NCBI RefSeq assembly: GCF_024169515.1 | Contig: NZ_JAMKCQ010000001.1 | Location: 2,294,001-2,358,000, forward strand | DNA: 64,000 nucleotides | Direction of reading: 5' to 3' | From: Erwinia aphidicola | GTDB lineage: Bacteria > Pseudomonadota > Gammaproteobacteria > Enterobacterales > Enterobacteriaceae | Part shown: positions 1-64,000 of the stretch, piece after piece | Layout: the number at the start of each line of letters is the position of its first letter | Position numbering within the stretch: the stretch's first letter is position 1 | Notes under the pieces: model-generated | Database searches by the model: none | What the model was told of the DNA's origin: nothing | Seen by the model: the letters and a program-made list of their open reading frames with translations, nothing else | Translations under genes and position numbers: made by a program

Positions 1-12
1 TACATTGTTTGA
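1..12 (+). CDS. hflX: 3' end of hflX (GTPase HflX), partial
   Basis: The first frame reads Tyr-Ile-Val-stop. HflX in E. coli ends in a similar Asp-Tyr-aliphatic-aliphatic tail and lies directly upstream of hflK, with a gap of about the size seen here. Only three codons are visible, so the call rests on synteny more than on sequence. Confidence 0.5.
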   Translation, partial: YIV

Positions 13-80
13 CTGATGTTGCCTGACACGCGTATCCCGGCTTGGGATACCACCGCACACACAATTAATGGAGTATAAAC

Positions 81-1343
81 ATGGCGTGGAATCAGCCCGG
101 GAATAACGGACAGGACCGCGACCCGTGGGGAAGCAGCAATAATCAAGGCGGCAACTCTGGGGGAAATAAAGGAGGGCGCGATAAGGGGCCTCCTGATTTA
201 GATGATATCTTCCGTAAGCTGAGCAATAAGCTTGGTGGACTGGGCGGTGGCAAAAAAAGCGGCGGTGACGGGTCAGGTAACGGCAGCGCACCGCGCAAGC
301 CGGGCAGCGGCGGGCGTCTGGTTGGCATCGTGGCCGTGGCCGTGGTGGTGATCTGGGCCGGTAGCGGCTTCTACACCATCAAAGAAGCCGAGCGCGGCGT
401 GGTGACACGCTTCGGTAAGTTTAGCCATCTGGTCGAGCCAGGTCTGAACTGGAAACCGACCTTTGTCGATCAGGTACGTGCGGTGAACGTGGAGGCGGTG
501 CGCGAGCTCTCTGCTTCCGGCACCATGCTGACCTCGGATGAGAACGTGGTGCGCGTTGAGATGAACGTGCAGTACCGCATCACCAATCCGGAACGCTACC
601 TGTACGCGGTGACCAGCGCCGATGACAGCCTGCGTCAGGCAACCGACAGCGCCCTGCGTGGCGTGATTGGTCGCTCGACCATGGACCGAATTCTGACCGA
701 AGGGCGTACCGTGGTGCGTAGCGAAACCCAGCGCGAGCTGGAAGAGACAATTCGCCCTTACGATATGGGTATTACCCTGCTGGACGTTAACTTCCAGACG
801 GCGCGCCCACCGGAAGACGTTAAAGCGTCATTCGATGATGCCATTGCCGCACGTGAGAACCGTGAGCAGGCGGTACGTGAAGCCGAAGCCTACGCCAACG
901 ATAAGCTGCCGCGCGCCCGTGGTGATGCGCAGGGTATCCTTGAGCAGGCTCGTGCCTACAAGTCCCGCGTGACGCTGGAAGCCCAGGGTGAAGTCGACAG
1001 CTTTGCGCGTATCCTGCCGGAATACAAAGCCGCACCGCAGATCACCCGCGAGCGTCTGTATATCGAAACCATGGAACGTGTTCTGTCACACACGCGTAAG
1101 GTACTGGTTAACGATAAAGGCAACAGCCTGATGGTGCTGCCTCTCGATCAGCTGATGCGCGGCCAGAGTGGCGCGGCATCCGGCAATAACCAGAGCGGAA
1201 GCAGCAGCCTGCTGCGTCTGCCACCCGCTTCAGGCAGCAGCGAGCGCGCCAGCAGCAGTTCGTCGTTCAGTCCGGACGACATCATGGATCAGCGCCGGGT
1301 GAATGCTCAGCGTAACGATAGCCAGCGCGAAGGGAGAGAGTAA
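81..1343 (+). CDS. hflK: HflK, SPFH-domain regulator of the FtsH protease
   Basis: HflK forms with HflC a large inner-membrane complex that surrounds and modulates the FtsH protease. The 420-residue product matches the E. coli length (419). It starts with a Gly/Asn/Lys-rich cytoplasmic segment (about residues 1-75), has one hydrophobic membrane span at about 78-97, and then an SPFH/band-7 domain to about residue 290 on the periplasmic side. A long helical stretch rich in Ala, Glu and Arg follows, ending in a Ser-rich tail. The ATG is preceded by GGAG at a normal distance. hflC follows 3 bp after the stop, so the two are co-transcribed, as in other enterobacteria. Confidence 0.97.
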   Translation: MAWNQPGNNGQDRDPWGSSNNQGGNSGGNKGGRDKGPPDLDDIFRKLSNKLGGLGGGKKSGGDGSGNGSAPRKPGSGGRLVGIVAVAVVVIWAGSGFYTIKEAERGVVTRFGKFSHLVEPGLNWKPTFVDQVRAVNVEAVRELSASGTMLTSDENVVRVEMNVQYRITNPERYLYAVTSADDSLRQATDSALRGVIGRSTMDRILTEGRTVVRSETQRELEETIRPYDMGITLLDVNFQTARPPEDVKASFDDAIAARENREQAVREAEAYANDKLPRARGDAQGILEQARAYKSRVTLEAQGEVDSFARILPEYKAAPQITRERLYIETMERVLSHTRKVLVNDKGNSLMVLPLDQLMRGQSGAASGNNQSGSSSLLRLPPASGSSERASSSSSFSPDDIMDQRRVNAQRNDSQREGRE

Positions 1344-1346
1344 TCG

Positions 1347-2351
1347 ATGCGTAAGCCATTAATCGTACTATTGATTGTTGTGCTGGTGGTGCTGTACGCG
1401 TCACTGTTTGTGGTGCAGGAAGGCCAGCGCGGCATTGTGATGCGCTTCGGTAAAGTTCTGCGCGATGATGAAAATAAACCGCTGGTGTATGCGCCAGGCC
1501 TGCACTTCAAGATCCCATTCCTGGAATCTGTGAAGTCACTTGATGCGCGTATCCAGACTATGGACAACCAGGCCGACCGCTTCGTCACCAAAGAGAAGAA
1601 AGACCTGATTGTTGACTCCTATATCAAATGGCGCGTCAGCGACTTCAGCCGTTATTACCTCGCCACCGGCGGCGGTGATATTTCTCAGGCCGAAGTGCTG
1701 CTGAAACGTAAGTTCAGCGACCGTCTGCGTTCTGAGATTGGGCGTCTGGACGTGAAAGATATCGTCACCGATTCCCGTGGCCGTCTGACCACCGATGTGC
1801 GCGATGCGCTGAACACCGGTAGTGCGGGTGCGGATGATGAAGTGGCTACGCCAGCAGCAGACGATGCGATTGCCTCTGTGGCTAAGCGCGTTGAGAGCGA
1901 GACCAACAGCAACGAACCGGCTATCAACCCGAACAGTATGGCGGCGTTGGGTATCCAGGTGGTTGACGTGCGCATCAAGCAGATCAACCTGCCAACCGAA
2001 GTGTCTGATGCGATCTATGCGCGTATGCGTGCCGAGCGTGAATCCGTTGCCCGTAGCCAGCGTGCTCAGGGTGCGGAAGAAGCCGCCAAAGTGCGTGCTC
2101 AGGCCGACTACGAAGTTGAACGTACGCTGGCAGAAGCCCGCCGTCAGGCTCTGATCACGCAGGGTGAAGGTGATGCCGAAGCGGCCAAGCTGTTTGCTGA
2201 TGCTTTCAGTCAGGACCCGGATTTCTACGCCTTTATGCGTAGCCTGCGTGCTTACGACAACAGCTTCAAGAGCAATCAGGATGTGATGGTGCTGAGCCCG
2301 GATAGCGACTTCTTCCGCTTTATGAAAAGTCCGTCTTCCTCCACGCGCTAA
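1347..2351 (+). CDS. hflC: HflC, SPFH-domain partner of HflK
   Basis: HflC is the second subunit of the HflKC cage around FtsH. The 334-residue protein has an N-terminal signal anchor (about residues 4-21), an SPFH/band-7 domain that repeats the HflK-like 'GxxMRFGK' region, and an Ala/Glu/Arg-rich helical segment near residues 230-280. It begins 3 bp after hflK. A Rho-independent terminator follows 20 bp after the stop, so this closes the hfq-hflX-hflKC type operon. Length and order agree with E. coli. Confidence 0.97.
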   Translation: MRKPLIVLLIVVLVVLYASLFVVQEGQRGIVMRFGKVLRDDENKPLVYAPGLHFKIPFLESVKSLDARIQTMDNQADRFVTKEKKDLIVDSYIKWRVSDFSRYYLATGGGDISQAEVLLKRKFSDRLRSEIGRLDVKDIVTDSRGRLTTDVRDALNTGSAGADDEVATPAADDAIASVAKRVESETNSNEPAINPNSMAALGIQVVDVRIKQINLPTEVSDAIYARMRAERESVARSQRAQGAEEAAKVRAQADYEVERTLAEARRQALITQGEGDAEAAKLFADAFSQDPDFYAFMRSLRAYDNSFKSNQDVMVLSPDSDFFRFMKSPSSSTR

Positions 2352-2370
2352 TAATCTGCTATAACGTGCG

Positions 2371-2398
2371 AAGGGCCGGTTCTCCGGCCCTTTTTTTA
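2371..2398 (+). terminator. Rho-independent terminator of the hflKC operon
   Basis: A GGGCCGG / CCGGCCC stem with a TTCT loop is followed directly by seven T residues. It sits 20 bp after hflC and before yjeT. Confidence 0.9.
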
Positions 2399-2432
2399 TG
2401 GGATTTTCCAGGCGAAGCGGCGAGTAACAATA

Positions 2433-2633
2433 ATGAATACAACTGTATGGATGGCGTTAGGGCTGGTGCTGGTGTTCGAGGGGTTAGGCCCGGTGCTCTA
2501 TCCGCAGCTGTGGCGGCGGATGATTCTGGCAATGGCAAACATGCCCGATGGACTGCTGCGCCGGGTTGGCGGTGGGCTGGTGGTGGCAGGCGCAGTAATC
2601 TACTACATGCTCAGCCGCGCGAACGGGGCATAG
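2433..2633 (+). CDS. yjeT: YjeT, small DUF2065 inner-membrane protein
   Basis: This is a 66-residue protein with two hydrophobic segments (about residues 4-22 and 45-60) joined by a basic, Met-rich linker. Size, layout and position between hflC and purA match E. coli YjeT (65 residues, DUF2065). The family is a small inner-membrane protein of unknown function. A longer overlapping reading frame on the same strand is not supported by codon pattern or homology. Confidence 0.85.
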   Translation: MNTTVWMALGLVLVFEGLGPVLYPQLWRRMILAMANMPDGLLRRVGGGLVVAGAVIYYMLSRANGA

Positions 2634-2701
2634 GCTTAACGCTGCGGGTGATGTCGCGCACTTTGGCAAAAAAGTCCGCAATCGTATGCTAAAACAGCTG
2701 A

Positions 2702-4054
<1,353 letters not shown>

Positions 4055-4064
4055 TTCAGTTTCA

Positions 4065-4089
4065 GGCCGGGCAATGCCCGGCCAGCTTT
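4065..4089 (+). terminator. Probable purA terminator hairpin
   Basis: A perfect 8-bp stem (GGCCGGGC / GCCCGGCC) with an AAT loop lies 10 bp after purA. The T tract is short and interrupted (AGCTTTTAT), so termination may be partial. Confidence 0.6.
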
Positions 4090-4237
4090 TATCCAGCACC
4101 GGTTATCCGCCGTTCCCCTCTGCTGTCATGATAAATAAAATGGCCCCAATCGCTGAGGCTGGTTTATTATCATTGCTAATCACACCCATTCTTAAGCGGA
4201 CGATCGCAACAACCGCGGTGAACTCTCTGAGGTTTTC

Positions 4238-4681
4238 TTGCAGCTGACCAGTTTTACAGATTATGGTTTACGTGCGCTGATCTATCTCGCCACGCTTCCG
4301 GCAGGCCAGATGACCAGTATCAGCGAAGTCACGGACACTTATGGCGTGTCACGTAATCATATGGTCAAAATAATCAATCAACTTAGTCGTGCTGGCTATG
4401 TTGCTGCCGTGCGCGGTAAGAATGGCGGTATCCGACTGGGTAGGCCTGCTGAAGAAATAGTGATAGGTCAGGTGGTGCGCGATATGGAACCGCTACAGCT
4501 GGTGAACTGCCACAGCGATTTCTGCCACATCACCTCTGCCTGCCGCCTGAAAAAAGCGCTGCATGACGCCGTCCAGAGTTTTCTGCGTGAACTGGACCAA
4601 TACACCCTGGCCGATCTGGTTGAAGACAACCATCCGCTCTACAAAATTTTGCTGAATGAACGACCTTCATTCAGCAGCTGA
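4238..4681 (+). CDS. nsrR: NsrR, nitric-oxide-sensing Fe-S repressor (Rrf2 family)
   Basis: NsrR represses nitric-oxide defence genes and is inactivated when NO attacks its iron-sulfur cluster. The 147-residue protein starts at TTG ([10 protein letters not shown]), as the family alignment requires, with GAGG upstream. A winged helix-turn-helix occupies about residues 1-75. The three cluster-ligand cysteines are Cys91, Cys96 and Cys102, at the same positions as in E. coli. The stop codon is only 16 bp before rnr, and the nsrR-rnr-rlmB order is the usual operon. The C-terminus is a few residues longer than in E. coli. Confidence 0.96.
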
Positions 4682-4697
4682 CAACGGAGGAACCTCG

Positions 4698-7136
4698 ATG
4701 TCACACGATCCCTTTCAGGAACGAGAAGCTGAAAAGTACGAAAACCCCATTCCAAGCCGCGAGTTCATTCTTGCCCATCTGGACAAACGCGAAAAGCCGG
4801 CCAGCCGTGAAGAGCTGGCGCAAGAGTTAGATATCAGCGGCGAAGAGCAGATCGAAGCGCTGCGCCGCCGCCTGCGCGCCATGGAGCGCGATGGCCAGCT
4901 GGTCTTTACCCGCCGCCAGTGCTACGCGCTGCCGGAGCGCCTTGATCTGCTGAAAGGCAAGGTTATCGGCCACCGCGACGGCTTCGGCTTCCTGCGCATT
5001 GAAGGTAGCAAAGACGATCTCTACCTCTCTGCCGAACAGATGAAAATGTGCATGCACGGGGATATGATCCTCGCGCAGGCGATGGGCGCCGACCGTAAAG
5101 GCCGCCGCGAAGCCCGCGTAGTGCGCGTGGTTGAGCCGCGTAACGCACAGATTGTTGGCCGTTACTTCACCGACTCCGGCGTTGGCTTTGTCGTCCCGGA
5201 TGACAGCCGCCTGAGCTTCGACATCCTGATCCCGGCTGAAGAGCTGATGGGTGCGCGCATGGGCTTTGTGGTGGTGGTGGAGCTGACTCAGCGCCCAACC
5301 CGCCGCAGTAAAGCCGTCGGTAAAGTGGTGGAAGTGCTCGGCGATAACATGGGCACCAGCATGGCGGTCGATATGGCGCTGCGCACCCATGATATTCCAC
5401 ACGAATGGCCGGAAGCACTGGAAAAACAGATTGCTCACCTTAGCGAAGAAGTGCCGGAAGAGGCGAAACAGGGCCGCGTTGACCTGCGCGATCTGCCGCT
5501 GGTCACTATTGATGGCGAAGACGCCCGCGACTTCGATGATGCGGTATTCTGCGAGCGTAAGCGCGGCGGCGGCTGGCGCCTGTGGGTAGCGATTGCTGAC
5601 GTCAGCTACTACGTGCGCCCGGGTACCCCGCTGGATGACGAAGCGGTGAATCGCGGTACCTCGGTTTACTTCCCTTCCCAGGTGGTGCCGATGCTGCCGG
5701 AAGTGCTGTCAAATGGCCTCTGCTCGCTGAACCCGGAAGTTGACCGTCTGTGTATGGTGTGTGAGATGACTATCTCCTCCACCGGCAAGCTGACCGGCTA
5801 CAAACACTACGAAGCGGTGATGAACTCCTTCGCCCGCCTGACCTATAACAAGGTGTGGAACATTCTGCAGGGGCATCAGGAACTGCGCGAGCAGTACCAG
5901 CCGCTGGTGAAAGATCTGGAAGAGCTGCACCGCATGTATCTGGCGCTGGAAAAAGCGCGCGAGCAGCGTGGCGGTATCTCCTTCGAGACCGAAGAAGCGA
6001 AATTTGTCTTCAACGCCGACCGCCGCATTGAGCGCGTCGAGCAGGTATCGCGTAACGATGCGCACAAGCTGATCGAAGAGTGCATGATCCTCGCCAACAT
6101 CGCTTCAGCCCGCTACGTTGAGAAAAACAACGAACCGGCGCTGTTCCGCGATCACGACCGTCCAGGTGATGAGAGCATCAAGAGCTTCCGCTCGGTGCTG
6201 AATGAGCTGGGCCTGACGCTGCCGGGCGGCGACAAACCGCAGCCGGTGGACTACTCCGCGCTGCTGAGCCAGATCGCCGGTCGTCAGGATCACGAAATGC
6301 TGCAAACTATGCTGCTGCGTTCAATGAAGCAGGCGGTATATGACCCGGAAAACCGTGGCCACTTCGGTCTGGCGCTGGCTTCTTACGCGCACTTCACCTC
6401 GCCGATCCGCCGCTACCCGGACCTGCTGCTGCACCGCGCCATCAAGTATCTGCTGGCGAAAGAAGCGGGCACCCTGCAGGGTAACACCACGCCAACCGGC
6501 GGCTACCATTACGAAATGCCGCAGATGCTGCAGCTTGGCCAGCACTGTTCGCTGACCGAACGCCGCGCCGATGAAGCCACGCGTGATGTTGCCGACTGGC
6601 TGAAGTGCGACTTTATGCAGGATCAGGTCGGGGAAACCTTTAGCGGCGTGATCTCTAGCGTCACCGGCTTCGGCTTCTTCGTGCGCCTGACCGATCTGTT
6701 CATCGATGGTCTGGTACACGTTTCGACGCTCGACAATGACTACTACCGCTTTGACGCCATCGGCCAGCGCCTGATCGGTGAATCCGGCGGTCGTACCTAT
6801 CGCCTGGGCGATACTGTTGAAGTCCGCGTTGAGGCGGTGCATATGGATGAGCGTAAGATCGACTTCGCGCTGATCTCAAGCAGCCGTAAGCCGCGTGGCG
6901 AAGGCAAAACCGAGCGCGAGCGTGAAAAACGCGGTGCGGCGAAAAACAGCGGCAGCCGTCGTCGCGCACCGCGCAAGGGTGCCAACTTCGAGCCGGACAG
7001 CGCCTTCCGCCCGGCCAAAGGGGCAGAAAATACCCCTGCGGCAAACAAAGAGAAGAAACCGCGTAAGCCGTCGGATAAAACCCGTAAACCTGGCGCCACG
7101 CGCGCTAAGCGCGCGAAGAAGACCGACGACGCCTAA
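4698..7136 (+). CDS. rnr: Ribonuclease R, 3'-5' exoribonuclease
   Basis: RNase R degrades structured RNA processively and takes part in rRNA quality control and trans-translation. The chosen ATG (MSHDPFQ) follows a GGAGG site and gives 812 residues (E. coli 813). In order it has an N-terminal helix-turn-helix, cold-shock OB folds, the RNB catalytic domain with [12 protein letters not shown] at about residues 271-282 (metal-binding aspartates), an S1 domain at about 643-724, and a Lys/Arg-rich tail to the end. It lies between nsrR and rlmB in the same operon. Confidence 0.98.
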
Positions 7137-7178
7137 TCGCATCCGGGCGATGCAGCGAAACGGGGTAACCTGTTTTTC

Positions 7179-7208
7179 GTAGGGGCTGACCCTCTTTTTC
7201 GGTCAGCC
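7179..7208 (+). repeat. Dispersed GTAGGGG palindrome (rnr-rlmB gap)
   Basis: GTAGGGGCTGACC, a T-rich loop, then GGTCAGCC. It belongs to the same family as the elements near 12.8, 17.0, 40.4, 43.0, 53.7 and 55.3 kb. The stem plus T run could fold as a hairpin in the rnr-rlmB transcript. Confidence 0.75.
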
Positions 7209-7256
7209 TGCTTCGGTCACCCACTAAATGAATATGACATTTGAGTATCCTGAACC

Positions 7257-7994
7257 ATGAGTGAAATTGTTTTTGGTATCCACGCCGTGCAGGCGCTGCT
7301 CGACAGCGACCCGCAGCGTTTCCAGGAAGTATTTATCCTGAAAGGGCGTGAAGACCGCCGCTTGCAGACGCTGGTAAAAGCGCTGGAAGCACAGGGCATC
7401 GTTATCCAGGTTGCCAACAAGCAGATGCTGGACGCTAAATCTGAAGGTGCCGTGCATCAGGGCATCATCGCGCGCGTCAAGCCGGGCCGTCAGTATCAGG
7501 AAGGCGATCTGCCGGACCTGCTGGCCAGCCTGGATAACCCGTTTCTGCTGATCCTTGATGGCGTCACCGACCCGCATAACCTCGGGGCCTGCATGCGCAG
7601 CGCTGATGCTGCTGGCGTTCACGCCATCATCGTGCCCAAAGATCGCTCCGCGGCGCTTAACGCCACGGCGAAAAAAGTCGCCAGCGGCGCAGCAGAGCAC
7701 GTGCCACTGATCCGCGTGACCAACCTGGCGCGCACGATGCGCGTGCTGCAGGAGGCCAACGTGTGGATCGTCGGAACGGCTGGCGAAGCTGACCATACTC
7801 TGTACCAGAGCAAAATGACCGGCCCGATGGCGCTGGTGATGGGCGCGGAAGGCGAAGGCATGCGCCGACTGACGCGTGAGCACTGCGACGAACTGATTAG
7901 TATCCCAATGGCGGGTAGCGTTTCATCGCTGAACGTCTCCGTCGCCACCGGTGTTTGCCTGTTTGAAGCGGTGCGTCAGCGCAGCGTGAAGTAA
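7257..7994 (+). CDS. rlmB: 23S rRNA Gm2251 2'-O-methyltransferase
   Basis: RlmB (SpoU/TrmH family) methylates the ribose of G2251 in the peptidyl-transferase loop of 23S rRNA using S-adenosylmethionine. The 245-residue product (E. coli 243) has an N-terminal substrate-binding domain and the three SPOUT knot motifs: [21 protein letters not shown] and [15 protein letters not shown]. The ATG start is conserved. It is the last recognised gene of the nsrR-rnr-rlmB unit, separated from rnr by a 120-bp gap that carries a palindromic repeat. Confidence 0.97.
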
Positions 7995-8078
7995 ATTGTC
8001 CGGGGCGTGACCTGCGCCCCAGCATTCTCCTCTGTCCGTCCTATCCTTTCCTCTGGCTTGTCAGAAAAGGATGCCGCA

Positions 8079-9710
8079 ATGGACTGGAAAACTCATCGCG
8101 TTTTTAATCAGCCCCGACCGCTCAGCAACAGCAATCTGTTTCTCTCTGATACTCCCCTGCTTGAGGCCGTGCAGCGTGAAGGCGCTGGCTGGGACAGCGA
8201 GCGCCTGGCGTCCGTCGGTCAGCAGTTGGGTAGCGCCGAATCGCTCGAACTGGGGCGGCTGGCGAACCGTCATCCTCCTGAACTGCTGCGCTATGATGCC
8301 CGCGGCGAGCGGCTTGACGAACTGCGTTTTCACCCGGCATGGCACCTGCTGATGCAGGGGCTGTGCGCCAACCGCGTACACAACCTCGCGTGGCAGCCGG
8401 ATGCGCCAGCGGGCGCGTTCGTCGCGCGCGCCGCGCGTTTTCTGCTGCATGCGCAGGTGGAAGCCGGCACGCTGTGCCCGGTAACCATGACCTTCGGCGC
8501 CATTCCGCTGCTGCAAAAATCCCTGCCGCCACCTTATCAGCACTGGCTGCCCGGGCTGCTTTCCGACCGCTACGATCCCCATCTGCGCGGCGGCGAACAA
8601 AAACGCGGGCTGCTGATCGGCATGGGGATGACGGAAAAGCAGGGCGGTACCGACGTGCTGAGCAACACCACGCGGGCAGAACCGCTGGCGCAGCGCGGGC
8701 CGGGCGAAGCCTACCGGCTGGTGGGGCACAAATGGTTCTTCTCGGTGCCGCAGAGCGATGCGCATCTGGTGCTGGCGCAGACGGCGGGCGGGCTCTCCTG
8801 CTTCTTTCTGCCGCGCCTGCTGCCGGACAATACGCGTAACGCGGTGCAGATCGAGCGCCTGAAGGACAAACTGGGTAACTGCTCCAACGCCAGCGGTGAA
8901 GTGGAGTTTCGCCACGCCAGCGGCTGGCTGATAGGCAAAGAGGGCGAGGGCGTGCGGCAGATCCTCAAAATGGGCGGCTACACCCGCTTTGATTGCGCGC
9001 TCGGCAGCCACGCCCTGATGCGCCGCGCCTTCTCCGTGGCGCTCTATCATGCTCACCAGCGCCAGGTGCAGGGCAAAACCCTGATCGAACAGCCGCTGAT
9101 GCGCCAGCAGCTGTGCGCGCAGGCGCTGCTGCTGGAAGGGCAAACTGCCGTGCTGATGCGGCTGGCGCGCGCCTGGTCCCAGCCCGCCACGGCCGGCGAG
9201 CGCAGCTATTGCCGCCTGCTGACGCCCGCCGCCAAGTTTGCCGTCTGCCAGCGCGGGCCGGGATTTGTCGCGCAGGCGATGGAGATCCTCGGCGGGATTG
9301 GTTACTGCGAGGAGAGTGAGCTACCACGGCTGTACCGTGAAATGCCGGTCAACAGCATCTGGGAGGGATCGGGCAATGTGATGTGCCTCGACGTGCTGCG
9401 CGTGCTGGCGAAGCAGCCTGCAGTGCTGGAGCAGCTTGAGGCCGGTTTTGACGGTGTGAAAGGGCAGAGCCGCTACTTTGACCAGCGCTGGCGCCAGCTG
9501 CGGCAGGCACTGAAGCGCCCGCAGGAAGCGCAGGCGCGGCAGCTGGTCGAGCGTTTATTCACTCTGGCAACGGCGGAGCAGGTGCTGCGCCATCTCGACC
9601 CACCGCTGGCGGATGCGTGGTGCCGCCAGCAGTTAGATCCGCAGTCAGGTTATCTGCTGACGGAAAAGGTCTGTCAGCGCCTGCTACTGCGCGCCAGCGG
9701 CGGCAGCTGA
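8079..9710 (+). CDS. aidB: AidB, acyl-CoA-dehydrogenase-fold alkylation response protein
   Basis: AidB is an FAD-binding, DNA-binding acyl-CoA dehydrogenase homologue of the adaptive response to alkylating agents. The start MDWKTHRVFNQP aligns with E. coli AidB and is preceded by AAAAGGA, giving 543 residues (E. coli 541). The frame is open 24 codons upstream but without conserved sequence. The family blocks GMGMTEKQGGTDV, HKWFFSVPQSDAH and GGIGYCEESELPRLYREM are intact. The 3' end overlaps the end of bsmA on the other strand by 27 bp. I did not identify an Ada box. Confidence 0.96.
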   Translation: MDWKTHRVFNQPRPLSNSNLFLSDTPLLEAVQREGAGWDSERLASVGQQLGSAESLELGRLANRHPPELLRYDARGERLDELRFHPAWHLLMQGLCANRVHNLAWQPDAPAGAFVARAARFLLHAQVEAGTLCPVTMTFGAIPLLQKSLPPPYQHWLPGLLSDRYDPHLRGGEQKRGLLIGMGMTEKQGGTDVLSNTTRAEPLAQRGPGEAYRLVGHKWFFSVPQSDAHLVLAQTAGGLSCFFLPRLLPDNTRNAVQIERLKDKLGNCSNASGEVEFRHASGWLIGKEGEGVRQILKMGGYTRFDCALGSHALMRRAFSVALYHAHQRQVQGKTLIEQPLMRQQLCAQALLLEGQTAVLMRLARAWSQPATAGERSYCRLLTPAAKFAVCQRGPGFVAQAMEILGGIGYCEESELPRLYREMPVNSIWEGSGNVMCLDVLRVLAKQPAVLEQLEAGFDGVKGQSRYFDQRWRQLRQALKRPQEAQARQLVERLFTLATAEQVLRHLDPPLADAWCRQQLDPQSGYLLTEKVCQRLLLRASGGS

Positions 9711-10019
9711 CGGGCCGTAAAGAATGGCTGAGCCGTACCACATGCCCGGCGCCACGGTCTCACTGACCATCTGGATCAGATAGTAAGTGGCACCTGCGGC
9801 GTTGGCTTTCGCGGCCAGCTCACGCTCGGCATCGTCCGGGGAGCCGCGCACCGTCGCGCTGATGGTGCCCAGGCGCGGCAGGGTGCCGCTCTGCGCGCGG
9901 GTGATCTCCTGGGCCTGCGACGTTGCCGCAGGCGGCGGTTGTGGCGTGGTATTCAGCGCGCTGCAGCCCGTCAGCAGCAGCGCGACCAGCAGAGCAGGTA
10001 TCTGGCGCATGATATTCAT
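9684..10019 (-). CDS. bsmA: BsmA (YjfO), DUF1471 lipoprotein, biofilm/peroxide stress
   Basis: This is a 111-residue lipoprotein precursor: a short hydrophobic leader ending in the lipobox LLTGC, with Cys19 as the acylated residue. The rest is a YdgH/BhsA/McbA (DUF1471) domain containing VRGSPDDA and, near the end, WYGSAILY. In E. coli the orthologue (BsmA/YjfO) influences biofilm formation and peroxide resistance and also lies next to aidB. It is convergent with aidB and overlaps it tail to tail. The C-terminal Ala/Gly-rich extension is longer than in E. coli. Confidence 0.88.
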   Translation of the reverse strand: MNIMRQIPALLVALLLTGCSALNTTPQPPPAATSQAQEITRAQSGTLPRLGTISATVRGSPDDAERELAAKANAAGATYYLIQMVSETVAPGMWYGSAILYGPSAAAAGAQ

Positions 10020-10056
10020 CTCAAAACAGTCTGAATATCAGTGTACGCCACAATCA

Positions 10057-11991
10057 TCACTTCACGCTAAACACCTTCACCAGCTCGCTCAGATGGTGCC
10101 CCTTGCGGCTCAGCTCCTGCGCGGTCAGCTCGGAGTGTGTCACCAGCTCGCTGTTCTGGTGGGTAGCCTGGCCGATCTGCGCCATCGCCAGATTGACGTG
10201 GCCGATCCCGGTCGTCTGCTCCTGCGATGCGATATTGATTTCGCTCATCAGCGTCTTCACCTGGCCGATGCTGGCAGTGATGTTATCCATCGCCCTGCGC
10301 GTCTGTTCGGACAGTTCATGCCCCTGCACCACTTTGCTCAGCGAGTTGGCAATCAGCCCCTCGATCTCTTTTGCCGCCTGCGCGCTGCGCTGTGCCAGCG
10401 AGCGAACTTCGGCCGCCACCACCGCGAAGCCTTTGCCGTTTTCCCCGGCGCGCGCCGCTTCAACCGCCGCATTGAGCGCCAGAATATTGGTCTGGAAGGC
10501 GATCGATTCAATCACCTGGGTAATATCGGCAATGCTCTGCGAGGCGGTTTTGATATCCGACATGGTGGCGACGGAGCGGCTAACGGTATTATCGCCGAGG
10601 CTGACGGCACAGGCCGCCTCACCCACCAGCTGCAGCGCCTGAGTCACGTTACCGGCGTTTTGCGCCACGGTGGCGCCGAGCTGTTCCATGCTGGCCGAGG
10701 TCTCTTCGACGCTGCTGGCCTGGCGCGTGATCTGCTCGCTGATATTGCCGCTGCTGGCGACAATCGCCTCGGTGCCGCTGGCGATCTCATCGGCCGCATG
10801 GCGCACCTGCGCCACCACCCGCTCCAGTCCCTCGCCGATACCGTTAATCGCCACGATCAGCTGGCCCACTTCATCCTGGCGCCGAGTGTTCAGCGTCGAG
10901 CGCAGATCGCCGGCGGCATACTGGCGTGCCAGGGCGATCACCTGCTGCAGCGGCTGGCTCAGCCAGCGGCGTGTTACCCAGACAAACGTCACGGCGAATA
11001 CCAGGACCATCGCGCTGCCGATCAGCAGGAACAGATTGCGCGTCTGCTGAACCGGGGCCAGCAGGCTGGCTTTATTGACCTGCGCCACCACCACCCAATT
11101 CCACTCCGGCAGATACTGCCAGGCGAGGATCTGCGGGTCGCCGTGTTCATCCAGGGTTTCCAGCCGGCCCTGAGGCTGGTTCAGCAGCTGCTGCTGGATC
11201 GCCTGCGGCAGCGTGGGCCGCTTCCCTTCCAGCGTCGGGTGGAAAAGATACTGGCCGTACTGTTTCCCTGCCGCGCGGTTCAGCACGAAGAACGATCCGC
11301 TGTCGCCGAGATGTTTCGCCAGCACTTTCTGGCGGATGGCCGCGTACTGCTTGCTGATATCCACTCCGACGAACAGAATGGCAATCACCCGGCCCGCCTC
11401 ATCGCGCACTGGCTGGTACTGGGTGATATAGCGTTTGCCAAACAGCAGGGCCACGCCGCGGAAGATTTCCCCTTTTTGCACCGGCTGCCAGGCCGGGCTA
11501 CTGTGGTCAAGCAGGGTGCCGATCGCCCGATCGCCGTTCTCTTTGCGCAGCGAGGTTGAAACGCGCATAAACTCGTTATCGTGGGTCAGGGCAAAGATAG
11601 TGGCAATCGCCCCGGTGCGCTCCTGAAAGTCATCCACCAGTACCTGGTCGAGGTTGAGGGTGCGCAGCCCGGCGCGCAGCGTTGGCGTGGGTTGCGCCCC
11701 GACGACAATCTGCTGGGATTCATCCAGCGTAAAACGCTTTGGCAGGAAGCTCTGGAACAGCCCGGTGTAATTACTCACCTCTTCAGCCAGCGTGGTGTTG
11801 AACATGCCCGCCATATCGCCGATGCCGTTAACCTGGTTTTCCATATCGCTCAGGGTCAGCGTATGAACCTGCTTCGCGGCGCTGTGGCTGAGCGCCAGGG
11901 TTAACACGAGGAACAGGACCGCCACGCCAAGCGAGGTCAGTACCGAAAGTTTGACGCCCAGACTCCATGTCTTGAGAGAGAGACGCTTCAT
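10057..11991 (-). CDS. Methyl-accepting chemotaxis protein with a Cache sensor
   Basis: A 644-residue transmembrane chemoreceptor. Membrane span 1 is at about residues 13-36. A large periplasmic Cache-type sensor (Cache_3-Cache_2-like) runs from about 37 to 320 and contains the 'GVDISKQY' region. Span 2 is at about 322-345, followed by a HAMP domain and a signalling helical hairpin. The hairpin tip carries [22 protein letters not shown], recognisable here in its conserved core TNILALNAA. There is no C-terminal NWETF-type pentapeptide, so CheR/CheB tethering is not expected. The ligand cannot be told from sequence. It is transcribed alone, divergent from yjfP. Confidence 0.95.
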
Positions 11992-12065
11992 TGTTGTGCC
12001 TTAATTAGGTTAGGGTGTTACACGGATTAACGGCATGGCGCGGATAAAGTTTATGAGGAAACCTG

Positions 12066-12815
12066 ATGATCGAGCTGAATAGTGAAAGTTTCGCCGGAAT
12101 TGAGTGCCTGCATGCCTTTCCGGCCGGCAAACGCGATGCGCCACTGCCCAGCGTGATTTTCTATCACGGCTTCACCTCGTCAAAAGAGGTTTACGCCTAT
12201 TTCGCCGTCGCGCTGGCCCAGGCCGGTTTTCGTGCGGTGCTGCCGGACGCTGACCTGCACGGTGCGCGCTACAGCGGCGACAGCGAACTGCGCCTGACGC
12301 ATTTCTGGGAGATCCTGCGTAGCAATATTGACGAACTGCCCGGAATTGAACAGGCGCTGCGCGCGCGGCAGCTGGTAGACGCTGAGCGGCTGGCGGTGGC
12401 CGGGGCATCAATGGGCGGCATGACGGCGCTGGGGGCGATGGCGCGCTATCCGCAGCTGCGCGCGGCGGCGAGCATGATGGGCTCCGGCTATTTCAGCCAG
12501 CTGGCCCGGACGCTGTTTCCGCCGCGGGTGGCGCGCACGCAGGAGGAGAAAAAACAGCTGGACGAGCGGCTGGCACCGCTGGCGCAGTATGATGTCGGCC
12601 ACCAGCTGGAAAAGCTGGCCAATCGCCCACTGCTGCTGTGGCACGGGGAAGCCGATGAGGTGGTGCCCGCCGCAGAAAGTGCGCGGCTGGAAAAAGCCCT
12701 GCGTGACAGCGGGCAGGACGGCAACCTGACGTACCTTACCGAGTCCGGCGTGGGCCACCGCATCACCCCGCCGGCGCTCAGCGCGTTTACCGCCTTTTTT
12801 AAGCATCATCTATAA
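12066..12815 (+). CDS. yjfP: YjfP-type carboxylesterase (alpha/beta hydrolase)
   Basis: A 249-residue cytoplasmic esterase, equal in length to E. coli YjfP, which hydrolyses short acyl esters. The nucleophile elbow GASMGG places Ser115 as nucleophile; Asp197 in GEADEVVP and His231 in GVGHR complete the triad. The oxyanion region YHGFTSSK is near residue 33. In E. coli the ula ascorbate genes lie between yjfP and rpsF; here rpsF follows directly after a palindromic repeat. Confidence 0.93.
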   Translation: MIELNSESFAGIECLHAFPAGKRDAPLPSVIFYHGFTSSKEVYAYFAVALAQAGFRAVLPDADLHGARYSGDSELRLTHFWEILRSNIDELPGIEQALRARQLVDAERLAVAGASMGGMTALGAMARYPQLRAAASMMGSGYFSQLARTLFPPRVARTQEEKKQLDERLAPLAQYDVGHQLEKLANRPLLLWHGEADEVVPAAESARLEKALRDSGQDGNLTYLTESGVGHRITPPALSAFTAFFKHHL

Positions 12816-12818
12816 GCC

Positions 12819-12849
12819 GTAGGGGCGGACCCTCTTTTTCGGTCCGCCC
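12819..12849 (+). repeat. Dispersed GTAGGGG palindrome after yjfP
   Basis: A 9-bp GGGCGGACC / GGTCCGCCC stem with a pyrimidine-rich loop, 4 bp after the yjfP stop. It could serve as a terminator in either direction. Confidence 0.8.
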
Positions 12850-12949
12850 GACATCCCCGTCTCCGCGCCAATATTTACCTTGTGTTTATCCCTCCTCGCC
12901 AGTATGATTACGCGTCAATTTTTCAGCCGCATTCTCAGGTTGTGACCCG

Positions 12950-13440
<491 letters not shown>

Positions 13441-13446
13441 TTGTCC

Positions 13447-13996
<550 letters not shown>

Positions 13997-14014
13997 TCGG
14001 CCGCCGTCTATTAA

Positions 14015-14488
<474 letters not shown>

Positions 14489-14512
14489 TCGCTGACGTTA
14501 GCGTTGTTCAAA

Positions 14513-14539
14513 GCGCCGCCCCTCGGGGCGGCGTTTTTG
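14513..14539 (+). terminator. Terminator of the rpsF-rplI operon
   Basis: A GC-only stem (CGCCGCCCC / GGGGCGGCG) with a one-to-three-base loop is followed by TTTTTG. It also lies at the 3' end of the convergent ytfB. Confidence 0.92.
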
Positions 14540-14542
14540 TTT

Positions 14543-15238
14543 CTACTGCGCTTTTAAGAATGTCCCATCGGGCTGGCGGGTAAACAGTATTTCCCCGTTG
14601 CCGCTGTCCAGCGTCAATCCTGTCACCACACCCTGCGCATCCTGACGAATCTTCACCGTCTGCCCGGCATGTAACGTGCTGAGCGGTTTATCGCTGCCCT
14701 CAACCCGCGCCATCGCAAACACATCGTTGACCGGCAGATTATTGTCACGGAACAGCTGCGCCAGCGTCTGGCCGGAGGCAATCAGGTATTCATGCCACTC
14801 GCCCTGGCTGTCCGGCTGGGCGGTGCTGGTTTGCGCGGGCGGCGCGGTGGGGGTTGTTGCTGGCGGAGGGCTATCGGTGATTTCCGCCTGTAACGGTACC
14901 TCAGTGCCGGCGTCGCCGCTCTGCATGGGCGTGACCGGCTGCACCGCACGCTGTTGCGGGGTTGACGGCCACAGGAAGGCCAGCAGGACAACCAGCGCGG
15001 CGGCAATAATGCCGCGGCGATGAGGCGCTGGCAGCGGGTTCATCCAGCTTATCTGGTCCGGCAAATGCCAGATTTGATGAAGCCACGACGATAAACGTGA
15101 TGTTGGCGATGCGTCTGGCATTGCTTCTTCCTCCTGGCGCGACACTCGCGCAATCAGTGAGCGGTTTGCCAGCCAGTTTTTGACCTGGCTGACTAACTGC
15201 GGCTGGCCTTTCCTTCGCCTGCGGGCAATCTGGCCCAT
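14543..15238 (-). CDS. ytfB: YtfB, OapA-family cell-envelope/division protein
   Basis: A 231-residue bitopic protein: a basic N-terminal cytoplasmic part, the conserved WMNPLPAPHRRGI motif of the OapA N-terminal domain (about residues 65-77), one membrane span (about 77-92), a Pro/Thr/Gln-rich periplasmic linker, and a C-terminal OapA/LysM-like domain with ASGQTLAQLFRDNNLP. The E. coli protein (212 residues) localises to the division site and binds glycans. The ATG used here has AGAGG upstream; an internal Met40 would give a protein nearer the E. coli start, so the first 39 residues may be an extension. Confidence 0.88.
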   Translation of the reverse strand: MGQIARRRRKGQPQLVSQVKNWLANRSLIARVSRQEEEAMPDASPTSRLSSWLHQIWHLPDQISWMNPLPAPHRRGIIAAALVVLLAFLWPSTPQQRAVQPVTPMQSGDAGTEVPLQAEITDSPPPATTPTAPPAQTSTAQPDSQGEWHEYLIASGQTLAQLFRDNNLPVNDVFAMARVEGSDKPLSTLHAGQTVKIRQDAQGVVTGLTLDSGNGEILFTRQPDGTFLKAQ

Positions 15239-15446
15239 TTATACCTCTAATACACTGTAGCTTAGCCCGTTGCTGGTGGCGTGTTTTTATCGGTACAGGC
15301 CAGCAAGGGGTTTTGGGGCTAATAATCGGAAGTGATATTGTTTCCGTTTCACGGCGAAAAGTCACCAGTGGAAGATGGGATTTTACGCCCGTTGTCTGCG
15401 CTGTTATGCTTCGTCTTCGGTTTTATCAATGATGAAAGGAAAATCC

Positions 15447-16067
15447 ATGACAACCCCTTCTTTTGACAGCGTTGAAGCGCAAGCAAGTTACGGTATCGGT
15501 TTACAGGTCGGTCAGCAGCTGCAGGAATCTGGTCTGCAGGGTTTACAGCCAGAAGCACTGCTGGCAGGCCTGCGCGACGCGCTGGAAGGGAATGCCCCGT
15601 CCGTTCCTGTTGATGTGGTTCACCGCGCGCTGCGTGAAGTTCACGAGCGTGCAGAAGCCGTGCGTCAGGAGCGCCAACAGGCCATGGCAGTAGAAGGTCA
15701 GAAGTTCCTGGAAGACAACGCCAAGCGCGACGGCGTCAGCAGCACCGAGACCGGTTTACAGTTCAGCGTGCTGACTCAGGGTGAGGGCGCAATCCCATCC
15801 CGTCAGGACCGCGTACGCGTCCACTATACCGGTAAACTGATCGACGGCAGCGTGTTCGACAGCTCCGTACAGCGTGGCGAGCCGGCTGAATTCCCGGTAA
15901 GCGGCGTGATCCCAGGCTGGATCGAAGCGCTGACCCTGATGCCGGTTGGCTCTAAATGGGAACTGGTGATCCCACACAACCTCGCCTACGGCGAGCGCGG
16001 TGCGGGTGCTTCCATCCCACCATTCAGCACCCTGGTGTTTGAAGTCGAACTGCTGGAAATCCTGTAA
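15447..16067 (+). CDS. fklB: FKBP-type peptidyl-prolyl isomerase FklB (FKBP22)
   Basis: FklB catalyses cis-trans isomerisation of prolyl bonds. Starting at [12 protein letters not shown] gives 206 residues, the E. coli length; the upstream in-frame ATG codons are not conserved and lie before the AAAGGA ribosome site. An N-terminal helical dimerisation domain (about 1-90) precedes the FKBP domain (about 110-206) with [16 protein letters not shown] and a C-terminal [16 protein letters not shown]-rich hairpin (16077-16099) without a T run follows. Confidence 0.97.
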
Positions 16068-16246
16068 GTTCTTCGCGGGCCGGGCATCGCGCCCGGCCCC
16101 TGAGCCTGCCTGCGAAAACACCGCCACAACCCGCCTTTTCCCCGCCCCTTAACTCTGTGATTTATCATAAAATACCAGGAAATCGTGTCCCTGCGCGTCA
16201 GGTGCGTTATGCTGTTGAAAACACCAGAACAGTCAGGAGGTGGGAA

Positions 16247-16987
16247 GTGTTAGACCAAATTTGTCAGCTGGCGCGTGATGCCGGTGATGCCATTATGCGA
16301 GTGTACGACGGCCAGGCGCCGCTGGATGTCGCCCATAAATCCGATGATTCCCCGGTTACGGCAGCAGACATTGCCGCACACAAGGTGATCGTTGCTGGCC
16401 TGCAGGCGCTGACGCCGGCGATCCCGGTGCTGTCAGAGGAAGATCCTGCCGGCTGGGAAGTGCGTCAGCACTGGCAGAAATACTGGCTGGTTGACCCGCT
16501 TGATGGCACCAAAGAGTTTATTAAGCGTAACGGCGAGTTCACGGTGAACATCGCGTTGATTGAGGGCGGCAAGCCGGTGCTCGGCGTGGTTTATGCGCCG
16601 GTATTACAAGTGCTCTATTCCGCCGATAATGGCAAAGCCTGGAAAGAAGAGGGCGGGCATAAGGTGCAGATCCAGGTACAGAACGCGCATCCGCCGCTGG
16701 TGGTGGTGAGCCGCTCCCATTCCGATAGCGAGCTGGAAGATTATCTCAGCCAGCTGGGCGAGCATCAGACCACCGCGATTGGCTCATCGCTGAAGTTTTG
16801 CCTGGTGGCGGAAGGCAAAGCGCAGCTCTACCCGCGCTTTGGGCCAACCAATATCTGGGACACCGGTGCGGGCCACGCGGTGGCGCTGGCAGCGGGCGCC
16901 CACGTGCACGACTGGCAGGGAAAAACGCTGGATTACACCCCGCGTGAGTCGTTCCTCAACCCCGGTTTCCGCGTCTCAATATATTGA
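16247..16987 (+). CDS. cysQ: CysQ, 3'(2'),5'-bisphosphate nucleotidase
   Basis: CysQ removes the 3'-phosphate of PAP, the by-product of sulfate assimilation, and belongs to the lithium-sensitive inositol monophosphatase superfamily. The GTG start preceded by CAGGAGG gives 246 residues, as in E. coli. Metal ligands are visible as SEED at residues 63-66 and DPLDGT at 83-88, with the C-terminal WDTGAGHAV block. The open frame extends 30 codons upstream of this GTG, without conservation. Confidence 0.97.
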
Positions 16988-17023
16988 TGTTTGCCGCGCC
17001 GGCCCCATGCTACCTGGATTTCT

Positions 17024-17098
17024 GTAGGGGCGGACCTTGTTTTTCGGTCCGCCATGATTAGGGGTCTGTAGGGGCGGACCTTCTTTTTCGGTCCGCCC
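17024..17098 (+). repeat. Two tandem copies of the GTAGGGG palindrome
   Basis: Copies at 17024-17053 and 17068-17098 share GTAGGGGCGGACCTT, a T-rich loop and GGTCCGCC. They fill the gap between the convergent cysQ and ytfJ, where they could stop transcription from both sides. Confidence 0.85.
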
Positions 17099-17107
17099 TG
17101 GTCATCA

Positions 17108-17665
17108 TTAGTGCAGTAACTCTTGCAACAATGTCATCACCTGCTTCACCTCATCCTGCGTCAGCGCACCCTCTTTGGCGAACCGCACCTTACCCTGCTT
17201 ATCCAGCACGATAATCGCTGAGCCGCCGCTCTCCAGCTGCCAGGCTTCACGTGCCGCACCGTTGCTATCGACAATGAACTGCGACCACGGGAACTGCTGC
17301 TTGTTGCTGTGAATGCTGCTGCGCACGAACATCCCGGTGCCGGGAATGGCATCATCGGTGTTCACCACCGTGGTTGTCTGGTAGCGGTCGTGCGGCAGTT
17401 TTGCCGCTTTGATCGCCTCAATCAGCGCCGCGTTCTGCTCTTTAGCGGAAGATCGCCCGGCAATATGCTGTATCACGCGCACTTTCCCGGGCAGCTGCGC
17501 GCTGTTCCAGTTTTTATAGCTAAACTTATCCTGCTGCAGCACCAGTTCCCCCTTGTCGGCAATCCCGACCGGCGCAACGCGTTCCCCCATGTTGAAGTTG
17601 TGCGCGGCGACGGTAAAAGGGATAAAAAGGCAAAGCATAGCTGCCAGTTGGCGGGCTGTTGTCAT
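17108..17665 (-). CDS. ytfJ: YtfJ, periplasmic thioredoxin-fold protein of unknown role
   Basis: A 185-residue exported protein (E. coli 184). A cleavable signal peptide covers about residues 1-21, ending near VAA before HNF. The mature part belongs to the YtfJ family, a thioredoxin-like fold without the CxxC active site. The segments FSYKNWNSAQLPGKVRVIQH and GSAIIVLDKQGKV mark the family. It is transcribed alone and divergent from ytfK, as in E. coli. Its biochemical function is not known. Confidence 0.92.
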   Translation of the reverse strand: MTTARQLAAMLCLFIPFTVAAHNFNMGERVAPVGIADKGELVLQQDKFSYKNWNSAQLPGKVRVIQHIAGRSSAKEQNAALIEAIKAAKLPHDRYQTTTVVNTDDAIPGTGMFVRSSIHSNKQQFPWSQFIVDSNGAAREAWQLESGGSAIIVLDKQGKVRFAKEGALTQDEVKQVMTLLQELLH

Positions 17666-17984
17666 GATGGCTCCCGAGTTTCGATGTGATCCGACCAGTT
17701 AGTCATGGTTCTGCAATAATAAGCGCGGATGATGCTGCTGTCGCATCGAAACAACATCTTTGCAACAGATCGCACAAAACCCTATGTATTGAAGGTTTAC
17801 ACTGCGCAGGTACGTTCAGGTAACAGAGAGTTCTGTCATGATGTGTAAAAACAGTAAAAAAAATCGCTTTTAGGAACATCGGCAACGAATGTTGTTCTAT
17901 ATTGTAGTCACTTTGCGCTTCACCACTTCGTACCGTGCTTGGTCACGATGAAGCGTACGCTATACGTTCAGGAGTAAAAACAGA

Positions 17985-18191
17985 ATGAAGATCTTCCAGC
18001 GATATAATCCATTTCAGGTCGCTAAATACGTCAAAACGTTGTTCCGGGGAAGGTTGTATATCAAGGATGTGGGCGCGTTTGAGTTCGATAAGGGTAAGAT
18101 CCTTATTCCCCGCGTCAAGGATAAACAGCACTACAGCGTGATGTCAGAAGTTAACCGTCAGGTTCTGCGCCTGCAGACTGAGTTTAACTGA
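17985..18191 (+). CDS. ytfK: YtfK, stringent-response-linked small protein
   Basis: A 68-residue protein (E. coli 68) beginning [18 protein letters not shown], with the ending [15 protein letters not shown]. In E. coli YtfK has been reported to stimulate SpoT-dependent (p)ppGpp accumulation under phosphate or fatty-acid starvation. The ribosome site CAGGAG lies before the ATG. The 319-bp upstream gap to ytfJ is AT-rich and carries the promoters of both divergent genes. It contains a single CTGTCAT half-site at 17833, too little to call a PhoB box. Confidence 0.93.
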
Positions 18192-18203
18192 TAAAAAAGA
18201 TTC

Positions 18204-18253
18204 AGGGTCAGGCATGCCTGACCCGACAAGTAGGGTCGAGGCATGCCTCGACC
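18204..18253 (+). repeat. Pair of AGGGTCGAGGC-type palindromes
   Basis: AGGGTCAGGCATGCCTGACCC (18204-18224, as a 10-bp stem around a central base) is followed by GTAGGGTCGAGGCATGCCTCGACC (18230-18253). The second resembles the GTAGGGTCGAGG units in the rnpB-downstream array. They lie between convergent ytfK and ytfL. Confidence 0.8.
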
Positions 18254-18285
18254 GCAAACCACCCTTGCACCATTCTCAATGCATT

Positions 18286-19620
18286 CTACGAAACCACACT
18301 CTCTTCAGGATCTTTCGGCAGCGCCGGCGTAGTCGGGCGTGCATCAATACGCGTCACCAGCAGCTGGTCGATGCGGTAACTGTCGATGTCGACAACTTCA
18401 AACTTAAAGCCGTGGAACTTCACGAAGTCGGTGCGCTTTGGAATTTTGCGCAGCATAAACATCATAAAGCCGCCGATGGTTTCATAGTTGCCGGACTGCG
18501 GGAACTCGTCGATATGCAGCACGCGCATCACGTCATCAATTGGCGTTCCGCCCTCTACCAGCCATGAGTTCTCGTCGCGCGCGACAATTTGCTCTTCCAT
18601 TCCCTGGCCGACCAGGTCGCCCATCAGCGTGGTCATCACGTCGTTGAGGGTGATAATGCCCACCACCAGCGCGTATTCATTCATGATCACCGCGAAGTCT
18701 TCACCCGCCGCTTTAAAACTTTCCAGCGCTTCAGAGAGCGTCAGCGTGTCCGGCACAATCAGCGCCGAGCGGATCTGCACGCCGCTGTTCAGCGCCATGC
18801 TCTGATTACCCAGCACGCGCAGCAGCAGCTCTTTCGAGTCGACGTAACCGATAATGTGGTCAATATCTTCGTTGCACACCAGGAACTTGGAGTGCGGGAA
18901 GCGGGCGATCTTCTCTTTCAGGCTGCCCTCATCTTCGTGCAGGTCAAACCACACCACGTTTTCGCGGGAGGTCATCGATGAAGGCACGGTGCGCGACTCC
19001 AGCTCGAACACGTTCTCGATCAGCTCATGCTCCTGCTTGCGCAGCACGCCAGCCAGCGCGCCCGCCTCCACCACCGCATAGATATCGTCGGAAGTGATGT
19101 CGTCTTTGCGCACCAGCGGGATTTTAAACAGGCGGAAGATGATGTTAGCCCCGCCGTTAAAGAACCACACCAGCGGGCGGAACAGAAACAGGCAGAAACG
19201 CATCGGGTTGATGATCTTCAGCGCCACGGTTTCCGGCGCGATCATGCCAAGGCGTTTAGGGAACAGGTCGGCAAACAGAATAAACAGGCTGGTGACCACG
19301 GTGAAGGAGCAGATAAAGCTAATGCGCTCCGCCATCTCCGGCTCGAAGAAGCGTTCAAACAGCGAGCGGAAAGCGGGGGAGAACGCGGCATCGCCGACAA
19401 TACCACCAAGAATGGCGACGGCGTTCAGGCCAATCTGCACCACGGTAAAGAACATGCCGGGGGTTTCCTGCATCTTCATTACGCGCTGCGCGTTGATGTT
19501 ACCTTCGTCCGCCAGCAGCTTAAGTTTAATTTTGCGGGCAGCCGCCAGAGAAATTTCTGACAGAGAGAAAAATGAGCTGATGGCAATCAGCAGTACGATG
19601 ACAAGCAAGCTGTCTAACAT
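18286..19620 (-). CDS. paeA: PaeA (YtfL), CNNM/CBS/CorC membrane protein, polyamine exporter
   Basis: A 444-residue inner-membrane protein. An N-terminal CNNM/DUF21 domain with about four membrane spans (residues 1-180) is followed by a CBS pair (about 205-330) and a C-terminal CorC/HlyC domain ending near residue 430. The orthologue YtfL/PaeA in Salmonella and E. coli has been linked to cadaverine and putrescine efflux. Older annotation as a 'hemolysin' comes from the domain name and is misleading. The 521-bp gap between its start and tamA holds no gene; E. coli has msrA here. Confidence 0.94.
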   Translation of the reverse strand: MLDSLLVIVLLIAISSFFSLSEISLAAARKIKLKLLADEGNINAQRVMKMQETPGMFFTVVQIGLNAVAILGGIVGDAAFSPAFRSLFERFFEPEMAERISFICSFTVVTSLFILFADLFPKRLGMIAPETVALKIINPMRFCLFLFRPLVWFFNGGANIIFRLFKIPLVRKDDITSDDIYAVVEAGALAGVLRKQEHELIENVFELESRTVPSSMTSRENVVWFDLHEDEGSLKEKIARFPHSKFLVCNEDIDHIIGYVDSKELLLRVLGNQSMALNSGVQIRSALIVPDTLTLSEALESFKAAGEDFAVIMNEYALVVGIITLNDVMTTLMGDLVGQGMEEQIVARDENSWLVEGGTPIDDVMRVLHIDEFPQSGNYETIGGFMMFMLRKIPKRTDFVKFHGFKFEVVDIDSYRIDQLLVTRIDARPTTPALPKDPEESVVS

Positions 19621-20141
19621 AGAACATCCATTATTTGGCTCGGCTCTGTGGCGGTGAGAATAGGCTCGCGGTCAGAGTGGGCCGGGTTAATCACTTGTCA
19701 TTTTTGGCCTGGGCAGCGCGCAGGATGATGTCGAATCGGGTCGATCAGGGCTATCCGTGCCAAAAATGTCTGCGGTTCGGCAAGTGCGCCGGAGCAGAAG
19801 GGTAATCAGGGCGCGGTGCGCCCTGCCGGCAGATTATAACTGTGCCGGCGAGCGCTTACAATTACGGCAGTTGCGGGAGTGGATTGCGCGCGGCGAAAAA
19901 GTGCGGCGACTTGTCCGATCGCCATAGCGCGTTACACTCCTTTTACCCGCAATCGCGATACTGTGTTGTAACGTACCGTGACTTTGCACACAATAGGCAC
20001 AAAATTTGTCTTAGGTTTAGATGCGACTTAGCCACAGTGATTCATGCAGGGTTGAAAGCTGTTGCAGCCCAATGGTCGCATAATGGGATTATCAGGTTAA
20101 GCCCGGTGGATTGCGGGCTGGCAATAAAAACGGGAGTAAGC
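19621..20141. other. 521-bp gap between paeA and tamA
   Basis: Divergent promoters for paeA and tamA must lie here, but I see no clear sigma-70 pair. E. coli carries msrA at this point; no MsrA-like frame is visible. An open frame runs into tamA from 19842, but its residues before the signal peptide are not conserved. Confidence 0.6.
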
Positions 20142-21881
20142 GTGCCAAGAGTTCATGTGGTTTGCATGTCTTGCCTGCTGATCGTTGCGCCTGCCGTAGA
20201 GGCAGCGAACGTTCGTTTGCAGGTGACAGGGTTATCAGGGGAGTTACAGAAGAATGTCAGGGCGCGTTTATCCACCATCACTAATGATGAAGTGACCTCC
20301 GATGGCCGCTTCCGCTCGCGGGTGAGCGAAGCGGTGAAAGAGGGCCTGAAGGCGCTGGGATACTACGAACCTGAGATCGACTTCGAACTGCAACCTCCTC
20401 CTCCTGGCGGAAAGCGTCCGCTGCTGCTGGCAAAAGTCACCCCTGGTGAGCCGGTAAAACTGGCGGGAGAAACCGTGATCCTGCGCGGCGGCGCCCGCAC
20501 AGACGAAGACTATCAAAAGCTGGTGAAAAGCGGAAAACCGCCGCTGGGGACGGTGCTCAACCACAGCGACTATGAAAAATTCAAAAGCTCGCTGAGCAAT
20601 CTGGCGCTGCGCAAAGGCTACTTTGACGGCGACTACCGTAAAAGCCAGCTGGGGGTGTCGGTAGAGCGGCGTGAAGCCTTCTGGGACCTCGACTATGACA
20701 GCGGCCAGCGCTATCGCTTTGGCGACGTCAGCTTCTCCGGTTCGCAAATCCGCGAAGACTATCTGCAAAACCTGGTGCCGTTTAAACAAGGCGATTACTA
20801 CAACTCCCGCGACCTGGCTGAACTGAATCGCCGCCTGTCGGCGACCGGCTGGTTTAACTCGGTGGTGGTGGCCCCCGAGTTTGATAAGGCGCGCGACAGC
20901 AAAGTGTTGCCGCTGCATGGCGTGGTGTCGCCGCGCACCGAGAACACCATTGAGACCGGTGTAGGTTACTCGACCGACGTGGGCCCACGCGTCAAAGCAA
21001 CGTGGAAAAAGCCGTGGGTCAACGATCGTGGCCACAGCTTCAGCACCAGCGCCAATATTTCTGCCCCCGAGCAGCAGCTGGACTTCAGCTATAAAATGCC
21101 GCTGCGCAAAAGCCCCCTCGAGCAGTACTACCTGCTGCAGGGCGGGTTGAAGCGCACCGATCTCAACGACACCAAAGCCGACTCCAGCACGCTGGCTGCC
21201 TCGCGCTACTGGGACAGTTCCAGCGGCTGGCAGCGGGCGATTAATCTGCGCTGGAGCCTCGACCACTTTACCCAGGGCAGCGTCACCAACACCACGATGC
21301 TGATCTACCCTGGCGTCAGCGTTAACCGCACCCGCTCGCGCGGTGGGCTGATGCCAACCTGGGGTGATTCCCAGCGCTACTCGCTGGATGTCTCCGATAC
21401 CACCTGGGGCTCCGATATTGACTTCGCCGTGATGCAGGCGCAGAACGTCTGGATCCGCACGCTGGAAGACAAACACCGCTTTGTGGTGCGCGGTAACCTC
21501 GGCTGGATAGAAACCAACAACTTCAGCAAGGTCCCACCCGATCTGCGCTTCTTCGCCGGGGGCGATCGCAGCATTCGTGGCTATAAGTACAAGGGTATTT
21601 CGCCGCGCGATGACGAAGGCAAGCTGACCGGTGCCTCCAAACTGGCGACCGGCTCGCTGGAGTATCAATACAATGTGTCAGGCAAATGGTGGGGGGCGGT
21701 GTTTGTCGATTCGGGCGAAGCCGTCAACGTCATCAAGCAGAGTAATTTCAAAACCGGCGCGGGCTTTGGCGTGCGCTGGCAGTCGCCGGTTGGGCCAATC
21801 AAGCTGGACATTGCCCGGCCAATTGGCGACCAGGACGATCGCGATATTCAGTTTTACATTGGACTGGGGCCTGAACTATGA
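20142..21881 (+). CDS. tamA: TamA, Omp85-family outer-membrane translocation subunit
   Basis: TamA forms, with TamB, a trans-envelope machine implicated in outer-membrane protein assembly and lipid transport. A GTG start ([11 protein letters not shown]) with GGGAG upstream gives 579 residues (E. coli 577) and a signal peptide ending at VEA before ANVRLQV. Three POTRA domains cover about residues 24-265 and a 16-stranded barrel follows. The Omp85 loop-6 motif SIRGY is at about residue 475. The last strand ends in [10 protein letters not shown]. The stop overlaps the tamB start (ATGA). Confidence 0.97.
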
Positions 21882-24800
21882 AGTGGTGGAAAAAGGGCCT
21901 GATTGGCATTGGGGTTTTTGTGGTAGTGCTGCTGGGCGGCGTTGCCTTTTTACTCGGCACCACCACCGGTCTGCATCTGGTGCTGAACGGCGCTGCGCGC
22001 TGGGTGCCGGGGCTCGATATCCAGCAGGTAGACGGTGGTTGGCGTAATCTCACCGTCAAAGGGCTGAAGTATGAGATGCCGGGCGTCACGGTTAACGCCG
22101 GGGAGTTCCATCTTGCGCTCAAGCTAAGCTGCCTGAAAGAGAGCGCGTTCTGCGTCAACGACCTGTCGCTGAAGGACGTCAATGTGGTGGTGGACAGCAA
22201 AAAAATGGCCCCAGCCGCCACGCCACCGGTTGAGGAAGAGAGCAGCAGCGGGGAGATCAGCACCCCCTATCCGCTCACTCTCAGCAGGCTGGCACTGCAC
22301 AACATCAATCTGAAAATTGATGATACCGCCATTTCTCTCGCCGACTTCACCAGCGGAATGCACTGGCAGGCGCGCAGCCTGACGCTGACCCCGACCCATA
22401 TTCAGGGGCTGCTGATCGCGCTGCCGAAAGCGGCAAAAGTCGCCAACGAGCAGGTGGTCCAGCCAAAAGTGCAGGATCCTCAGCCGGATGAAAAGCCGCT
22501 GGGTGAAACCCTGAAGGCGATGTTTGCTAAACCGCTGCTGCCGGACCTGCCGCAATTCACGCTGCCGCTGGATGTTGAGGTGCAGCAGATCCTCGGCGAG
22601 CAGCTGCGCATCACCGGCGATACCGATATTGCGGTCAACCGCCTGCTGCTGAAGGCGAAGAGCGAAAACAGCCTGCTGCAGCTGCAAACCCTCGACATTG
22701 ACTCACCGCAGGGGCAGCTTAACGCACAGGGGCAGGCCACGCTGAGCGGCAGCTGGCCGGTCAGCTTCAACCTCTACAGCGCGCTGAATATCGACCCGAT
22801 CAAGGGCGAAAAAATCAAGATGACGCTGGACGGCGGGCTGCGCGATAGCCTCAGGCTGGCGCTGAATCTCTCCGGCCCGGTGCGCGCCCAGCTGAATGCG
22901 GATACGCAGCTGGCTGAAATCGGCCTGCCGCTGAATATGACGCTGCAAAGCCCGCAGCTGCGCTGGCCGCTGGATGGCGCGGCGCAGTATCAGGCGGATA
23001 ACCTCAACTTCACCTTCAAAGGCAAAGCCACCGATTACGTGATGTCGCTGAAGGCGGCGTTGCAGGGCCAGGGCATTCCTCCTGCCACCCTGACGCTGGA
23101 CGGTAAAGGCAACGTTGAGCAGTTTGCGCTGGATAAGCTGCGGCTGGCGGCGCTACAGGGCAATGCTGACCTGAGCGCGCTGGTGGACTGGAGCAAGGCG
23201 GTCAGCTGGCACAGCGAACTGCTGCTGAGCGGCATCAATACCGCGAAGCAGTACCCGGACTGGCCAGCGAAGCTGGACGGCAAAATCACCACGCGCGGCA
23301 GCCTGTACGGCGGCAGCTGGCAGATGCGCGTGCCGGAGCTGAAGCTGAAAGGCAACGTCAGAAACAACGCGGTCAGCGCCGACGGTTCGCTGTACGGCAA
23401 CAGCTACAACCAGTGGAATATTCCCGGCATCAAACTGGTGCTGGGGCGTAACAACGTTGATGTGAAAGGCTCACTCGGCGATAAGCTGAACCTTGATGCC
23501 AATATCGATGCGCAGCATCTCGACAATGCGCTGCCGGGGCTGGGCGGCGTAGCGAAAGGCACTCTCCGCGCCCGTGGCGACCTGAAAACCCCACAGCTGC
23601 TGGCCGACCTTACCGCCAGCGGGCTGCGCTGGCAGGCGATGCGCATTGGCCGCATCAAGCTGGATGGCGACGTCAGCTCCGGCGAGCAGGTGCAGGGCAA
23701 ACTGGCGCTGCGCGTCGAGCAGCTGAAGCAGGATGCGCTGGCGGTGGATCTGCTGACCCTTGATGCCAGCGGCACGGAGAAGCAGCATCAGCTCAAGCTC
23801 AATCTCAAAGGTGAACCGGTTTCCGGCCAGCTGGCGCTGAACGGCAGCTTTGACCGCGCCACCCAGCGCTGGCAGGGCAATCTCAACAACACCCGCTTTG
23901 ATACCCCGGTTGGCGAGTGGCGCCTAACCCGCGCTATCGCGCTCGACTATCTCAACAGCGCCCAGACGGTGAAGATTGGCCCACACTGCTGGCAGAACCC
24001 GAACGCCGAGCTGTGCGTGCCGCAGACGGTGGAAGCGGGCCCTTCCGGCAACGCGCGCGTGGTGCTGAATCGCTTTGACCTGGCGATGATCAAACCGTTT
24101 ATGCCGGAAGCGACCCAGCTGCGCGGCGTGTTCAACGGCGATGCCGATGTCTCCTGGACTGCCGATGGTGCACTGCCGACCGGGCGCATCGCGCTGAAGG
24201 GCAGCGGGGTGAAAGTGGAGCAGGATGTGCAGGGCAACACGCTGCCGGTCGCCTTCGACACGCTGAACCTTAATGCGGCGCTGAAAAATGGCCGCGCGCA
24301 GCTCGACTGGCTGATCCGCATCGCGGGTAACGGCCAGCTTGACGGTAACGTGCAGATTGCCGACCCGCAGGGCAAGCGCACGCTCTCCGGCAATATCAAT
24401 ATTGCCAATTTGTCGCTGGCGATGCTCAACCCGGCGCTGATGCAGGGCGAGAAAATCGCCGGGGTGCTGAGCAGCAACCTGCGCCTTGGCGGCAATCTGC
24501 AGAAACCGCAGGTGTTCGGCCAGCTGGGGCTGCGCAATGTCGATGTCGACGGCAGCTTTATGCCGGTTGACCTGACGGCAGCCAATCTGAATATGGTGTT
24601 CAACGGCATGAGTTCGACGCTGGAGGGGCTGATCCAGACCTCACAAGGGCAGATAGCGCTGAACGGTGACGCCGACTGGAGCCAGCTGGATGCCTGGCGC
24701 GCGCGCGTGGCGGCCAAGGGCGATAAAGTGCGCGTCACCGTGCCGCCGATGGTGCGTATGGACGTGTCGCCGGACCTGGTGTTTGAAGCCACGCCGCAGC

Positions 24801-25651
24801 TGTTTAATCTCGATGGCCGCGTCGACATCCCGTGGGCGCGCATTACGGTGCAGGAGGTGCCGGAGAGCGCGGTTGGCGTCTCCTCCGACGAAGTGCTGCT
24901 GGATAAAGACCTCAAGCCGATTGCGCCGAAGTCCACCGCCATCCCGATCAACAGCAATCTGATCATCCACGTCGGCAACGATGTGCGCCTCAGCGCCTTT
25001 GGCCTGAAAGCGAAGCTCAACGGCGATCTTAAGCTGGTGCAGGATAAGCGTGGCCTCGGGCTGAACGGGCAGATCAACATTCCGTCCGGTCGCTTCCACG
25101 CCTACGGGCAGGACCTGCTGGTGCGCAAGGGCGAGCTGCAGTTCTCCGGCCCGCCGGACCAGCCTTACATCAATATGGAAGCGATCCGTAACCCGGAAGC
25201 CACCGAGGATGATGTCACCGCCGGGGTGCGCGTCACCGGGCTGGCGGATGAACCCAAGGTTGAGATCTTCTCCGACCCGGCGAAATCCCAGCAGGAGGCG
25301 CTCTCCTATCTGCTGCGCGGCCAGGGTTTAGGCGCCTCCGGCAGCGACAGTGACGCATTAACTTCAGCGCTGGTCGGATTGGGGGTTGCACAAAGTGGTC
25401 AGGTTGTGGGTAAAATCGGGGAGACCTTCGGCGTCAGCAACCTGGCGCTGGATACTGCAGGGGTTGGCGACAGCCAGCAGGTGCAGGTCAGCGGCTACGT
25501 GCTGCCGGGTCTACAGGTAAAATACGGTGTTGGCATATTTGATTCACTGGCGACGTTAACGCTGCGTTACCGCCTGATGCCCAAACTCTATTTGGAAGCG
25601 GTGTCTGGTATCGACCAGGCACTGGATGTGCTCTATCAGTTTGAGTTTTAG
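21878..25651 (+). CDS. tamB: TamB, AsmA-like periplasm-spanning partner of TamA
   Basis: A 1257-residue protein (E. coli 1259) with an uncleaved N-terminal membrane anchor (about residues 5-25), a very long beta-rich repetitive region that spans the periplasm, and a C-terminal DUF490 domain (about the last 330 residues) that contacts TamA. It ends in the amphipathic strand VLYQFEF. The start overlaps tamA by 4 bp, so the two are translationally coupled. ytfP starts 2 bp after the stop. Confidence 0.98.
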
Positions 25652-25653
25652 CA

Positions 25654-26001
25654 ATGCGAATAATCGTTTATGGCAGCCTGCGGCGCAAGCAGGGCAACAG
25701 TCACTGGATGACCAACGGGCAGTGGCTGGGCGATCATCAGATCGACGGCTACGAACTCTATAACCTCGGGCTCTACCCGGGCGTGGTTCACGGTGAAGGT
25801 CAGGTCTACTGCGAAGTCTACCGCATCGACGCCTCCACGCTGGGCGAGCTGGATGCGTTGAGAACCAAAGGCGGTGAGTACAAACGGGAGCTGCTGCAAA
25901 CGCCGTATGGCAGCGCCTGGCTCTATGTCTATCAGCGTTCCGTCGCCGGCAGGCAGCATATCGCCAGCGGCGACTGGCTGCGGCGCGATGCGGCTGAATA
26001 A
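25654..26001 (+). CDS. ytfP: YtfP, gamma-glutamylcyclotransferase-fold protein
   Basis: A 115-residue protein (E. coli 113) of the AIG2/GGCT-like fold. The N-terminal IIVYGSLRRKQGNSH gives the substrate-binding YGSLR signature, and the acidic residue expected for catalysis lies in the 'LDALRTKGGEY' part. The E. coli protein's substrate is not settled. It starts 2 bp after tamB, completing the tamA-tamB-ytfP operon, and a strong terminator follows. Confidence 0.94.
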   Translation: MRIIVYGSLRRKQGNSHWMTNGQWLGDHQIDGYELYNLGLYPGVVHGEGQVYCEVYRIDASTLGELDALRTKGGEYKRELLQTPYGSAWLYVYQRSVAGRQHIASGDWLRRDAAE

Positions 26002-26006
26002 TCCCC

Positions 26007-26040
26007 CAAAAAACACCGCTTTCGAGCGGTGTTTTTTTTG
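26007..26040 (+). terminator. Terminator of tamAB-ytfP
   Basis: AAACACCGCT / AGCGGTGTTT stem with a short TTCG loop followed by T8. The A run on the 5' side means it can act in both directions. Confidence 0.95.
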
Positions 26041-26581
26041 CCTGTTATCTGGGCCTTTGTCTCTTCAGTAATACTGGCTGATAAATCAGTGGAAAATAGG
26101 AGGGTTCTGTTGCTGTTTTACCGGGGATATAAACTGTGGGGCAGTAGGGTAGATATCAATCATATCGCCTTACTAATGATAAGACATTATTGCGATATTA
26201 AATGCTAAATAAAAAGCTTTTTTTTGCAGTATTTATTATTTTGGCGGATGTGGCTAAGTGGTCTGTAGATTTATTAATTTCGCATGTTATTATACGCCCC
26301 GATTAACTTAGCAGGTGTTATTTAATCTTATTTTGGAACCATATTTCCATTAACTTCCTTAAATAAGGGGCTTTTGGTAAATGAAACACCTTAAATACAT
26401 TTATGATCTTTTACAGGATTAATGTGTATTAAAGGTGTTCTGTTTCTGTTTTTTTGGAAAGGAATGCACCCGATGGTCAGCGCTAAGCGGCGGCTGTTGC
26501 TGAGCGGCTGATTATTTCCAGACCGATACTGCCGCAGTATCTGCGAGTGGTCAGGTCACTATAAAATAAAGGACTATTGCA
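26041..26581. promoter_or_regulatory. 541-bp AT-rich control region of fimbrial operon 1
   Basis: This stretch is much richer in A and T than the flanking genes and has no convincing frame. It contains an inverted repeat: GAAACACCTTAAATACAT (26383-26400) facing ATGTGTATTAAAGGTGTT (26422-26439), arms about 15 bp, spacer about 21 bp. The composition fits an H-NS-type silenced fimbrial promoter. No recombinase gene or second copy of the arm is seen, so an invertible switch is not supported. Confidence 0.6.
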
Positions 26582-27235
26582 ATGAAAAAAATAACCGTAC
26601 TTGCCGCATCAATCCTCTGCGTTATCGCTTCTGGCCAGGCTATGGCTAGCTCATCGGCAAATCTGCAGGTGACCGGCAAGCTTGTGCCGTCTGCCTGCGA
26701 CGTAACCGTGGGCGGTGGTGGGCAGGGTATCGCCTTTGGTGATATTGATGTCGCTAAGCTTAACAAAGATAAACCTACCGAGTTGAAAGATATCGCGAAG
26801 AAAATTGCCATCACGGTGACCTGCCCGGAAGCAGCCTTTACCGGTATCAAATTCTCCGATATGGCTACGGCTAACAAGGACGGCTTTGCTTTCTCACTCG
26901 GTTATAAAAACGACGCAGAACTGGGAACTTTCAAGCTGGTATTTGATCCTAAAGAAAGTAACATCGACGGCAAGCCTACCAATGCCATGTACTGGCGTGA
27001 TAAGAATGGCCGCTTCATGGGTGGCCCTGGGGCTTCAGAGGCTATTATGAAAAATAGCACCGTGAATACCACGGCAGGTTTTGATATTAGTTCGTCGCAA
27101 GATGGGCGTACTTTGGCGAAAGTTAAGCGTTTCGGTCTGTCCGTTATTCCAACCATTAATGCCCTTAGCTCAATTGGCAGTGTGCAGGAAGCCGAACTGA
27201 CTGGTGTCGCAACGGTTGATATCATCTACTTATAA
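26582..27235 (+). CDS. DUF1120 fimbrial subunit, operon 1, first pilin
   Basis: A 217-residue exported subunit of a chaperone-usher fimbria. The signal peptide ends at AMA before SSSANLQV. A pilin-type domain follows with Cys39 and a second Cys near residue 80 for the usual disulfide. The C-terminal strand VATVDIIYL ends in the penultimate Tyr found in pilins. It resembles the three other DUF1120 proteins of this window in 'V.G...P..C' near the N-terminus and the FD-hydrophobic-VYL end, but is the most divergent. As the first and presumably most expressed gene it is a candidate main shaft subunit. A stem-loop follows it. Confidence 0.88.
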   Translation: MKKITVLAASILCVIASGQAMASSSANLQVTGKLVPSACDVTVGGGGQGIAFGDIDVAKLNKDKPTELKDIAKKIAITVTCPEAAFTGIKFSDMATANKDGFAFSLGYKNDAELGTFKLVFDPKESNIDGKPTNAMYWRDKNGRFMGGPGASEAIMKNSTVNTTAGFDISSSQDGRTLAKVKRFGLSVIPTINALSSIGSVQEAELTGVATVDIIYL

Positions 27236-27243
27236 TTAATCAT

Positions 27244-27293
27244 GCCACCGGAACAACAGTTCAGCTCAGGCTCGTAGCGGTTGCGCCGGTGGC
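27244..27293 (+). promoter_or_regulatory. Stem-loop between first pilin and chaperone, operon 1
   Basis: GCCACCGG (27244-27251) pairs with CCGGTGGC (27286-27293) across a 34-base loop. Such structures after major pilin genes often lower expression of the downstream assembly genes or protect the pilin message. No T run follows, so it is not a simple terminator. Confidence 0.6.
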
Positions 27294-27327
27294 TGTATTA
27301 CCCGATTAAGCATCAAGGATGATTGTT

Positions 27328-28032
27328 ATGCTCAAGCTTTTTTTTCCTCTGTTATTTTCCCTCCCGTCGCTGCTGTTTTTTCATTCTGCCTTCGCTGTGA
27401 TGCAGCCGCAAAGCTCAATGATATTAATTAATGAGGAGAAGGGCGGTGGCAGTATTAATGTGACCAATACGGACGATCGGGAGGCACTGCTGTATGTCAA
27501 AGTCATCGATCTGGATGACGATAAACAGCCGCAGGTGGTGGTCACCCAGCCGGTAGTGCGTGTTGGTGCAGGGCAGACCCAGCGGGTGCGCTTTTTGCTG
27601 TCAAGCCAGCAGCCGTTAAGCGTGGAACACATAAAACGGGTGACGTTAGAAGGGCTTCCTCTGATATCTGAACCTGGAAAAAATAAGGTTAATATCAACG
27701 TTCGCCAGAACCTTCCGCTGATTATTCGTCCGCGCACGCTGGTTGCCGCAGCCGACCCGTGGAAAGCACTGGCATGGTCGGTGGGCGGTGAAAAAATGAC
27801 GGTCCACAACGCCACGGCTTATGTCATCAGGCTTGGACAAGACATTACGCTGATTCCCAGCGGGCAAAAAGCCAAAATAACGAAAAGCTACCTGCTGCCG
27901 GGCGAGACGTTGGCTGTGGCGGTATCGGATGCCAGAGCCCTGGCCAATGTGAGCAAGGTGCGCTTTGAGACCCTTTCGCAGTACGGGTTTGATACCGGCA
28001 AAGTAGACATGCCTGTCAGTCACGGCAGCTGA
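27328..28032 (+). CDS. Periplasmic fimbrial chaperone, operon 1, copy 1
   Basis: A 234-residue PapD-type chaperone that caps pilin subunits in the periplasm. The second ATG is chosen because AAGGAT then sits at a proper distance; the first ATG directly abuts the site. A signal peptide ends at AFA before VMQPQSSM. Two Ig-like domains follow, with the subunit-binding strand RVRFLLSS and the conserved TKSYLLPGE segment in domain 2. It is YhcA-like, with a short F1-G1 loop. The usher starts 5 bp after its stop. Confidence 0.92.
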   Translation: MLKLFFPLLFSLPSLLFFHSAFAVMQPQSSMILINEEKGGGSINVTNTDDREALLYVKVIDLDDDKQPQVVVTQPVVRVGAGQTQRVRFLLSSQQPLSVEHIKRVTLEGLPLISEPGKNKVNINVRQNLPLIIRPRTLVAAADPWKALAWSVGGEKMTVHNATAYVIRLGQDITLIPSGQKAKITKSYLLPGETLAVAVSDARALANVSKVRFETLSQYGFDTGKVDMPVSHGS

Positions 28033-28037
28033 TTATC

Positions 28038-30515
28038 ATGTCTTCCCGTTGTCTGAGGCCGGCACCACTCTGCGTTCTGGCGCTGCTGGCGCTGCCGGCA
28101 GAAGTCCTGAGCGATGTCGCGCTGCCGCCGTTAAATAAAACACCGCTGGCGCTGGGTAAGCAGCGTGAGCCGGACGAATCCCAAAGTGCTGCCGCAGACA
28201 AGGAGTCGCTGGCGGTAAAATTACTGAAAGCGCGCGGAATTGACCCCGCTCAGCTCAGCATACTGGAGAACAGCGCGCGCTTTCCTGCTGGCGTCAATGT
28301 CCTCGATCTCAGCGTCAACGGTGAGTTTAAAGGCACCTTCAGCGTCACGGTGAGTGCCGAAGGGGATCTCTGTTTTACCCCGCAGCTGATCGCGCAGCTG
28401 GGGTTAAAATCCGTGGAAAAGATGCCGCCGCAGGGCTGCTTTGCCTGGGTAAAGCGCGACCCGCATATCACAACCCGCTCCGATCCCGCCACGCTGTCAG
28501 CCAGTATTGTGGTACCGCAAAGCTGGTTGGCCCCTGCTGAGCGGGGGAACAGCAGCGAAACCGGGGGTGCCGGGGCGCTGCTTAACTACAGCTACTTTAA
28601 TACCCTCAACGTCAGCCGCAACGCCCGCAGCCGCTACAGCTATCTGACGCTGGAAGATGGCCTCAATCTCGGCGGCTGGATGGTGCGCAGCTATCAGCAG
28701 CTGAGCCAGAGTAATGGGGTAAACAGTGCCAGCGTCAGCTCTCTCTATGCTGAGCGCGCCCTTGCCCGCTGGCAGCAGCGGCTGCAGTTTGGTCAGATTA
28801 GCGTCAGCGATACGCTGTTTGCCGTCGGCGACATTAACGGGGTACAGCTGATCCCTGATAATGGCTTCGAACAGCAGGAGGAGAGCGGCGTCATGGTCGA
28901 GGGCATTGCCAGTACGCCGCAGGCGCGCGTCGAGGTGCGTCAGTATGGTGTGGTCATTTATAACACCCTGGTGCCGGCTGGCCCGTTTCACCTGCGTAAT
29001 ATTCCGCTGACCAACCGCAACAGCGATCTTGAGGTCAGCGTGCTGGAAACCGACGGTCGGCAGCAGCACTTCAGCGTGCCCGCCAGTCAGCTGATGGCGT
29101 TTAGCAGCGCTGCGCCACGCGGATTTTCGCTGGCGCTGGGTAAACTGCGTGACGCAGGCAGTCAGAATCATGAAGTGCCAGCTATTTTCACCCTGAATAA
29201 GAGCTGGCAGCCGACGTCGCGTCTCTCGGCACAAAACGGCATCATGCTGGCGAAAAAGTACCAGTCGCTGGCAATGGCGGTCAGCGGCCAGCTGCTGCAG
29301 GGTTTTCAGCTGGCGGCGCAGATCATGGCGACCAACGACAGCTACAGCAAGGTGCGCAGCGGCCGGCTCTCATTGTCAGCCAGCTATCGGCTCTCCGCTC
29401 TGCTGTCGCTCAGCGGCAGCGTGAGTAAGAACACGCCGAACTATTTAACACTCAGTGAAGCCAGCAGCCGCTGGCGCAACGGCGTCCGCGACCTGGAAAA
29501 CACCCAGTACTCGCTGTCGGCCAACCTGTCGCTACCGGTGTTGGGGAGTGTTTCCCTCAGCCACTCTGAAAGCACCAGCTTTGGCACCGGGCGTGGTGCC
29601 ACGCGTTACAACATGCTGAGCTGGAGTCGAAATATCAACAGGGCGCTGCTGTCGGCCAGCTATGTGCGCAGCAGCGGCGGCTCTGGCGATAAACAGCTGT
29701 CGGTCAACCTGACGCTGCCGCTGGGACAGCAGCAGCTCAGCAGTTATTACCGCAGCAGTGCCAGCTCCAGCCAGCTGGGTGCCCGGACGCAGGGGGCGCT
29801 TAACAATAATATGAGCTACGCGCTGTCAACCGAACGCGATCTGCAGCAGCGCACGCAGTCGGTGCAGGGCGGGGTTAATGCCAACCTGCACTACACCATG
29901 ATGGGGGTCACCACCCAGCAGAGCGGCGGGGGATACCGCAGTTACTCACAGAGCGGCAGCGGGAGTATGGCGCTGATCGATCGCCATCTGCTGTTCTCAT
30001 CTAATCCGATCGGCCAGACCTTTGGCCTGATTGCGCTGAATGAACCGCTGGCCAACGTTGAGATAAGCACCCCCGGCGGCACCAGCTGGACCGACTGGCG
30101 CGGGCTGGCGCTGGCGCCCAACCTGCAGGCATGGAGAGAGAGCGGGCTGGATTTGAACACCGAAACGTTGCCGAAGCGCAGCGATGTCAGCAACGGCCAC
30201 CGTAGCGTCAACCTGGCGCGCGGGGCGGTCAAACGCATCAACTTCTCGGTGCTGACCACGCGCCGGCTGCTGCTGACGCTGCAGCTCAGCGATGGAAAAC
30301 CGCTGCCGCGCGGCAGCATGGTGAGAGATGAAAACAATAAGCTGTTAACCATGGCGATCGATGACGGCACCGTTTATCTCGAAAATTCGCCGGAAAAAGC
30401 CACGCTGCATATTGAAATAGCCGATAAGCAGCAGCAGTGCAGCTTCTCCTATCAGCTTGAAGACGATAAGTCGCAGGATGCGCCTTTCCAGAAAATCAGC
30501 GGCGTCTGCGTCTGA
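28038..30515 (+). CDS. Outer-membrane fimbrial usher, operon 1
   Basis: An 825-residue usher that secretes and assembles chaperone-bound pilins. A signal peptide of about 25 residues is followed by the N-terminal chaperone-binding domain, a 24-stranded barrel and C-terminal domains with the cysteine pair near the end (QQCSFSY and GVCV). Barrel markers such as QYGVVIYNTLVPAGPFHLRNI, split here as QYGVVIYN and VPAGPF, and 'SPGGTSWTDWRG'-like TPGGTSWTDWRGLAL are present. It is paralogous to the usher at 35.8 kb. Length and domain order are complete, and no frameshift is visible. Confidence 0.95.
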   Translation: MSSRCLRPAPLCVLALLALPAEVLSDVALPPLNKTPLALGKQREPDESQSAAADKESLAVKLLKARGIDPAQLSILENSARFPAGVNVLDLSVNGEFKGTFSVTVSAEGDLCFTPQLIAQLGLKSVEKMPPQGCFAWVKRDPHITTRSDPATLSASIVVPQSWLAPAERGNSSETGGAGALLNYSYFNTLNVSRNARSRYSYLTLEDGLNLGGWMVRSYQQLSQSNGVNSASVSSLYAERALARWQQRLQFGQISVSDTLFAVGDINGVQLIPDNGFEQQEESGVMVEGIASTPQARVEVRQYGVVIYNTLVPAGPFHLRNIPLTNRNSDLEVSVLETDGRQQHFSVPASQLMAFSSAAPRGFSLALGKLRDAGSQNHEVPAIFTLNKSWQPTSRLSAQNGIMLAKKYQSLAMAVSGQLLQGFQLAAQIMATNDSYSKVRSGRLSLSASYRLSALLSLSGSVSKNTPNYLTLSEASSRWRNGVRDLENTQYSLSANLSLPVLGSVSLSHSESTSFGTGRGATRYNMLSWSRNINRALLSASYVRSSGGSGDKQLSVNLTLPLGQQQLSSYYRSSASSSQLGARTQGALNNNMSYALSTERDLQQRTQSVQGGVNANLHYTMMGVTTQQSGGGYRSYSQSGSGSMALIDRHLLFSSNPIGQTFGLIALNEPLANVEISTPGGTSWTDWRGLALAPNLQAWRESGLDLNTETLPKRSDVSNGHRSVNLARGAVKRINFSVLTTRRLLLTLQLSDGKPLPRGSMVRDENNKLLTMAIDDGTVYLENSPEKATLHIEIADKQQQCSFSYQLEDDKSQDAPFQKISGVCV

Positions 30516-30540
30516 ATACCATCAACCAGGGAGGAACAAG

Positions 30541-31191
30541 ATGAAAATAGTGAGCCGCACTTTACTGCTCAGCACGCTGATTACCGCTTCAACCGCGCAC
30601 GCCGATACGCAGCTCACGCTGCAGGTAAAAGGGGCGATCTCGCCGCCCTCGTGCGATCTCACCATTGACCAGCAGGGGGTACTTGACTGGCAGCAGATTA
30701 ACAGCGCGTCGCTGTCGGGTACCCATGCCACCACGCTGCCTGCGCGCACCACCCATCTTAACGTCAGCTGCGAAACCGCTACCCTGTTCGCGCTGCGCGC
30801 AAAGGATATTGCCGCCAGAGCGGCAGACGCAGGCAGCGCCGATGCGACCCTCTTTAGCCTTGGCACCACCCGCAGGGGCAAAGCGATTGGCAGTTATACC
30901 CTTCACAGCGCGGCCAGCAGCTGCCTGGTGGATGGGAAAAAGATGGCGGCACTGATAAGTTCCGACGACAGGGGTAAAACGTGGCAATCGGTGCAGGACG
31001 AGCTGAGCTGGACCACGCCGGGTGAGCAGCTGATCGCCTTTTCTGACGGCGTTAACCCGCAGCCGCTGCCGGCGAAAACGGCGCTCTTTACGCTGCGCGT
31101 TACCCCCTCGGTGGCCGCACGGCAGGCGCTGGATTTTGACGACAGCGTCACCCTGGCGGGCAGCACGACCTTCGACTTAGTCTATCTGTAG
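30541..31191 (+). CDS. DUF1120 fimbrial subunit, operon 1, second pilin
   Basis: A 216-residue exported subunit. The start (MKIVSRTLLL) has GGGAGG upstream; the frame is open into the usher end but without a better start. The signal peptide ends at AHA before DTQLTLQV. The pilin core shows GAISPPSCDLTI and a partner Cys in NVSCETA, and it ends STTFDLVYL. Closer to the two DUF1120 proteins of operon 2 than to the first pilin of its own operon, judging by LDW and NVSC motifs. Confidence 0.88.
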   Translation: MKIVSRTLLLSTLITASTAHADTQLTLQVKGAISPPSCDLTIDQQGVLDWQQINSASLSGTHATTLPARTTHLNVSCETATLFALRAKDIAARAADAGSADATLFSLGTTRRGKAIGSYTLHSAASSCLVDGKKMAALISSDDRGKTWQSVQDELSWTTPGEQLIAFSDGVNPQPLPAKTALFTLRVTPSVAARQALDFDDSVTLAGSTTFDLVYL

Positions 31192-31215
31192 CGCAACTTA
31201 CGGTAACCTCAATCC

Positions 31216-31944
31216 GTGAAACTCAGCCAATGCAATACGCTAATCCTCTGCCTGGCCGCTTTGCTGCGGGCGGGCGCAGCAGAAGCATCCATTATGCGCC
31301 CGGCCAGCTCGATGGTGCTGATCCAGGAGGCGGCGCAGGGCGGCAGCCTGAACGTGACCAATACCAGCGATGTGGACGCCCTGCTGTATGTGAAGGTCTA
31401 CGATCTGCCGGACGATCGGGGGCCGCAGCTGCTGGTCACGCAACCGGTGACCCGGCTGGCGGCTGGCGAGACGCAGCGCGTGCGCTTTCTACTCAATACC
31501 CGCGCAGCGCTGGCGCATGAGCACCTGAAAAGAGTGATCGTTGAGGGGATCCCGCTGGTGCCGATCGCCGCGGATCGCGTGGCGGTCAATCTGCGTCAGG
31601 ATCTGCCGGTGATCATCCATCCGGCGGCCCTGCCCATGCTGGCGGATCCGTGGAAGATGCTGCGCTGCAGGACGGTCAACGGCGATCTACGCATCGAAAA
31701 TAGCGGGCGCTACGTAGTTCGCCTGGCGCAGAGCATCACGCTGCTGCCGCAGCAGAAAACAGTGACGCTGGATAAAAGCTATCTGCTGCCCAGGGAGGTC
31801 GTCACGCTGGCCGGGCAGGGAGGGTCAGAGGTGCGCCAGCTGGAAATTCAGAGCTTGTCAAAGTATGGCTATGTCGCCGGAAAGTTTCGCCTGCCCGTCA
31901 GTGGGGCAGCGCATGCGCAAACATCAGGGAGGAAGAGTGATTAA
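31216..31944 (+). CDS. Periplasmic fimbrial chaperone, operon 1, copy 2
   Basis: A second PapD-type chaperone (242 residues from a GTG start) in the same operon. Signal peptide ending at AEA before SIMRPASSM. It shares QDLPVIIHPAAL and SKYGYVAGKF with the chaperone of operon 2 (35.1 kb) and is less like the first chaperone of its own operon. This suggests the block 'pilin-chaperone-minor subunit' was copied between the operons. The C-terminal tail overlaps the next gene by 8 bp. Confidence 0.92.
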   Translation: MKLSQCNTLILCLAALLRAGAAEASIMRPASSMVLIQEAAQGGSLNVTNTSDVDALLYVKVYDLPDDRGPQLLVTQPVTRLAAGETQRVRFLLNTRAALAHEHLKRVIVEGIPLVPIAADRVAVNLRQDLPVIIHPAALPMLADPWKMLRCRTVNGDLRIENSGRYVVRLAQSITLLPQQKTVTLDKSYLLPREVVTLAGQGGSEVRQLEIQSLSKYGYVAGKFRLPVSGAAHAQTSGRKSD

Positions 31945-32488
31945 AAGAGAAATTCAGGTGCGTCAGCTGGCAAGGCGCGCGCTGGCTGCTGCCCTGCTGC
32001 TCACTCCGCTGGGGGCCGCAGCGGCCTGTACTATCAGCAGCAGTACTTTACAGCTGGATTATGGTCAGCTGAATAAACGGATTATGCCAGACAGCGCCAG
32101 CCGGATTGAACTGCCGGTACGTGAAGTGCAGGTCAGCGTGGATTGCGATGCTCCCCGGGAGATGAAACTGGCATTTAGCGGCAGCAACGGCAGCAACCCG
32201 CAGCAGTTCTCTTTTGGCCGTGATGGAAATCTCGAAGTGGCTATTTCAGCGCTGGTGCTCGACAACCATGGCAGTCAGTTTACTGAACGATCGCCGTGGC
32301 TGCGCAGCGATGAAGCGCAAAATAAGAGTACGGCAAAATTATTGCCGAGCAGTCAGATTATTTTAAACCAAGCTGGACAGCATCTCAGTTTTACCCTGAA
32401 ACTGCATCCGGTATTTAGCAACAGTCTGTTTGCCATTCAGGATGATTATTTCCCTGAGAATGCGATTACGATATCGCTCGTCGATTAA
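31937..32488 (+). CDS. Small exported fimbrial protein, operon 1 (minor or tip subunit)
   Basis: A 183-residue protein from a GTG start with GGGAGG upstream, overlapping the preceding chaperone by 8 bp. A signal peptide ends at AAA before CTISSS. The mature part contains LDYGQLNKRIMP, VREVQVSVDCDAP and a hydrophobic C-terminal strand. Its only clear relative here is the last gene of fimbrial operon 2 (38.2 kb). The position at the operon end and single copy fit a tip or terminator subunit; receptor binding is not shown. Confidence 0.82.
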   Translation: MIKREIQVRQLARRALAAALLLTPLGAAAACTISSSTLQLDYGQLNKRIMPDSASRIELPVREVQVSVDCDAPREMKLAFSGSNGSNPQQFSFGRDGNLEVAISALVLDNHGSQFTERSPWLRSDEAQNKSTAKLLPSSQIILNQAGQHLSFTLKLHPVFSNSLFAIQDDYFPENAITISLVD

Positions 32489-32530
32489 AGCGTGGGGCTG
32501 TTTTTATTTTTACGAGATAGTGATAAAAGC

Positions 32531-32563
32531 TAAAAAAAACACCGCCGCAGCGGTGTTTTTATT
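32531..32563. terminator. Bidirectional terminator between fimbrial operon 1 and ppa
   Basis: AACACCGC / GCGGTGTT stem with a CGCA-type loop, A8 on the left and T5 on the right, placed between convergent genes. Confidence 0.92.
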
Positions 32564-32595
32564 TAACGCGGAGGAGAGTTCATCTCCTGCACGGA

Positions 32596-33123
32596 TTATT
32601 TTGCTGCACGTTCGAAAGAAGAAACAATTTCAGCTTTAGCTGCTGCCACACCTTCCCAACCGTCAACTTTAACCCATTTCCCTTTTTCCAGCGCTTTGTA
32701 CTGCTCGAAGAAGTGGGTGATCTGGCCGCGCAGCAGTTCTGGCAGGTCGTTCACATCCTGGATGTGCTCATACTCTTTGCTCAGCTTGCTGTGTGGAACG
32801 GCAACAACCTTGGCATCTTCACCCGACTCGTCGGTCATTTTCAGCACGCCTACCGGACGGCAGCGGATCACTGAACCTGGCTGCAGTGGGTACGGGGTTG
32901 GCACCAGCACGTCTACCGGGTCACCATCCAGGGAGAGAGTGTTGTTGATGTAACCGTAGTTGCACGGATAGAACATCGCAGTCGCCATGAAGCGGTCTAC
33001 GAACAGCGCGCCAGTCTCTTTGTCGACTTCGTATTTGATCGGAGAGGCATTCGCTGGGATCTCAATCACGACGTAGATATCATCTGGCAGGTCTTTGCCC
33101 GCAGGAACGTGGTTCAGGCTCAT
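32596..33123 (-). CDS. ppa: Inorganic pyrophosphatase
   Basis: Family I soluble pyrophosphatase: hydrolyses PPi to phosphate and drives biosynthetic reactions. 175 residues (E. coli 176). The signature DGDPVDVL places the metal-binding aspartates at Asp66, Asp68 and Asp71. The substrate-binding Lys30 and Tyr56 neighbourhoods (SPIKYE, NYGYI) are intact. It is an essential housekeeping gene now sandwiched between two fimbrial operons, in the opposite orientation. Confidence 0.98.
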
Positions 33124-33590
33124 TTCAATTCCTTTAATTAGCGTAGTTAAGTGCCAGGTATTATAGCTATCTCACCCGGCAACGCACCCCCCTTTTTCCG
33201 GCTTTCAGAATAGACCTGAGCGCGGTAGCGCCGTGTTTGCGAGAAAAAACGCTGCCGCTGATGCGCTATAGGGATTAAAAAAGCTTAAGCGCTGCCGTTT
33301 TAAGCAGATTAATCGATTAATAATCTCCATTTTGTGCAAAAAAAAGCCACGCTCAGCCCCCCATTTCCTCTGACCTGCAGCTTCCCTGTCTGCCCCTGTT
33401 ACAGGGGGGTGTAATAGCGGTGAATGTCGCTTTAGCTAGCATTAATGACTGCTTTTCTTCTTTTAGCGAGAGATTAATGGATTAATAAAGTGACTTACCA
33501 GACAGGAAAACTATGATGGCTGCGAATCTTGTTGGGGTGATTGCGGTGTATTCCCACTGCAATAGCCCCCCTCAGTTACGGACTACAACA
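33124..33590. promoter_or_regulatory. 467-bp control region between ppa and fimbrial operon 2
   Basis: Contains the ppa promoter side and the leader of operon 2. Two nearly identical 18-bp sites, AGATTAATCGATTAATAA (33306-33323) and AGATTAATGGATTAATAA (33471-33488), are 165 bp apart, differ at one base and are centred on an ATTAATNGATTAAT dyad. They look like a paired operator. The second lies 100 bp before the first pilin ATG. Confidence 0.6.
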
Positions 33591-34259
33591 ATGACACTGA
33601 AGATAAAAAAACTCTCCTGCGCTCTGGCTGTACTCTGCAGCGTGACAGTGAGCCAAAACGCGCTGGCAGCAGACAGCACCACGCTGGAAATTCGCGGAGT
33701 GATTAAACCGCCTTCGTGCAACATTGATTTTCAGGGCGGCGGCAGGCTGGACTGGGGCAAGATCCGCGCCTCAGAGTTGAAGCGCGATGAGCCGACCTGG
33801 CTGCCACAGAAAAGCACCAGCCTGAACGTCAGCTGTGCCTCCCCAACGCTGTTCTCCATCAAGTCAAAAGATGTGGCCGAGCTGGCAGGCACGCCGCTGG
33901 ATGGGGTGCCCGATCCGGCTCTGCAGTTCAGCCTCGGCGCCACGCGAGAAAACAAGCTGGTGGGGGTTTACCGCATCAGCACCATCCGCGAAGCATCTCA
34001 ACTGAACGGAAAACCCGGTATTTTCTTCGTCAGCTCAGATGATCAAGGCGCAAGCTGGAGCCGGATCAACACCATTGAGTGGAGTAATAGCGAAACCCTG
34101 AATGCCTTCAGCGACAGCGTAACGGCTGCTCCGGTCGTCGCCTCAAACGTGATGCTGCATATCCAGGTCACCCCGGCTATCTCCCCGGCGGACGAGCTGG
34201 GCAAGCTGGAGAATATCCCGCTCAACGGCAACGCGACCTTTGACATTGTCTACCTGTGA
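33591..34259 (+). CDS. DUF1120 fimbrial subunit, operon 2, first pilin
   Basis: A 222-residue exported subunit. The start at MTLKIKKLSC is chosen because it begins the signal peptide (cleavage near ALA before ADSTT); an upstream in-frame ATG has no support. The core shows GVIKPPSCNID, LDWGKI and NVSCASP, and the last strand NATFDIVYL ends in a penultimate Tyr-type pilin motif. It is followed after 29 bp by a sister pilin gene, so operon 2 opens with two tandem pilins. Confidence 0.88.
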   Translation: MTLKIKKLSCALAVLCSVTVSQNALAADSTTLEIRGVIKPPSCNIDFQGGGRLDWGKIRASELKRDEPTWLPQKSTSLNVSCASPTLFSIKSKDVAELAGTPLDGVPDPALQFSLGATRENKLVGVYRISTIREASQLNGKPGIFFVSSDDQGASWSRINTIEWSNSETLNAFSDSVTAAPVVASNVMLHIQVTPAISPADELGKLENIPLNGNATFDIVYL

Positions 34260-34288
34260 AACAACGCCCGAATTAAAGAGTGATTAAT

Positions 34289-34957
34289 ATGAAAAAAATG
34301 ACATTACCACTGGTCGCCGCCGCTGTGCTGGGGCTGGGAACGCTCAGTGCGGCGCAGGCAGCCACCCAGGCACGGCTGCAGGTCAGGGGGATTATCGAGC
34401 CACCCGCCTGCAACGTCGCGCTGGAAGGTGGCAGCGTACTGAACTGGGGGGATATTGATGCCACCAGCCTGCACGCCAACCGGGCAACCCAGCTGGAGAG
34501 TAAAAGCGTTAACCTCAAAGTTGCCTGTGAAGCCAGCGCGCTGGTGCTGGTGAAGCCTGCCGATATTGCTGAACTGGCAGGGCAAGTCAGCATTGATGGT
34601 AAAAACGACGCCAGCTATTTCAGTCTGGGTACCACGTCAGAAGGCAAGATGATCGGCGCCTGGACGCTGAGTGCCGAGGCAAAGAACGCTCATGCTGATG
34701 ACAAACAGGCGGTGATGCTGCTGGAGTCGGATACCGGCGGCAGCAGCTGGACAGCCAGCAGTCAGGAAATTCAATGGAAGGCATCCGGCAATAGTCTGTA
34801 TGGCTTAGCGCTGGACGGCGAAGCGTTGCCAGCGGCAACCAAAGAGCTGACCATGGGACTTTCGGCCACGCCCTATATTGCGTCCATCAACGACCTCGGG
34901 AACGCCGATGAGATTACGCTCTCCGGTATGGCAACTTTTGATGTGGTCTATCTCTAA
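34289..34957 (+). CDS. DUF1120 fimbrial subunit, operon 2, second pilin
   Basis: A 222-residue pilin, the same length as its neighbour. The ATG (MKKMTLPLV) is preferred to an in-frame GTG three codons earlier because AAAGAG is then properly spaced. Signal peptide ends at AQA before ATQARLQV. Shares GIIEPPACNV, LNWGDID and KVACEAS with the first pilin and ends MATFDVVYL. Probably a tandem duplicate that has diverged. Confidence 0.88.
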   Translation: MKKMTLPLVAAAVLGLGTLSAAQAATQARLQVRGIIEPPACNVALEGGSVLNWGDIDATSLHANRATQLESKSVNLKVACEASALVLVKPADIAELAGQVSIDGKNDASYFSLGTTSEGKMIGAWTLSAEAKNAHADDKQAVMLLESDTGGSSWTASSQEIQWKASGNSLYGLALDGEALPAATKELTMGLSATPYIASINDLGNADEITLSGMATFDVVYL

Positions 34958-35043
34958 CCTGACGTTATTTCCCCTCGCTTAATAGAGGCGTAATTAACGC
35001 CTTTACAGTCTGAATTACGCAGAGAAAAAATAGTTATCTTTGG

Positions 35044-35074
35044 CATGCCACGAACCCTGGTGGCATGTCCTTTT
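35044..35074 (+). terminator. Attenuator-like stem-loop between pilins and chaperone, operon 2
   Basis: CATGCCAC (35044-35051) pairs with GTGGCATG (35060-35067) across an 8-base loop, followed by TCCTTTTTCTC. The position after the pilin genes and before the chaperone matches the stem-loop of operon 1 and is suited to giving more pilin than usher. Confidence 0.65.
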
Positions 35075-35110
35075 TCTCTATGTGTTATTTTTAACGGAAA
35101 GTTTATTTAT

Positions 35111-35806
35111 ATGTTATTACGTTCTTTATTATTATCACTGGCTGTTATTTCTCCTTTCGCGCAGTCATCAATTATGAAACCTGAAACCTCAATGGTGCTT
35201 ATTAATGAGGAAGAGGGCGGTGGCAGTATTAATATAACCAACACCAGCGATACCGAAGCGCTGCTTTACGTAAAAGTTTACGACCTGCCGGATGATAAAG
35301 AGCCGCAGATACTGGTCACTCAACCCGTTAGCCGCATTGCTGCCGGTCAGACGCAGCGCGTGCGCTTTATTCTCAATCAGGATAAACCGCTGCAGCATCA
35401 GCACATGAAGCGGGTTATTTTCGAAGGGATACCGCCGCAGACTGCCAGCGGCGCCAACAGTATTGGCATGAATATTCGTCAGGATCTGCCGGTCATTATC
35501 CATCCGGCAGCGCTGGAGATGAGCGCTGACCCGTGGAAGGCGCTGAAATGGACCCAGCGCGGCACAACCTTAACCGTCACCAATCCCTCGGAGATGGTGG
35601 TGCGCCTGGCGCAGGAGATCGAACTGCTGCCGCTAAGAAGAAAACTGAAGCTCAGTAAAAGCTACATCCTGCCGGGGCAGTCGCTAAACGTGACGCTGCC
35701 GGAAAGCGCAGGCGTCCAGTCGGGCCGCCAGGTGCAGATTCAGACGCTCTCTAAATATGGCTATGTTGCCGGTAAGTTTAAACAGCCGGTCACGCTTGCC
35801 AGCTAA
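35111..35806 (+). CDS. Periplasmic fimbrial chaperone, operon 2
   Basis: A 231-residue PapD-type chaperone. The start MLLRSLLLSL begins the signal peptide (cleavage near AQS before SIMKPETSM); an upstream in-frame ATG falls within the preceding stem-loop. Donor-strand and domain-2 markers RVRFILNQ, QDLPVIIHPAAL and SKSYILPGQ are present. Closest relative in the window is chaperone copy 2 of operon 1. The stop overlaps the usher start (TAATG). Confidence 0.93.
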   Translation: MLLRSLLLSLAVISPFAQSSIMKPETSMVLINEEEGGGSINITNTSDTEALLYVKVYDLPDDKEPQILVTQPVSRIAAGQTQRVRFILNQDKPLQHQHMKRVIFEGIPPQTASGANSIGMNIRQDLPVIIHPAALEMSADPWKALKWTQRGTTLTVTNPSEMVVRLAQEIELLPLRRKLKLSKSYILPGQSLNVTLPESAGVQSGRQVQIQTLSKYGYVAGKFKQPVTLAS

Positions 35807-38220
35807 TGAACAGGCCGCTACTTCTGCTGCTGACCCTCGCTGGCGCCCTGCATTCTGCCTGTGGCGCTGCAGACGATGGGACGCAGCCGGCCAGCGCCGC
35901 CGTCAGCTGGGACGCGGGGCGCCTGAAGCGCAGCGGTATCGACCCCAGCATGCTGCAGCTGCTTGAGCGCAACAACCGTTTCCCGGCAGGCGATAACCTG
36001 GTGGATATCAGCCTGAACGGCCAGATGGTGGGCGCCTTTCGGGTCCGTTTTGGCCCACAGGGGGCACTGTGCTTTACGCCCAAACTGTTTCAGCAGCTGG
36101 GCGTGAAAGAGGTGCGGCCTGACGGCCCGGCAGGCGAGGAGAGTGCCGCCTGTCATGACTGGGCCGACAGCGATCCTGACGTCAGCATTCGCTATCGTCC
36201 CTACCGTCTGACGGTCAGCCTGGTGGTGCCGCAGGAGAGACTGCAGCAGGACGATCCGGCGCTGCAGGGTGAAGAGGGCGGTGGCGCGGGCATGCTCAAC
36301 TATGAATTCTACACCTCGCTGGCGCGCGCGCGCGGCTGGCAGGAGCGTTACAGCTGGCTGAACACCGAGAACGGCATCAATGTTAATAACTGGCTGGTGC
36401 GCAGTCGCCAGCAGTTTCAGAAAATGGATGGCAAAGTGGGCGGTGAAATCAGCTCGCTCTGGGCGCAGCGCTATCTGCAGCCGCTCAACAAACTGCTGCA
36501 GGCGGGGGTGGTTAATGTCAGCAATACGCCCTTCGCGCTGGGCGTCATTAACGGCGTACAGCTGATGCCGGACAACGGCCTGAATCCAGAGAAAGGTTCC
36601 GGCGTGACGGTAAACGGCTTTAGCGCGACGGCCCAGGCAAGAGTCGAAATCCGCCAGTATGGAATGGAGGTTTTTCGTACGCTGGTACCGGCAGGCGCCT
36701 TCACGCTGGATAATATTCCGGTGAAAAATCGCAATGCCGATCTTGAGGTAACGGTAACGGAAACCGATGGACGCGTGCAGCAGTTCAGCGTACCGGCCAG
36801 CGGCTTCGGGCGCACGCTCACCTCCAGCGCGCAGGGCTACTCGCTGGCGATCGGAAAGATGCGCAACAGCGGCGGTGGCGAGCAACCGCTGCTGGCGACG
36901 CTGTCGCAGCAGTGGCAGCCGGCAGGGTGGCTCGATCTGCAAAGCGGCATGCTGCTCTCCCGGCAGTATCATTCGCTGGCGCTGGCGGCTTCGTCCGCCC
37001 CGCTGCCCGCCCTGACGGTCATGTCGCAGCTGGTCGCGGTCAATGACAGCTACCGTCGCCAGGTCAGCAGACAGCTGCGGCTGAACACGCGCTATCAGTT
37101 CTCTGACACCTTCTCCGCCAGCGTCGGGCTGACTAAAAGCAGCAGTGGTTTTCTCACGCCGGCTGAAGCGACGGATCGCCAGCGCACGACAAAGAAAGAG
37201 GGCACCACCCAGTACAGCCTGATGTTGGCCTGGGCGCCCCCTAAACTGGGAAGATTCACCTACAGCCACGCGGTTTCTCAACGCTCGCACGATGGCAAAT
37301 CATCGCGCTTTCACACCCTGGGCTGGAGTAAGCGCGTGGCGTCTACGCTGGTGACGGTGCACGCTTCACACGGCAGTGACGGGCGAAGCAACGACCGCCA
37401 GCTGTCGCTTAACCTGAGCTTCCCGCTCGGCGAACAGCGGCAAAACAGCTACTACCGCCGCAGCAATGACAGCGAACGTATTGGGCTGGAGAGCAGTGGC
37501 GAACTCTCTGACAACAGTAACTACCAGCTCTCGACCGAGCGCGACCTGACGGGAAGAGCCTCGTCGGTCTACGGCGCCCTGAACACCAATCTGCACTATA
37601 CGTGGATGAACGCCACCGCAGGTTACGACAGCGCCGGGCAGCAAAATTACTCCCTTGGCCTTAACGGGGGCATGGCGCTGCATGAGGGAGGGCTGACCTT
37701 CACCGCCGCGCGCATTGGCGATACCTTCGGCGTAGTGGAGCTGAATGAGAAGCTGGCCGGGGTGGAGATTGTCTCCCCCGGCGGCACCAGCTGGACCGAC
37801 TGGCGTGGGCGGGCGCTGGTGCCGTCGATGACGCCGTGGCAGCGCAGCAGCATCGATGTGAATACCGAGAAGCTGCCAAAACATATTGATATCAGTAACG
37901 GTCACCGTGATGCCACGCTGGCGCGCGGCACGGTGAAAAAGTTTCGCTATGCCATGCTCACCAGCAATCGCCTGCTGTTCAACCTGACGCTGGCTAACGG
38001 TAAACCGCTGCCGCGCGGCAGCCGCGTCTGGGATCGAAAAAACAATTACATCACCAGCGCCATCGATGATGGTGTGGTCTGGCTAAGCAACGCCCCCGAA
38101 CAGGTGCATCTTTTCGCCGAGACCGGCAGCGGCGAACAGCGCTGTGAATTTCATTACGACAGCAAAAACAGCAGATCGGAGAAACAACTGTATGAAAAAG
38201 TTATCGCGCAGTGCCTGTAA
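35806..38220 (+). CDS. Outer-membrane fimbrial usher, operon 2
   Basis: An 804-residue usher with signal peptide (ending near CGA before ADDG), N-terminal chaperone-binding domain, barrel with QYGMEVFRTLVPAGAF and SPGGTSWTDWRGRAL, and C-terminal cysteines (GEQRCEFHY and AQCL). It is complete and paralogous to the usher at 28.0 kb. Its start overlaps the chaperone stop and its 3' end overlaps the next gene by 29 bp, a compact operon. Confidence 0.95.
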   Translation: MNRPLLLLLTLAGALHSACGAADDGTQPASAAVSWDAGRLKRSGIDPSMLQLLERNNRFPAGDNLVDISLNGQMVGAFRVRFGPQGALCFTPKLFQQLGVKEVRPDGPAGEESAACHDWADSDPDVSIRYRPYRLTVSLVVPQERLQQDDPALQGEEGGGAGMLNYEFYTSLARARGWQERYSWLNTENGINVNNWLVRSRQQFQKMDGKVGGEISSLWAQRYLQPLNKLLQAGVVNVSNTPFALGVINGVQLMPDNGLNPEKGSGVTVNGFSATAQARVEIRQYGMEVFRTLVPAGAFTLDNIPVKNRNADLEVTVTETDGRVQQFSVPASGFGRTLTSSAQGYSLAIGKMRNSGGGEQPLLATLSQQWQPAGWLDLQSGMLLSRQYHSLALAASSAPLPALTVMSQLVAVNDSYRRQVSRQLRLNTRYQFSDTFSASVGLTKSSSGFLTPAEATDRQRTTKKEGTTQYSLMLAWAPPKLGRFTYSHAVSQRSHDGKSSRFHTLGWSKRVASTLVTVHASHGSDGRSNDRQLSLNLSFPLGEQRQNSYYRRSNDSERIGLESSGELSDNSNYQLSTERDLTGRASSVYGALNTNLHYTWMNATAGYDSAGQQNYSLGLNGGMALHEGGLTFTAARIGDTFGVVELNEKLAGVEIVSPGGTSWTDWRGRALVPSMTPWQRSSIDVNTEKLPKHIDISNGHRDATLARGTVKKFRYAMLTSNRLLFNLTLANGKPLPRGSRVWDRKNNYITSAIDDGVVWLSNAPEQVHLFAETGSGEQRCEFHYDSKNSRSEKQLYEKVIAQCL

Positions 38221-38737
38221 CAGCCTGCTGATTCTGGCCACGCTGCTCTCTGCGGCGTCAGCAGAAGCAGCCTGTCATGTGACCAGCCACGGTGGGCGCA
38301 TCGATTACGGCGAGTTGAATCGCCACCTTATCCCCGGCTCGGCAGAAAAATTGAGCCTGACGGCGCGCGAGGTGCAGATCGGCATTGACTGCGATGCGCC
38401 ACAAATTATCAGCGTGCGCTTCACCTCAGCGCAGGGCGCAGAAGCGGCCTTTGCCTTCGGGCAACAGGGGGAGATGCAGCTGCGGCTGCATGATGCCCGC
38501 CTCGACAGCCGCGCGGCCAGCTTCAATTTTCTGCCGTCAGGGGGAAGTCCGGAGAGCGCGCAGCCGCTGAGTGAGGTCTTCGCCGAGCCGGAAAGCCGCA
38601 TTGTAATGCGTGAACCGGGTCAGCACCTGCGCTTTACGCTGTCGCTGCTGCCGCGCTTTGCGCCGGGGTTTTCCAGCGTGCGCGATCGGACGTCGTTATT
38701 GACTCAGATCAGGCTGGAGGTGTCAGAAGGCACATAA
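38192..38737 (+). CDS. Small exported fimbrial protein, operon 2 (minor or tip subunit)
   Basis: A 181-residue protein overlapping the usher end. Signal peptide ending at AEA before ACHVTS. It matches the last protein of operon 1 in IDYGELNRHLIPGSA, AREVQIGIDCDAP and the C-terminal half. These two form a small paralogous family found only at the ends of the two fimbrial operons. A role as tip or assembly-terminating subunit is inferred from position. Confidence 0.82.
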   Translation: MKKLSRSACNSLLILATLLSAASAEAACHVTSHGGRIDYGELNRHLIPGSAEKLSLTAREVQIGIDCDAPQIISVRFTSAQGAEAAFAFGQQGEMQLRLHDARLDSRAASFNFLPSGGSPESAQPLSEVFAEPESRIVMREPGQHLRFTLSLLPRFAPGFSSVRDRTSLLTQIRLEVSEGT

Positions 38738-38833
38738 CCCTGCGCGAAGGGTAAAGATTAACCGCAGAAGTGCCGATAATGATGACGATTTAACGCTCTT
38801 GAATAATCTGACTATCTTATCGGGACAACAATC

Positions 38834-40399
38834 ATGCTGAAGAAGATTTCAATACGCTCGGGATTACTGGTGCTGCTTTCACTGATGACGCTATTGCTGC
38901 TGGTGGTCAGCATCATGGGGATTATCGCTATTCAGAAAGGCAATCGCTCGCTGGATGTTATCAATCGCATCCAGGGTATTGAACTCAATGCCTTATATAT
39001 CACTAATGGCAACCTGCTGCGCACCCGCGCTACCGCCGCGCTGGCCATTCGCAAGCTTGAGGTTGGCTTGCCGGATGAAGCGGCCACCATCGCCAGGCGT
39101 TCTGCCAGTTATGTGGCTATTTCACTGCAAGAGCTGAAACGATTCGTCGATGCCGGTACGGTGACGGCGCACGGTAAAACGCTGGCCGATGCGGTGGTCG
39201 CCACCTACAAGGATTACCTGGACGGCGGCATCACGCCGATGATGAACGCGCTGCAAAAGCAGAGCGCGGATGACTACTACGAGGTGCTGGAGGGCAACAT
39301 CTCCCCGCTGGCCGGTAAGTTTTCCGAAGCGGTCAATAATTTCGGCAGCTATGCCGATGAGGTGAGCGAGGCTCAGCTGGCGCAGGCGGCACGCAATCAG
39401 ACGCTGATGACGGTGCTGATTCTGGTGGCGGGCGGCCTGACCCTGCTGCTGGTCGCGCTGGCGTGGATGGTGCTGCGTGAACTGCTGCTGAAGCCGCTGG
39501 ATGGCGCGATTAAGCATCTGGAGCATGTCGCGGCAGGCGATCTCACCCAGCCGGTACCGGAAAGCGGCAATACCGAACTGGGCCGCCTCAATGCTGCGCT
39601 CGGCAGCATGCAGCAGTCGCTGCAGCACTCGGTCAGCCTGGTGCGCGACGCCAGCATGCAGATTGACGTCGGCAGCCGCGAGCTGGCCTCTGGCAACCTT
39701 AACCTCTCGCAGCGCACCGAAGAGTCGGCCGCCTCGCTGGAGCAGACCGCCGCCAGCATGGAGCAGCTGACCGCCACCGTGAAGCAGAATGCGGATAATG
39801 CCCAGCAGGCGCACCAGCTGGCGCGCTCGGTCTCGGACACGGCCGATAAAGGCGCCGAAGTGGTGTGCTACGTGATGGAGAAAATGGCAGAGATCGCCAA
39901 CAGTTCGCAGCGCATTGGCGACATCCTCGGCGTTATCGACGGTATCGCCTTCCAGACCAATATTCTGGCGCTGAATGCCTCGGTGGAAGCGGCGCGAGCG
40001 GGTGAGCAGGGGCGTGGTTTCGCCGTGGTCGCCAGCGAAGTGCGCAACCTCGCACAGCGCAGTGCCACCGCCGCTAAAGAGATCCGTACGCTGATTGCGG
40101 AGTCGCAAGTCCGCGTCAACGAAGGCAGCGACATGGCGACCAAAGCCGGGGAAACCATGGATGAGATCTCCAGCGAGGTGATGCGCGTGACCACCCTGAT
40201 GAAAGAGATCTCCAGCGCGTCGCAGGAGCAGAGCCGGGGCATCGAGCAGGTGAATCAGGCGGTGACGCAGATGGATGAAGTGGCACAGCAGAACGCCGCG
40301 CTGGTCGAAGAAGCCGCCGCTGCCACCCAGTCGCTGGAAGAGCAGTCGCAGCAGTTAGTGCAGACAATGGCGGTGTTTAAAGTCACTCACGTCGCCTGA
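38834..40399 (+). CDS. Methyl-accepting chemotaxis protein, Tar/Tsr-like
   Basis: A 521-residue chemoreceptor of the classical architecture: membrane span 1 at about residues 12-34, a four-helix-bundle TarH ligand domain, span 2 at about 190-212, HAMP at about 214-266, and the cytoplasmic methylation and signalling hairpin with [16 protein letters not shown] near residue 380. No C-terminal NWETF-type pentapeptide is present; the protein ends [10 protein letters not shown]. The sensed ligand is unknown. It lies just downstream of fimbrial operon 2 with its own 96-bp upstream gap. Confidence 0.96.
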
Positions 40400-40403
40400 T
40401 AAT

Positions 40404-40477
40404 GTAGGGGTCGACCCTTTTATTCGGTCGACCCGCCAACGTTAAAGGGCCGATTGAAAAAGAAGATCGGCCCCTAC
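40404..40477 (+). repeat. Facing pair of GTAGGGG palindromes before fbp
   Basis: A direct copy (40404-40434, GTAGGGGTCGACC then GGTCGACCC) and an inverted copy (40447-40477, ending GGCCCCTAC) face each other between the convergent chemoreceptor gene and fbp. Part of the window-wide family. Another short CCCTAC remnant lies at 40490-40495. Confidence 0.8.
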
Positions 40478-40498
40478 AGTTTGGTCAGTCCCTACGAA

Positions 40499-41503
40499 TC
40501 AGTTGCCGTTATCCGGGAACTCACGCAGGAAGCGTTCAGTGTCGTCGACCATATGATCGTTACCGACGAAGAACGGTGAGCGCTCGTGCAGGCTTTGCGG
40601 CACCAGGTCAAGAATACGGTTTTTACCATCAGAGGCTTTACCGCCGGCCTGCTCCGCGAGGAACGCCATCGGATTGCACTCGTACAGCAGGCGCAGCTTG
40701 CCTTTCGGGTGGCTGGCAGTGCTTGGGTACAGGTAGATGCCGCCTTTCAGCAGGTTGCGGTGGAAGTCCGCCACCAGCGAGCCGATATAGCGTGAGGTGT
40801 AGGGACGGTGCGTCTCTTTATCCTCTTCCTGGCAGAATTTGAGGTACTTTTTCACACCCTGCGGGAAGCGGATATAGTTGCCTTCGTTGATCGAGTAGGT
40901 GTAACCCTTCTCCGGGAAGGTCATACGCTCTGCGCTCAGGCAGAACACGCCCAGTGACGGGTCGTAAGTGAAGGCATGCACGCCACAGCCGGTGGTGTAA
41001 ACCAGCATGGTGGAGGAGCCGTAAACCACGTACCCGGCCGCAACCTGCTGGCTGCCCGGCTGCAGGAAGTCTTCTTCGGTCACCGGCGTACCCGGTGGGG
41101 TAATACGGCGGTAGATGGAGAAGATGGTACCGACAGACACGTTAACGTCGATGTTGGAGGAGCCGTCCAGCGGATCCATCAGCACCACGTACTTGCCGTT
41201 TTCGACGCCTTCGAAGATCACAATCTCATCTTCTTCTTCAGAGGCGATACCGGCCACGATGCCGCGCGCTTTCAGAGCCGCCTTCAGCTTTTCGTTGGCA
41301 AACAGATCGAGCTTCATCTGTTCTTCGCCCTGAATATTTTCGGCGCCGCTGGCACCCAGAATATCGACCAGGCCAGCTTTGTTAATATCGCGGTGGATGA
41401 TCTTCGCGCCCAGCTTGATCGCGGAGATTAACGCGGTCAGTTCGCCTGTCGCGTGCGGAAAGTCGTGTTGCTTCTCGACGATGAATTCGCCTAACGTTTT
41501 CAT
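40499..41503 (-). CDS. fbp: Fructose-1,6-bisphosphatase class I
   Basis: Fbp hydrolyses fructose 1,6-bisphosphate to fructose 6-phosphate in gluconeogenesis. 334 residues (E. coli 332). The metal site [10 protein letters not shown] (residues 110-119) and the acidic SEEED around 88-92 are intact, as is the C-terminal substrate-binding region. In E. coli ytfQRT-yjfF separates ppa from fbp; here fimbrial operon 2 and a chemoreceptor do. It is divergent from mpl. Confidence 0.98.
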
Positions 41504-41670
41504 AACACAATCCCTGAATCTGCGGTTGAGTAGCAGCCTGCTTCACAAACTGCCAACGTATGCGTACGCAGTCTAGCCGATTGGGCGCTAAAGAACATAG
41601 GGCAAATCCGTTTCTTCCGCACGATGGGGACGGTACACTGTGCGGGAACTTTTTAAGCAACGGACCTTTT

Positions 41671-43023
41671 ATGCGTATTCATATCCTCGGTATCTGTGGC
41701 ACTTTCATGGGCGGTCTGGCGATGCTGGCACGCGAGCTTGGCCATGAAGTCACGGGCTCAGATGCTAACGTCTACCCGCCAATGAGCACGCTGCTGGAAA
41801 AGCAGGGTATTGATTTAATTCAGGGTTATGACGCCTCACAGCTCGATCCCGCCCCGGACCTGGTGATCATCGGCAACGCCATGACGCGCGGCAATCCGTG
41901 TGTGGAAGCAGTGCTGGAGCGCAATATTCCTTACCTCTCCGGCCCGCAGTGGCTGCACGATTACGTGCTGCGCGACCGCTGGGTGATTGCGGTGGCGGGA
42001 ACCCACGGCAAAACCACCACCGCAGGCATGGCAGCGTGGATTTTACAGGCCTGCGGCTATCAGCCGGGGTTTGTGATTGGTGGCGTACCGGGGAATTTCG
42101 AGGTTTCGGCGAATTTAGGAAAAAGCCCATTCTTCGTGATCGAGGCCGACGAGTACGACTGTGCGTTCTTCGACAAGCGTTCCAAGTTCGTGCACTACTG
42201 TCCGCGCACCCTGATCCTCAACAACCTTGAGTTTGACCACGCCGATATCTTTGACGATCTGCGTGCGGTGCAGAAGCAGTTCCACCACCTGGTGCGCATC
42301 GTGCCGGGGCAGGGCAAGATCATCCTGCCGGAGCACGATGCCAATATTAAGCAGGTGATGGCGATGGGCTGCTGGAGCGAGCAGGAAACCGTGGGTGAAA
42401 ACGGCCACTGGCAGGCGAAGAAGCTGTCGCCGGATGCGTCGCACTGGGAAGTGCTGCTGGACGGTGAGCGCGTAGCCGAGGTCAACTGGGCGCTGGTCGG
42501 CGAGCACAATATGCATAACGGCATGATGGCGATTGCTGCGGCACGCCATGTGGGCGTGAAGCCGGAAGATGCCGGGCGTGCGCTGAATGAGTTTATCAAC
42601 GCCCGCCGCCGCCTGGAGCTGCGCGGTGAGAGCAACGGCATCAAAGTGTACGATGACTTTGCTCACCACCCGACCGCTATCCTCGCCACGCTCTCCGCGC
42701 TGCGTGGCAAAGTGGGCGGCACCGCGCGCATTCTGGCGGTGCTGGAACCGCGTTCAAACACCATGAAGATGGGTATCAGCAAGAACGATCTTGCCCCGTC
42801 GCTGGCGCGTGCGGATGAAGTGTTCCTGTTCCAGCCGCACCACATTCCGTGGCAGGTCTCTGAGGTTGCCGATGCCTGCATTCAGCCGGCGCAGTGGAGT
42901 GCGGATATTGATACGCTGGTAGAGATGATCGCCAAAAAAGCCCAGCCGGGGGATACCATCCTGGTGATGAGCAACGGCGGTTTTGGCGGGATCCATCAGA
43001 AGCTGTTGGATCGGTTAGCGTAA
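41671..43023 (+). CDS. mpl: Mpl, UDP-MurNAc:tripeptide ligase (murein recycling)
   Basis: Mpl attaches recovered L-Ala-D-Glu-meso-DAP tripeptide to UDP-MurNAc, saving peptidoglycan precursors. The start MRIHILGICGTFMGG is the family start and gives 450 residues (E. coli 457); the frame is open 37 codons upstream without conservation. The Mur-ligase ATP loop GTHGKTTT lies at residues 110-117, and the central DDFAHHP motif and C-terminal domain are complete. Confidence 0.97.
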   Translation: MRIHILGICGTFMGGLAMLARELGHEVTGSDANVYPPMSTLLEKQGIDLIQGYDASQLDPAPDLVIIGNAMTRGNPCVEAVLERNIPYLSGPQWLHDYVLRDRWVIAVAGTHGKTTTAGMAAWILQACGYQPGFVIGGVPGNFEVSANLGKSPFFVIEADEYDCAFFDKRSKFVHYCPRTLILNNLEFDHADIFDDLRAVQKQFHHLVRIVPGQGKIILPEHDANIKQVMAMGCWSEQETVGENGHWQAKKLSPDASHWEVLLDGERVAEVNWALVGEHNMHNGMMAIAAARHVGVKPEDAGRALNEFINARRRLELRGESNGIKVYDDFAHHPTAILATLSALRGKVGGTARILAVLEPRSNTMKMGISKNDLAPSLARADEVFLFQPHHIPWQVSEVADACIQPAQWSADIDTLVEMIAKKAQPGDTILVMSNGGFGGIHQKLLDRLA

Positions 43024-43032
43024 GGGTATGGC

Positions 43033-43104
43033 GGGCCGAACGAAAAAAACGATCGGCCCCTACATCTGTGTCTGTAGGGGCGGACCCTCTTTTCCGGTCC
43101 GCCC
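43033..43104 (+). repeat. Inverted and direct GTAGGGG palindromes after mpl
   Basis: An inverted copy (43033-43063, GGGCCGA...TCGGCCCCTAC) and a direct copy (43074-43104, GTAGGGGCGGACC...GGTCCGCCC) sit between the convergent mpl and darP genes. Confidence 0.85.
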
Positions 43105-43115
43105 TTAACAGGCTG

Positions 43116-43661
43116 TCATGACGCCTGGGCTAATTCGCGCAGATACTGGAAAATCTGACGGTAGGCTTTTGGCGGCTTATTGGTCGCTTTCTCTTTCTGC
43201 GCGTTACGGATCATCGCACGCAGCTGCTGGCGGTCCGCATCCGGGTAGAGGTTCAGCACCTCAGGGATCACGTCATCACCCTGTTCCACCAGGCGGTCAC
43301 GCAGTACTTCCAGCTTGTGGAACAGCGCAACCTGCTGGTTGTGGCGGTTCTTCAGCTTGTCCAGCGCGGTACGGATCGGCTCTTCATCACGCGAGCGCAG
43401 CATCTTACCGATCAGCTGCATCTGGCGGCGGCGGCCCTCTTTCTTGATCTTCTGCGCCAGCTCAATCGCGGCACGCAGATCTTCATCCAGTGGGATCTTG
43501 TCCAGGGAGTTTTTCCCCAGTTCCACCAGTTCACCACCGAGGCGCTTCAGCTCTTCGGCGTCACGTTTAATCTCACTTTTACTGACCCAGATAATCTCTT
43601 CGTCTTCTTCTTCTTCGTTATCGGGTACTTCGTCGAGCCAGTCATCGGGCTGCTTGGTCAT
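43116..43661 (-). CDS. darP: DarP (YjgA), 50S ribosome assembly factor
   Basis: A 181-residue cytoplasmic protein (E. coli 183) of the DUF615 family. It is highly charged, with an acidic N-terminus (a run of about eight Asp/Glu residues at 13-23) and basic helices after. The E. coli orthologue associates with late 50S precursors and promotes peptidyl-transferase-centre maturation. It is divergent from pmbA, the conserved arrangement. Confidence 0.95.
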
Positions 43662-43811
43662 TGGTACGGCTCCTGAAAAAGAGGCTAATGCTATCAGGTT
43701 ACGTGGCTACTGCGAAATTGTTCTCTGAGTCTGTTAGACTCAAATCATTCCTTATCACCTTGAGAGCTGCATTTGATGCAGGTATTTCTCAACTAATTAT
43801 ATGGCAGGCCG

Positions 43812-45152
43812 ATGAAATTACTCTCCCAAGTTGCAGAACAGCGTAAAACCCTGGAGCAGGCGGTCTCAACAGCACTCGAGCTGGCGAAAGTCAGCAGCGA
43901 TGGGGCAGAAGTCGCGGTAACCAAAACCACCGGCATCAGCGTCAGCACGCGTTACGGGGAAGTGGAAAACGTCGAATTCAACAGCGATGGTGCGCTCGGC
44001 ATCACCGTTTACTATCAGAACCGTAAGGGCAGCGCCTCCTCCACCGATCTCAGCCCGGAGGCGATCAAACGCACCGTGCAGGCCGCGCTGGATATTGCAC
44101 GCTACACCTCACCGGATCCGTTTGCCGGCGTGGCGGATCGCGAGCTGCTGGCGTTTGACGCGCCGGATCTCGATCTGTTCCACCCAACGGAGATCGACGC
44201 CGATCGCGCTATCGAACTGGCTGCGCGTGCAGAACAGGCCGCGCTAAAGGCTGACTCGCGCATCACCAACACCGAAGGCGGCAGCTTTAACAGCCACGTC
44301 GGCATTAAAGTGTTTGGTAACAGCCACGGCATGCTGCAGGGCTACTGCTCCAGCCGTCATTCGCTCTCCAGCTGCGTGATTGCCGAAGCCAACGGCGATA
44401 TGGAGCGTGACTACGCCTATACTATTGGCCGGGCGATGGAGGATTTGAAGTCGCCAGAGTCGGTCGGTGAAGAGTGCGCGCGCCGCACGCTGTCACGCCT
44501 GTCGCCGCGCAAGCTGTCGACGATGAAAGCGCCGGTGCTGTTTGCCGCGGAAGTGGCCACCGGGCTGTTTGGTCACCTGGTGGGGGCCATCAGCGGCGGC
44601 AGCGTCTACCGTAAATCCACCTTCCTGCTTGACTCCCTCGGCCAGCAGATCCTGCCGGAATGGCTGACGATTGAGGAGCATCCGCACCTGCTGAAAGGGC
44701 TGGCCTCAACGCCGTTCGACAGCGAAGGCGTGCGGACCGAGCGCCGCGACATCATTAAAGATGGCGTACTACAGAACTGGCTGATGACCAGCTACTCGGC
44801 GCGCAAGCTGGGGCTGCAGAGCACCGGCCACGCGGGCGGCATCCATAACTGGCGCATTGCCGGGCAGGGCCACAGCTTTGATGACCTGCTCAGGCAGCTC
44901 GGCACCGGGCTGGTGGTCACGGAACTGATGGGCCAGGCGGTCAGCGCGCTGACCGGGGACTACTCGCGCGGCGCATCCGGTTTCTGGGTTGAGAATGGCG
45001 TAATCCAGTATCCGGTCAGTGAAATCACCATCGCCGGTAACCTGAAAGATATGTGGCGCAATATGGTGACCATCGGCAGCGATATTGAAACCCGCAGCAA
45101 TATCCAGTGTGGATCCATTCTGTTACCAGAAATGAAGATTGCCGGGCAGTAA
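43812..45152 (+). CDS. pmbA: PmbA/TldE, metalloprotease complex subunit
   Basis: TldE (PmbA) pairs with TldD to form a protease that trims unfolded peptides; in E. coli it matures microcin B17 and affects CcdA stability. 446 residues with the TldD/PmbA fold; the C-terminal half holds [20 protein letters not shown], cited as its core [12 protein letters not shown], and the ending [17 protein letters not shown]. TldE lacks the catalytic zinc motif of TldD, as expected. A terminator follows. Confidence 0.97.
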
Positions 45153-45179
45153 TTTAGCGATTTAGGCGTATGCTTATCA

Positions 45180-45209
45180 GGCGGCTGCCAAGACAGTCGC
45201 CTTTTTTTA
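45180..45209 (+). terminator. Terminator after pmbA
   Basis: GGCGGCTG / CAGTCGCC stem (one G-T pair) with a CCAAGA loop followed by T7. It lies 28 bp after pmbA and 21 bp before cybC, so cybC needs its own promoter or read-through. Confidence 0.85.
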
Positions 45210-45229
45210 TAATTAAAAGGACTGAAGCA

Positions 45230-45616
45230 ATGCGTAAATTAATGTTTGCAATGTTGAGTGGTTCGCTGTTGTTGTCCAGTTTCGCCGTGCTGTCGCAGGA
45301 TCTGGAAGGCGATATGGATATGCTGAAAGGCGGCCTGCGTACGGTGCAGAAAACCGACGATAAAGCCGAAATGATTAAAGCGCTGACCGATATGAAGGGC
45401 GCAGCTGAAAACGCTAAAATCCAGACGCCGGATAAGCTTAAGGGCCAGCCGGCAGACAGCGCGCAGATCAAAGACTATCACGCCGGACTGGATACCCTGA
45501 TTGGCCAGATCGATACCAGCCTCAAGCTGGCCAATGACGGAGACCTGAAAGGCGCGAAGGATGAAGCGAAAAAAATGGCTGAAACCCGCGACGCCAATCA
45601 CAAAAAGTTCCGCTAA
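45230..45616 (+). CDS. cybC: Soluble cytochrome b562, periplasmic
   Basis: A 128-residue precursor of the four-helix-bundle haem protein cytochrome b562. The signal peptide covers about residues 1-22. The axial haem ligands are conserved: Met29 (GDMDM, Met7 of the mature E. coli protein) and His124 (DANHKKFR, His102). No CxxCH is present, so haem is b-type and non-covalent. The open frame extends upstream of the chosen Met, across the pmbA terminator, and is not used. It follows pmbA as in several enterobacteria. Confidence 0.95.
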   Translation: MRKLMFAMLSGSLLLSSFAVLSQDLEGDMDMLKGGLRTVQKTDDKAEMIKALTDMKGAAENAKIQTPDKLKGQPADSAQIKDYHAGLDTLIGQIDTSLKLANDGDLKGAKDEAKKMAETRDANHKKFR

Positions 45617-45621
45617 TGCTC

Positions 45622-45646
45622 AGGGCCGGGAATGTTTCCCGGCCCT
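45622..45646 (+). terminator. GC-rich hairpin after cybC
   Basis: AGGGCCGGGAA / TTCCCGGCCCT, an 11-bp perfect stem with a TGT loop immediately after the stop. No T run follows, so it may act as a 3' stabiliser or weak terminator. Confidence 0.65.
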
Positions 45647-45751
45647 GATTAAATCCGTCATAGGTTTTTCCTCTATTTCCTTCTGCTGGCCGCTTTACTC
45701 TGCTGTTGTTTTCTCTGCCTCTGCATAAATTGCGCAAAATAGTCTTTATTT

Positions 45752-45767
45752 TGTGATTTAACTCTCA
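45752..45767 (+). promoter_or_regulatory. CRP-like site upstream of the PRD/SFCGS operon
   Basis: TGTGA-N6-TCTCA, one mismatch from the TGTGA-N6-TCACA consensus, in an AT-rich stretch about 155 bp before the first gene of the catabolic cluster. Fits carbon-source control but is unproven. Confidence 0.45.
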
Positions 45768-45830
45768 TTTTTTAATTATTGATGCACGGTCTGATGTTTT
45801 TTGCGACCTGGCTCGTACCCCATCCGTTTA

Positions 45831-45850
45831 TTTCCGCTTGCTGGCGGAAA
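45831..45850 (+). promoter_or_regulatory. TTTCCGC/GCGGAAA inverted repeat before the PRD gene
   Basis: A 7-bp perfect inverted repeat with a 6-base spacer, 70 bp before the GTG of the PRD gene. It could be an operator for the cluster's own regulator or an RNA hairpin. The remaining bases of the 45647-45919 gap show nothing else. Confidence 0.4.
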
Positions 45851-45919
45851 AAGTCGTTCTCCACAGCACCTCTGCGCAGCGGTAGCTTATAACCATTGCA
45901 AAAAGGGGGGGGGACGAAT

Positions 45920-46258
45920 GTGAGTAATGGAACGGGGCCGAGTGTGGCAACAGAGCAGGATGATGAGATTCAGGCGCTGGCCGCACGGGTGATGGGGCAG
46001 ATTGCCGACCTGTTTGCGGCCAGGGCAATACAGCCCAACCCGGTACAGCAGCAGATGCTGACCTCCCACGTGCGGGCGATGGCGCTGCGCTCGCTGACCG
46101 GTGAGGCGCTACCCGAAGTGGAAGCTGACCTGTTTGACGATATTTCGCCAGAATCCATGCTGCTGGCACAGCAGGTGGTCGATCTGTTCGGTAATCTGCC
46201 GAAAGAGGAAGCCTGGCTACTCTCCGTGCATTTCGAAGTCGCCAAAGAAAACCAATAG
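45920..46258 (+). CDS. Small single-PRD protein of the SFCGS/DUF4310 cluster
   Basis: A 112-residue protein from a GTG start with an unusually long G run (nine G) as ribosome site. It is helical and resembles a lone PTS regulation domain, with the conserved 'HVRAMALRS' histidine-arginine stretch near residue 50. It matches the small PRD protein that opens a conserved neighbourhood known from Enterococcus faecalis and Aeromonas hydrophila (EF_0829/AHA_3910 type, as I recall it). Without a DNA-binding domain it may modulate the large PRD regulator encoded at 51.7 kb. Confidence 0.72.
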   Translation: MSNGTGPSVATEQDDEIQALAARVMGQIADLFAARAIQPNPVQQQMLTSHVRAMALRSLTGEALPEVEADLFDDISPESMLLAQQVVDLFGNLPKEEAWLLSVHFEVAKENQ

Positions 46259-46320
46259 TGTGCCTGGTTTACTTGCCATTTTGGGATTGGGCAGTGCTCA
46301 CAAATTGCGGGCAATTTGAA

Positions 46321-46440
46321 CGCCCTTTAGGGCGGCCCTAAGGGCGAGCGCAGCGAGTAAAATCCTCACGTACTACGTGTACGCTCCGGTTTTTCCGCGC
46401 TGTCCGCACCCAAACTGACTGCGTCACCGACGGCACGAGT
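46321..46440 (+). repeat. Intergenic element between PRD and SFCGS genes
   Basis: GCCCTTTAGGGC and GCCCTAAGGGC palindromes are followed by a GC-rich stretch with ACGTACTACGTGTACG. The style is that of mobile intergenic repeats of enterobacteria. It splits what is otherwise a tight operon and may alter expression of the downstream genes. Confidence 0.5.
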
Positions 46441-46469
46441 AATCACTCTATAAATTAAAGGAATACACC

Positions 46470-46829
46470 ATGTCTCAAATCATCGTAGTGATCGGCGATC
46501 GTTTAGGTAAAGGCCAGAAAGTGGCAGCAGGTATCGAGAAAGCGGGCGGTAAAGCCATCGTGGTTCCTGGCGTGGCAGCGGATATGAAGCTGGGCGACGT
46601 GATGAAAGCGGAAAACGCCAACTTCGGTATCTCCTTCTGCGGCAGCGGCGGCGCAGGTGCCATCACCGCACAGAACAAATATGGCTATAAAGCCAAACAC
46701 GGCATGCGCTCCATCGACGAAGGCGTCACCGCCATCAACGAAGGCGCCACCGTGCTGGGCTTCGGCTTTATGGATAAAGAAGAGCTGGGCGAGCGTCTGG
46801 TGCAGGCGTGGCAGAAGAAGCACGGCTGA
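46470..46829 (+). CDS. Glycine-rich SFCGS-family protein
   Basis: A 119-residue cytoplasmic protein with a strong AAGGA ribosome site. The family signature SFCGSGGAGA is at residues 55-64, with Cys57 in a Gly-rich loop after a beta strand. The arrangement recalls the phospho-cysteine loop of PTS EIIB proteins, though overall similarity to EIIB is not evident. It overlaps the DUF4312 gene by one base (TGATG). In the known conserved neighbourhood this family accompanies the two membrane proteins below and is presumed to be a soluble part of that system. Confidence 0.85.
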   Translation: MSQIIVVIGDRLGKGQKVAAGIEKAGGKAIVVPGVAADMKLGDVMKAENANFGISFCGSGGAGAITAQNKYGYKAKHGMRSIDEGVTAINEGATVLGFGFMDKEELGERLVQAWQKKHG

Positions 46830-47128
46830 TGAAAGAGCAATTCACCACCACGGTGAACGTCAGCGGCAAGGGCGACAGCAAAGCGAAAGCCTTTGCCGAC
46901 GCCCTGAGCCGGGTGCAAAACACGGTGCTCAAGTCCACCAGCAATATCCTCCTGCGTATTGAGCCGGTGGATGTAAAGGTGCTGCGTGCCGAACTGCGCG
47001 TCAAAACGGAAAAGTTTCTGTTCTTCTTTCTGGCGCGCGAGCGGCGAACCTACAGCGTTGAGCTGGCGATCACCGTCAACGTCGCGGTGGTCGACACCGA
47101 CAAGGTGGATTTCACCGCGGTTAACTAA
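46829..47128 (+). CDS. DUF4312 protein
   Basis: A 99-residue protein of unknown function, starting at MKEQFTTTVNVSG one base into the preceding stop. It has alternating beta-strand-like segments and a hydrophobic-aromatic patch (KFLFFFLARERRTY) at about residues 65-78. It has no signal peptide or clear membrane span. It is found only with SFCGS, DUF4311 and DUF4310 partners in this type of cluster, so it is probably a soluble subunit of the same transport system. Confidence 0.85.
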   Translation: MKEQFTTTVNVSGKGDSKAKAFADALSRVQNTVLKSTSNILLRIEPVDVKVLRAELRVKTEKFLFFFLARERRTYSVELAITVNVAVVDTDKVDFTAVN

Positions 47129-47162
47129 AAACGTTGGGATATAAATCCAAAGGAAAAAACTG

Positions 47163-47939
47163 ATGTTTTTAATCATCTTATTTAAGTCGTTGATTATTGG
47201 CGGCCTGGTCGGAGTGGGTGTCGGTGCCGGGGCAGCGCGTATGTTCCACGCCCCGACCACACAGGGCATGGGCGCATTTCGCACACTGGGTGAACTGAAT
47301 TCCTGTGAGGGCGACCCGGCTTCTCACTTCTCCTTCGGCCTTGGCTTCTTCTTTAACGCCTGGGCCTCCTCCGTGGCGGCAGGTTCCTTCACTCAGGACG
47401 TTGACCACCGCATCATCCCCAACTGGGGCGCGGCGGCACTGATGGTGAAAAACCGCAACGTGGCGGAAACCCTGCATAACCCGAAAAAGATGGCGATTGC
47501 CTGCGGCATCATCGGCATGATTGTGGTGGCGTTTCTCAACTCCACCGCCTCTGCCGTGCCTGCTGCGCTGCAGGTCACCGCGGTGAAAGTGCTGGTGCCT
47601 GCGGCTAACCTGCTGGTGAACACCGTGATGCCGGTGATCTTCTGGCTGGCGGCCATCGACGCCGGGAAGAAATCGGGCTTCTGGGCCACCATCTTCGGCG
47701 GCCTCGCGCAGCTGATTATGGGTAACGCCGTGCCGGGCCTGGTGCTGGGTATCCTGATCGGCAAAGGGGTGGAAGAGGCGGGCTGGAACCGCGTCACGAA
47801 GGTGATGATGATCGCCATCGTGCTGCTGTTCGTGCTGAGCGGCTTCTTCCGTGGCTTCGACATGAAGCTGTTGCAGTCCTTCCAGCTTGGCGTGCCCGGC
47901 TGGATGGAGATGATCCACAACTCCCTGAGCGGCAAATAA
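47163..47939 (+). CDS. DUF4311 integral membrane protein
   Basis: A 258-residue polytopic membrane protein with about six hydrophobic segments. The first begins at residue 3, with the Gly-rich GGLVGVGVGAGAARMFHAP (19 residues) right after it. A loop near residues 75-105 has DVDHRIIPNWGAAALM. It resembles a permease half rather than an enzyme. DUF4310 follows at once. Together the two membrane genes are the likely substrate channel of the cluster. No member has a proven substrate that I know of. Confidence 0.86.
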   Translation: MFLIILFKSLIIGGLVGVGVGAGAARMFHAPTTQGMGAFRTLGELNSCEGDPASHFSFGLGFFFNAWASSVAAGSFTQDVDHRIIPNWGAAALMVKNRNVAETLHNPKKMAIACGIIGMIVVAFLNSTASAVPAALQVTAVKVLVPAANLLVNTVMPVIFWLAAIDAGKKSGFWATIFGGLAQLIMGNAVPGLVLGILIGKGVEEAGWNRVTKVMMIAIVLLFVLSGFFRGFDMKLLQSFQLGVPGWMEMIHNSLSGK

Positions 47940-47952
47940 GAGGACGATGGTA

Positions 47953-48597
47953 ATGGAAGAGTCAAAAAGCGGTTTTTGGTATGCCGACTGGTCGTTCCCG
48001 ATCTTTGTCGGTCTGCTCTCTGCCGGGGTGTTCGCCGGTACGCATATGTATTACGTCTACGGCCTGGGCGCGTTTAACGAGGTGGCGTTTGTGTCGATGC
48101 TGCGTTCCGGTATGGAAACCGGCGTCTACGGCGCGGTGGCGGCATTTGGCGCCAGCTTCCTGTTTGCGCGCATTATCGAAGGCTCGCTGGTCGGTATTCT
48201 TGATATTGGCGGGGCGATCCAGACCGGTATCGGCCTTGGCGTGCCGGCACTGCTGCTTGGGGCAGGCATCGTCTTCCCGGTAGCCAACTTCGCGGCCTCG
48301 CTGGTTACCGGCCTGGCGCTCGGCCTGGCGGTGGGTTACATCATCATCCTGGCGCGTAAGTTCACCATCAACAACAGCGACTCCACCTACGGGGCCGACG
48401 TGATGATGGGCGCGGGTAACGCCTCCGGCCGCTTCCTCGGGCCGTTGATTATCCTGTCGGCAATGGCCGCTTCGATCCCCATTGGCCTCGGCTCGCTGGT
48501 GGGTTCACTGCTGTTTTACCTGTGGAATAAACCGATTACCGGCGGCGCTATCCTCGGCGCCATGGTGCTGGGGGCAATCTTCCCGGTGGCGCTGTAA
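47953..48597 (+). CDS. DUF4310 integral membrane protein
   Basis: A 214-residue polytopic membrane protein. The second ATG (MEESKSGFWYADW) is chosen, as GAGGAC then has normal spacing; the first ATG two codons upstream is too close. About five to six hydrophobic segments, very rich in Gly and Ala, with the conserved-looking YGADVMMGAGNASGR loop near residues 145-160. It starts 13 bp after DUF4311 and presumably forms a two-component permease with it. Confidence 0.86.
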   Translation: MEESKSGFWYADWSFPIFVGLLSAGVFAGTHMYYVYGLGAFNEVAFVSMLRSGMETGVYGAVAAFGASFLFARIIEGSLVGILDIGGAIQTGIGLGVPALLLGAGIVFPVANFAASLVTGLALGLAVGYIIILARKFTINNSDSTYGADVMMGAGNASGRFLGPLIILSAMAASIPIGLGSLVGSLLFYLWNKPITGGAILGAMVLGAIFPVAL

Positions 48598-48642
48598 CCA
48601 ACTTGCGCGGCGGCAGGACGCCGCCGCGCTCAGGAGTCTGCA

Positions 48643-49776
48643 ATGTATGATCTGATTATCCGCCGGGCGCGCCTCAGCGATGGCACCCTCAGCGATGTGG
48701 CGATTCGCGCGGGCAAGATTGCCGAAGTCGGGCAAATCGACGGCCCGGCACAGCGCGAGTGGGACCTGCACGGGCGCTACTGGCTCAGCGCGGGCTGGAT
48801 TGATTCACACGTTCACTGCTACCCCAAATCGCCGATTTATCACGATGAAGCCGACCGCATCGGCGTGGAAACCGGCGTCACCACGGTGGTGGACGCCGGC
48901 AGCACCGGCGCCGACGATATCGACGATTTCTACCAGCTGACGCGCAGCGCCAGCACCCAGGTTTACGCGCTGCTCAATATCGCCCGCAGCGGCATTCTGA
49001 CGCAGAACGAGTTAGCAGATATGGCGCGCATTGACGCCGCAGCGGTACAAGCCGCGCTGCAGCGCCTGCCGCAGTTTATTCTCGGCCTGAAAGCGCGTAT
49101 CAGCAGCAGCGTGGTAGAGCACAACGGCATTAAGCCGCTGCAGCGCGCCAAGGCGATGCAGCAGGAGAACGGCGGCCTGCCGCTGATGGTGCATATCGGC
49201 AATAATCCGCCCAACCTCGATGAAATTGCCGACCTGCTGAGCAGCGGCGACATCATCACCCACTGCTATAACGGCAAGCCGAACCGCATTCTGACGCCGC
49301 AGGGCGAGCTGCGCGCCTCGGTTAGCGCTGCGCTCAAACGCGGCGTGCGCCTCGACGTTGGCCACGGCAGCGCCAGCTTCAGCTTCGAAGTGGCGCGCGT
49401 GGCGATTGCGCAGGGCATTCTGCCGCACACCATCAGCTCCGATATCTACTGCCGCAACCGTCTGAACGGCCCGGTGTATACCCTCGCGCACGTGATGTCG
49501 AAGTTCTTCTGCATCGGCATGACGCTGCCGCAGGTGATCGACTGCGTTACCGCGCACGCCGCAGACGGCCTGCGCCTCGTCGGTAAAGGGCGCCTTGAAG
49601 TCGGCTATGACGCCGATCTGACCATTTTCGACGTGCAGCAGGAGAGCGCGCTGTTCACCGACTCAGACGGACAAACGCTGTCCGGTACAACGCAGCTGGT
49701 GCCGCTGGCCGCTGTGGTCGCCGGTCAGGCATTCGTGACTAACGAAGGGAAGAAACGTAATGACTTCAGTAAATGA
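48643..49776 (+). CDS. Amidohydrolase/deacetylase-family metallohydrolase
   Basis: A 377-residue dihydroorotase-like amidohydrolase. Metal ligands are visible in order: His56 and His58 (DSHVHCY), Lys150 as the likely carbamylated lysine (LGLKARI), His184 (MVHIG), His207 (THCYNG) and Asp267 (SSDIY). Such enzymes open cyclic amides or remove acyl groups from amino sugars or amino acids. In this operon it probably prepares the imported compound for the ammonia-lyase. It overlaps the next gene by 17 bp. Confidence 0.9.
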   Translation: MYDLIIRRARLSDGTLSDVAIRAGKIAEVGQIDGPAQREWDLHGRYWLSAGWIDSHVHCYPKSPIYHDEADRIGVETGVTTVVDAGSTGADDIDDFYQLTRSASTQVYALLNIARSGILTQNELADMARIDAAAVQAALQRLPQFILGLKARISSSVVEHNGIKPLQRAKAMQQENGGLPLMVHIGNNPPNLDEIADLLSSGDIITHCYNGKPNRILTPQGELRASVSAALKRGVRLDVGHGSASFSFEVARVAIAQGILPHTISSDIYCRNRLNGPVYTLAHVMSKFFCIGMTLPQVIDCVTAHAADGLRLVGKGRLEVGYDADLTIFDVQQESALFTDSDGQTLSGTTQLVPLAAVVAGQAFVTNEGKKRNDFSK

Positions 49777-50896
49777 GCTTTCAATTTATGAGAAATACCA
49801 TCTCAAGCAGGTGATCAACGCCTCCGGCCGCATGACCATTCTCGGTGTGTCGACCCCGAGCGCGGACGTGGTGGAGACGGTGAGCTATGGCCTCAATCAC
49901 TATTTTGAAATGAAAGATCTGGTCAACAAAACCGGAGCCTATATTGCCGGGCTGCTGGGTTGTGAAGCGGCGGTGGTGGTCTCCTGCGCTTCGGCCGGGA
50001 TTGCGCAGTCGGTAGCGGCGGTTATCGTTAAGGATAACGACTGGCTGCTGGAAAATCTGCACGCCGCACCGCTGATGGTGCCGCACGACATCGTGCTGCC
50101 AAAGGGCCATAACGTTAACTACGGCGCGCCAGTGGGCACCATGGTGGCGCTTGGCGGCGGCAAGCTGGTGGAAGCGGGCTACGCCAACGAGTGCTCGCCG
50201 CAGCAGCTCTCCGCCGCGATCACCCCGCAGACCGCCGCAATCATGTATATCAAATCGCATCACAGCGTGCAGAAAAGCCATCTCAGCGTGGAGCAGGCCG
50301 CCGGGGTGGCGCGTGAACACGGCGTGCCGCTGATTGTGGATGCCGCCGCCGAGGAGGATTTGCAGGCTTATTACGGCTTTGGTGCTGACCTGGTGATCTA
50401 CAGCGGCGCAAAAGCCATTGAAGGGCCAACCAGCGGGCTGGTGATCGGCAAAGCGCAGTACGTTGAGTGGGTGAAGCGCCAGTCGAACGGCATTGGCCGC
50501 GCGATGAAGGTCGGCAAAGAGGGGATCCTCGGCCTGACGCAGGCGATTGAAAACTATCTGCGCGTGGAGAAGACCACCGGCGCGCAGATGGTGGAGAAGA
50601 TGACGCCGTTTATCGACAGCTTAAACCAGCTGGCGGGCATTCAGGCGCGCACGGTGTGGGACGCCGCCGGGCGTGATATCGCCCGCGCTGAGATCCACTT
50701 CGACGAGGCGGTGATAGGCCGCACCACCGGTGAAGTGGTGCAGGCGCTGAAAACCGGTGCCATCGCCATCTACTTCCGTGGCTACAAGGCCAACGAAGGC
50801 ATTGTTGAAGTCGACGTGCGCAGCGTCTCTGCCGAACAGCTGCACACCATTTTTATCTGCATCAGAGATCTGTTAACCGGAGAAGCACGCGCATGA
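49760..50896 (+). CDS. DgaE-like PLP-dependent ammonia-lyase
   Basis: A 378-residue fold-type-I PLP enzyme of the SelA-like/DgaE family. Lys218 in IYSGAKAIEGP is the likely Schiff-base lysine and Asp194 in LIVDAAAEED contacts the PLP pyridine. In Salmonella DgaE converts D-glucosaminate 6-phosphate to 2-keto-3-deoxygluconate 6-phosphate and ammonia. This enzyme probably makes a similar 2-keto-3-deoxy acid, which the next gene's aldolase can split. Start and stop overlap both neighbours. Confidence 0.88.
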   Translation: MTSVNELSIYEKYHLKQVINASGRMTILGVSTPSADVVETVSYGLNHYFEMKDLVNKTGAYIAGLLGCEAAVVVSCASAGIAQSVAAVIVKDNDWLLENLHAAPLMVPHDIVLPKGHNVNYGAPVGTMVALGGGKLVEAGYANECSPQQLSAAITPQTAAIMYIKSHHSVQKSHLSVEQAAGVAREHGVPLIVDAAAEEDLQAYYGFGADLVIYSGAKAIEGPTSGLVIGKAQYVEWVKRQSNGIGRAMKVGKEGILGLTQAIENYLRVEKTTGAQMVEKMTPFIDSLNQLAGIQARTVWDAAGRDIARAEIHFDEAVIGRTTGEVVQALKTGAIAIYFRGYKANEGIVEVDVRSVSAEQLHTIFICIRDLLTGEARA

Positions 50897-51633
50897 CACT
50901 GAAACCGAAATTTTACCGCGACCGCGTCTGCCTGAATGTCCTCGCCGGTTCGAAACAGAATGCCCGCGACATCTGGCAAGCCGCAGAAGGCCACGTGCTG
51001 GTTGGCGTGCTGTCGAAGGACTACCCGGACGTGGCGAGCGCGGTAGCCGATATGCGTGATTACGCGGCGCTGATTGATAACGCGCTGTCGGTCGGCCTCG
51101 GCGCGGGTGACCCGAACCAGTCGGCGATGGTCAGCGCGATTGCCGCTGAGGTGCAGCCGCAGCACGTCAACCAGGTGTTTACCGGCGTCGCGACTTCGCG
51201 CGCGCTGCTTGGCCAGTCTGACACCGTGGTCAACGGCCTGATCTCCCCGACCGGCACGGTTGGCAAGGTGAAGATCTCCACCGGGCCGCTCAGCTCGCAG
51301 CAGGCCGACGGCATTGTGCCCGTCGCTACCGCGGTTGCGCTGCTAAAGGATATGGGCGGCAGCTCGGTAAAATACTTCCCGATGGGCGGCCTGAAGGCGA
51401 TCGACGAGTTCAAAGCGGTGGCAGAAGCCTGCGCCGCGCAGGGGTTCTGGCTGGAGCCAACCGGCGGTATCGATCTCGATAACTATGAAGCGATCCTGCA
51501 GATCGCGCTGGATGCGGGCGTCAGCAGGATCATCCCGCATATTTACAGCTCGATTATCGATAAACAGAGCGGGCAGACGCGGCCGCAGGATGTCGCCACG
51601 CTGCTGGCAATGACCAAAAAATTAGTCGGTTAA
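50893..51633 (+). CDS. DgaF-like 2-keto-3-deoxy-6-phosphogluconate aldolase
   Basis: A 246-residue TIM-barrel protein of the KDGP aldolase (DgaF) family. Family members cleave 2-keto-3-deoxy-6-phosphogluconate to pyruvate and glyceraldehyde 3-phosphate. Visible segments include GLGAGDPNQ, GTVGKVKISTGP, VKYFPMGGLKAIDEF and LEPTGGIDLDN, which line the expected phosphate and substrate sites. The start overlaps the lyase stop (ATGA). It is the last enzyme of the operon and a hairpin follows. Confidence 0.88.
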   Translation: MTLKPKFYRDRVCLNVLAGSKQNARDIWQAAEGHVLVGVLSKDYPDVASAVADMRDYAALIDNALSVGLGAGDPNQSAMVSAIAAEVQPQHVNQVFTGVATSRALLGQSDTVVNGLISPTGTVGKVKISTGPLSSQQADGIVPVATAVALLKDMGGSSVKYFPMGGLKAIDEFKAVAEACAAQGFWLEPTGGIDLDNYEAILQIALDAGVSRIIPHIYSSIIDKQSGQTRPQDVATLLAMTKKLVG

Positions 51634-51640
51634 TACTGAC

Positions 51641-51674
51641 CGCGCCCTGGGATTATGCCGGGGCGCGCTATTTT
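51641..51674 (+). terminator. Hairpin after the aldolase gene
   Basis: CGCGCCC / GGGCGCG stem with a 13-base loop followed by CTATTTT. It is a weak terminator that separates the enzyme operon from the regulator, which then needs its own promoter or read-through. Confidence 0.5.
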
Positions 51675-51742
51675 CCCGCAGTGAATTCCGTTAGCCTGCA
51701 ACAACCCGCTAACAAGGTCGACTATCTAAAGAAGAGCGCTCC

Positions 51743-53653
51743 GTGAGATTCCCCAACCAACGACTGGCCCAGCTGTTTGATCTGCTACAAAACGAAACGC
51801 TGCCGCAGGAGGAGCTGGCGCGGCGCTTCGACGTCTCCACGCGCACTGTGCGCAGCGATATTAACGTGCTCAACGAACTGCTGGCCGAGCACGGTGCCAG
51901 CTTTGTGCTAAGCCGCGGAGCGGGCTATCGGCTGGAGATTGCCGATGCGCGCCGCTACGCTCAGCTGCAGCAGCAGTCACCTTCACATCTGCGCGTGCCG
52001 CGCACCTCTGCCGCCCGCGTGCACTATCTGCTCACCCGTTTTCTCACCTCGGCTTTTTCCCTCAAGCTGGAAGACCTGGCCGACGAATGGTTTGTCAGCC
52101 GCACCACGCTGCAAAGCGATATGGCCGAGGTGAGAGAGTGGCTGGCGCGTTATCAGCTGGCGATTGAAACCAAGCCGCGCTACGGTATGAAGCTGTTCGG
52201 CCCCGAAGTGGCGATGCGCACCTGCCTGACCGACCTGCTGTACCAGATTGCGCAGGAGGACAGCGACAGCCCGCTGCTACAGCTGGAGGCGCTTAACAGC
52301 GGGATGCTCACCACCCTGCAACCGCTGCTGCAGCAGTGCCTGTCGCGCTTTAATATCCGCCTGGCCGACGACGGCGAGTTTTATCTGCGCCTCTACTGCG
52401 CGGTGGCGGTGCGGCGCATTGGCGAGGGCTACCCGCTGACCGACTTCAGCGCGGAGGATGTCGATGATGAGGTGCGCGATGCGGCGCGCCACATCGTTAA
52501 CCTGATGCGGCCGATTGTCGGCAAGGCGATCTCCCCGGCGGAAGAGGCCTACCTGCGCGTTAATATCGCCGCCCGCCGCGTGGAAGAGATTGCGCCCAGC
52601 GCCATCAGCCCGGACGACGGCGATTCGCTGGTGGATTACATCCTCGGCTACATCAACACCCACTACAACTTCAACCTGCAAAATGACCCGCAGCTGCGCG
52701 CCGACCTGCTGACGCACATCAAAACGATGATCACCCGCGTGCGCTATCAGATCCACATTCCCAATCCGCTGCTGACCAACATCAAACAGCACTATCCGAT
52801 GGCCTGGGACGTGACGCTGGCGGCGGTTTCCAGCTGGGGCAAATACACCCCGTACACCATCAGCGAAAACGAGATTGGCTTCCTGGTGCTGCATATTGGC
52901 GTCGGGCTGGAGCGCCACTACAACGTGGGCTATCAGCGCCATCCGCAGATCCTGCTGGTGTGCGACACCGGTAACTCCACGGTGCGCATGATCCAGGCGA
53001 TGCTACTGCGCAAATACCCGCAGATCGTGGTGAACGGCATTATTACGCTGCGCGAGTACGAGCAGCTGGCGAGCGTGGACGAGGACTTTGTTATCTCCAC
53101 CGTGCGCCTTAGCGACAAGGATAAGCCGGTCGTGGTGATGTCGCCGTTCCCCACTGAGTACCAGCTGGAGCAGCTCGGCAAGCTGGTGCTGCTCGATCGC
53201 ACCCGCCCTTACATGCTGGAAAAGTTCTTCGATGCCAGCCATTTCCTGATCCTCGATCGGCCGCTGGACCGCAGCGCTCTGTTTCGCCAGCTGTGCGGCG
53301 AGCTGGAGCAGGAAGGGATGGTGGATGAGACGTTTTACCCGTCGGTGGAAGAGCGTGAAGCCATCGTCAGCACCATGCTCGGCGAAGGCATTGCGCTGCC
53401 GCACTCGCTGGGGCTGCTGGCAAAGAAAACCTGCGTCTATACCGTGCTGGCACCGGAGGGCATCGCGTGGGGGGATGAAACCGCATATGTGATTTTCCTG
53501 CTGGCGATCAGTAAGACGGAGTACGAAGAGGCGATGGCCATCTACGATCTGTTCGTGACGTTTATGCGCGAGCGGGCGATGACAAGGCTGCGCGACAGCG
53601 CGGATTTCGCCAGCTTCAAGGCGGTGGCAATGGATTGTTTAAGCCGGTTATAG
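51743..53653 (+). CDS. BglG/LicR-type regulator with PRDs and PTS domains
   Basis: A 636-residue regulator starting at GTG. In order: winged helix-turn-helix (about 5-60, EELARRFDVSTRTVRSDI), second Mga-like HTH (about 80-150), two PRDs (about 180-400), an EIIB-like domain with Cys407 in VCDTGNST, and an EIIA-like (fructose/mannitol type) domain with His554 in GIALPHSLG. Such proteins are DNA-binding activators tuned by phosphorylation from the PTS. It probably controls the upstream operon. Presence of phosphorylatable Cys and His implies that sugar-uptake status is sensed. Confidence 0.92.
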   Translation: MRFPNQRLAQLFDLLQNETLPQEELARRFDVSTRTVRSDINVLNELLAEHGASFVLSRGAGYRLEIADARRYAQLQQQSPSHLRVPRTSAARVHYLLTRFLTSAFSLKLEDLADEWFVSRTTLQSDMAEVREWLARYQLAIETKPRYGMKLFGPEVAMRTCLTDLLYQIAQEDSDSPLLQLEALNSGMLTTLQPLLQQCLSRFNIRLADDGEFYLRLYCAVAVRRIGEGYPLTDFSAEDVDDEVRDAARHIVNLMRPIVGKAISPAEEAYLRVNIAARRVEEIAPSAISPDDGDSLVDYILGYINTHYNFNLQNDPQLRADLLTHIKTMITRVRYQIHIPNPLLTNIKQHYPMAWDVTLAAVSSWGKYTPYTISENEIGFLVLHIGVGLERHYNVGYQRHPQILLVCDTGNSTVRMIQAMLLRKYPQIVVNGIITLREYEQLASVDEDFVISTVRLSDKDKPVVVMSPFPTEYQLEQLGKLVLLDRTRPYMLEKFFDASHFLILDRPLDRSALFRQLCGELEQEGMVDETFYPSVEEREAIVSTMLGEGIALPHSLGLLAKKTCVYTVLAPEGIAWGDETAYVIFLLAISKTEYEEAMAIYDLFVTFMRERAMTRLRDSADFASFKAVAMDCLSRL

Positions 53654-53711
53654 GGGCCGACCTTCTTTTCCGGTCGGCCCGTATTGAGGATTTGCACGGT
53701 ATTACGTAGTG
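53651..53711 (+). repeat. Left flanking repeat of the T6SS island
   Basis: Palindrome GGCCGACC...GGTCGGCC plus the tail GTATTGAGGATTTGCACGG. The 57 bp at 53655-53711 match 55348-55404 with one difference, so the small island is bracketed by direct repeats. Confidence 0.88.
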
Positions 53712-53862
53712 CCTTATCCTATTTTCTTAAATTCGCTATTACTGCATCCGCTAAAGCTATTTCTTAAATTAATTTTTAGTCGACATAGATCACAAAAAAC
53801 CAATAGGTTCCTGGTTAGATTACCCCTGCGAAAAATAAAGGAAAAGGCTCAGGGAGAGTGAT

Positions 53863-54228
53863 ATGACGTGGGAGTATTCTCAAGGAACTGGTGTGCTCAG
53901 ACATAACGGAAGCATTGTTGCGCGTGGATATAGTGGAGTGGGAAGTGGACTCAATGCACCCTCAATGCAGCAAGTTGAACGTGTTGGTCCAATACCGGAA
54001 GGATTTTATCGTATTAATGGTTATAACAATCATCGTGGACCTTATACGGTAATTTTAGATCCGATAGCAGGAACGAACACTTTTGGGCGTTCTGCATTCA
54101 GAATACATGGTGATAATGCAAGTAAGCCGCCAAATTCGTCTTCAGAAGGTTGCATAGTGATTAATGGTGCAGGGATTCGCCAATCGATACTTAATTCTGG
54201 TGATTCTATTTTACGGGTGGTGCCATGA
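53863..54228 (+). CDS. Tlde1-like (DUF2778) L,D-transpeptidase-fold T6SS effector
   Basis: A 121-residue protein with no signal peptide. The catalytic motif of the L,D-transpeptidase fold is visible as His82 (FRIHGDN) and SSEGCIVI with Cys97, matching H-x14-S-x-G-C spacing. DUF2778/Tlde1 proteins are antibacterial effectors delivered by type VI secretion that cut or remodel peptidoglycan stem peptides in the target periplasm. The next two genes, an exported putative immunity protein and Hcp, support this. Composition is clearly more AT-rich than the neighbours, and AGGGAG precedes the ATG. Confidence 0.87.
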   Translation: MTWEYSQGTGVLRHNGSIVARGYSGVGSGLNAPSMQQVERVGPIPEGFYRINGYNNHRGPYTVILDPIAGTNTFGRSAFRIHGDNASKPPNSSSEGCIVINGAGIRQSILNSGDSILRVVP

Positions 54229-54758
54229 ATATAGTAATAGCTTTGGTTTTATCATTTTCAACATTCTCAGTGTTTGCTTTTGGACCATTACCGTCTCCTG
54301 TTTGTAAAAAGGTAACCGTTAGCGAAGTGAAAAATAAAATAAAGGAGTTAGGTGCCAGGAGATATATAAACTACAGCCAGCCTGATGTGCAATCTGGCGA
54401 GTGGGAATGTGTGATGGATAATATCACTAATGGATTACCAGAATGGCTTGATTTAGTACAGGTTTTAGCACCCTTTACCGATGCTGGTACGGCTGAAGAT
54501 TTGGGTTTAGTACTATCTATTGCGTTACAGACTAATCCAACAAGAGTATTGGCTTTAATTGATAACCGAACTCAGGTCTTGAATGAAAGTGAGATATGTT
54601 CACTACCCTTCTATAGGGGTACCAGGGAAGAGAGGAATCAGTATGTGGTCAATGTTATCGAAGCACTTTATAAGGCCAGAAATGGCAAGCACTGCCTGTC
54701 TCACATTGTAAGTGTTATTGGTCAATCTACGGCTGAGAATTTTTATGAGGTGAATTAA
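54225..54758 (+). CDS. Putative periplasmic immunity protein (Tldi1-like)
   Basis: A 177-residue exported protein, starting 4 bp inside the effector gene (ATGA). Signal peptide about residues 1-19, ending VFA before FGPLPSP. The mature part has four cysteines (CKK, WECV, ICSL, HCLS), probably two disulfides, and is mostly helical. Effector acts in the periplasm, so immunity should be there too, as seen. I recognise no domain with confidence; the call rests on overlap with the effector, export and lack of another role. Confidence 0.72.
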   Translation: MNIVIALVLSFSTFSVFAFGPLPSPVCKKVTVSEVKNKIKELGARRYINYSQPDVQSGEWECVMDNITNGLPEWLDLVQVLAPFTDAGTAEDLGLVLSIALQTNPTRVLALIDNRTQVLNESEICSLPFYRGTREERNQYVVNVIEALYKARNGKHCLSHIVSVIGQSTAENFYEVN

Positions 54759-54759
54759 T

Positions 54760-55242
54760 ATGGTTATTCCGGTGTATCTGTTTTTGACTGATGACCACGA
54801 TCGCCTTCTTAAAGGTAGCGTCGATATTATTGGGCGTGAGGGCAGTATCGAGTTACTTGGAATACATCATAGCATTACCTTGCCAACTGATGACTTAACA
54901 GGGAAAGTTACGGGTAATCGTCGTCATCTGCCATTTATGGTTGAGAAAGAGATCGACTGCTCGTCTCCACTATTATACAGGGCATTAACCACAGGCAAAA
55001 CGCTGAAGAAAGTAGAAGCGAAATGGTTTGGAATTAACGGTAACGGACAGGAAATCGAATATTTCAATACGCTAATGGAAAATGTCCGGGTTGTCAGTAT
55101 CTCTCCAGTCATGTTTGATATTAAAGAGGTCAGTAAAGAGAGGTTTAATCATATGGAGATAGTAGAATTCCGTTACGAGAAAATTAGCTGGAAATTTTTT
55201 GACGGAAATATTATTCACACGGATGACTGGAATAGTCGGTAG
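54760..55242 (+). CDS. hcp: Hcp, type VI secretion tube protein (orphan)
   Basis: A 160-residue Hcp protein, the ring subunit of the T6SS tube and carrier for small effectors. It shows the family pattern IPVYLFLTDD, GSVDIIGREGSIELLG, EKEIDCSSPLLYRALTTG and EYFNTLMENVRVVSISP, and the C-terminal KFFDGNIIHTDDW. It starts one base after the putative immunity gene. No sheath, baseplate or membrane-complex gene is in the window, so a main T6SS must be elsewhere for it to function. The gene is AT-rich like the two before it. Confidence 0.93.
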   Translation: MVIPVYLFLTDDHDRLLKGSVDIIGREGSIELLGIHHSITLPTDDLTGKVTGNRRHLPFMVEKEIDCSSPLLYRALTTGKTLKKVEAKWFGINGNGQEIEYFNTLMENVRVVSISPVMFDIKEVSKERFNHMEIVEFRYEKISWKFFDGNIIHTDDWNSR

Positions 55243-55302
55243 TTCCCTATTCAGGTTTTTCTTTTTCAATGTCGATCCCTGCGATTTATGTTAACCAAAC
55301 CA

Positions 55303-55433
55303 TGTAGAGGTCGGTCAGTATTGAGGATTTACACCGTATTATGTAGTGGCCGACCTTCTTTTCCGGTCGGCCAGTATTGAGGATTTGCACGGTATTACGT
55401 AGTGGCCGACCTTTTTTTCCGGTCGGCCCGTAA
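55303..55433 (+). repeat. Right flanking repeat array of the T6SS island
   Basis: Two and a half tandem units: a degenerate one (55303-55349), a full one (55348-55404, 56 of 57 identical to 53655-53711) and a third palindrome (55402-55433). Each contains GTGGCCGACC, a T-rich loop and GGTCGGCC. Confidence 0.88.
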
Positions 55434-55436
55434 ATC

Positions 55437-56009
55437 TTATTTCAAAATGGTAAACGCGGTGGTGACGTGTTTCACGCCGCTAACCCGGCTGGCGATATCC
55501 GCAGCCGCTTTCGCTTCTGCATCCGTCACCAGACCCAGCAGGAACACTTCGCCATTCTCGGTGGTGACTTTCACATTCGAGGATTTCACCTGATCGCTAC
55601 CCAGCAGCTGTGAGCGCACTTTAGTGGTGATCCAGGTATCTGAAGATGCCGTGCCGAAGCTGACTTTGTCGCCGGTACGGATCTCGTTATACACCTCGGT
55701 TGCGCCATCCACGCCCACGGCAATCTGTTTTGCACGCAGCGCCAGATCGGCACTCGGTGACTGCCCGGTCAGCAGCACTTTACCCTGATAAGCGGTGGCA
55801 ACAATGTGTGCGCTCTGTTTGATCTGCTCATCTTTCGACAGCGCGTTCGTGACGCGCAGTTCCAGCGTGCCGTCATCAACCTGCGTACCAACGGAACGCG
55901 GGTCAGTGGCGGATTTGGTCGCCACGGCCGCACTGCCAACAACCGCCGCGACACAGCCCTGTAGCATCAACGCGGTAAGGATAACTGCACATGCAGATAA
56001 TGCCTTCAT
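55437..56009 (-). CDS. dolP: DolP (YraP), two-BON-domain outer-membrane lipoprotein
   Basis: DolP supports outer-membrane integrity, influences BAM function and localises to division sites. 190 residues: lipobox LQGC with Cys19, then two BON domains (about 45-115 and 120-190) with GVDGATEVYNEI and GVKHVTTAF. It is the last gene of the lpoA-yraN-diaA-dolP run, as in E. coli. The 3' end lies 4 bp from the repeat array. Confidence 0.95.
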   Translation of the reverse strand: MKALSACAVILTALMLQGCVAAVVGSAAVATKSATDPRSVGTQVDDGTLELRVTNALSKDEQIKQSAHIVATAYQGKVLLTGQSPSADLALRAKQIAVGVDGATEVYNEIRTGDKVSFGTASSDTWITTKVRSQLLGSDQVKSSNVKVTTENGEVFLLGLVTDAEAKAAADIASRVSGVKHVTTAFTILK

Positions 56010-56018
56010 TTAAGCTCC

Positions 56019-56609
56019 TTAAACATCCTGGTGGGGAAACAAAGTGTTATCTATTAAATCGCACAGACAATTCACGGTGAGCATATGCATTTCCTGAATT
56101 CTCGCACTGCGGTGGGAAGGAATGCGGATCTCCACATCCTGCGGACCCAGCAGACCGGCGAGCTCGCCGCCGTCGTAGCCGGTCAGGGCGATAATGGTCA
56201 TATCGCGGGTGACCGCTGCCTCTACGGCTTTGACAATATCACGACTGTTGCCGCGCGTTGAAATTGCCAGCAGGATATCGCCGGCATGGCCTAACGCGCG
56301 CACCTGCTTGGCGTAAATCTCTTCGTGCAGGCGGTCATTACCAATGGCCGTCAGCAGCACGTTATCCGCGCTCAGCGCAATGGCGGGCAGGCTTGGGCGC
56401 TCGGTCTCAAAACGATTAATCATGCTGGCAGCAAAATGCTGGGCATTGGCGCTGGAGGTTCCATTACCACAGCTCAGTATTTTGTTGCCATTGAGCAGCG
56501 ACTGTACCATGGTCATCGCCGCACGTGAGATGGCATCCGGCAGCGCTTCTGCCGCCGCGATTTGTGTTTGAATACTTTCCGTAAAACAGACTTTGATTCT
56601 TTCCAGCAC
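56019..56609 (-). CDS. diaA: DiaA, DnaA initiator-associating SIS protein
   Basis: DiaA is a tetrameric SIS-domain protein that binds DnaA and promotes timely initiation at oriC. A GTG start ([13 protein letters not shown]) aligned with the E. coli GTG gives 196 residues; an in-frame ATG three codons earlier is possible but too near the AGGTG site. The SIS nucleotide-sugar loop [14 protein letters not shown] and the ISTRGNSRD motif are conserved. Ten bases separate it from dolP and 18 from yraN. Confidence 0.95.
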
Positions 56610-56627
56610 GTCATTCACCTGGTCTAG

Positions 56628-57020
56628 TTATTCTGCTGTAAACGCATTGGGTAACCATTCCACCTGCTCGCCGGTGATCGCTACCACATCAAAACGACAG
56701 TCGGCGGTGTCAAAACTCTGCCCGCGACCGTTAAGCCACAGTGCTGCTGCACGCAGCAGCTTCAGCTGTTTACTGCGGGTGACGCTGGCCGCCGCGCCGC
56801 CAAAACGGTCACTGCTGCGGTAGCGCACCTCGACAAATACCCACGTTTTGCCATCGCGCATGATCAGGTCAATTTCGCCTGACCGGTAGCGCACGTTAGC
56901 GGCGACAAAACGCAGGCCTGACGTTTCCAGCAGGCGGCGAGCCTGACGTTCACGGCTCGCCCCTTGCTGCTGCCGGCTTAGTTGGCCGGAACGATCTGTC
57001 CCTGACGATACTGGCTCCAT
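56628..57020 (-). CDS. yraN: YraN, UPF0102 nuclease-fold protein
   Basis: A 130-residue protein (E. coli 131) with the restriction-endonuclease-like core: [17 protein letters not shown] and a C-terminal RFDVVAI. These are the Asp and Glu-x-Lys-type residues of the fold, but no activity is established for the E. coli protein. The 5' end overlaps the lpoA 3' end by 43 bp, so translation is coupled. Confidence 0.92.
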
Positions 57021-59014
57021 ACTAACTTCCTGTTAATCACGCAGTCCCGATCCGCGCTCAGACTGCCGGTGTCGCCCTTAACCTGGAAGCCCGGCAGCGT
57101 GCGCATTTCGTTAAAGTGGTTCGCCAGTGTCCAGGCATCAATGCCCATCGCGTAGAGGCGCACCAGCGAGTAGTCGTTGTTAAACATCTTCGCCGCCTGC
57201 TGCATCAGCGCCGGGTTGGCACCGGAGAGCAGCGGAGCATCGCTAAACTGCAGGCCATCCACTTCCAGACGGTAGTCCGGGCCGCCGCCTGCCTGATAGC
57301 TGCGCGAGCTGGCATACAGGCCCACATTATCACGGCTGCTGACGCGCATGGAGATCATCGGCTTGATCAGTGCCAGTTCATCCTGCGTGGCGACGATATA
57401 CACCGAGTCAACGCTGCCGCCGCTGGTGGTAGCCGCCGTCGGTTCAGCGACCGGGGCCGGGATCGTCAGGCCGCCAATGGTAACGCCCGCGGGCTGTTCA
57501 GGCTGCACGTTAACCGGCGTACCGCTCAGGCGGATACCGGCACCGCTGTTGATCCCCTGCTTCAGCTCTGCGGTCGAACCGAACTGCTGCTGCAGCACGG
57601 TGCCGCCGCCAAGCTTCTGCCACTCAGCGGCAAAGGCTTTATTCACGCGGTCGCCGAGTGAGCTGCGCGGCACCAGCAGCAGCGGTGCGCGTTTGCCCTG
57701 GTCCCACATATGATGCGCGGCATCACGGGCTTCGTCTTCAGGAGAAAGCGCAAAGTAGCAAATATTCGGATGGTTCTGGATGGTTTCCGGCTCGTTAAGC
57801 GCCAGAACGTTGAGGGTCGTCTGGCTGGCTGCCAGCTTTTCGACGTTGCTTTTCAGCAGCGGACCGACCACCAGCGTAGCGCCGTCTTTTTGTGCCTGCG
57901 CCAGCACCTGCTCAATCGGCTGGCTGCTGGTGTCATAGACCTGTACCTGCGTAGCGCTGGACGGCGGCGCGGTTTCGACGCTGTTAGCTGGCGCGGACTG
58001 CGGCTGCACCTGCTGTGGCTGCGCAGCGGCGGCATCGGTTGGCGCAGCAGAAGGGCTGACTACGGCGTTAGGATCGGCCGGGGTTGCGGTATCCGCAGCG
58101 GCAGCCTGTGGCGCTTCAACCGGTGCCGCAGGGGCGGAACCCTGTGCCAGCACGCCGTTTTTCGCGTCGTTAAAGCCTTTCTGAATGGCGTTAGCAAACA
58201 CCTGCGCCTGGCCGCTCAGCGGCAGCAGCAGCGCGATTTTGCCGGTGGAAGCGGGCTGGAAGTTCTGCACCTGGCTGAGCGCGGTCGGCAGCATTTTCGC
58301 CGCCGGGTTATTCGGATAGCGCGTCTGCCAGTCGCGGATCCCGGCTTTCAGCATATCCGGGTCGTTGCTGTTGGCCCGGTAAACGCCGGAGAGATCCAAC
58401 CAGCCCTGCAGTACGTTTTCATCCGCGTTGATGTTCAGGCTGTTGAGCTGCTCAGGCGTCATCTGGCTCAGCGCCTGCCAGGTGGCATCAATATTCTTCT
58501 GCTTGTCTGCCGGGTTGCTCAGCAGCGGCTCCTGGGCAATATAGGCGCGCAGCACTTCCAGCGACGGGCGACCCTGGCTGGCGGCGATCAGCAGCTGGTA
58601 GTAGCGGGCCTGCTGATCTTTCGACAGACTGCCGATATCAATCTGCTTCAGCTGGTCAGCGGCGGCGGGCAGATTCTGCTGCATCACGCTGAGCTGAGCC
58701 TGCAGCAGCTGGCGCTCCTGCTGCTGGGTGGCGTCCAGGTTCTGCGGCAGCTGGGAGAACTGATCGCTCGCCTGCGGCACCTTGCCTTCGTTCAACAGCG
58801 CTCTGATTGCGAGTAATTGCCAGCCAACCTTGTTATCATCTGCGCTTTGCTGCATCTGCTGCAGGTAATAGTCAGAGGTGCCGGTTGCGGCTCCCTGCAC
58901 ATTCGCCTCGGGCGTTTTTGGAGCCTGGCCGGTACATCCGGCAAAAATCAGGGCGGCCAGCAGAAGCGGTACCGTGCGTAGCGCTTTGCGCTGAAGAACT
59001 TTCGAAGGAAGCAT
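56978..59014 (-). CDS. lpoA: LpoA, outer-membrane lipoprotein activator of PBP1A
   Basis: LpoA reaches through the peptidoglycan from the outer membrane to activate the synthase PBP1A. The start [10 protein letters not shown] gives 678 residues, the E. coli length. Cys27 in IFAGC is the acylation site. An N-terminal TPR-like helical domain (about 30-255) is followed by a periplasmic-binding-protein-like domain, broken by a Pro/Ala/Gln-rich linker near residues 290-370. The frame stays open 40 codons upstream but that part overlaps the divergent rsmI promoter. Confidence 0.96.
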
Positions 59015-59076
59015 ACTGTATCCAGTGATGTTTTTTTCAAGATGCTCAATATTAAATCGGCAATTCGGATGAAACA

Positions 59077-59943
59077 ATGAAACAACACGATCGGGCAGAT
59101 ATTTCTGCCAGCACGCTCTATATCGTTCCCACACCCATCGGTAATCTGGGCGATATCACCCAGCGGGCACTGAAGGTGCTTGCGAGCGTCGATCTGATCG
59201 CAGCGGAAGATACACGTCATACCGGACTGTTGCTACAACATTTCGCCATCAATGCGCGCCTGTTCGCACTGCATGACCATAATGAACAGCAGAAAGCGGA
59301 AGTGCTGCTGGCGAAGCTGCGCGAAGGGCAGAGCGTGGCACTGGTTTCTGATGCCGGTACGCCGCTGATCAACGATCCCGGCTATCACCTGGTGCGCCTG
59401 TGCCGTGAAGCGGGCATTCGCGTGGTGCCGCTGCCGGGCGCCTGTGCCGCGATTGCCGCGCTGAGCGCCGCGGGCCTGCCGTCGGATCGTTTCTGTTACG
59501 AAGGGTTTCTGCCGGCGAAAAGCAAAGGCCGCTGCGATACGCTGCGCGCGCTGGAGCTGGAGCCGCGCACCATTATTTTCTACGAATCCACCCACCGCCT
59601 GCTCGACAGCCTGCAGGATATGGTGACGGTGCTGGGCCCCGAACGCTATGTGGTGCTGGCGCGTGAAATCACCAAAACCTGGGAGTCGATCCACGGTGCG
59701 CCGGTGGGGGAGCTGCTGGCCTGGGTGCAGGAAGAAGAGAACCGCCGTAAAGGTGAGATGGTGCTGATCGTTGAAGGCTACCACCAGGCGGAAGAAGAGG
59801 CGCTGCCGCCGGAAGCGCTGCGTACCCTGGCGCTGCTGCAGAGCGAGCTGCCGCTGAAGAAAGCCGCCGCGCTGACCGCCGAGATCCACGGCGTGAAGAA
59901 AAATGCGCTGTATAAGTACGCGCTGGAGCAGCAGGGTGAGTGA
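59077..59943 (+). CDS. rsmI: RsmI, 16S rRNA 2'-O-methyltransferase (C1402)
   Basis: RsmI methylates the ribose of C1402 in the decoding centre of 16S rRNA. 288 residues (E. coli 286), tetrapyrrole-methylase fold, with [11 protein letters not shown] at the N-terminus, the SAM loop [13 protein letters not shown] and the LPGACAAI segment. It is divergent from lpoA. Its last 68 bases plus the stop region are duplicated at 61109-61180, beyond the adhesin gene. Confidence 0.97.
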
Positions 59944-59945
59944 CA
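59874..59945 (+). repeat. Left copy of a 72-bp duplication (rsmI 3' end)
   Basis: Identical at 70 of 72 positions to 61109-61180. Includes the last codons of rsmI (GCCGAGATCCACGG to GGTGAGTGACA). The two copies flank the adhesin gene. Confidence 0.93.
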
Positions 59946-59990
59946 GGTAACCTGGGGGCGCGCAGGTCCACGACACTCTTTGTAACAGCG
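59944..59990 (+). pseudogene. Degenerate rnpB-like fragment after rsmI
   Basis: CAGGTAACCTGGGGG and GTCCACGAC resemble rnpB bases 61304-61350 (CAGGTAACGCCTGGGG, CCCACGACC) and, further on, the partial rnpB copy at 61668-61691 (TCCACGACACTCT). It looks like leftover rnpB sequence at the insertion edge. Confidence 0.5.
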
Positions 59991-59995
59991 TTGCG

Positions 59996-60811
59996 TTAGT
60001 AATAGGCAATATTGACAACGGCGCTGCCGGAGTAGAAGCCGCTATCCCGTGCGGTAAATCCTTTAAGCCGGGTGCGCAGGGTCAGCGGCCTGGTTTCATT
60101 GTCTGCCAGGGTAAATTTCCCAGGATTGCCAAAGCCTTTGCCCCAGTCGAGTTCTGCCACCGTGACCGATGAGCCGTTAAGCGGAACAATTTCTTTACTG
60201 TTAGTTTCAATCGTTACGTTACCTCCACTGATGCAGCTTAGCGAGAGCGGCGTGCTGGCGATAACGCTGCTGGTTTGGCTACTGCTGAGTTCGCCAAAAT
60301 CGACGGTAATCTGGGGAGGTTCAATAGAGCAGGTTGGTGCATGCACAATGCCCTTTGCACAGTTGGAAACAATCGTGTTTAAAAGCATCCCGTGACCTAG
60401 ATTTCTGGCTGCAATGACCATACACGGTTTTTTGCTGTAGTATGTGGGAAGGTAATCTTTTCCCGTGCGATATAAATCACCCTTTTCTTTAGCCGCCTTA
60501 ACCCACTCGCCAAGCGTTTTATAATATCTGGCGTTAACAGACCAGCCGTTGCCATCTATTGAACTATAATTATCACGTCCAGCCGGTAACCAATCTTCCG
60601 ATATGACAAAAAACGCGAGATTACATCCGTTTAAACCATAACAGGGGTTGGGCGTCGGGTCGCTTTCATCAGCGCCTACAAGCTGCCCTGTGAAATCACC
60701 ATTCACAAAGGAGGGGGCAACGGTGACGCTGACAATCAGGTTGGCCTGTGCTGCCGATACAAATATGAATAAAAATAACAAAGCTAAAGTTTTCAAGCTA
60801 AATGATTCCAT
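59996..60811 (-). CDS. MrpH-like fimbrial tip adhesin, orphan
   Basis: A 271-residue exported protein with signal peptide (ending AQA before NLIVSV). The N-terminal half has paired cysteines (CYGLNGC) and a lectin-like domain with HG near residue 125. The C-terminal half is a pilin domain (CSIEPPQITVDFGELSS, SCISGGN, last strand SAVVNIAYY). Size and order are those of MrpH, the zinc-dependent tip adhesin of Proteus MR/P fimbriae, and of similar tip proteins. No chaperone or usher is next to it, so it may join one of the other fimbriae or be a relic. It is AT-richer than rsmI. Confidence 0.75.
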   Translation of the reverse strand: MESFSLKTLALLFLFIFVSAAQANLIVSVTVAPSFVNGDFTGQLVGADESDPTPNPCYGLNGCNLAFFVISEDWLPAGRDNYSSIDGNGWSVNARYYKTLGEWVKAAKEKGDLYRTGKDYLPTYYSKKPCMVIAARNLGHGMLLNTIVSNCAKGIVHAPTCSIEPPQITVDFGELSSSQTSSVIASTPLSLSCISGGNVTIETNSKEIVPLNGSSVTVAELDWGKGFGNPGKFTLADNETRPLTLRTRLKGFTARDSGFYSGSAVVNIAYY

Positions 60812-61108
60812 TCTTCTCAATCGTATTCCGTGCGAGCTGCGCGGGCTTTAATTGGCTGTGGTTTTTTACAGCCAAGTTGTCACTGGAAAACAATGCTTCC
60901 CTCAAGGGGATAATAGCAAAAAAATAGCAGTGCCCGATCTGTTATTTTTCTAAAAAAATAAATGCGATATTTAATTCTTTTTTATTTTTTCGATTGCTGA
61001 TAAACAGGTGATTAATTTTTTATTTGTCTCTGCGGGTGAAGTGAAAATTTTTTTTTCGCTGTTGGGATCGACAGAACATAGTCCAGGGCTATCAAGTGCA
61101 GAGGCGCC
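60812..61108. other. AT-rich leader of the adhesin gene
   Basis: About 300 bp of strongly AT-rich sequence with runs of A and T (60950-61060), no frame and no known RNA. It is probably the adhesin promoter region and, by composition, an H-NS target. Confidence 0.55.
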
Positions 61109-61180
61109 GACCGCCGGGATCCACGGCGTGAAGAAAAATGCGCTGTATAATTACGCGCTGGAGCAGCAGGGTGAGTGACA
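61109..61180 (+). repeat. Right copy of the 72-bp duplication (rsmI 3' end)
   Basis: Seventy of 72 bases match 59874-59945. Its final GTGACA also forms the likely -35 element of the rnpB promoter, so the duplication keeps both rsmI and the rnpB promoter intact. Confidence 0.93.
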
Positions 61181-61201
61181 ACGCGGTAAAAACCCTATAC
61201 A
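61175..61201 (+). promoter_or_regulatory. Probable rnpB promoter
   Basis: GTGACA (61175-61180), 15 bp, TATACA (61196-61201), then GC-rich CTGCGCGCC before the RNA start. The ACTGCGCGCCG discriminator resembles stringently controlled stable-RNA promoters such as E. coli rnpB. Confidence 0.7.
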
Positions 61202-61210
61202 CTGCGCGCC

Positions 61211-61591
<381 letters not shown>

Positions 61592-61604
61592 CATTCAATG
61601 AAAA

Positions 61605-61637
61605 ACCCCGCAGAGTGAAAACTTTGCGGGGTTTTTT
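61605..61637 (+). terminator. rnpB terminator
   Basis: CCCCGCAGAGT / ACTTTGCGGGG stem with a GAAA loop followed by T6. Confidence 0.92.
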
Positions 61638-61657
61638 GTTATTTGCCCTACGGACAT

Positions 61658-61740
61658 GATGAATGACTGTCCACGACACTCTCTATGACAGGAAAGCGGC
61701 TTACCGGTCAGCTTCGAACTCATTCAATGAAAAACCCCGC
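61658..61740 (+). repeat. Partial second copy of the rnpB 3' end
   Basis: GATGAATGACTGTCCACGAC (61658 on) and CTTACCGGTCAGCTTCGAAC (61700 on) repeat the end of rnpB (61542-61611), with a short changed middle. It runs into the tandem array. Confidence 0.88.
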
Positions 61741-62050
61741 TTCGGCGGGGTTTTTTGTTTTTATGCTTTTGACCCCGTAGGGTCGAGGCCTGCCTCGACC
61801 GGGTGCTTGAGGGTCGGGCATGCCCGACCCCTACGGGGCAGGAAAACCCCGCTTCGGCGGGGTTTTTTGTTTTTATGCTTTTGACCCCGTAGGGTCGAGG
61901 CCTGCCTCGACCGGGTGTTTGAGGGTCGGGCATGCCCGACCCCTACGGGGCAGGAAAGCCGCGCTTCGGCGGGGTTTTTTGTTTTTATGCTTTTGACCCC
62001 GTAGGGTCGAGGCCTGCCTCGACCGGGTGTTTGAGGGCCAGGCAGGAAAG
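61735..62050 (+). repeat. Tandem 112-bp terminator-bearing repeats after rnpB
   Basis: Units start at 61735, 61847 and about 61959, period 112 bp, the last incomplete. Each has a CCCCGCTTCGGCGGGG-T6 terminator, a GGTCGAGGCCTGCCTCGACC palindrome and a GGTCGGGCATGCCCGACC palindrome. E. coli rnpB is also followed by about 113-bp repeats with terminators, as I recall. Frames across them on the minus strand are repeat artefacts. Confidence 0.92.
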
Positions 62051-62055
62051 CGGCT

Positions 62056-62658
62056 TTACAGCGGCTGGCAGGCGATAACCAGGCGTGCCAGCGGGGTAAT
62101 GTCGCCCAGCGCGCACTCAAACTGCTGCAGGGCACTGCTAACGCGCACGCGGCCCGGTGGAATACGCGTCAGGTGGCGCACCGTCACCTGGCCTTCCATC
62201 GATACCAGCCACTCGCCGTCAAGGATCTCCGCCCAGGCCTGCTCGGCAATCCACTGGCGCTGCCCTTCCACCACGATCAGCGGCTTAACCAATGCCGTGG
62301 CGCTGAACGCCAGAAAATCTTCATCCAGCATCACCGCCGTCAAATCGCTCAACTTACCGGCCTCCAGCCGCTGACGCGGTAGCAATGTGGTATTCACTTT
62401 TTGTGATTCTTCAGCGCCTGCACCGCTCAGTGCTTCACCCTGACCCGTCACCAGCCAGTGCAGCGTTGCGCCGGTATCCGCCATGCAGCGCACCACAATA
62501 TCCGAAGGGAAATAGCCGCGCGAGTAGCGGTTTGCCAGACTGCTGCTGGCAATGCCGAGGTGTTCTGCCAGTGCCAGCTTGGTGGAAAAACCATATGCCT
62601 GAAGCACACGGTCCAGCACTTCTTTTGCCCCACTCTGGAAATCGATTTGTAGGCTCAA
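62056..62658 (-). CDS. CI-type phage repressor (P2/186-like locus)
   Basis: A 200-residue repressor. A TTG start with AAGGAG 7 bp upstream fits the family start (SLQIDFQSGAKEVLDRV); the frame stays open 48 codons upstream. The N-terminal helix-turn-helix of the Phage_CI family spans about 8-70 (LALAEHLGIASSSLANRY), and the C-terminal domain (about 95-200) is of the 186 CI type. I see no Ala-Gly/Ser/Lys layout of a self-cleaving S24 peptidase, so RecA-driven self-cleavage is unlikely. It is divergent from the zinc-finger gene with operator-like dyads between. Confidence 0.87.
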   Translation of the reverse strand: MSLQIDFQSGAKEVLDRVLQAYGFSTKLALAEHLGIASSSLANRYSRGYFPSDIVVRCMADTGATLHWLVTGQGEALSGAGAEESQKVNTTLLPRQRLEAGKLSDLTAVMLDEDFLAFSATALVKPLIVVEGQRQWIAEQAWAEILDGEWLVSMEGQVTVRHLTRIPPGRVRVSSALQQFECALGDITPLARLVIACQPL

Positions 62659-62862
62659 GCTAAAACTCCTTGCTATTTCACTTTTAGTGAATATACAATT
62701 TGCATTGTAGGGTTGTGTGATTTTACTGGCAGTACGCGATACAACAACCCCGGAGTTTGCCCGAAAAGAGCAAAAATTACAATCTTCAGGCCTGCTATTC
62801 ACCGCGATGAAAGCCAGTTATTCATCTTTTGTGAATTGCCTGCCGCTAACCGGAGAGTTTAA
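62659..62862. promoter_or_regulatory. Intergenic switch region with repressor-like dyads
   Basis: TTCACTTTTAGTGAAT (62677-62692) and TTCATCTTTTGTGAAT (62821-62836) share 13 of 16 bases and both read TTCA...TGAA. A looser TTCA-N6-TGAA is at 62798-62811. One lies just upstream of each divergent gene, as expected for CI operators. Confidence 0.6.
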
Positions 62863-63090
62863 ATGGCCGATGAAATGGACCGCGCACAGCAGCGCGAAGC
62901 CGAAAATCTGGCGCGCCACCTTGCGCGTGCCGTTCAGCGCCCGATGCAGCCCAGCGCCTTTTTCTGTGAAGCGTGCGGGGAACCGATCCCGCTGGCACGG
63001 CGCAAAGCGCTGCACGGCGTGACGCTATGCGTCAGCTGCAAAGAGATTGACGAACACCAGGCAAAACACTGCCGTTCCCCCCTTGTATAA
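62863..63090 (+). CDS. DksA/TraR-type C4 zinc-finger protein
   Basis: A 75-residue phage-type member of the DksA/TraR family. An N-terminal helix rich in Arg, Ala and Glu precedes the zinc finger with Cys35, Cys38, Cys56 and Cys59 (CEACGEPIP and CVSCKEID). Short TraR-like proteins bind RNA polymerase in the secondary channel; P2-like phages carry one in the early operon. GGAGAG precedes the ATG. The gene is transcribed away from the repressor. Confidence 0.9.
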   Translation: MADEMDRAQQREAENLARHLARAVQRPMQPSAFFCEACGEPIPLARRKALHGVTLCVSCKEIDEHQAKHCRSPLV

Positions 63091-63327
63091 CGTCAGCTAC
63101 AGTCGGCAGGGAAGCCGTACCCGCGCGGTTTTTGATTAAGTAAACTGCATGATCGACTGTAAAATCGTCTCTCCCCGGTGAAAAATCACGTCTGGCGCGT
63201 CCCGCAGTTAAAAATATCGCATTACATGTTTGGGTAAATGCCTCTGCATCTAACTACCTAATTATCATCGAGATAACCCGCTCATTAGCCGGGCCGAAAA
63301 TACTTTTATTAATGATGAACGCTATGC

Positions 63328-63347
63328 TACTGTATATATATACAGTA
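63328..63347 (+). promoter_or_regulatory. Perfect LexA (SOS) box
   Basis: TACTGTATATATATACAGTA, which matches the E. coli consensus at every position. It lies 19 bp before the GTG of the 63-residue gene and just before its ribosome site, so LexA would block its transcription until DNA damage. Confidence 0.93.
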
Positions 63348-63365
63348 ATACTGGAGGGGGAAGTT

Positions 63366-63557
63366 GTGGATAAAGAATTAGCGGAACGAGTTATCCTGGA
63401 GCGGGTGGAACTGATTGCAAGGTTAACCTCTGAAGGGGTCTGCCAGGAGCGCGATCGTGAGATTGCCCTGCACCTGATTGCCGACATTGCCAGCGGCATA
63501 GAGCTGAAAAATGCGCAGTTTTCCGTCATCTTTTCTGCCCAGCCGCAGAAGCGCTAA
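63366..63557 (+). CDS. SOS-controlled 63-residue protein, unknown function
   Basis: A small, highly charged, mostly helical protein (VDKELAERVILERVELIA at the start, DREIALHLIADIASGIE in the middle). GTG start with GGAGGGGG 5 bp upstream. It sits between the repressor/zinc-finger genes and the tail gene, right behind a perfect LexA box. In phage 186 and Fels-2, a LexA-controlled small protein (Tum) inactivates the CI repressor; this gene takes that place, though I see no sequence similarity to Tum/DinI. A terminator follows 83 bp later. I do not recognise the family. Confidence 0.72.
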   Translation: MDKELAERVILERVELIARLTSEGVCQERDREIALHLIADIASGIELKNAQFSVIFSAQPQKR

Positions 63558-63640
63558 ACGGCTTTTCAGTCCTGCTGTCCGGCCAAACTTGTTTGCGTAT
63601 CAGGAACGGATGCCGCCCCCTCTACGCACCCTCCCTTATT

Positions 63641-63665
63641 AGCCCCTTTATGGGGCTTTTTTGTT
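63641..63665 (+). terminator. Terminator after the SOS gene
   Basis: AGCCCC / GGGGCT stem with a TTTAT loop and T6 run. It separates the SOS gene from the tail operon, so the tail genes need a promoter of their own. Confidence 0.9.
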
Positions 63666-63692
63666 TATATCGTTTCCCATAATCCGACTCCC

Positions 63693-63716
63693 GGTTGTCA
63701 CACCGCTCCTACAACA
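63693..63716 (+). promoter_or_regulatory. Ogr/Delta-box-like dyad before the tail operon
   Basis: GGTTGT-N12-ACAACA, one base from the TGTTGT-N12-ACAACA element that P2-family late promoters use to bind the activator Ogr. It is 118 bp before gene X. A clear -10 at the usual distance is not seen. Confidence 0.5.
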
Positions 63717-63833
63717 GCCCCGCATTGAGCGGCTTGCGGCGAAATCGCACACTTCAACAGGTCATCCGGCAGCTCGTATTTCAATCGGCCTGCCGTTCCT
63801 GAAAGCGCTTTAACCAATCCGGGAGAACCACCT

Positions 63834-64000
63834 ATGAAAATTTTTGCCCTGCAGGGGGACAGCGTTGATGAAATCTGTTTTCGCCACTACGGCCGCACCC
63901 GCCAGGTGGTAGAGCAGGTTTACGCGGCCAATAGCGGGCTGGCAGAGCAGGGCGCCTGCCTGCCCCACGGCTACCCGCTTGAGCTACCCGACCTCCCAAG
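63834..64000 (+). CDS. Phage tail protein X, 5' part (runs off the window)
   Basis: The visible 55 residues (MKIFALQGDSVDEICFRHYG, then VEQVYAANSGLAEQGACLP) match P2 gpX, a LysM-like small tail protein that helps tail assembly. GGGAGAACC precedes the ATG. In P2 it is followed by holin, endolysin and tail genes, which would lie beyond the window edge. Confidence 0.88.
   Translation, partial: MKIFALQGDSVDEICFRHYGRTRQVVEQVYAANSGLAEQGACLPHGYPLELPDLP

Follow-up and report, generated by a model that had tools for sequence, protein, structure and literature searches.

In this work, a 63-residue gene of Erwinia aphidicola (assembly GCF_024169515.1) was found by homology to correspond to the N-terminal half of Tum, an antirepressor that is under LexA control in phage 186. 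In our judgement, it is very likely that this short Tum is the SOS trigger of a contractile tailocin of the P2/186 type, through a cascade in which LexA would repress the Tum N-half, the Tum N-half would inhibit CI, CI would repress ogr, and the ogr product would activate the tail genes. The window, i.e., the whole stretch of 64,000 nucleotides that was analysed (contig NZ_JAMKCQ010000001.1, positions 2,294,001 to 2,358,000), ends inside the first tail gene, and the cluster was followed in locus L006, which consists of the window end plus 17 kb and was queried with phage 186 proteins. An earlier note on this DNA had suggested an SOS trigger or antirepressor acting on a CI that does not cleave itself; this is also our best reading, based on the Tum homology, the LexA box, the type of CI, and the operators.

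Identity of the small gene

The short tum gene (tum-N) lies at 63366..63557 on the forward strand and has a GTG start as in 186. An alternative in-frame ATG at 63312 would give a product of 81 residues, the length of one database entry, and would place the LexA box inside the gene. The GTG at 63366 was preferred because 186 tum begins at the corresponding GTG. The 63-residue protein is 70% identical to residues 1-60 of phage 186 Tum (E 7e-24), and a tblastn search with it against the phage collection returned phage 186 tum itself (E 1e-18). It matches PHROG_189 (Tum/DinI) at 1e-23, covering positions 1-61 of 151 of this profile, and in PHROG_1993, the short form, residues 1-62 of 63 align with profile positions 1-62 of 64 (1.8e-20). 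Pfam and NCBIfam gave no match to the protein, and a search of solved structures with a Tum-N profile returned none at E ≤ 1. Relatives number 203 at E ≤ 0.001 under a length filter that leaves out full-length Tum; among the matches listed (120 of 203), most are 60-80 residues long, and several NCBI records of relatives carry the name 'Tum protein'. In an alignment of 31 short forms, 17 residues are invariant, 14 of them at positions 13-20 and 28-39. The protein had been described as unrecognised and of no known family, which is contradicted by the 186 tblastn result, PHROG_189, PHROG_1993, and the NCBI names, and the 'new antirepressor' suggested in the earlier note is the N-terminal half of a known one. 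The homology search that had been proposed was run and placed relatives beside 186-type CI, and the family is a known one (Tum, PHROG_1993).

Residues 61-146 of Tum, the DinI half, gave no match in the window or in L006, and the reading frame stops at residue 63. The gene was filed as a short, N-half-only Tum because the C-terminal DinI half is absent from both the gene and the locus. The tum frame is also split in Fels-2 and PSP3, and the second half in PSP3 is a DinI homologue, according to the available text of PMC3121763. This source quotes a personal communication that places the antirepressor activity of the split PSP3 tum in the upstream half, and the view that an N-half would suffice for antirepression is drawn from this one second-hand statement. 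Since PHROG_189 is named 'RecA filament binding protein DinI', the short Tum might be regarded as a DinI-like modulator of RecA and the SOS response instead of an antirepressor. However, the DinI-like part of 186 Tum is its second half (PMC3121763), and the full-length relatives carry the DinI Pfam domain in a half that is absent here. We regard such a function as extremely improbable and rejected it, with the DinI half missing and the PHROG_189 match limited to the N-half.

Databases often label full-length Tum as a 'DinI family protein', which masks the antirepressor half.

LexA control of short tum

The LexA box TACTGTATATATATACAGTA (63328..63347, forward strand) agrees with the consensus at 20 of 20 positions and is the sole exact match in the host genome, so that the perfect box reported in the earlier note stands. 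Its placement matches that of the LexA site, annotated as 'putative', of the 186 promoter p95. The box is the only match in the window to the 16-bp LexA core at ≤ 3 mismatches (0.06 expected), and the pattern CTGT-N8-ACAG is also found at 60856 and 61059, with spacers unlike the LexA consensus (0.73 such sites expected per window). A scan of the whole genome (4.93 Mb) gave one site with 0 mismatches and seven further sites with 1-3 mismatches. The ORFs behind these seven imperfect sites are DinI, SulA, YebG, three UmuD-like proteins, and one without a name; Pfam backs DinI, SulA, YebG, and one S24/UmuD-like protein, and the two further UmuD-like ORFs were named by eye. Because the imperfect sites precede such ORFs, the host has the same LexA motif. 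Between the box and the GTG of short tum there are 18 nt, with a strong putative ribosome-binding site GGAGGGGG at 63353..63360 (forward strand). No sigma-70-like site at short tum was found by a promoter scan.

Among relatives, a LexA-like box was observed 17-29 bp upstream of tum in 24 of 26 genome loci. In both exceptions, which come from one Rosenbergiella contig, the best match is the C-terminal half, and the N-half upstream lay outside the scan. On viral contigs, the LexA core is intact upstream of tum in 79 of 80 loci (the best 80 of 172, many of them near-copies).

Gene content of the tailocin locus

L006 contains, in the gene order of phage 186, cI, the DksA-like gene, tum, X, LysB, LysC, R, V, W, J, I, and H, and onward in the same order sheath, tube, E, T, U, D, and ogr, where H is matched in its N-terminal part only and T in pieces. 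The DksA/TraR-like C4 zinc-finger gene (62863..63090, forward strand) has its homologue in an early gene of 186 that carries the annotation DksA-like. Tail gene X (baseplate hub; 63834..64000, forward strand) is the first gene of the tail cluster and starts 276 bp 3' of short tum; it is cut by the window end, and the cluster runs on to ogr in L006. With 186 queries, no match (E ≤ 1e-3, 64-kb window plus L006) was obtained for int, apl, cII, A, portal, terminase, scaffold, capsid, and head-completion genes. Likewise, P2-S-like and tail-fibre-assembly genes gave no match with 186 queries in L006, nor did the 186 holin and endolysin queries, and L006 has a lysozyme and a weak holin-like match below the Pfam cut-off. 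The genes by which a tailocin was recognised, i.e., sheath, tube, baseplate, fibre, tape measure, and lysis genes, are all present. The tape-measure ORF has 508 residues compared with 812 in 186, which suggests a shorter tail. Judged by these matches, only the regulatory, lysis, and tail genes of a 186-type cluster are left in the locus, which makes it a contractile tailocin, and we infer from its gene content that tail particles would be made. A peptidase gene (M19-type) and two genes, pqqB and pqqC, all named by eye, are located 3' of ogr.

Two further observations were made in the window. A 121-aa ORF with a Tlde1 domain (PF10908) at 53863-54228 is followed by a 177-aa ORF, and these are possibly a type VI effector and its immunity partner. 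Beside the tailocin, at 61600-62050, there are repeated GC-rich blocks with hairpin-and-T-run ends that look terminator-like by eye.

CI repressor, Ogr, and the proposed circuit

The cI gene (62059..62661, reverse strand) is of the 186 type; its TTG start was assigned by homology, and the longest ORF starts at 62802. The product has the profile domains Phage_CI_repr and Phage_CI_C and matches the solved phage CI 2fjr (E 1.2e-31). It has no match to the S24 peptidase, in agreement with the previous observation that the neighbouring CI is without visible self-cleavage residues. The CI sites FL, FR, and the first pB site of 186 have the form TTCAC-N5-GTGAA, and the sites annotated at pR differ. 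At ≤ 1 mismatch this form was found seven times in the 20-kb locus L006, compared with 0.21 expected, and five of the seven sites are sensibly placed. These predicted operator-like sites are TTCACTTTTAGTGAA at the cI promoter (62677..62691), with the same form as the three 186 sites, TTCATCTTTTGTGAA before the DksA-like gene (62821..62835, one mismatch), TTCACTTTTTGTGAT inside cI (62393..62407, one mismatch), which may be compared with the 186 site FL, and a pair directly upstream of ogr, as at 186 pB. The other two sites are at positions 11699 (tape-measure ORF) and 17534 (past the cluster) of L006.

The pair proximal to ogr is present in all five Erwinia tail loci compared (the window's own and four others). 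In a wider set, a TTCAC operator (≤ 1 mismatch) was found in 14 of 31 ogr upstream regions, compared with 0.12 expected, the 31 regions being all ogr copies scanned, some of them from other prophages. The evidence for a putative operator before ogr is strong in the Erwinia group and patchy elsewhere, where the operator is not universal. By comparing the palindrome at ogr with the cI promoter of the same locus, a recurrence (≥ 13 of 15 bases) was found in 4 of 22 loci versus 2.4% of cross-group pairs, and the mean number of matched bases (8.5 versus 7.7) hardly differs, which is a weak signal. Because this general palindrome test is weak, the link between CI and ogr is claimed firmly only for the Erwinia group. 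In the Pantoea loci L017 and L019, another palindrome, TTAGATTTAGTCTAA, or one base off, occurs at both the cI promoter and ogr; the ogr copy of L017 was matched to its locus by genome and sits on another contig.

The ogr product matches Ogr_Delta. The pattern of P2-type activators, TGT-N12-ACA, occurs before X and before the sheath gene; there are nine such sites in L006 compared with 2.2 expected, just two of them at late-promoter positions. The site before X is a predicted Ogr/B-type late-activator site, TGTCACACCGCTCCTACA (63696..63713, forward strand), with a counterpart in each of the five Erwinia loci compared. Both positions are kept in all five (L006 and L072-L075), the sheath site always at -89; two of these loci belong to one species and two to another, and the chance per region is about 0.03. 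The two annotated 186 B sites read TGT-N12-CCA, which is one mismatch away. Between short tum and the tail operon there is a weak terminator-like hairpin with a T run (63641..63657, forward strand), and two such hairpins were found in the region against 1.9 expected by chance.

The earlier note had also considered that the short Tum directly activates the tail genes, and the small distance to gene X would fit such a function. On the other hand, the short Tum has no match to a DNA-binding family, the locus has its own ogr, preceded by CI operators, with sites of the Ogr type upstream of X and of the sheath gene, and the terminator-like stem, although weak, stands between short tum and X. With Ogr and its sites at the locus and no DNA-binding family recognised, direct activation was rejected, and its probability appears almost negligible.

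We hypothesize that the short Tum acts instead on CI. In a healthy cell, LexA would repress short tum, and CI would be bound to operators of the form TTCAC-N5-GTGAA in the cI and ogr promoters. Cleavage of LexA upon DNA damage would allow the short Tum to be made, which would bind CI so that CI leaves the operators. The ogr gene would then be expressed, and its product would switch on the late promoters upstream of X and of the sheath gene, leading to the production of tails and lysis proteins. The binding of Tum to CI, the repression of ogr by CI, and the activation of the tail promoters by Ogr are carried over by analogy from phage 186, for which every step of the cascade has either an annotation (a 'putative' one for the LexA site) or a statement in the available text of PMC7708051; homology, sites, gene order, conservation, and selection could be read from the sequence of the locus itself.

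Selection on the locus

The same peptidase-pqq genes lie 3' of ogr in the window's genome and in L072, L073, L074, L075, and L092. L092 (G045:C1:4013500-4033000) shares the chromosomal site; it gave no match to the tail genes, and it has cI, short tum, ogr, and lysis genes.

The LexA box and short tum could be leftovers of a decaying 186 prophage that have no current role. The replication, integration, and head genes are gone, and the same-site locus L092 has lost its tail genes while it keeps cI, tum-N, lysis genes, and ogr, both of which would be expected of a dead remnant. The pN/pS ratios, calculated for the window genes versus the same-site relatives L073, L074, and L075, plus L092 where the gene exists, are rough because synonymous sites are heavily changed. 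They amount to 0.09-0.17 for tum-N, 0.13-0.16 for ogr, 0.16-0.17 for X, 0.12-0.14 for sheath, 0.06-0.07 for tube, 0.19-0.24 for J, 0.21-0.22 for U, 0.29-0.31 for lysozyme, 0.30-0.32 for D, 0.32-0.35 for cI, 0.31-0.40 for holin, and 0.34-0.47 for R, compared with 0.12-0.24 for two host genes. All 12 locus genes measured (0.06-0.47) are far below 1; tum-N, X, sheath, tube, and ogr are within or below the range of the host genes, and cI, holin, lysozyme, R, and D are higher. Furthermore, the LexA box, the CI operators, and the Ogr sites are positionally conserved across the Erwinia loci. These results argue against decay, and a dead remnant is therefore highly unlikely.

Headless relatives

The genome scan with the short Tum gave 26 loci, of which 18 are headless, with tail gene X downstream and no 186-type head gene; seven have head genes (one of them portal only), and one ends at a contig edge. 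All 18 headless loci have cI and a LexA-like box, 17 with a short Tum and one (L018) with a full-length Tum. Gene A persists in 13 of the 18 and an integrase in three, and L021 is degenerate, with only X, LysC, V, and ogr. As the loci were found through Tum, the share of headless clusters without Tum cannot be read off these counts. A P2-like sheath is present in the Erwinia genomes G033, G040, and G042, which have neither a 186-type capsid match nor Tum-N, and therefore P2-like tail genes can occur without a Tum-N trigger. Because head-bearing prophages also have a short Tum, domestication is not a condition for losing the DinI half. At the threshold used, the left flanks of the 18 headless loci form nine groups, and by the right flank two of these (L008; L009-L011) share one site. 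Since there are nine such groups, the reduction to the headless form probably happened more than once.

Tum-N was found in 14 of 37 genomes of the genus sample and in 7 of 394 genomes of the order-wide sample, all seven in the window's family. Among the viral-contig tum loci, 30 of 80 look headless (again the best 80 of 172, with many near-copies). One further locus, L093 (G059:C1:4188500-4207500), has no portal or capsid match; it carries a head-completion gene, part of a terminase, and a full-length Tum, and resembles a prophage whose reduction to a tailocin has only begun.

CI-antirepressor pairing and the resident prophage

PHROG_698, annotated as 'unknown function', stands at the position of tum in a further set of 186-like phages (L002:1489-1674 and the viral loci L094-L173). 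The viral set contains at least 594 relatives among 600 stretches, of which 80 were kept. Gene A is just upstream in 76 of these 80 loci, and a LexA-like box (≤ 1 core mismatch, 19-54 bp upstream) is present in 73 of 79, compared with about 1% of shuffles. In 50 of the 80, a match that extends into the DinI part of 186 Tum lies within 500 bp. The comparison of the PHROG_698 and Tum-N profiles (hhalign E 9e-5, probability 59%) is suggestive only, and PHROG_698 matches 186 Tum at 2e-5. In 186-like phages, PHROG_698 has the traits of a second class of Tum N-half under LexA control. A CI protein was identified in 159 of 188 loci, and 131 of these proteins are distinct. On the tree of these 131, the antirepressor class changes twice, compared with about 43.5 changes in label shuffles, a contrast that near-copies inflate and in which the class label is the query that found the locus. 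Two changes are as expected if CI and antirepressor are matched.

One of the two changes is the resident prophage of the window's own genome. This complete-looking 186-like prophage (L090, L091) is located at about G000:C1:2390485-2422313 and starts about 21 kb past the tailocin ogr. It has int, cI, apl, cII, A, capsid, tail, and ogr, and its sheath is 84% identical to that of the tailocin. Its CI falls in a Tum-N clade, its tum position is occupied by a PHROG_698 protein whose gene follows an imperfect LexA box, and a TTCAC-N5-GTGAA site lies upstream of its ogr; because of these three features, cross-regulation between the tailocin and the prophage is possible. The short Tum might even act mainly in trans, on the CI of this prophage rather than on that of the tailocin. 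Such a role would make use of a full 186-like prophage in the same genome, whose CI belongs to a clade otherwise paired with Tum-N and whose ogr carries the operator form. However, among five Erwinia genomes with the same-site short tum and CI (G028, G044, G037, G038, and G045), four have no 186 capsid match (E ≤ 1e-10), and G044 has a 46% capsid match, so short tum is kept without a partner prophage. The pairing in cis is also simpler, and a role mainly in trans seems unlikely.

Returning to the pairing of the short Tum with the CI of its own locus, we tentatively propose, with somewhat less than even confidence, that the Tum N-half, a matched CI, and Ogr form a portable SOS switch, often retained by enterobacteria as a 186-type prophage is reduced to a tailocin. 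The switch would be part of a LexA-controlled CI-antirepressor superfamily that includes PHROG_698, each class being matched to its own CI clades, and the short Tum could also act on the resident prophage. This proposal is weakened because the headless loci were found through Tum and because three Erwinia genomes with a P2-like sheath lack Tum-N.

Comparison with known systems

In the open-access papers searched, none describing a role of Tum in a tailocin was found. A 2024 review treats the regulation of tailocin self-sacrifice by bacteria as an open question in its available text (PMC12090994), and for the P2-like tailocin of Dickeya dadantii the regulators are likewise said to await elucidation (PMC12297226). 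In the available text of a study of prophage activity in Erwinia aphidicola with mitomycin C (PMC10689766), the words tailocin, tail-like, and bacteriocin are absent. With the present locus, a P2/186-type tailocin has a proposed circuit that is complete from DNA damage to the tail genes, has named components, and can be tested, and small 'hypothetical' or 'DinI family' genes in such clusters may be the trigger. The surprise is limited because the individual parts are known from phage 186.

The closest known system is 186 Tum itself (PHROG_189), which shares the N-terminal 60 residues at the identity given above, the placement of the LexA box, the GTG start, a partner CI of the same family, and CI operators before the late activator gene. 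In contrast, 186 Tum has 146 residues with the C-terminal DinI half and induces a whole phage, whereas only 63 residues and the regulation, lysis, and tail genes remain here. The short Tum of Erwinia phage ENT90 (PHROG_1993) is also a stand-alone N-half, 73% identical over 60 residues, and the split tum frames of Fels-2 and PSP3 likewise yield a separate small protein from the N-terminal half. These three are phages or prophages and not tail-only clusters, and ENT90 has head genes.

The pantailocins of Pantoea ananatis, reportedly described by Stice in 2023, are said to be phage-tail bacteriocins. In the headless locus L019 of P. ananatis, cI is present and short tum has a LexA box; the identity of this locus with a published pantailocin is not implied. 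Xenorhabdicin is likewise a phage-tail bacteriocin, and its locus is reported to have CI, OgrK, and a DinI gene (PMC13280938); this conserved 'DinI' may be a mislabelled full-length Tum. Unlike here, no Tum-CI-Ogr circuit is named for pantailocins or xenorhabdicin in the available parts of the sources. The Gifsy proteins GfoA and GftA, which are also small and under LexA control, inhibit a prophage repressor that is not cleaved (PMC3121763). They resemble the short Tum by description, as LexA-controlled antirepressors, but act on other repressors in other prophages. In R-pyocins, the repressor PrtR is itself inactivated through RecA. The R-pyocins are, like the present locus, under the control of a repressor and an activator, PrtR and PrtN, with a role of LexA mentioned, but the available text of PMC12297226 names no Tum-like antirepressor for them.
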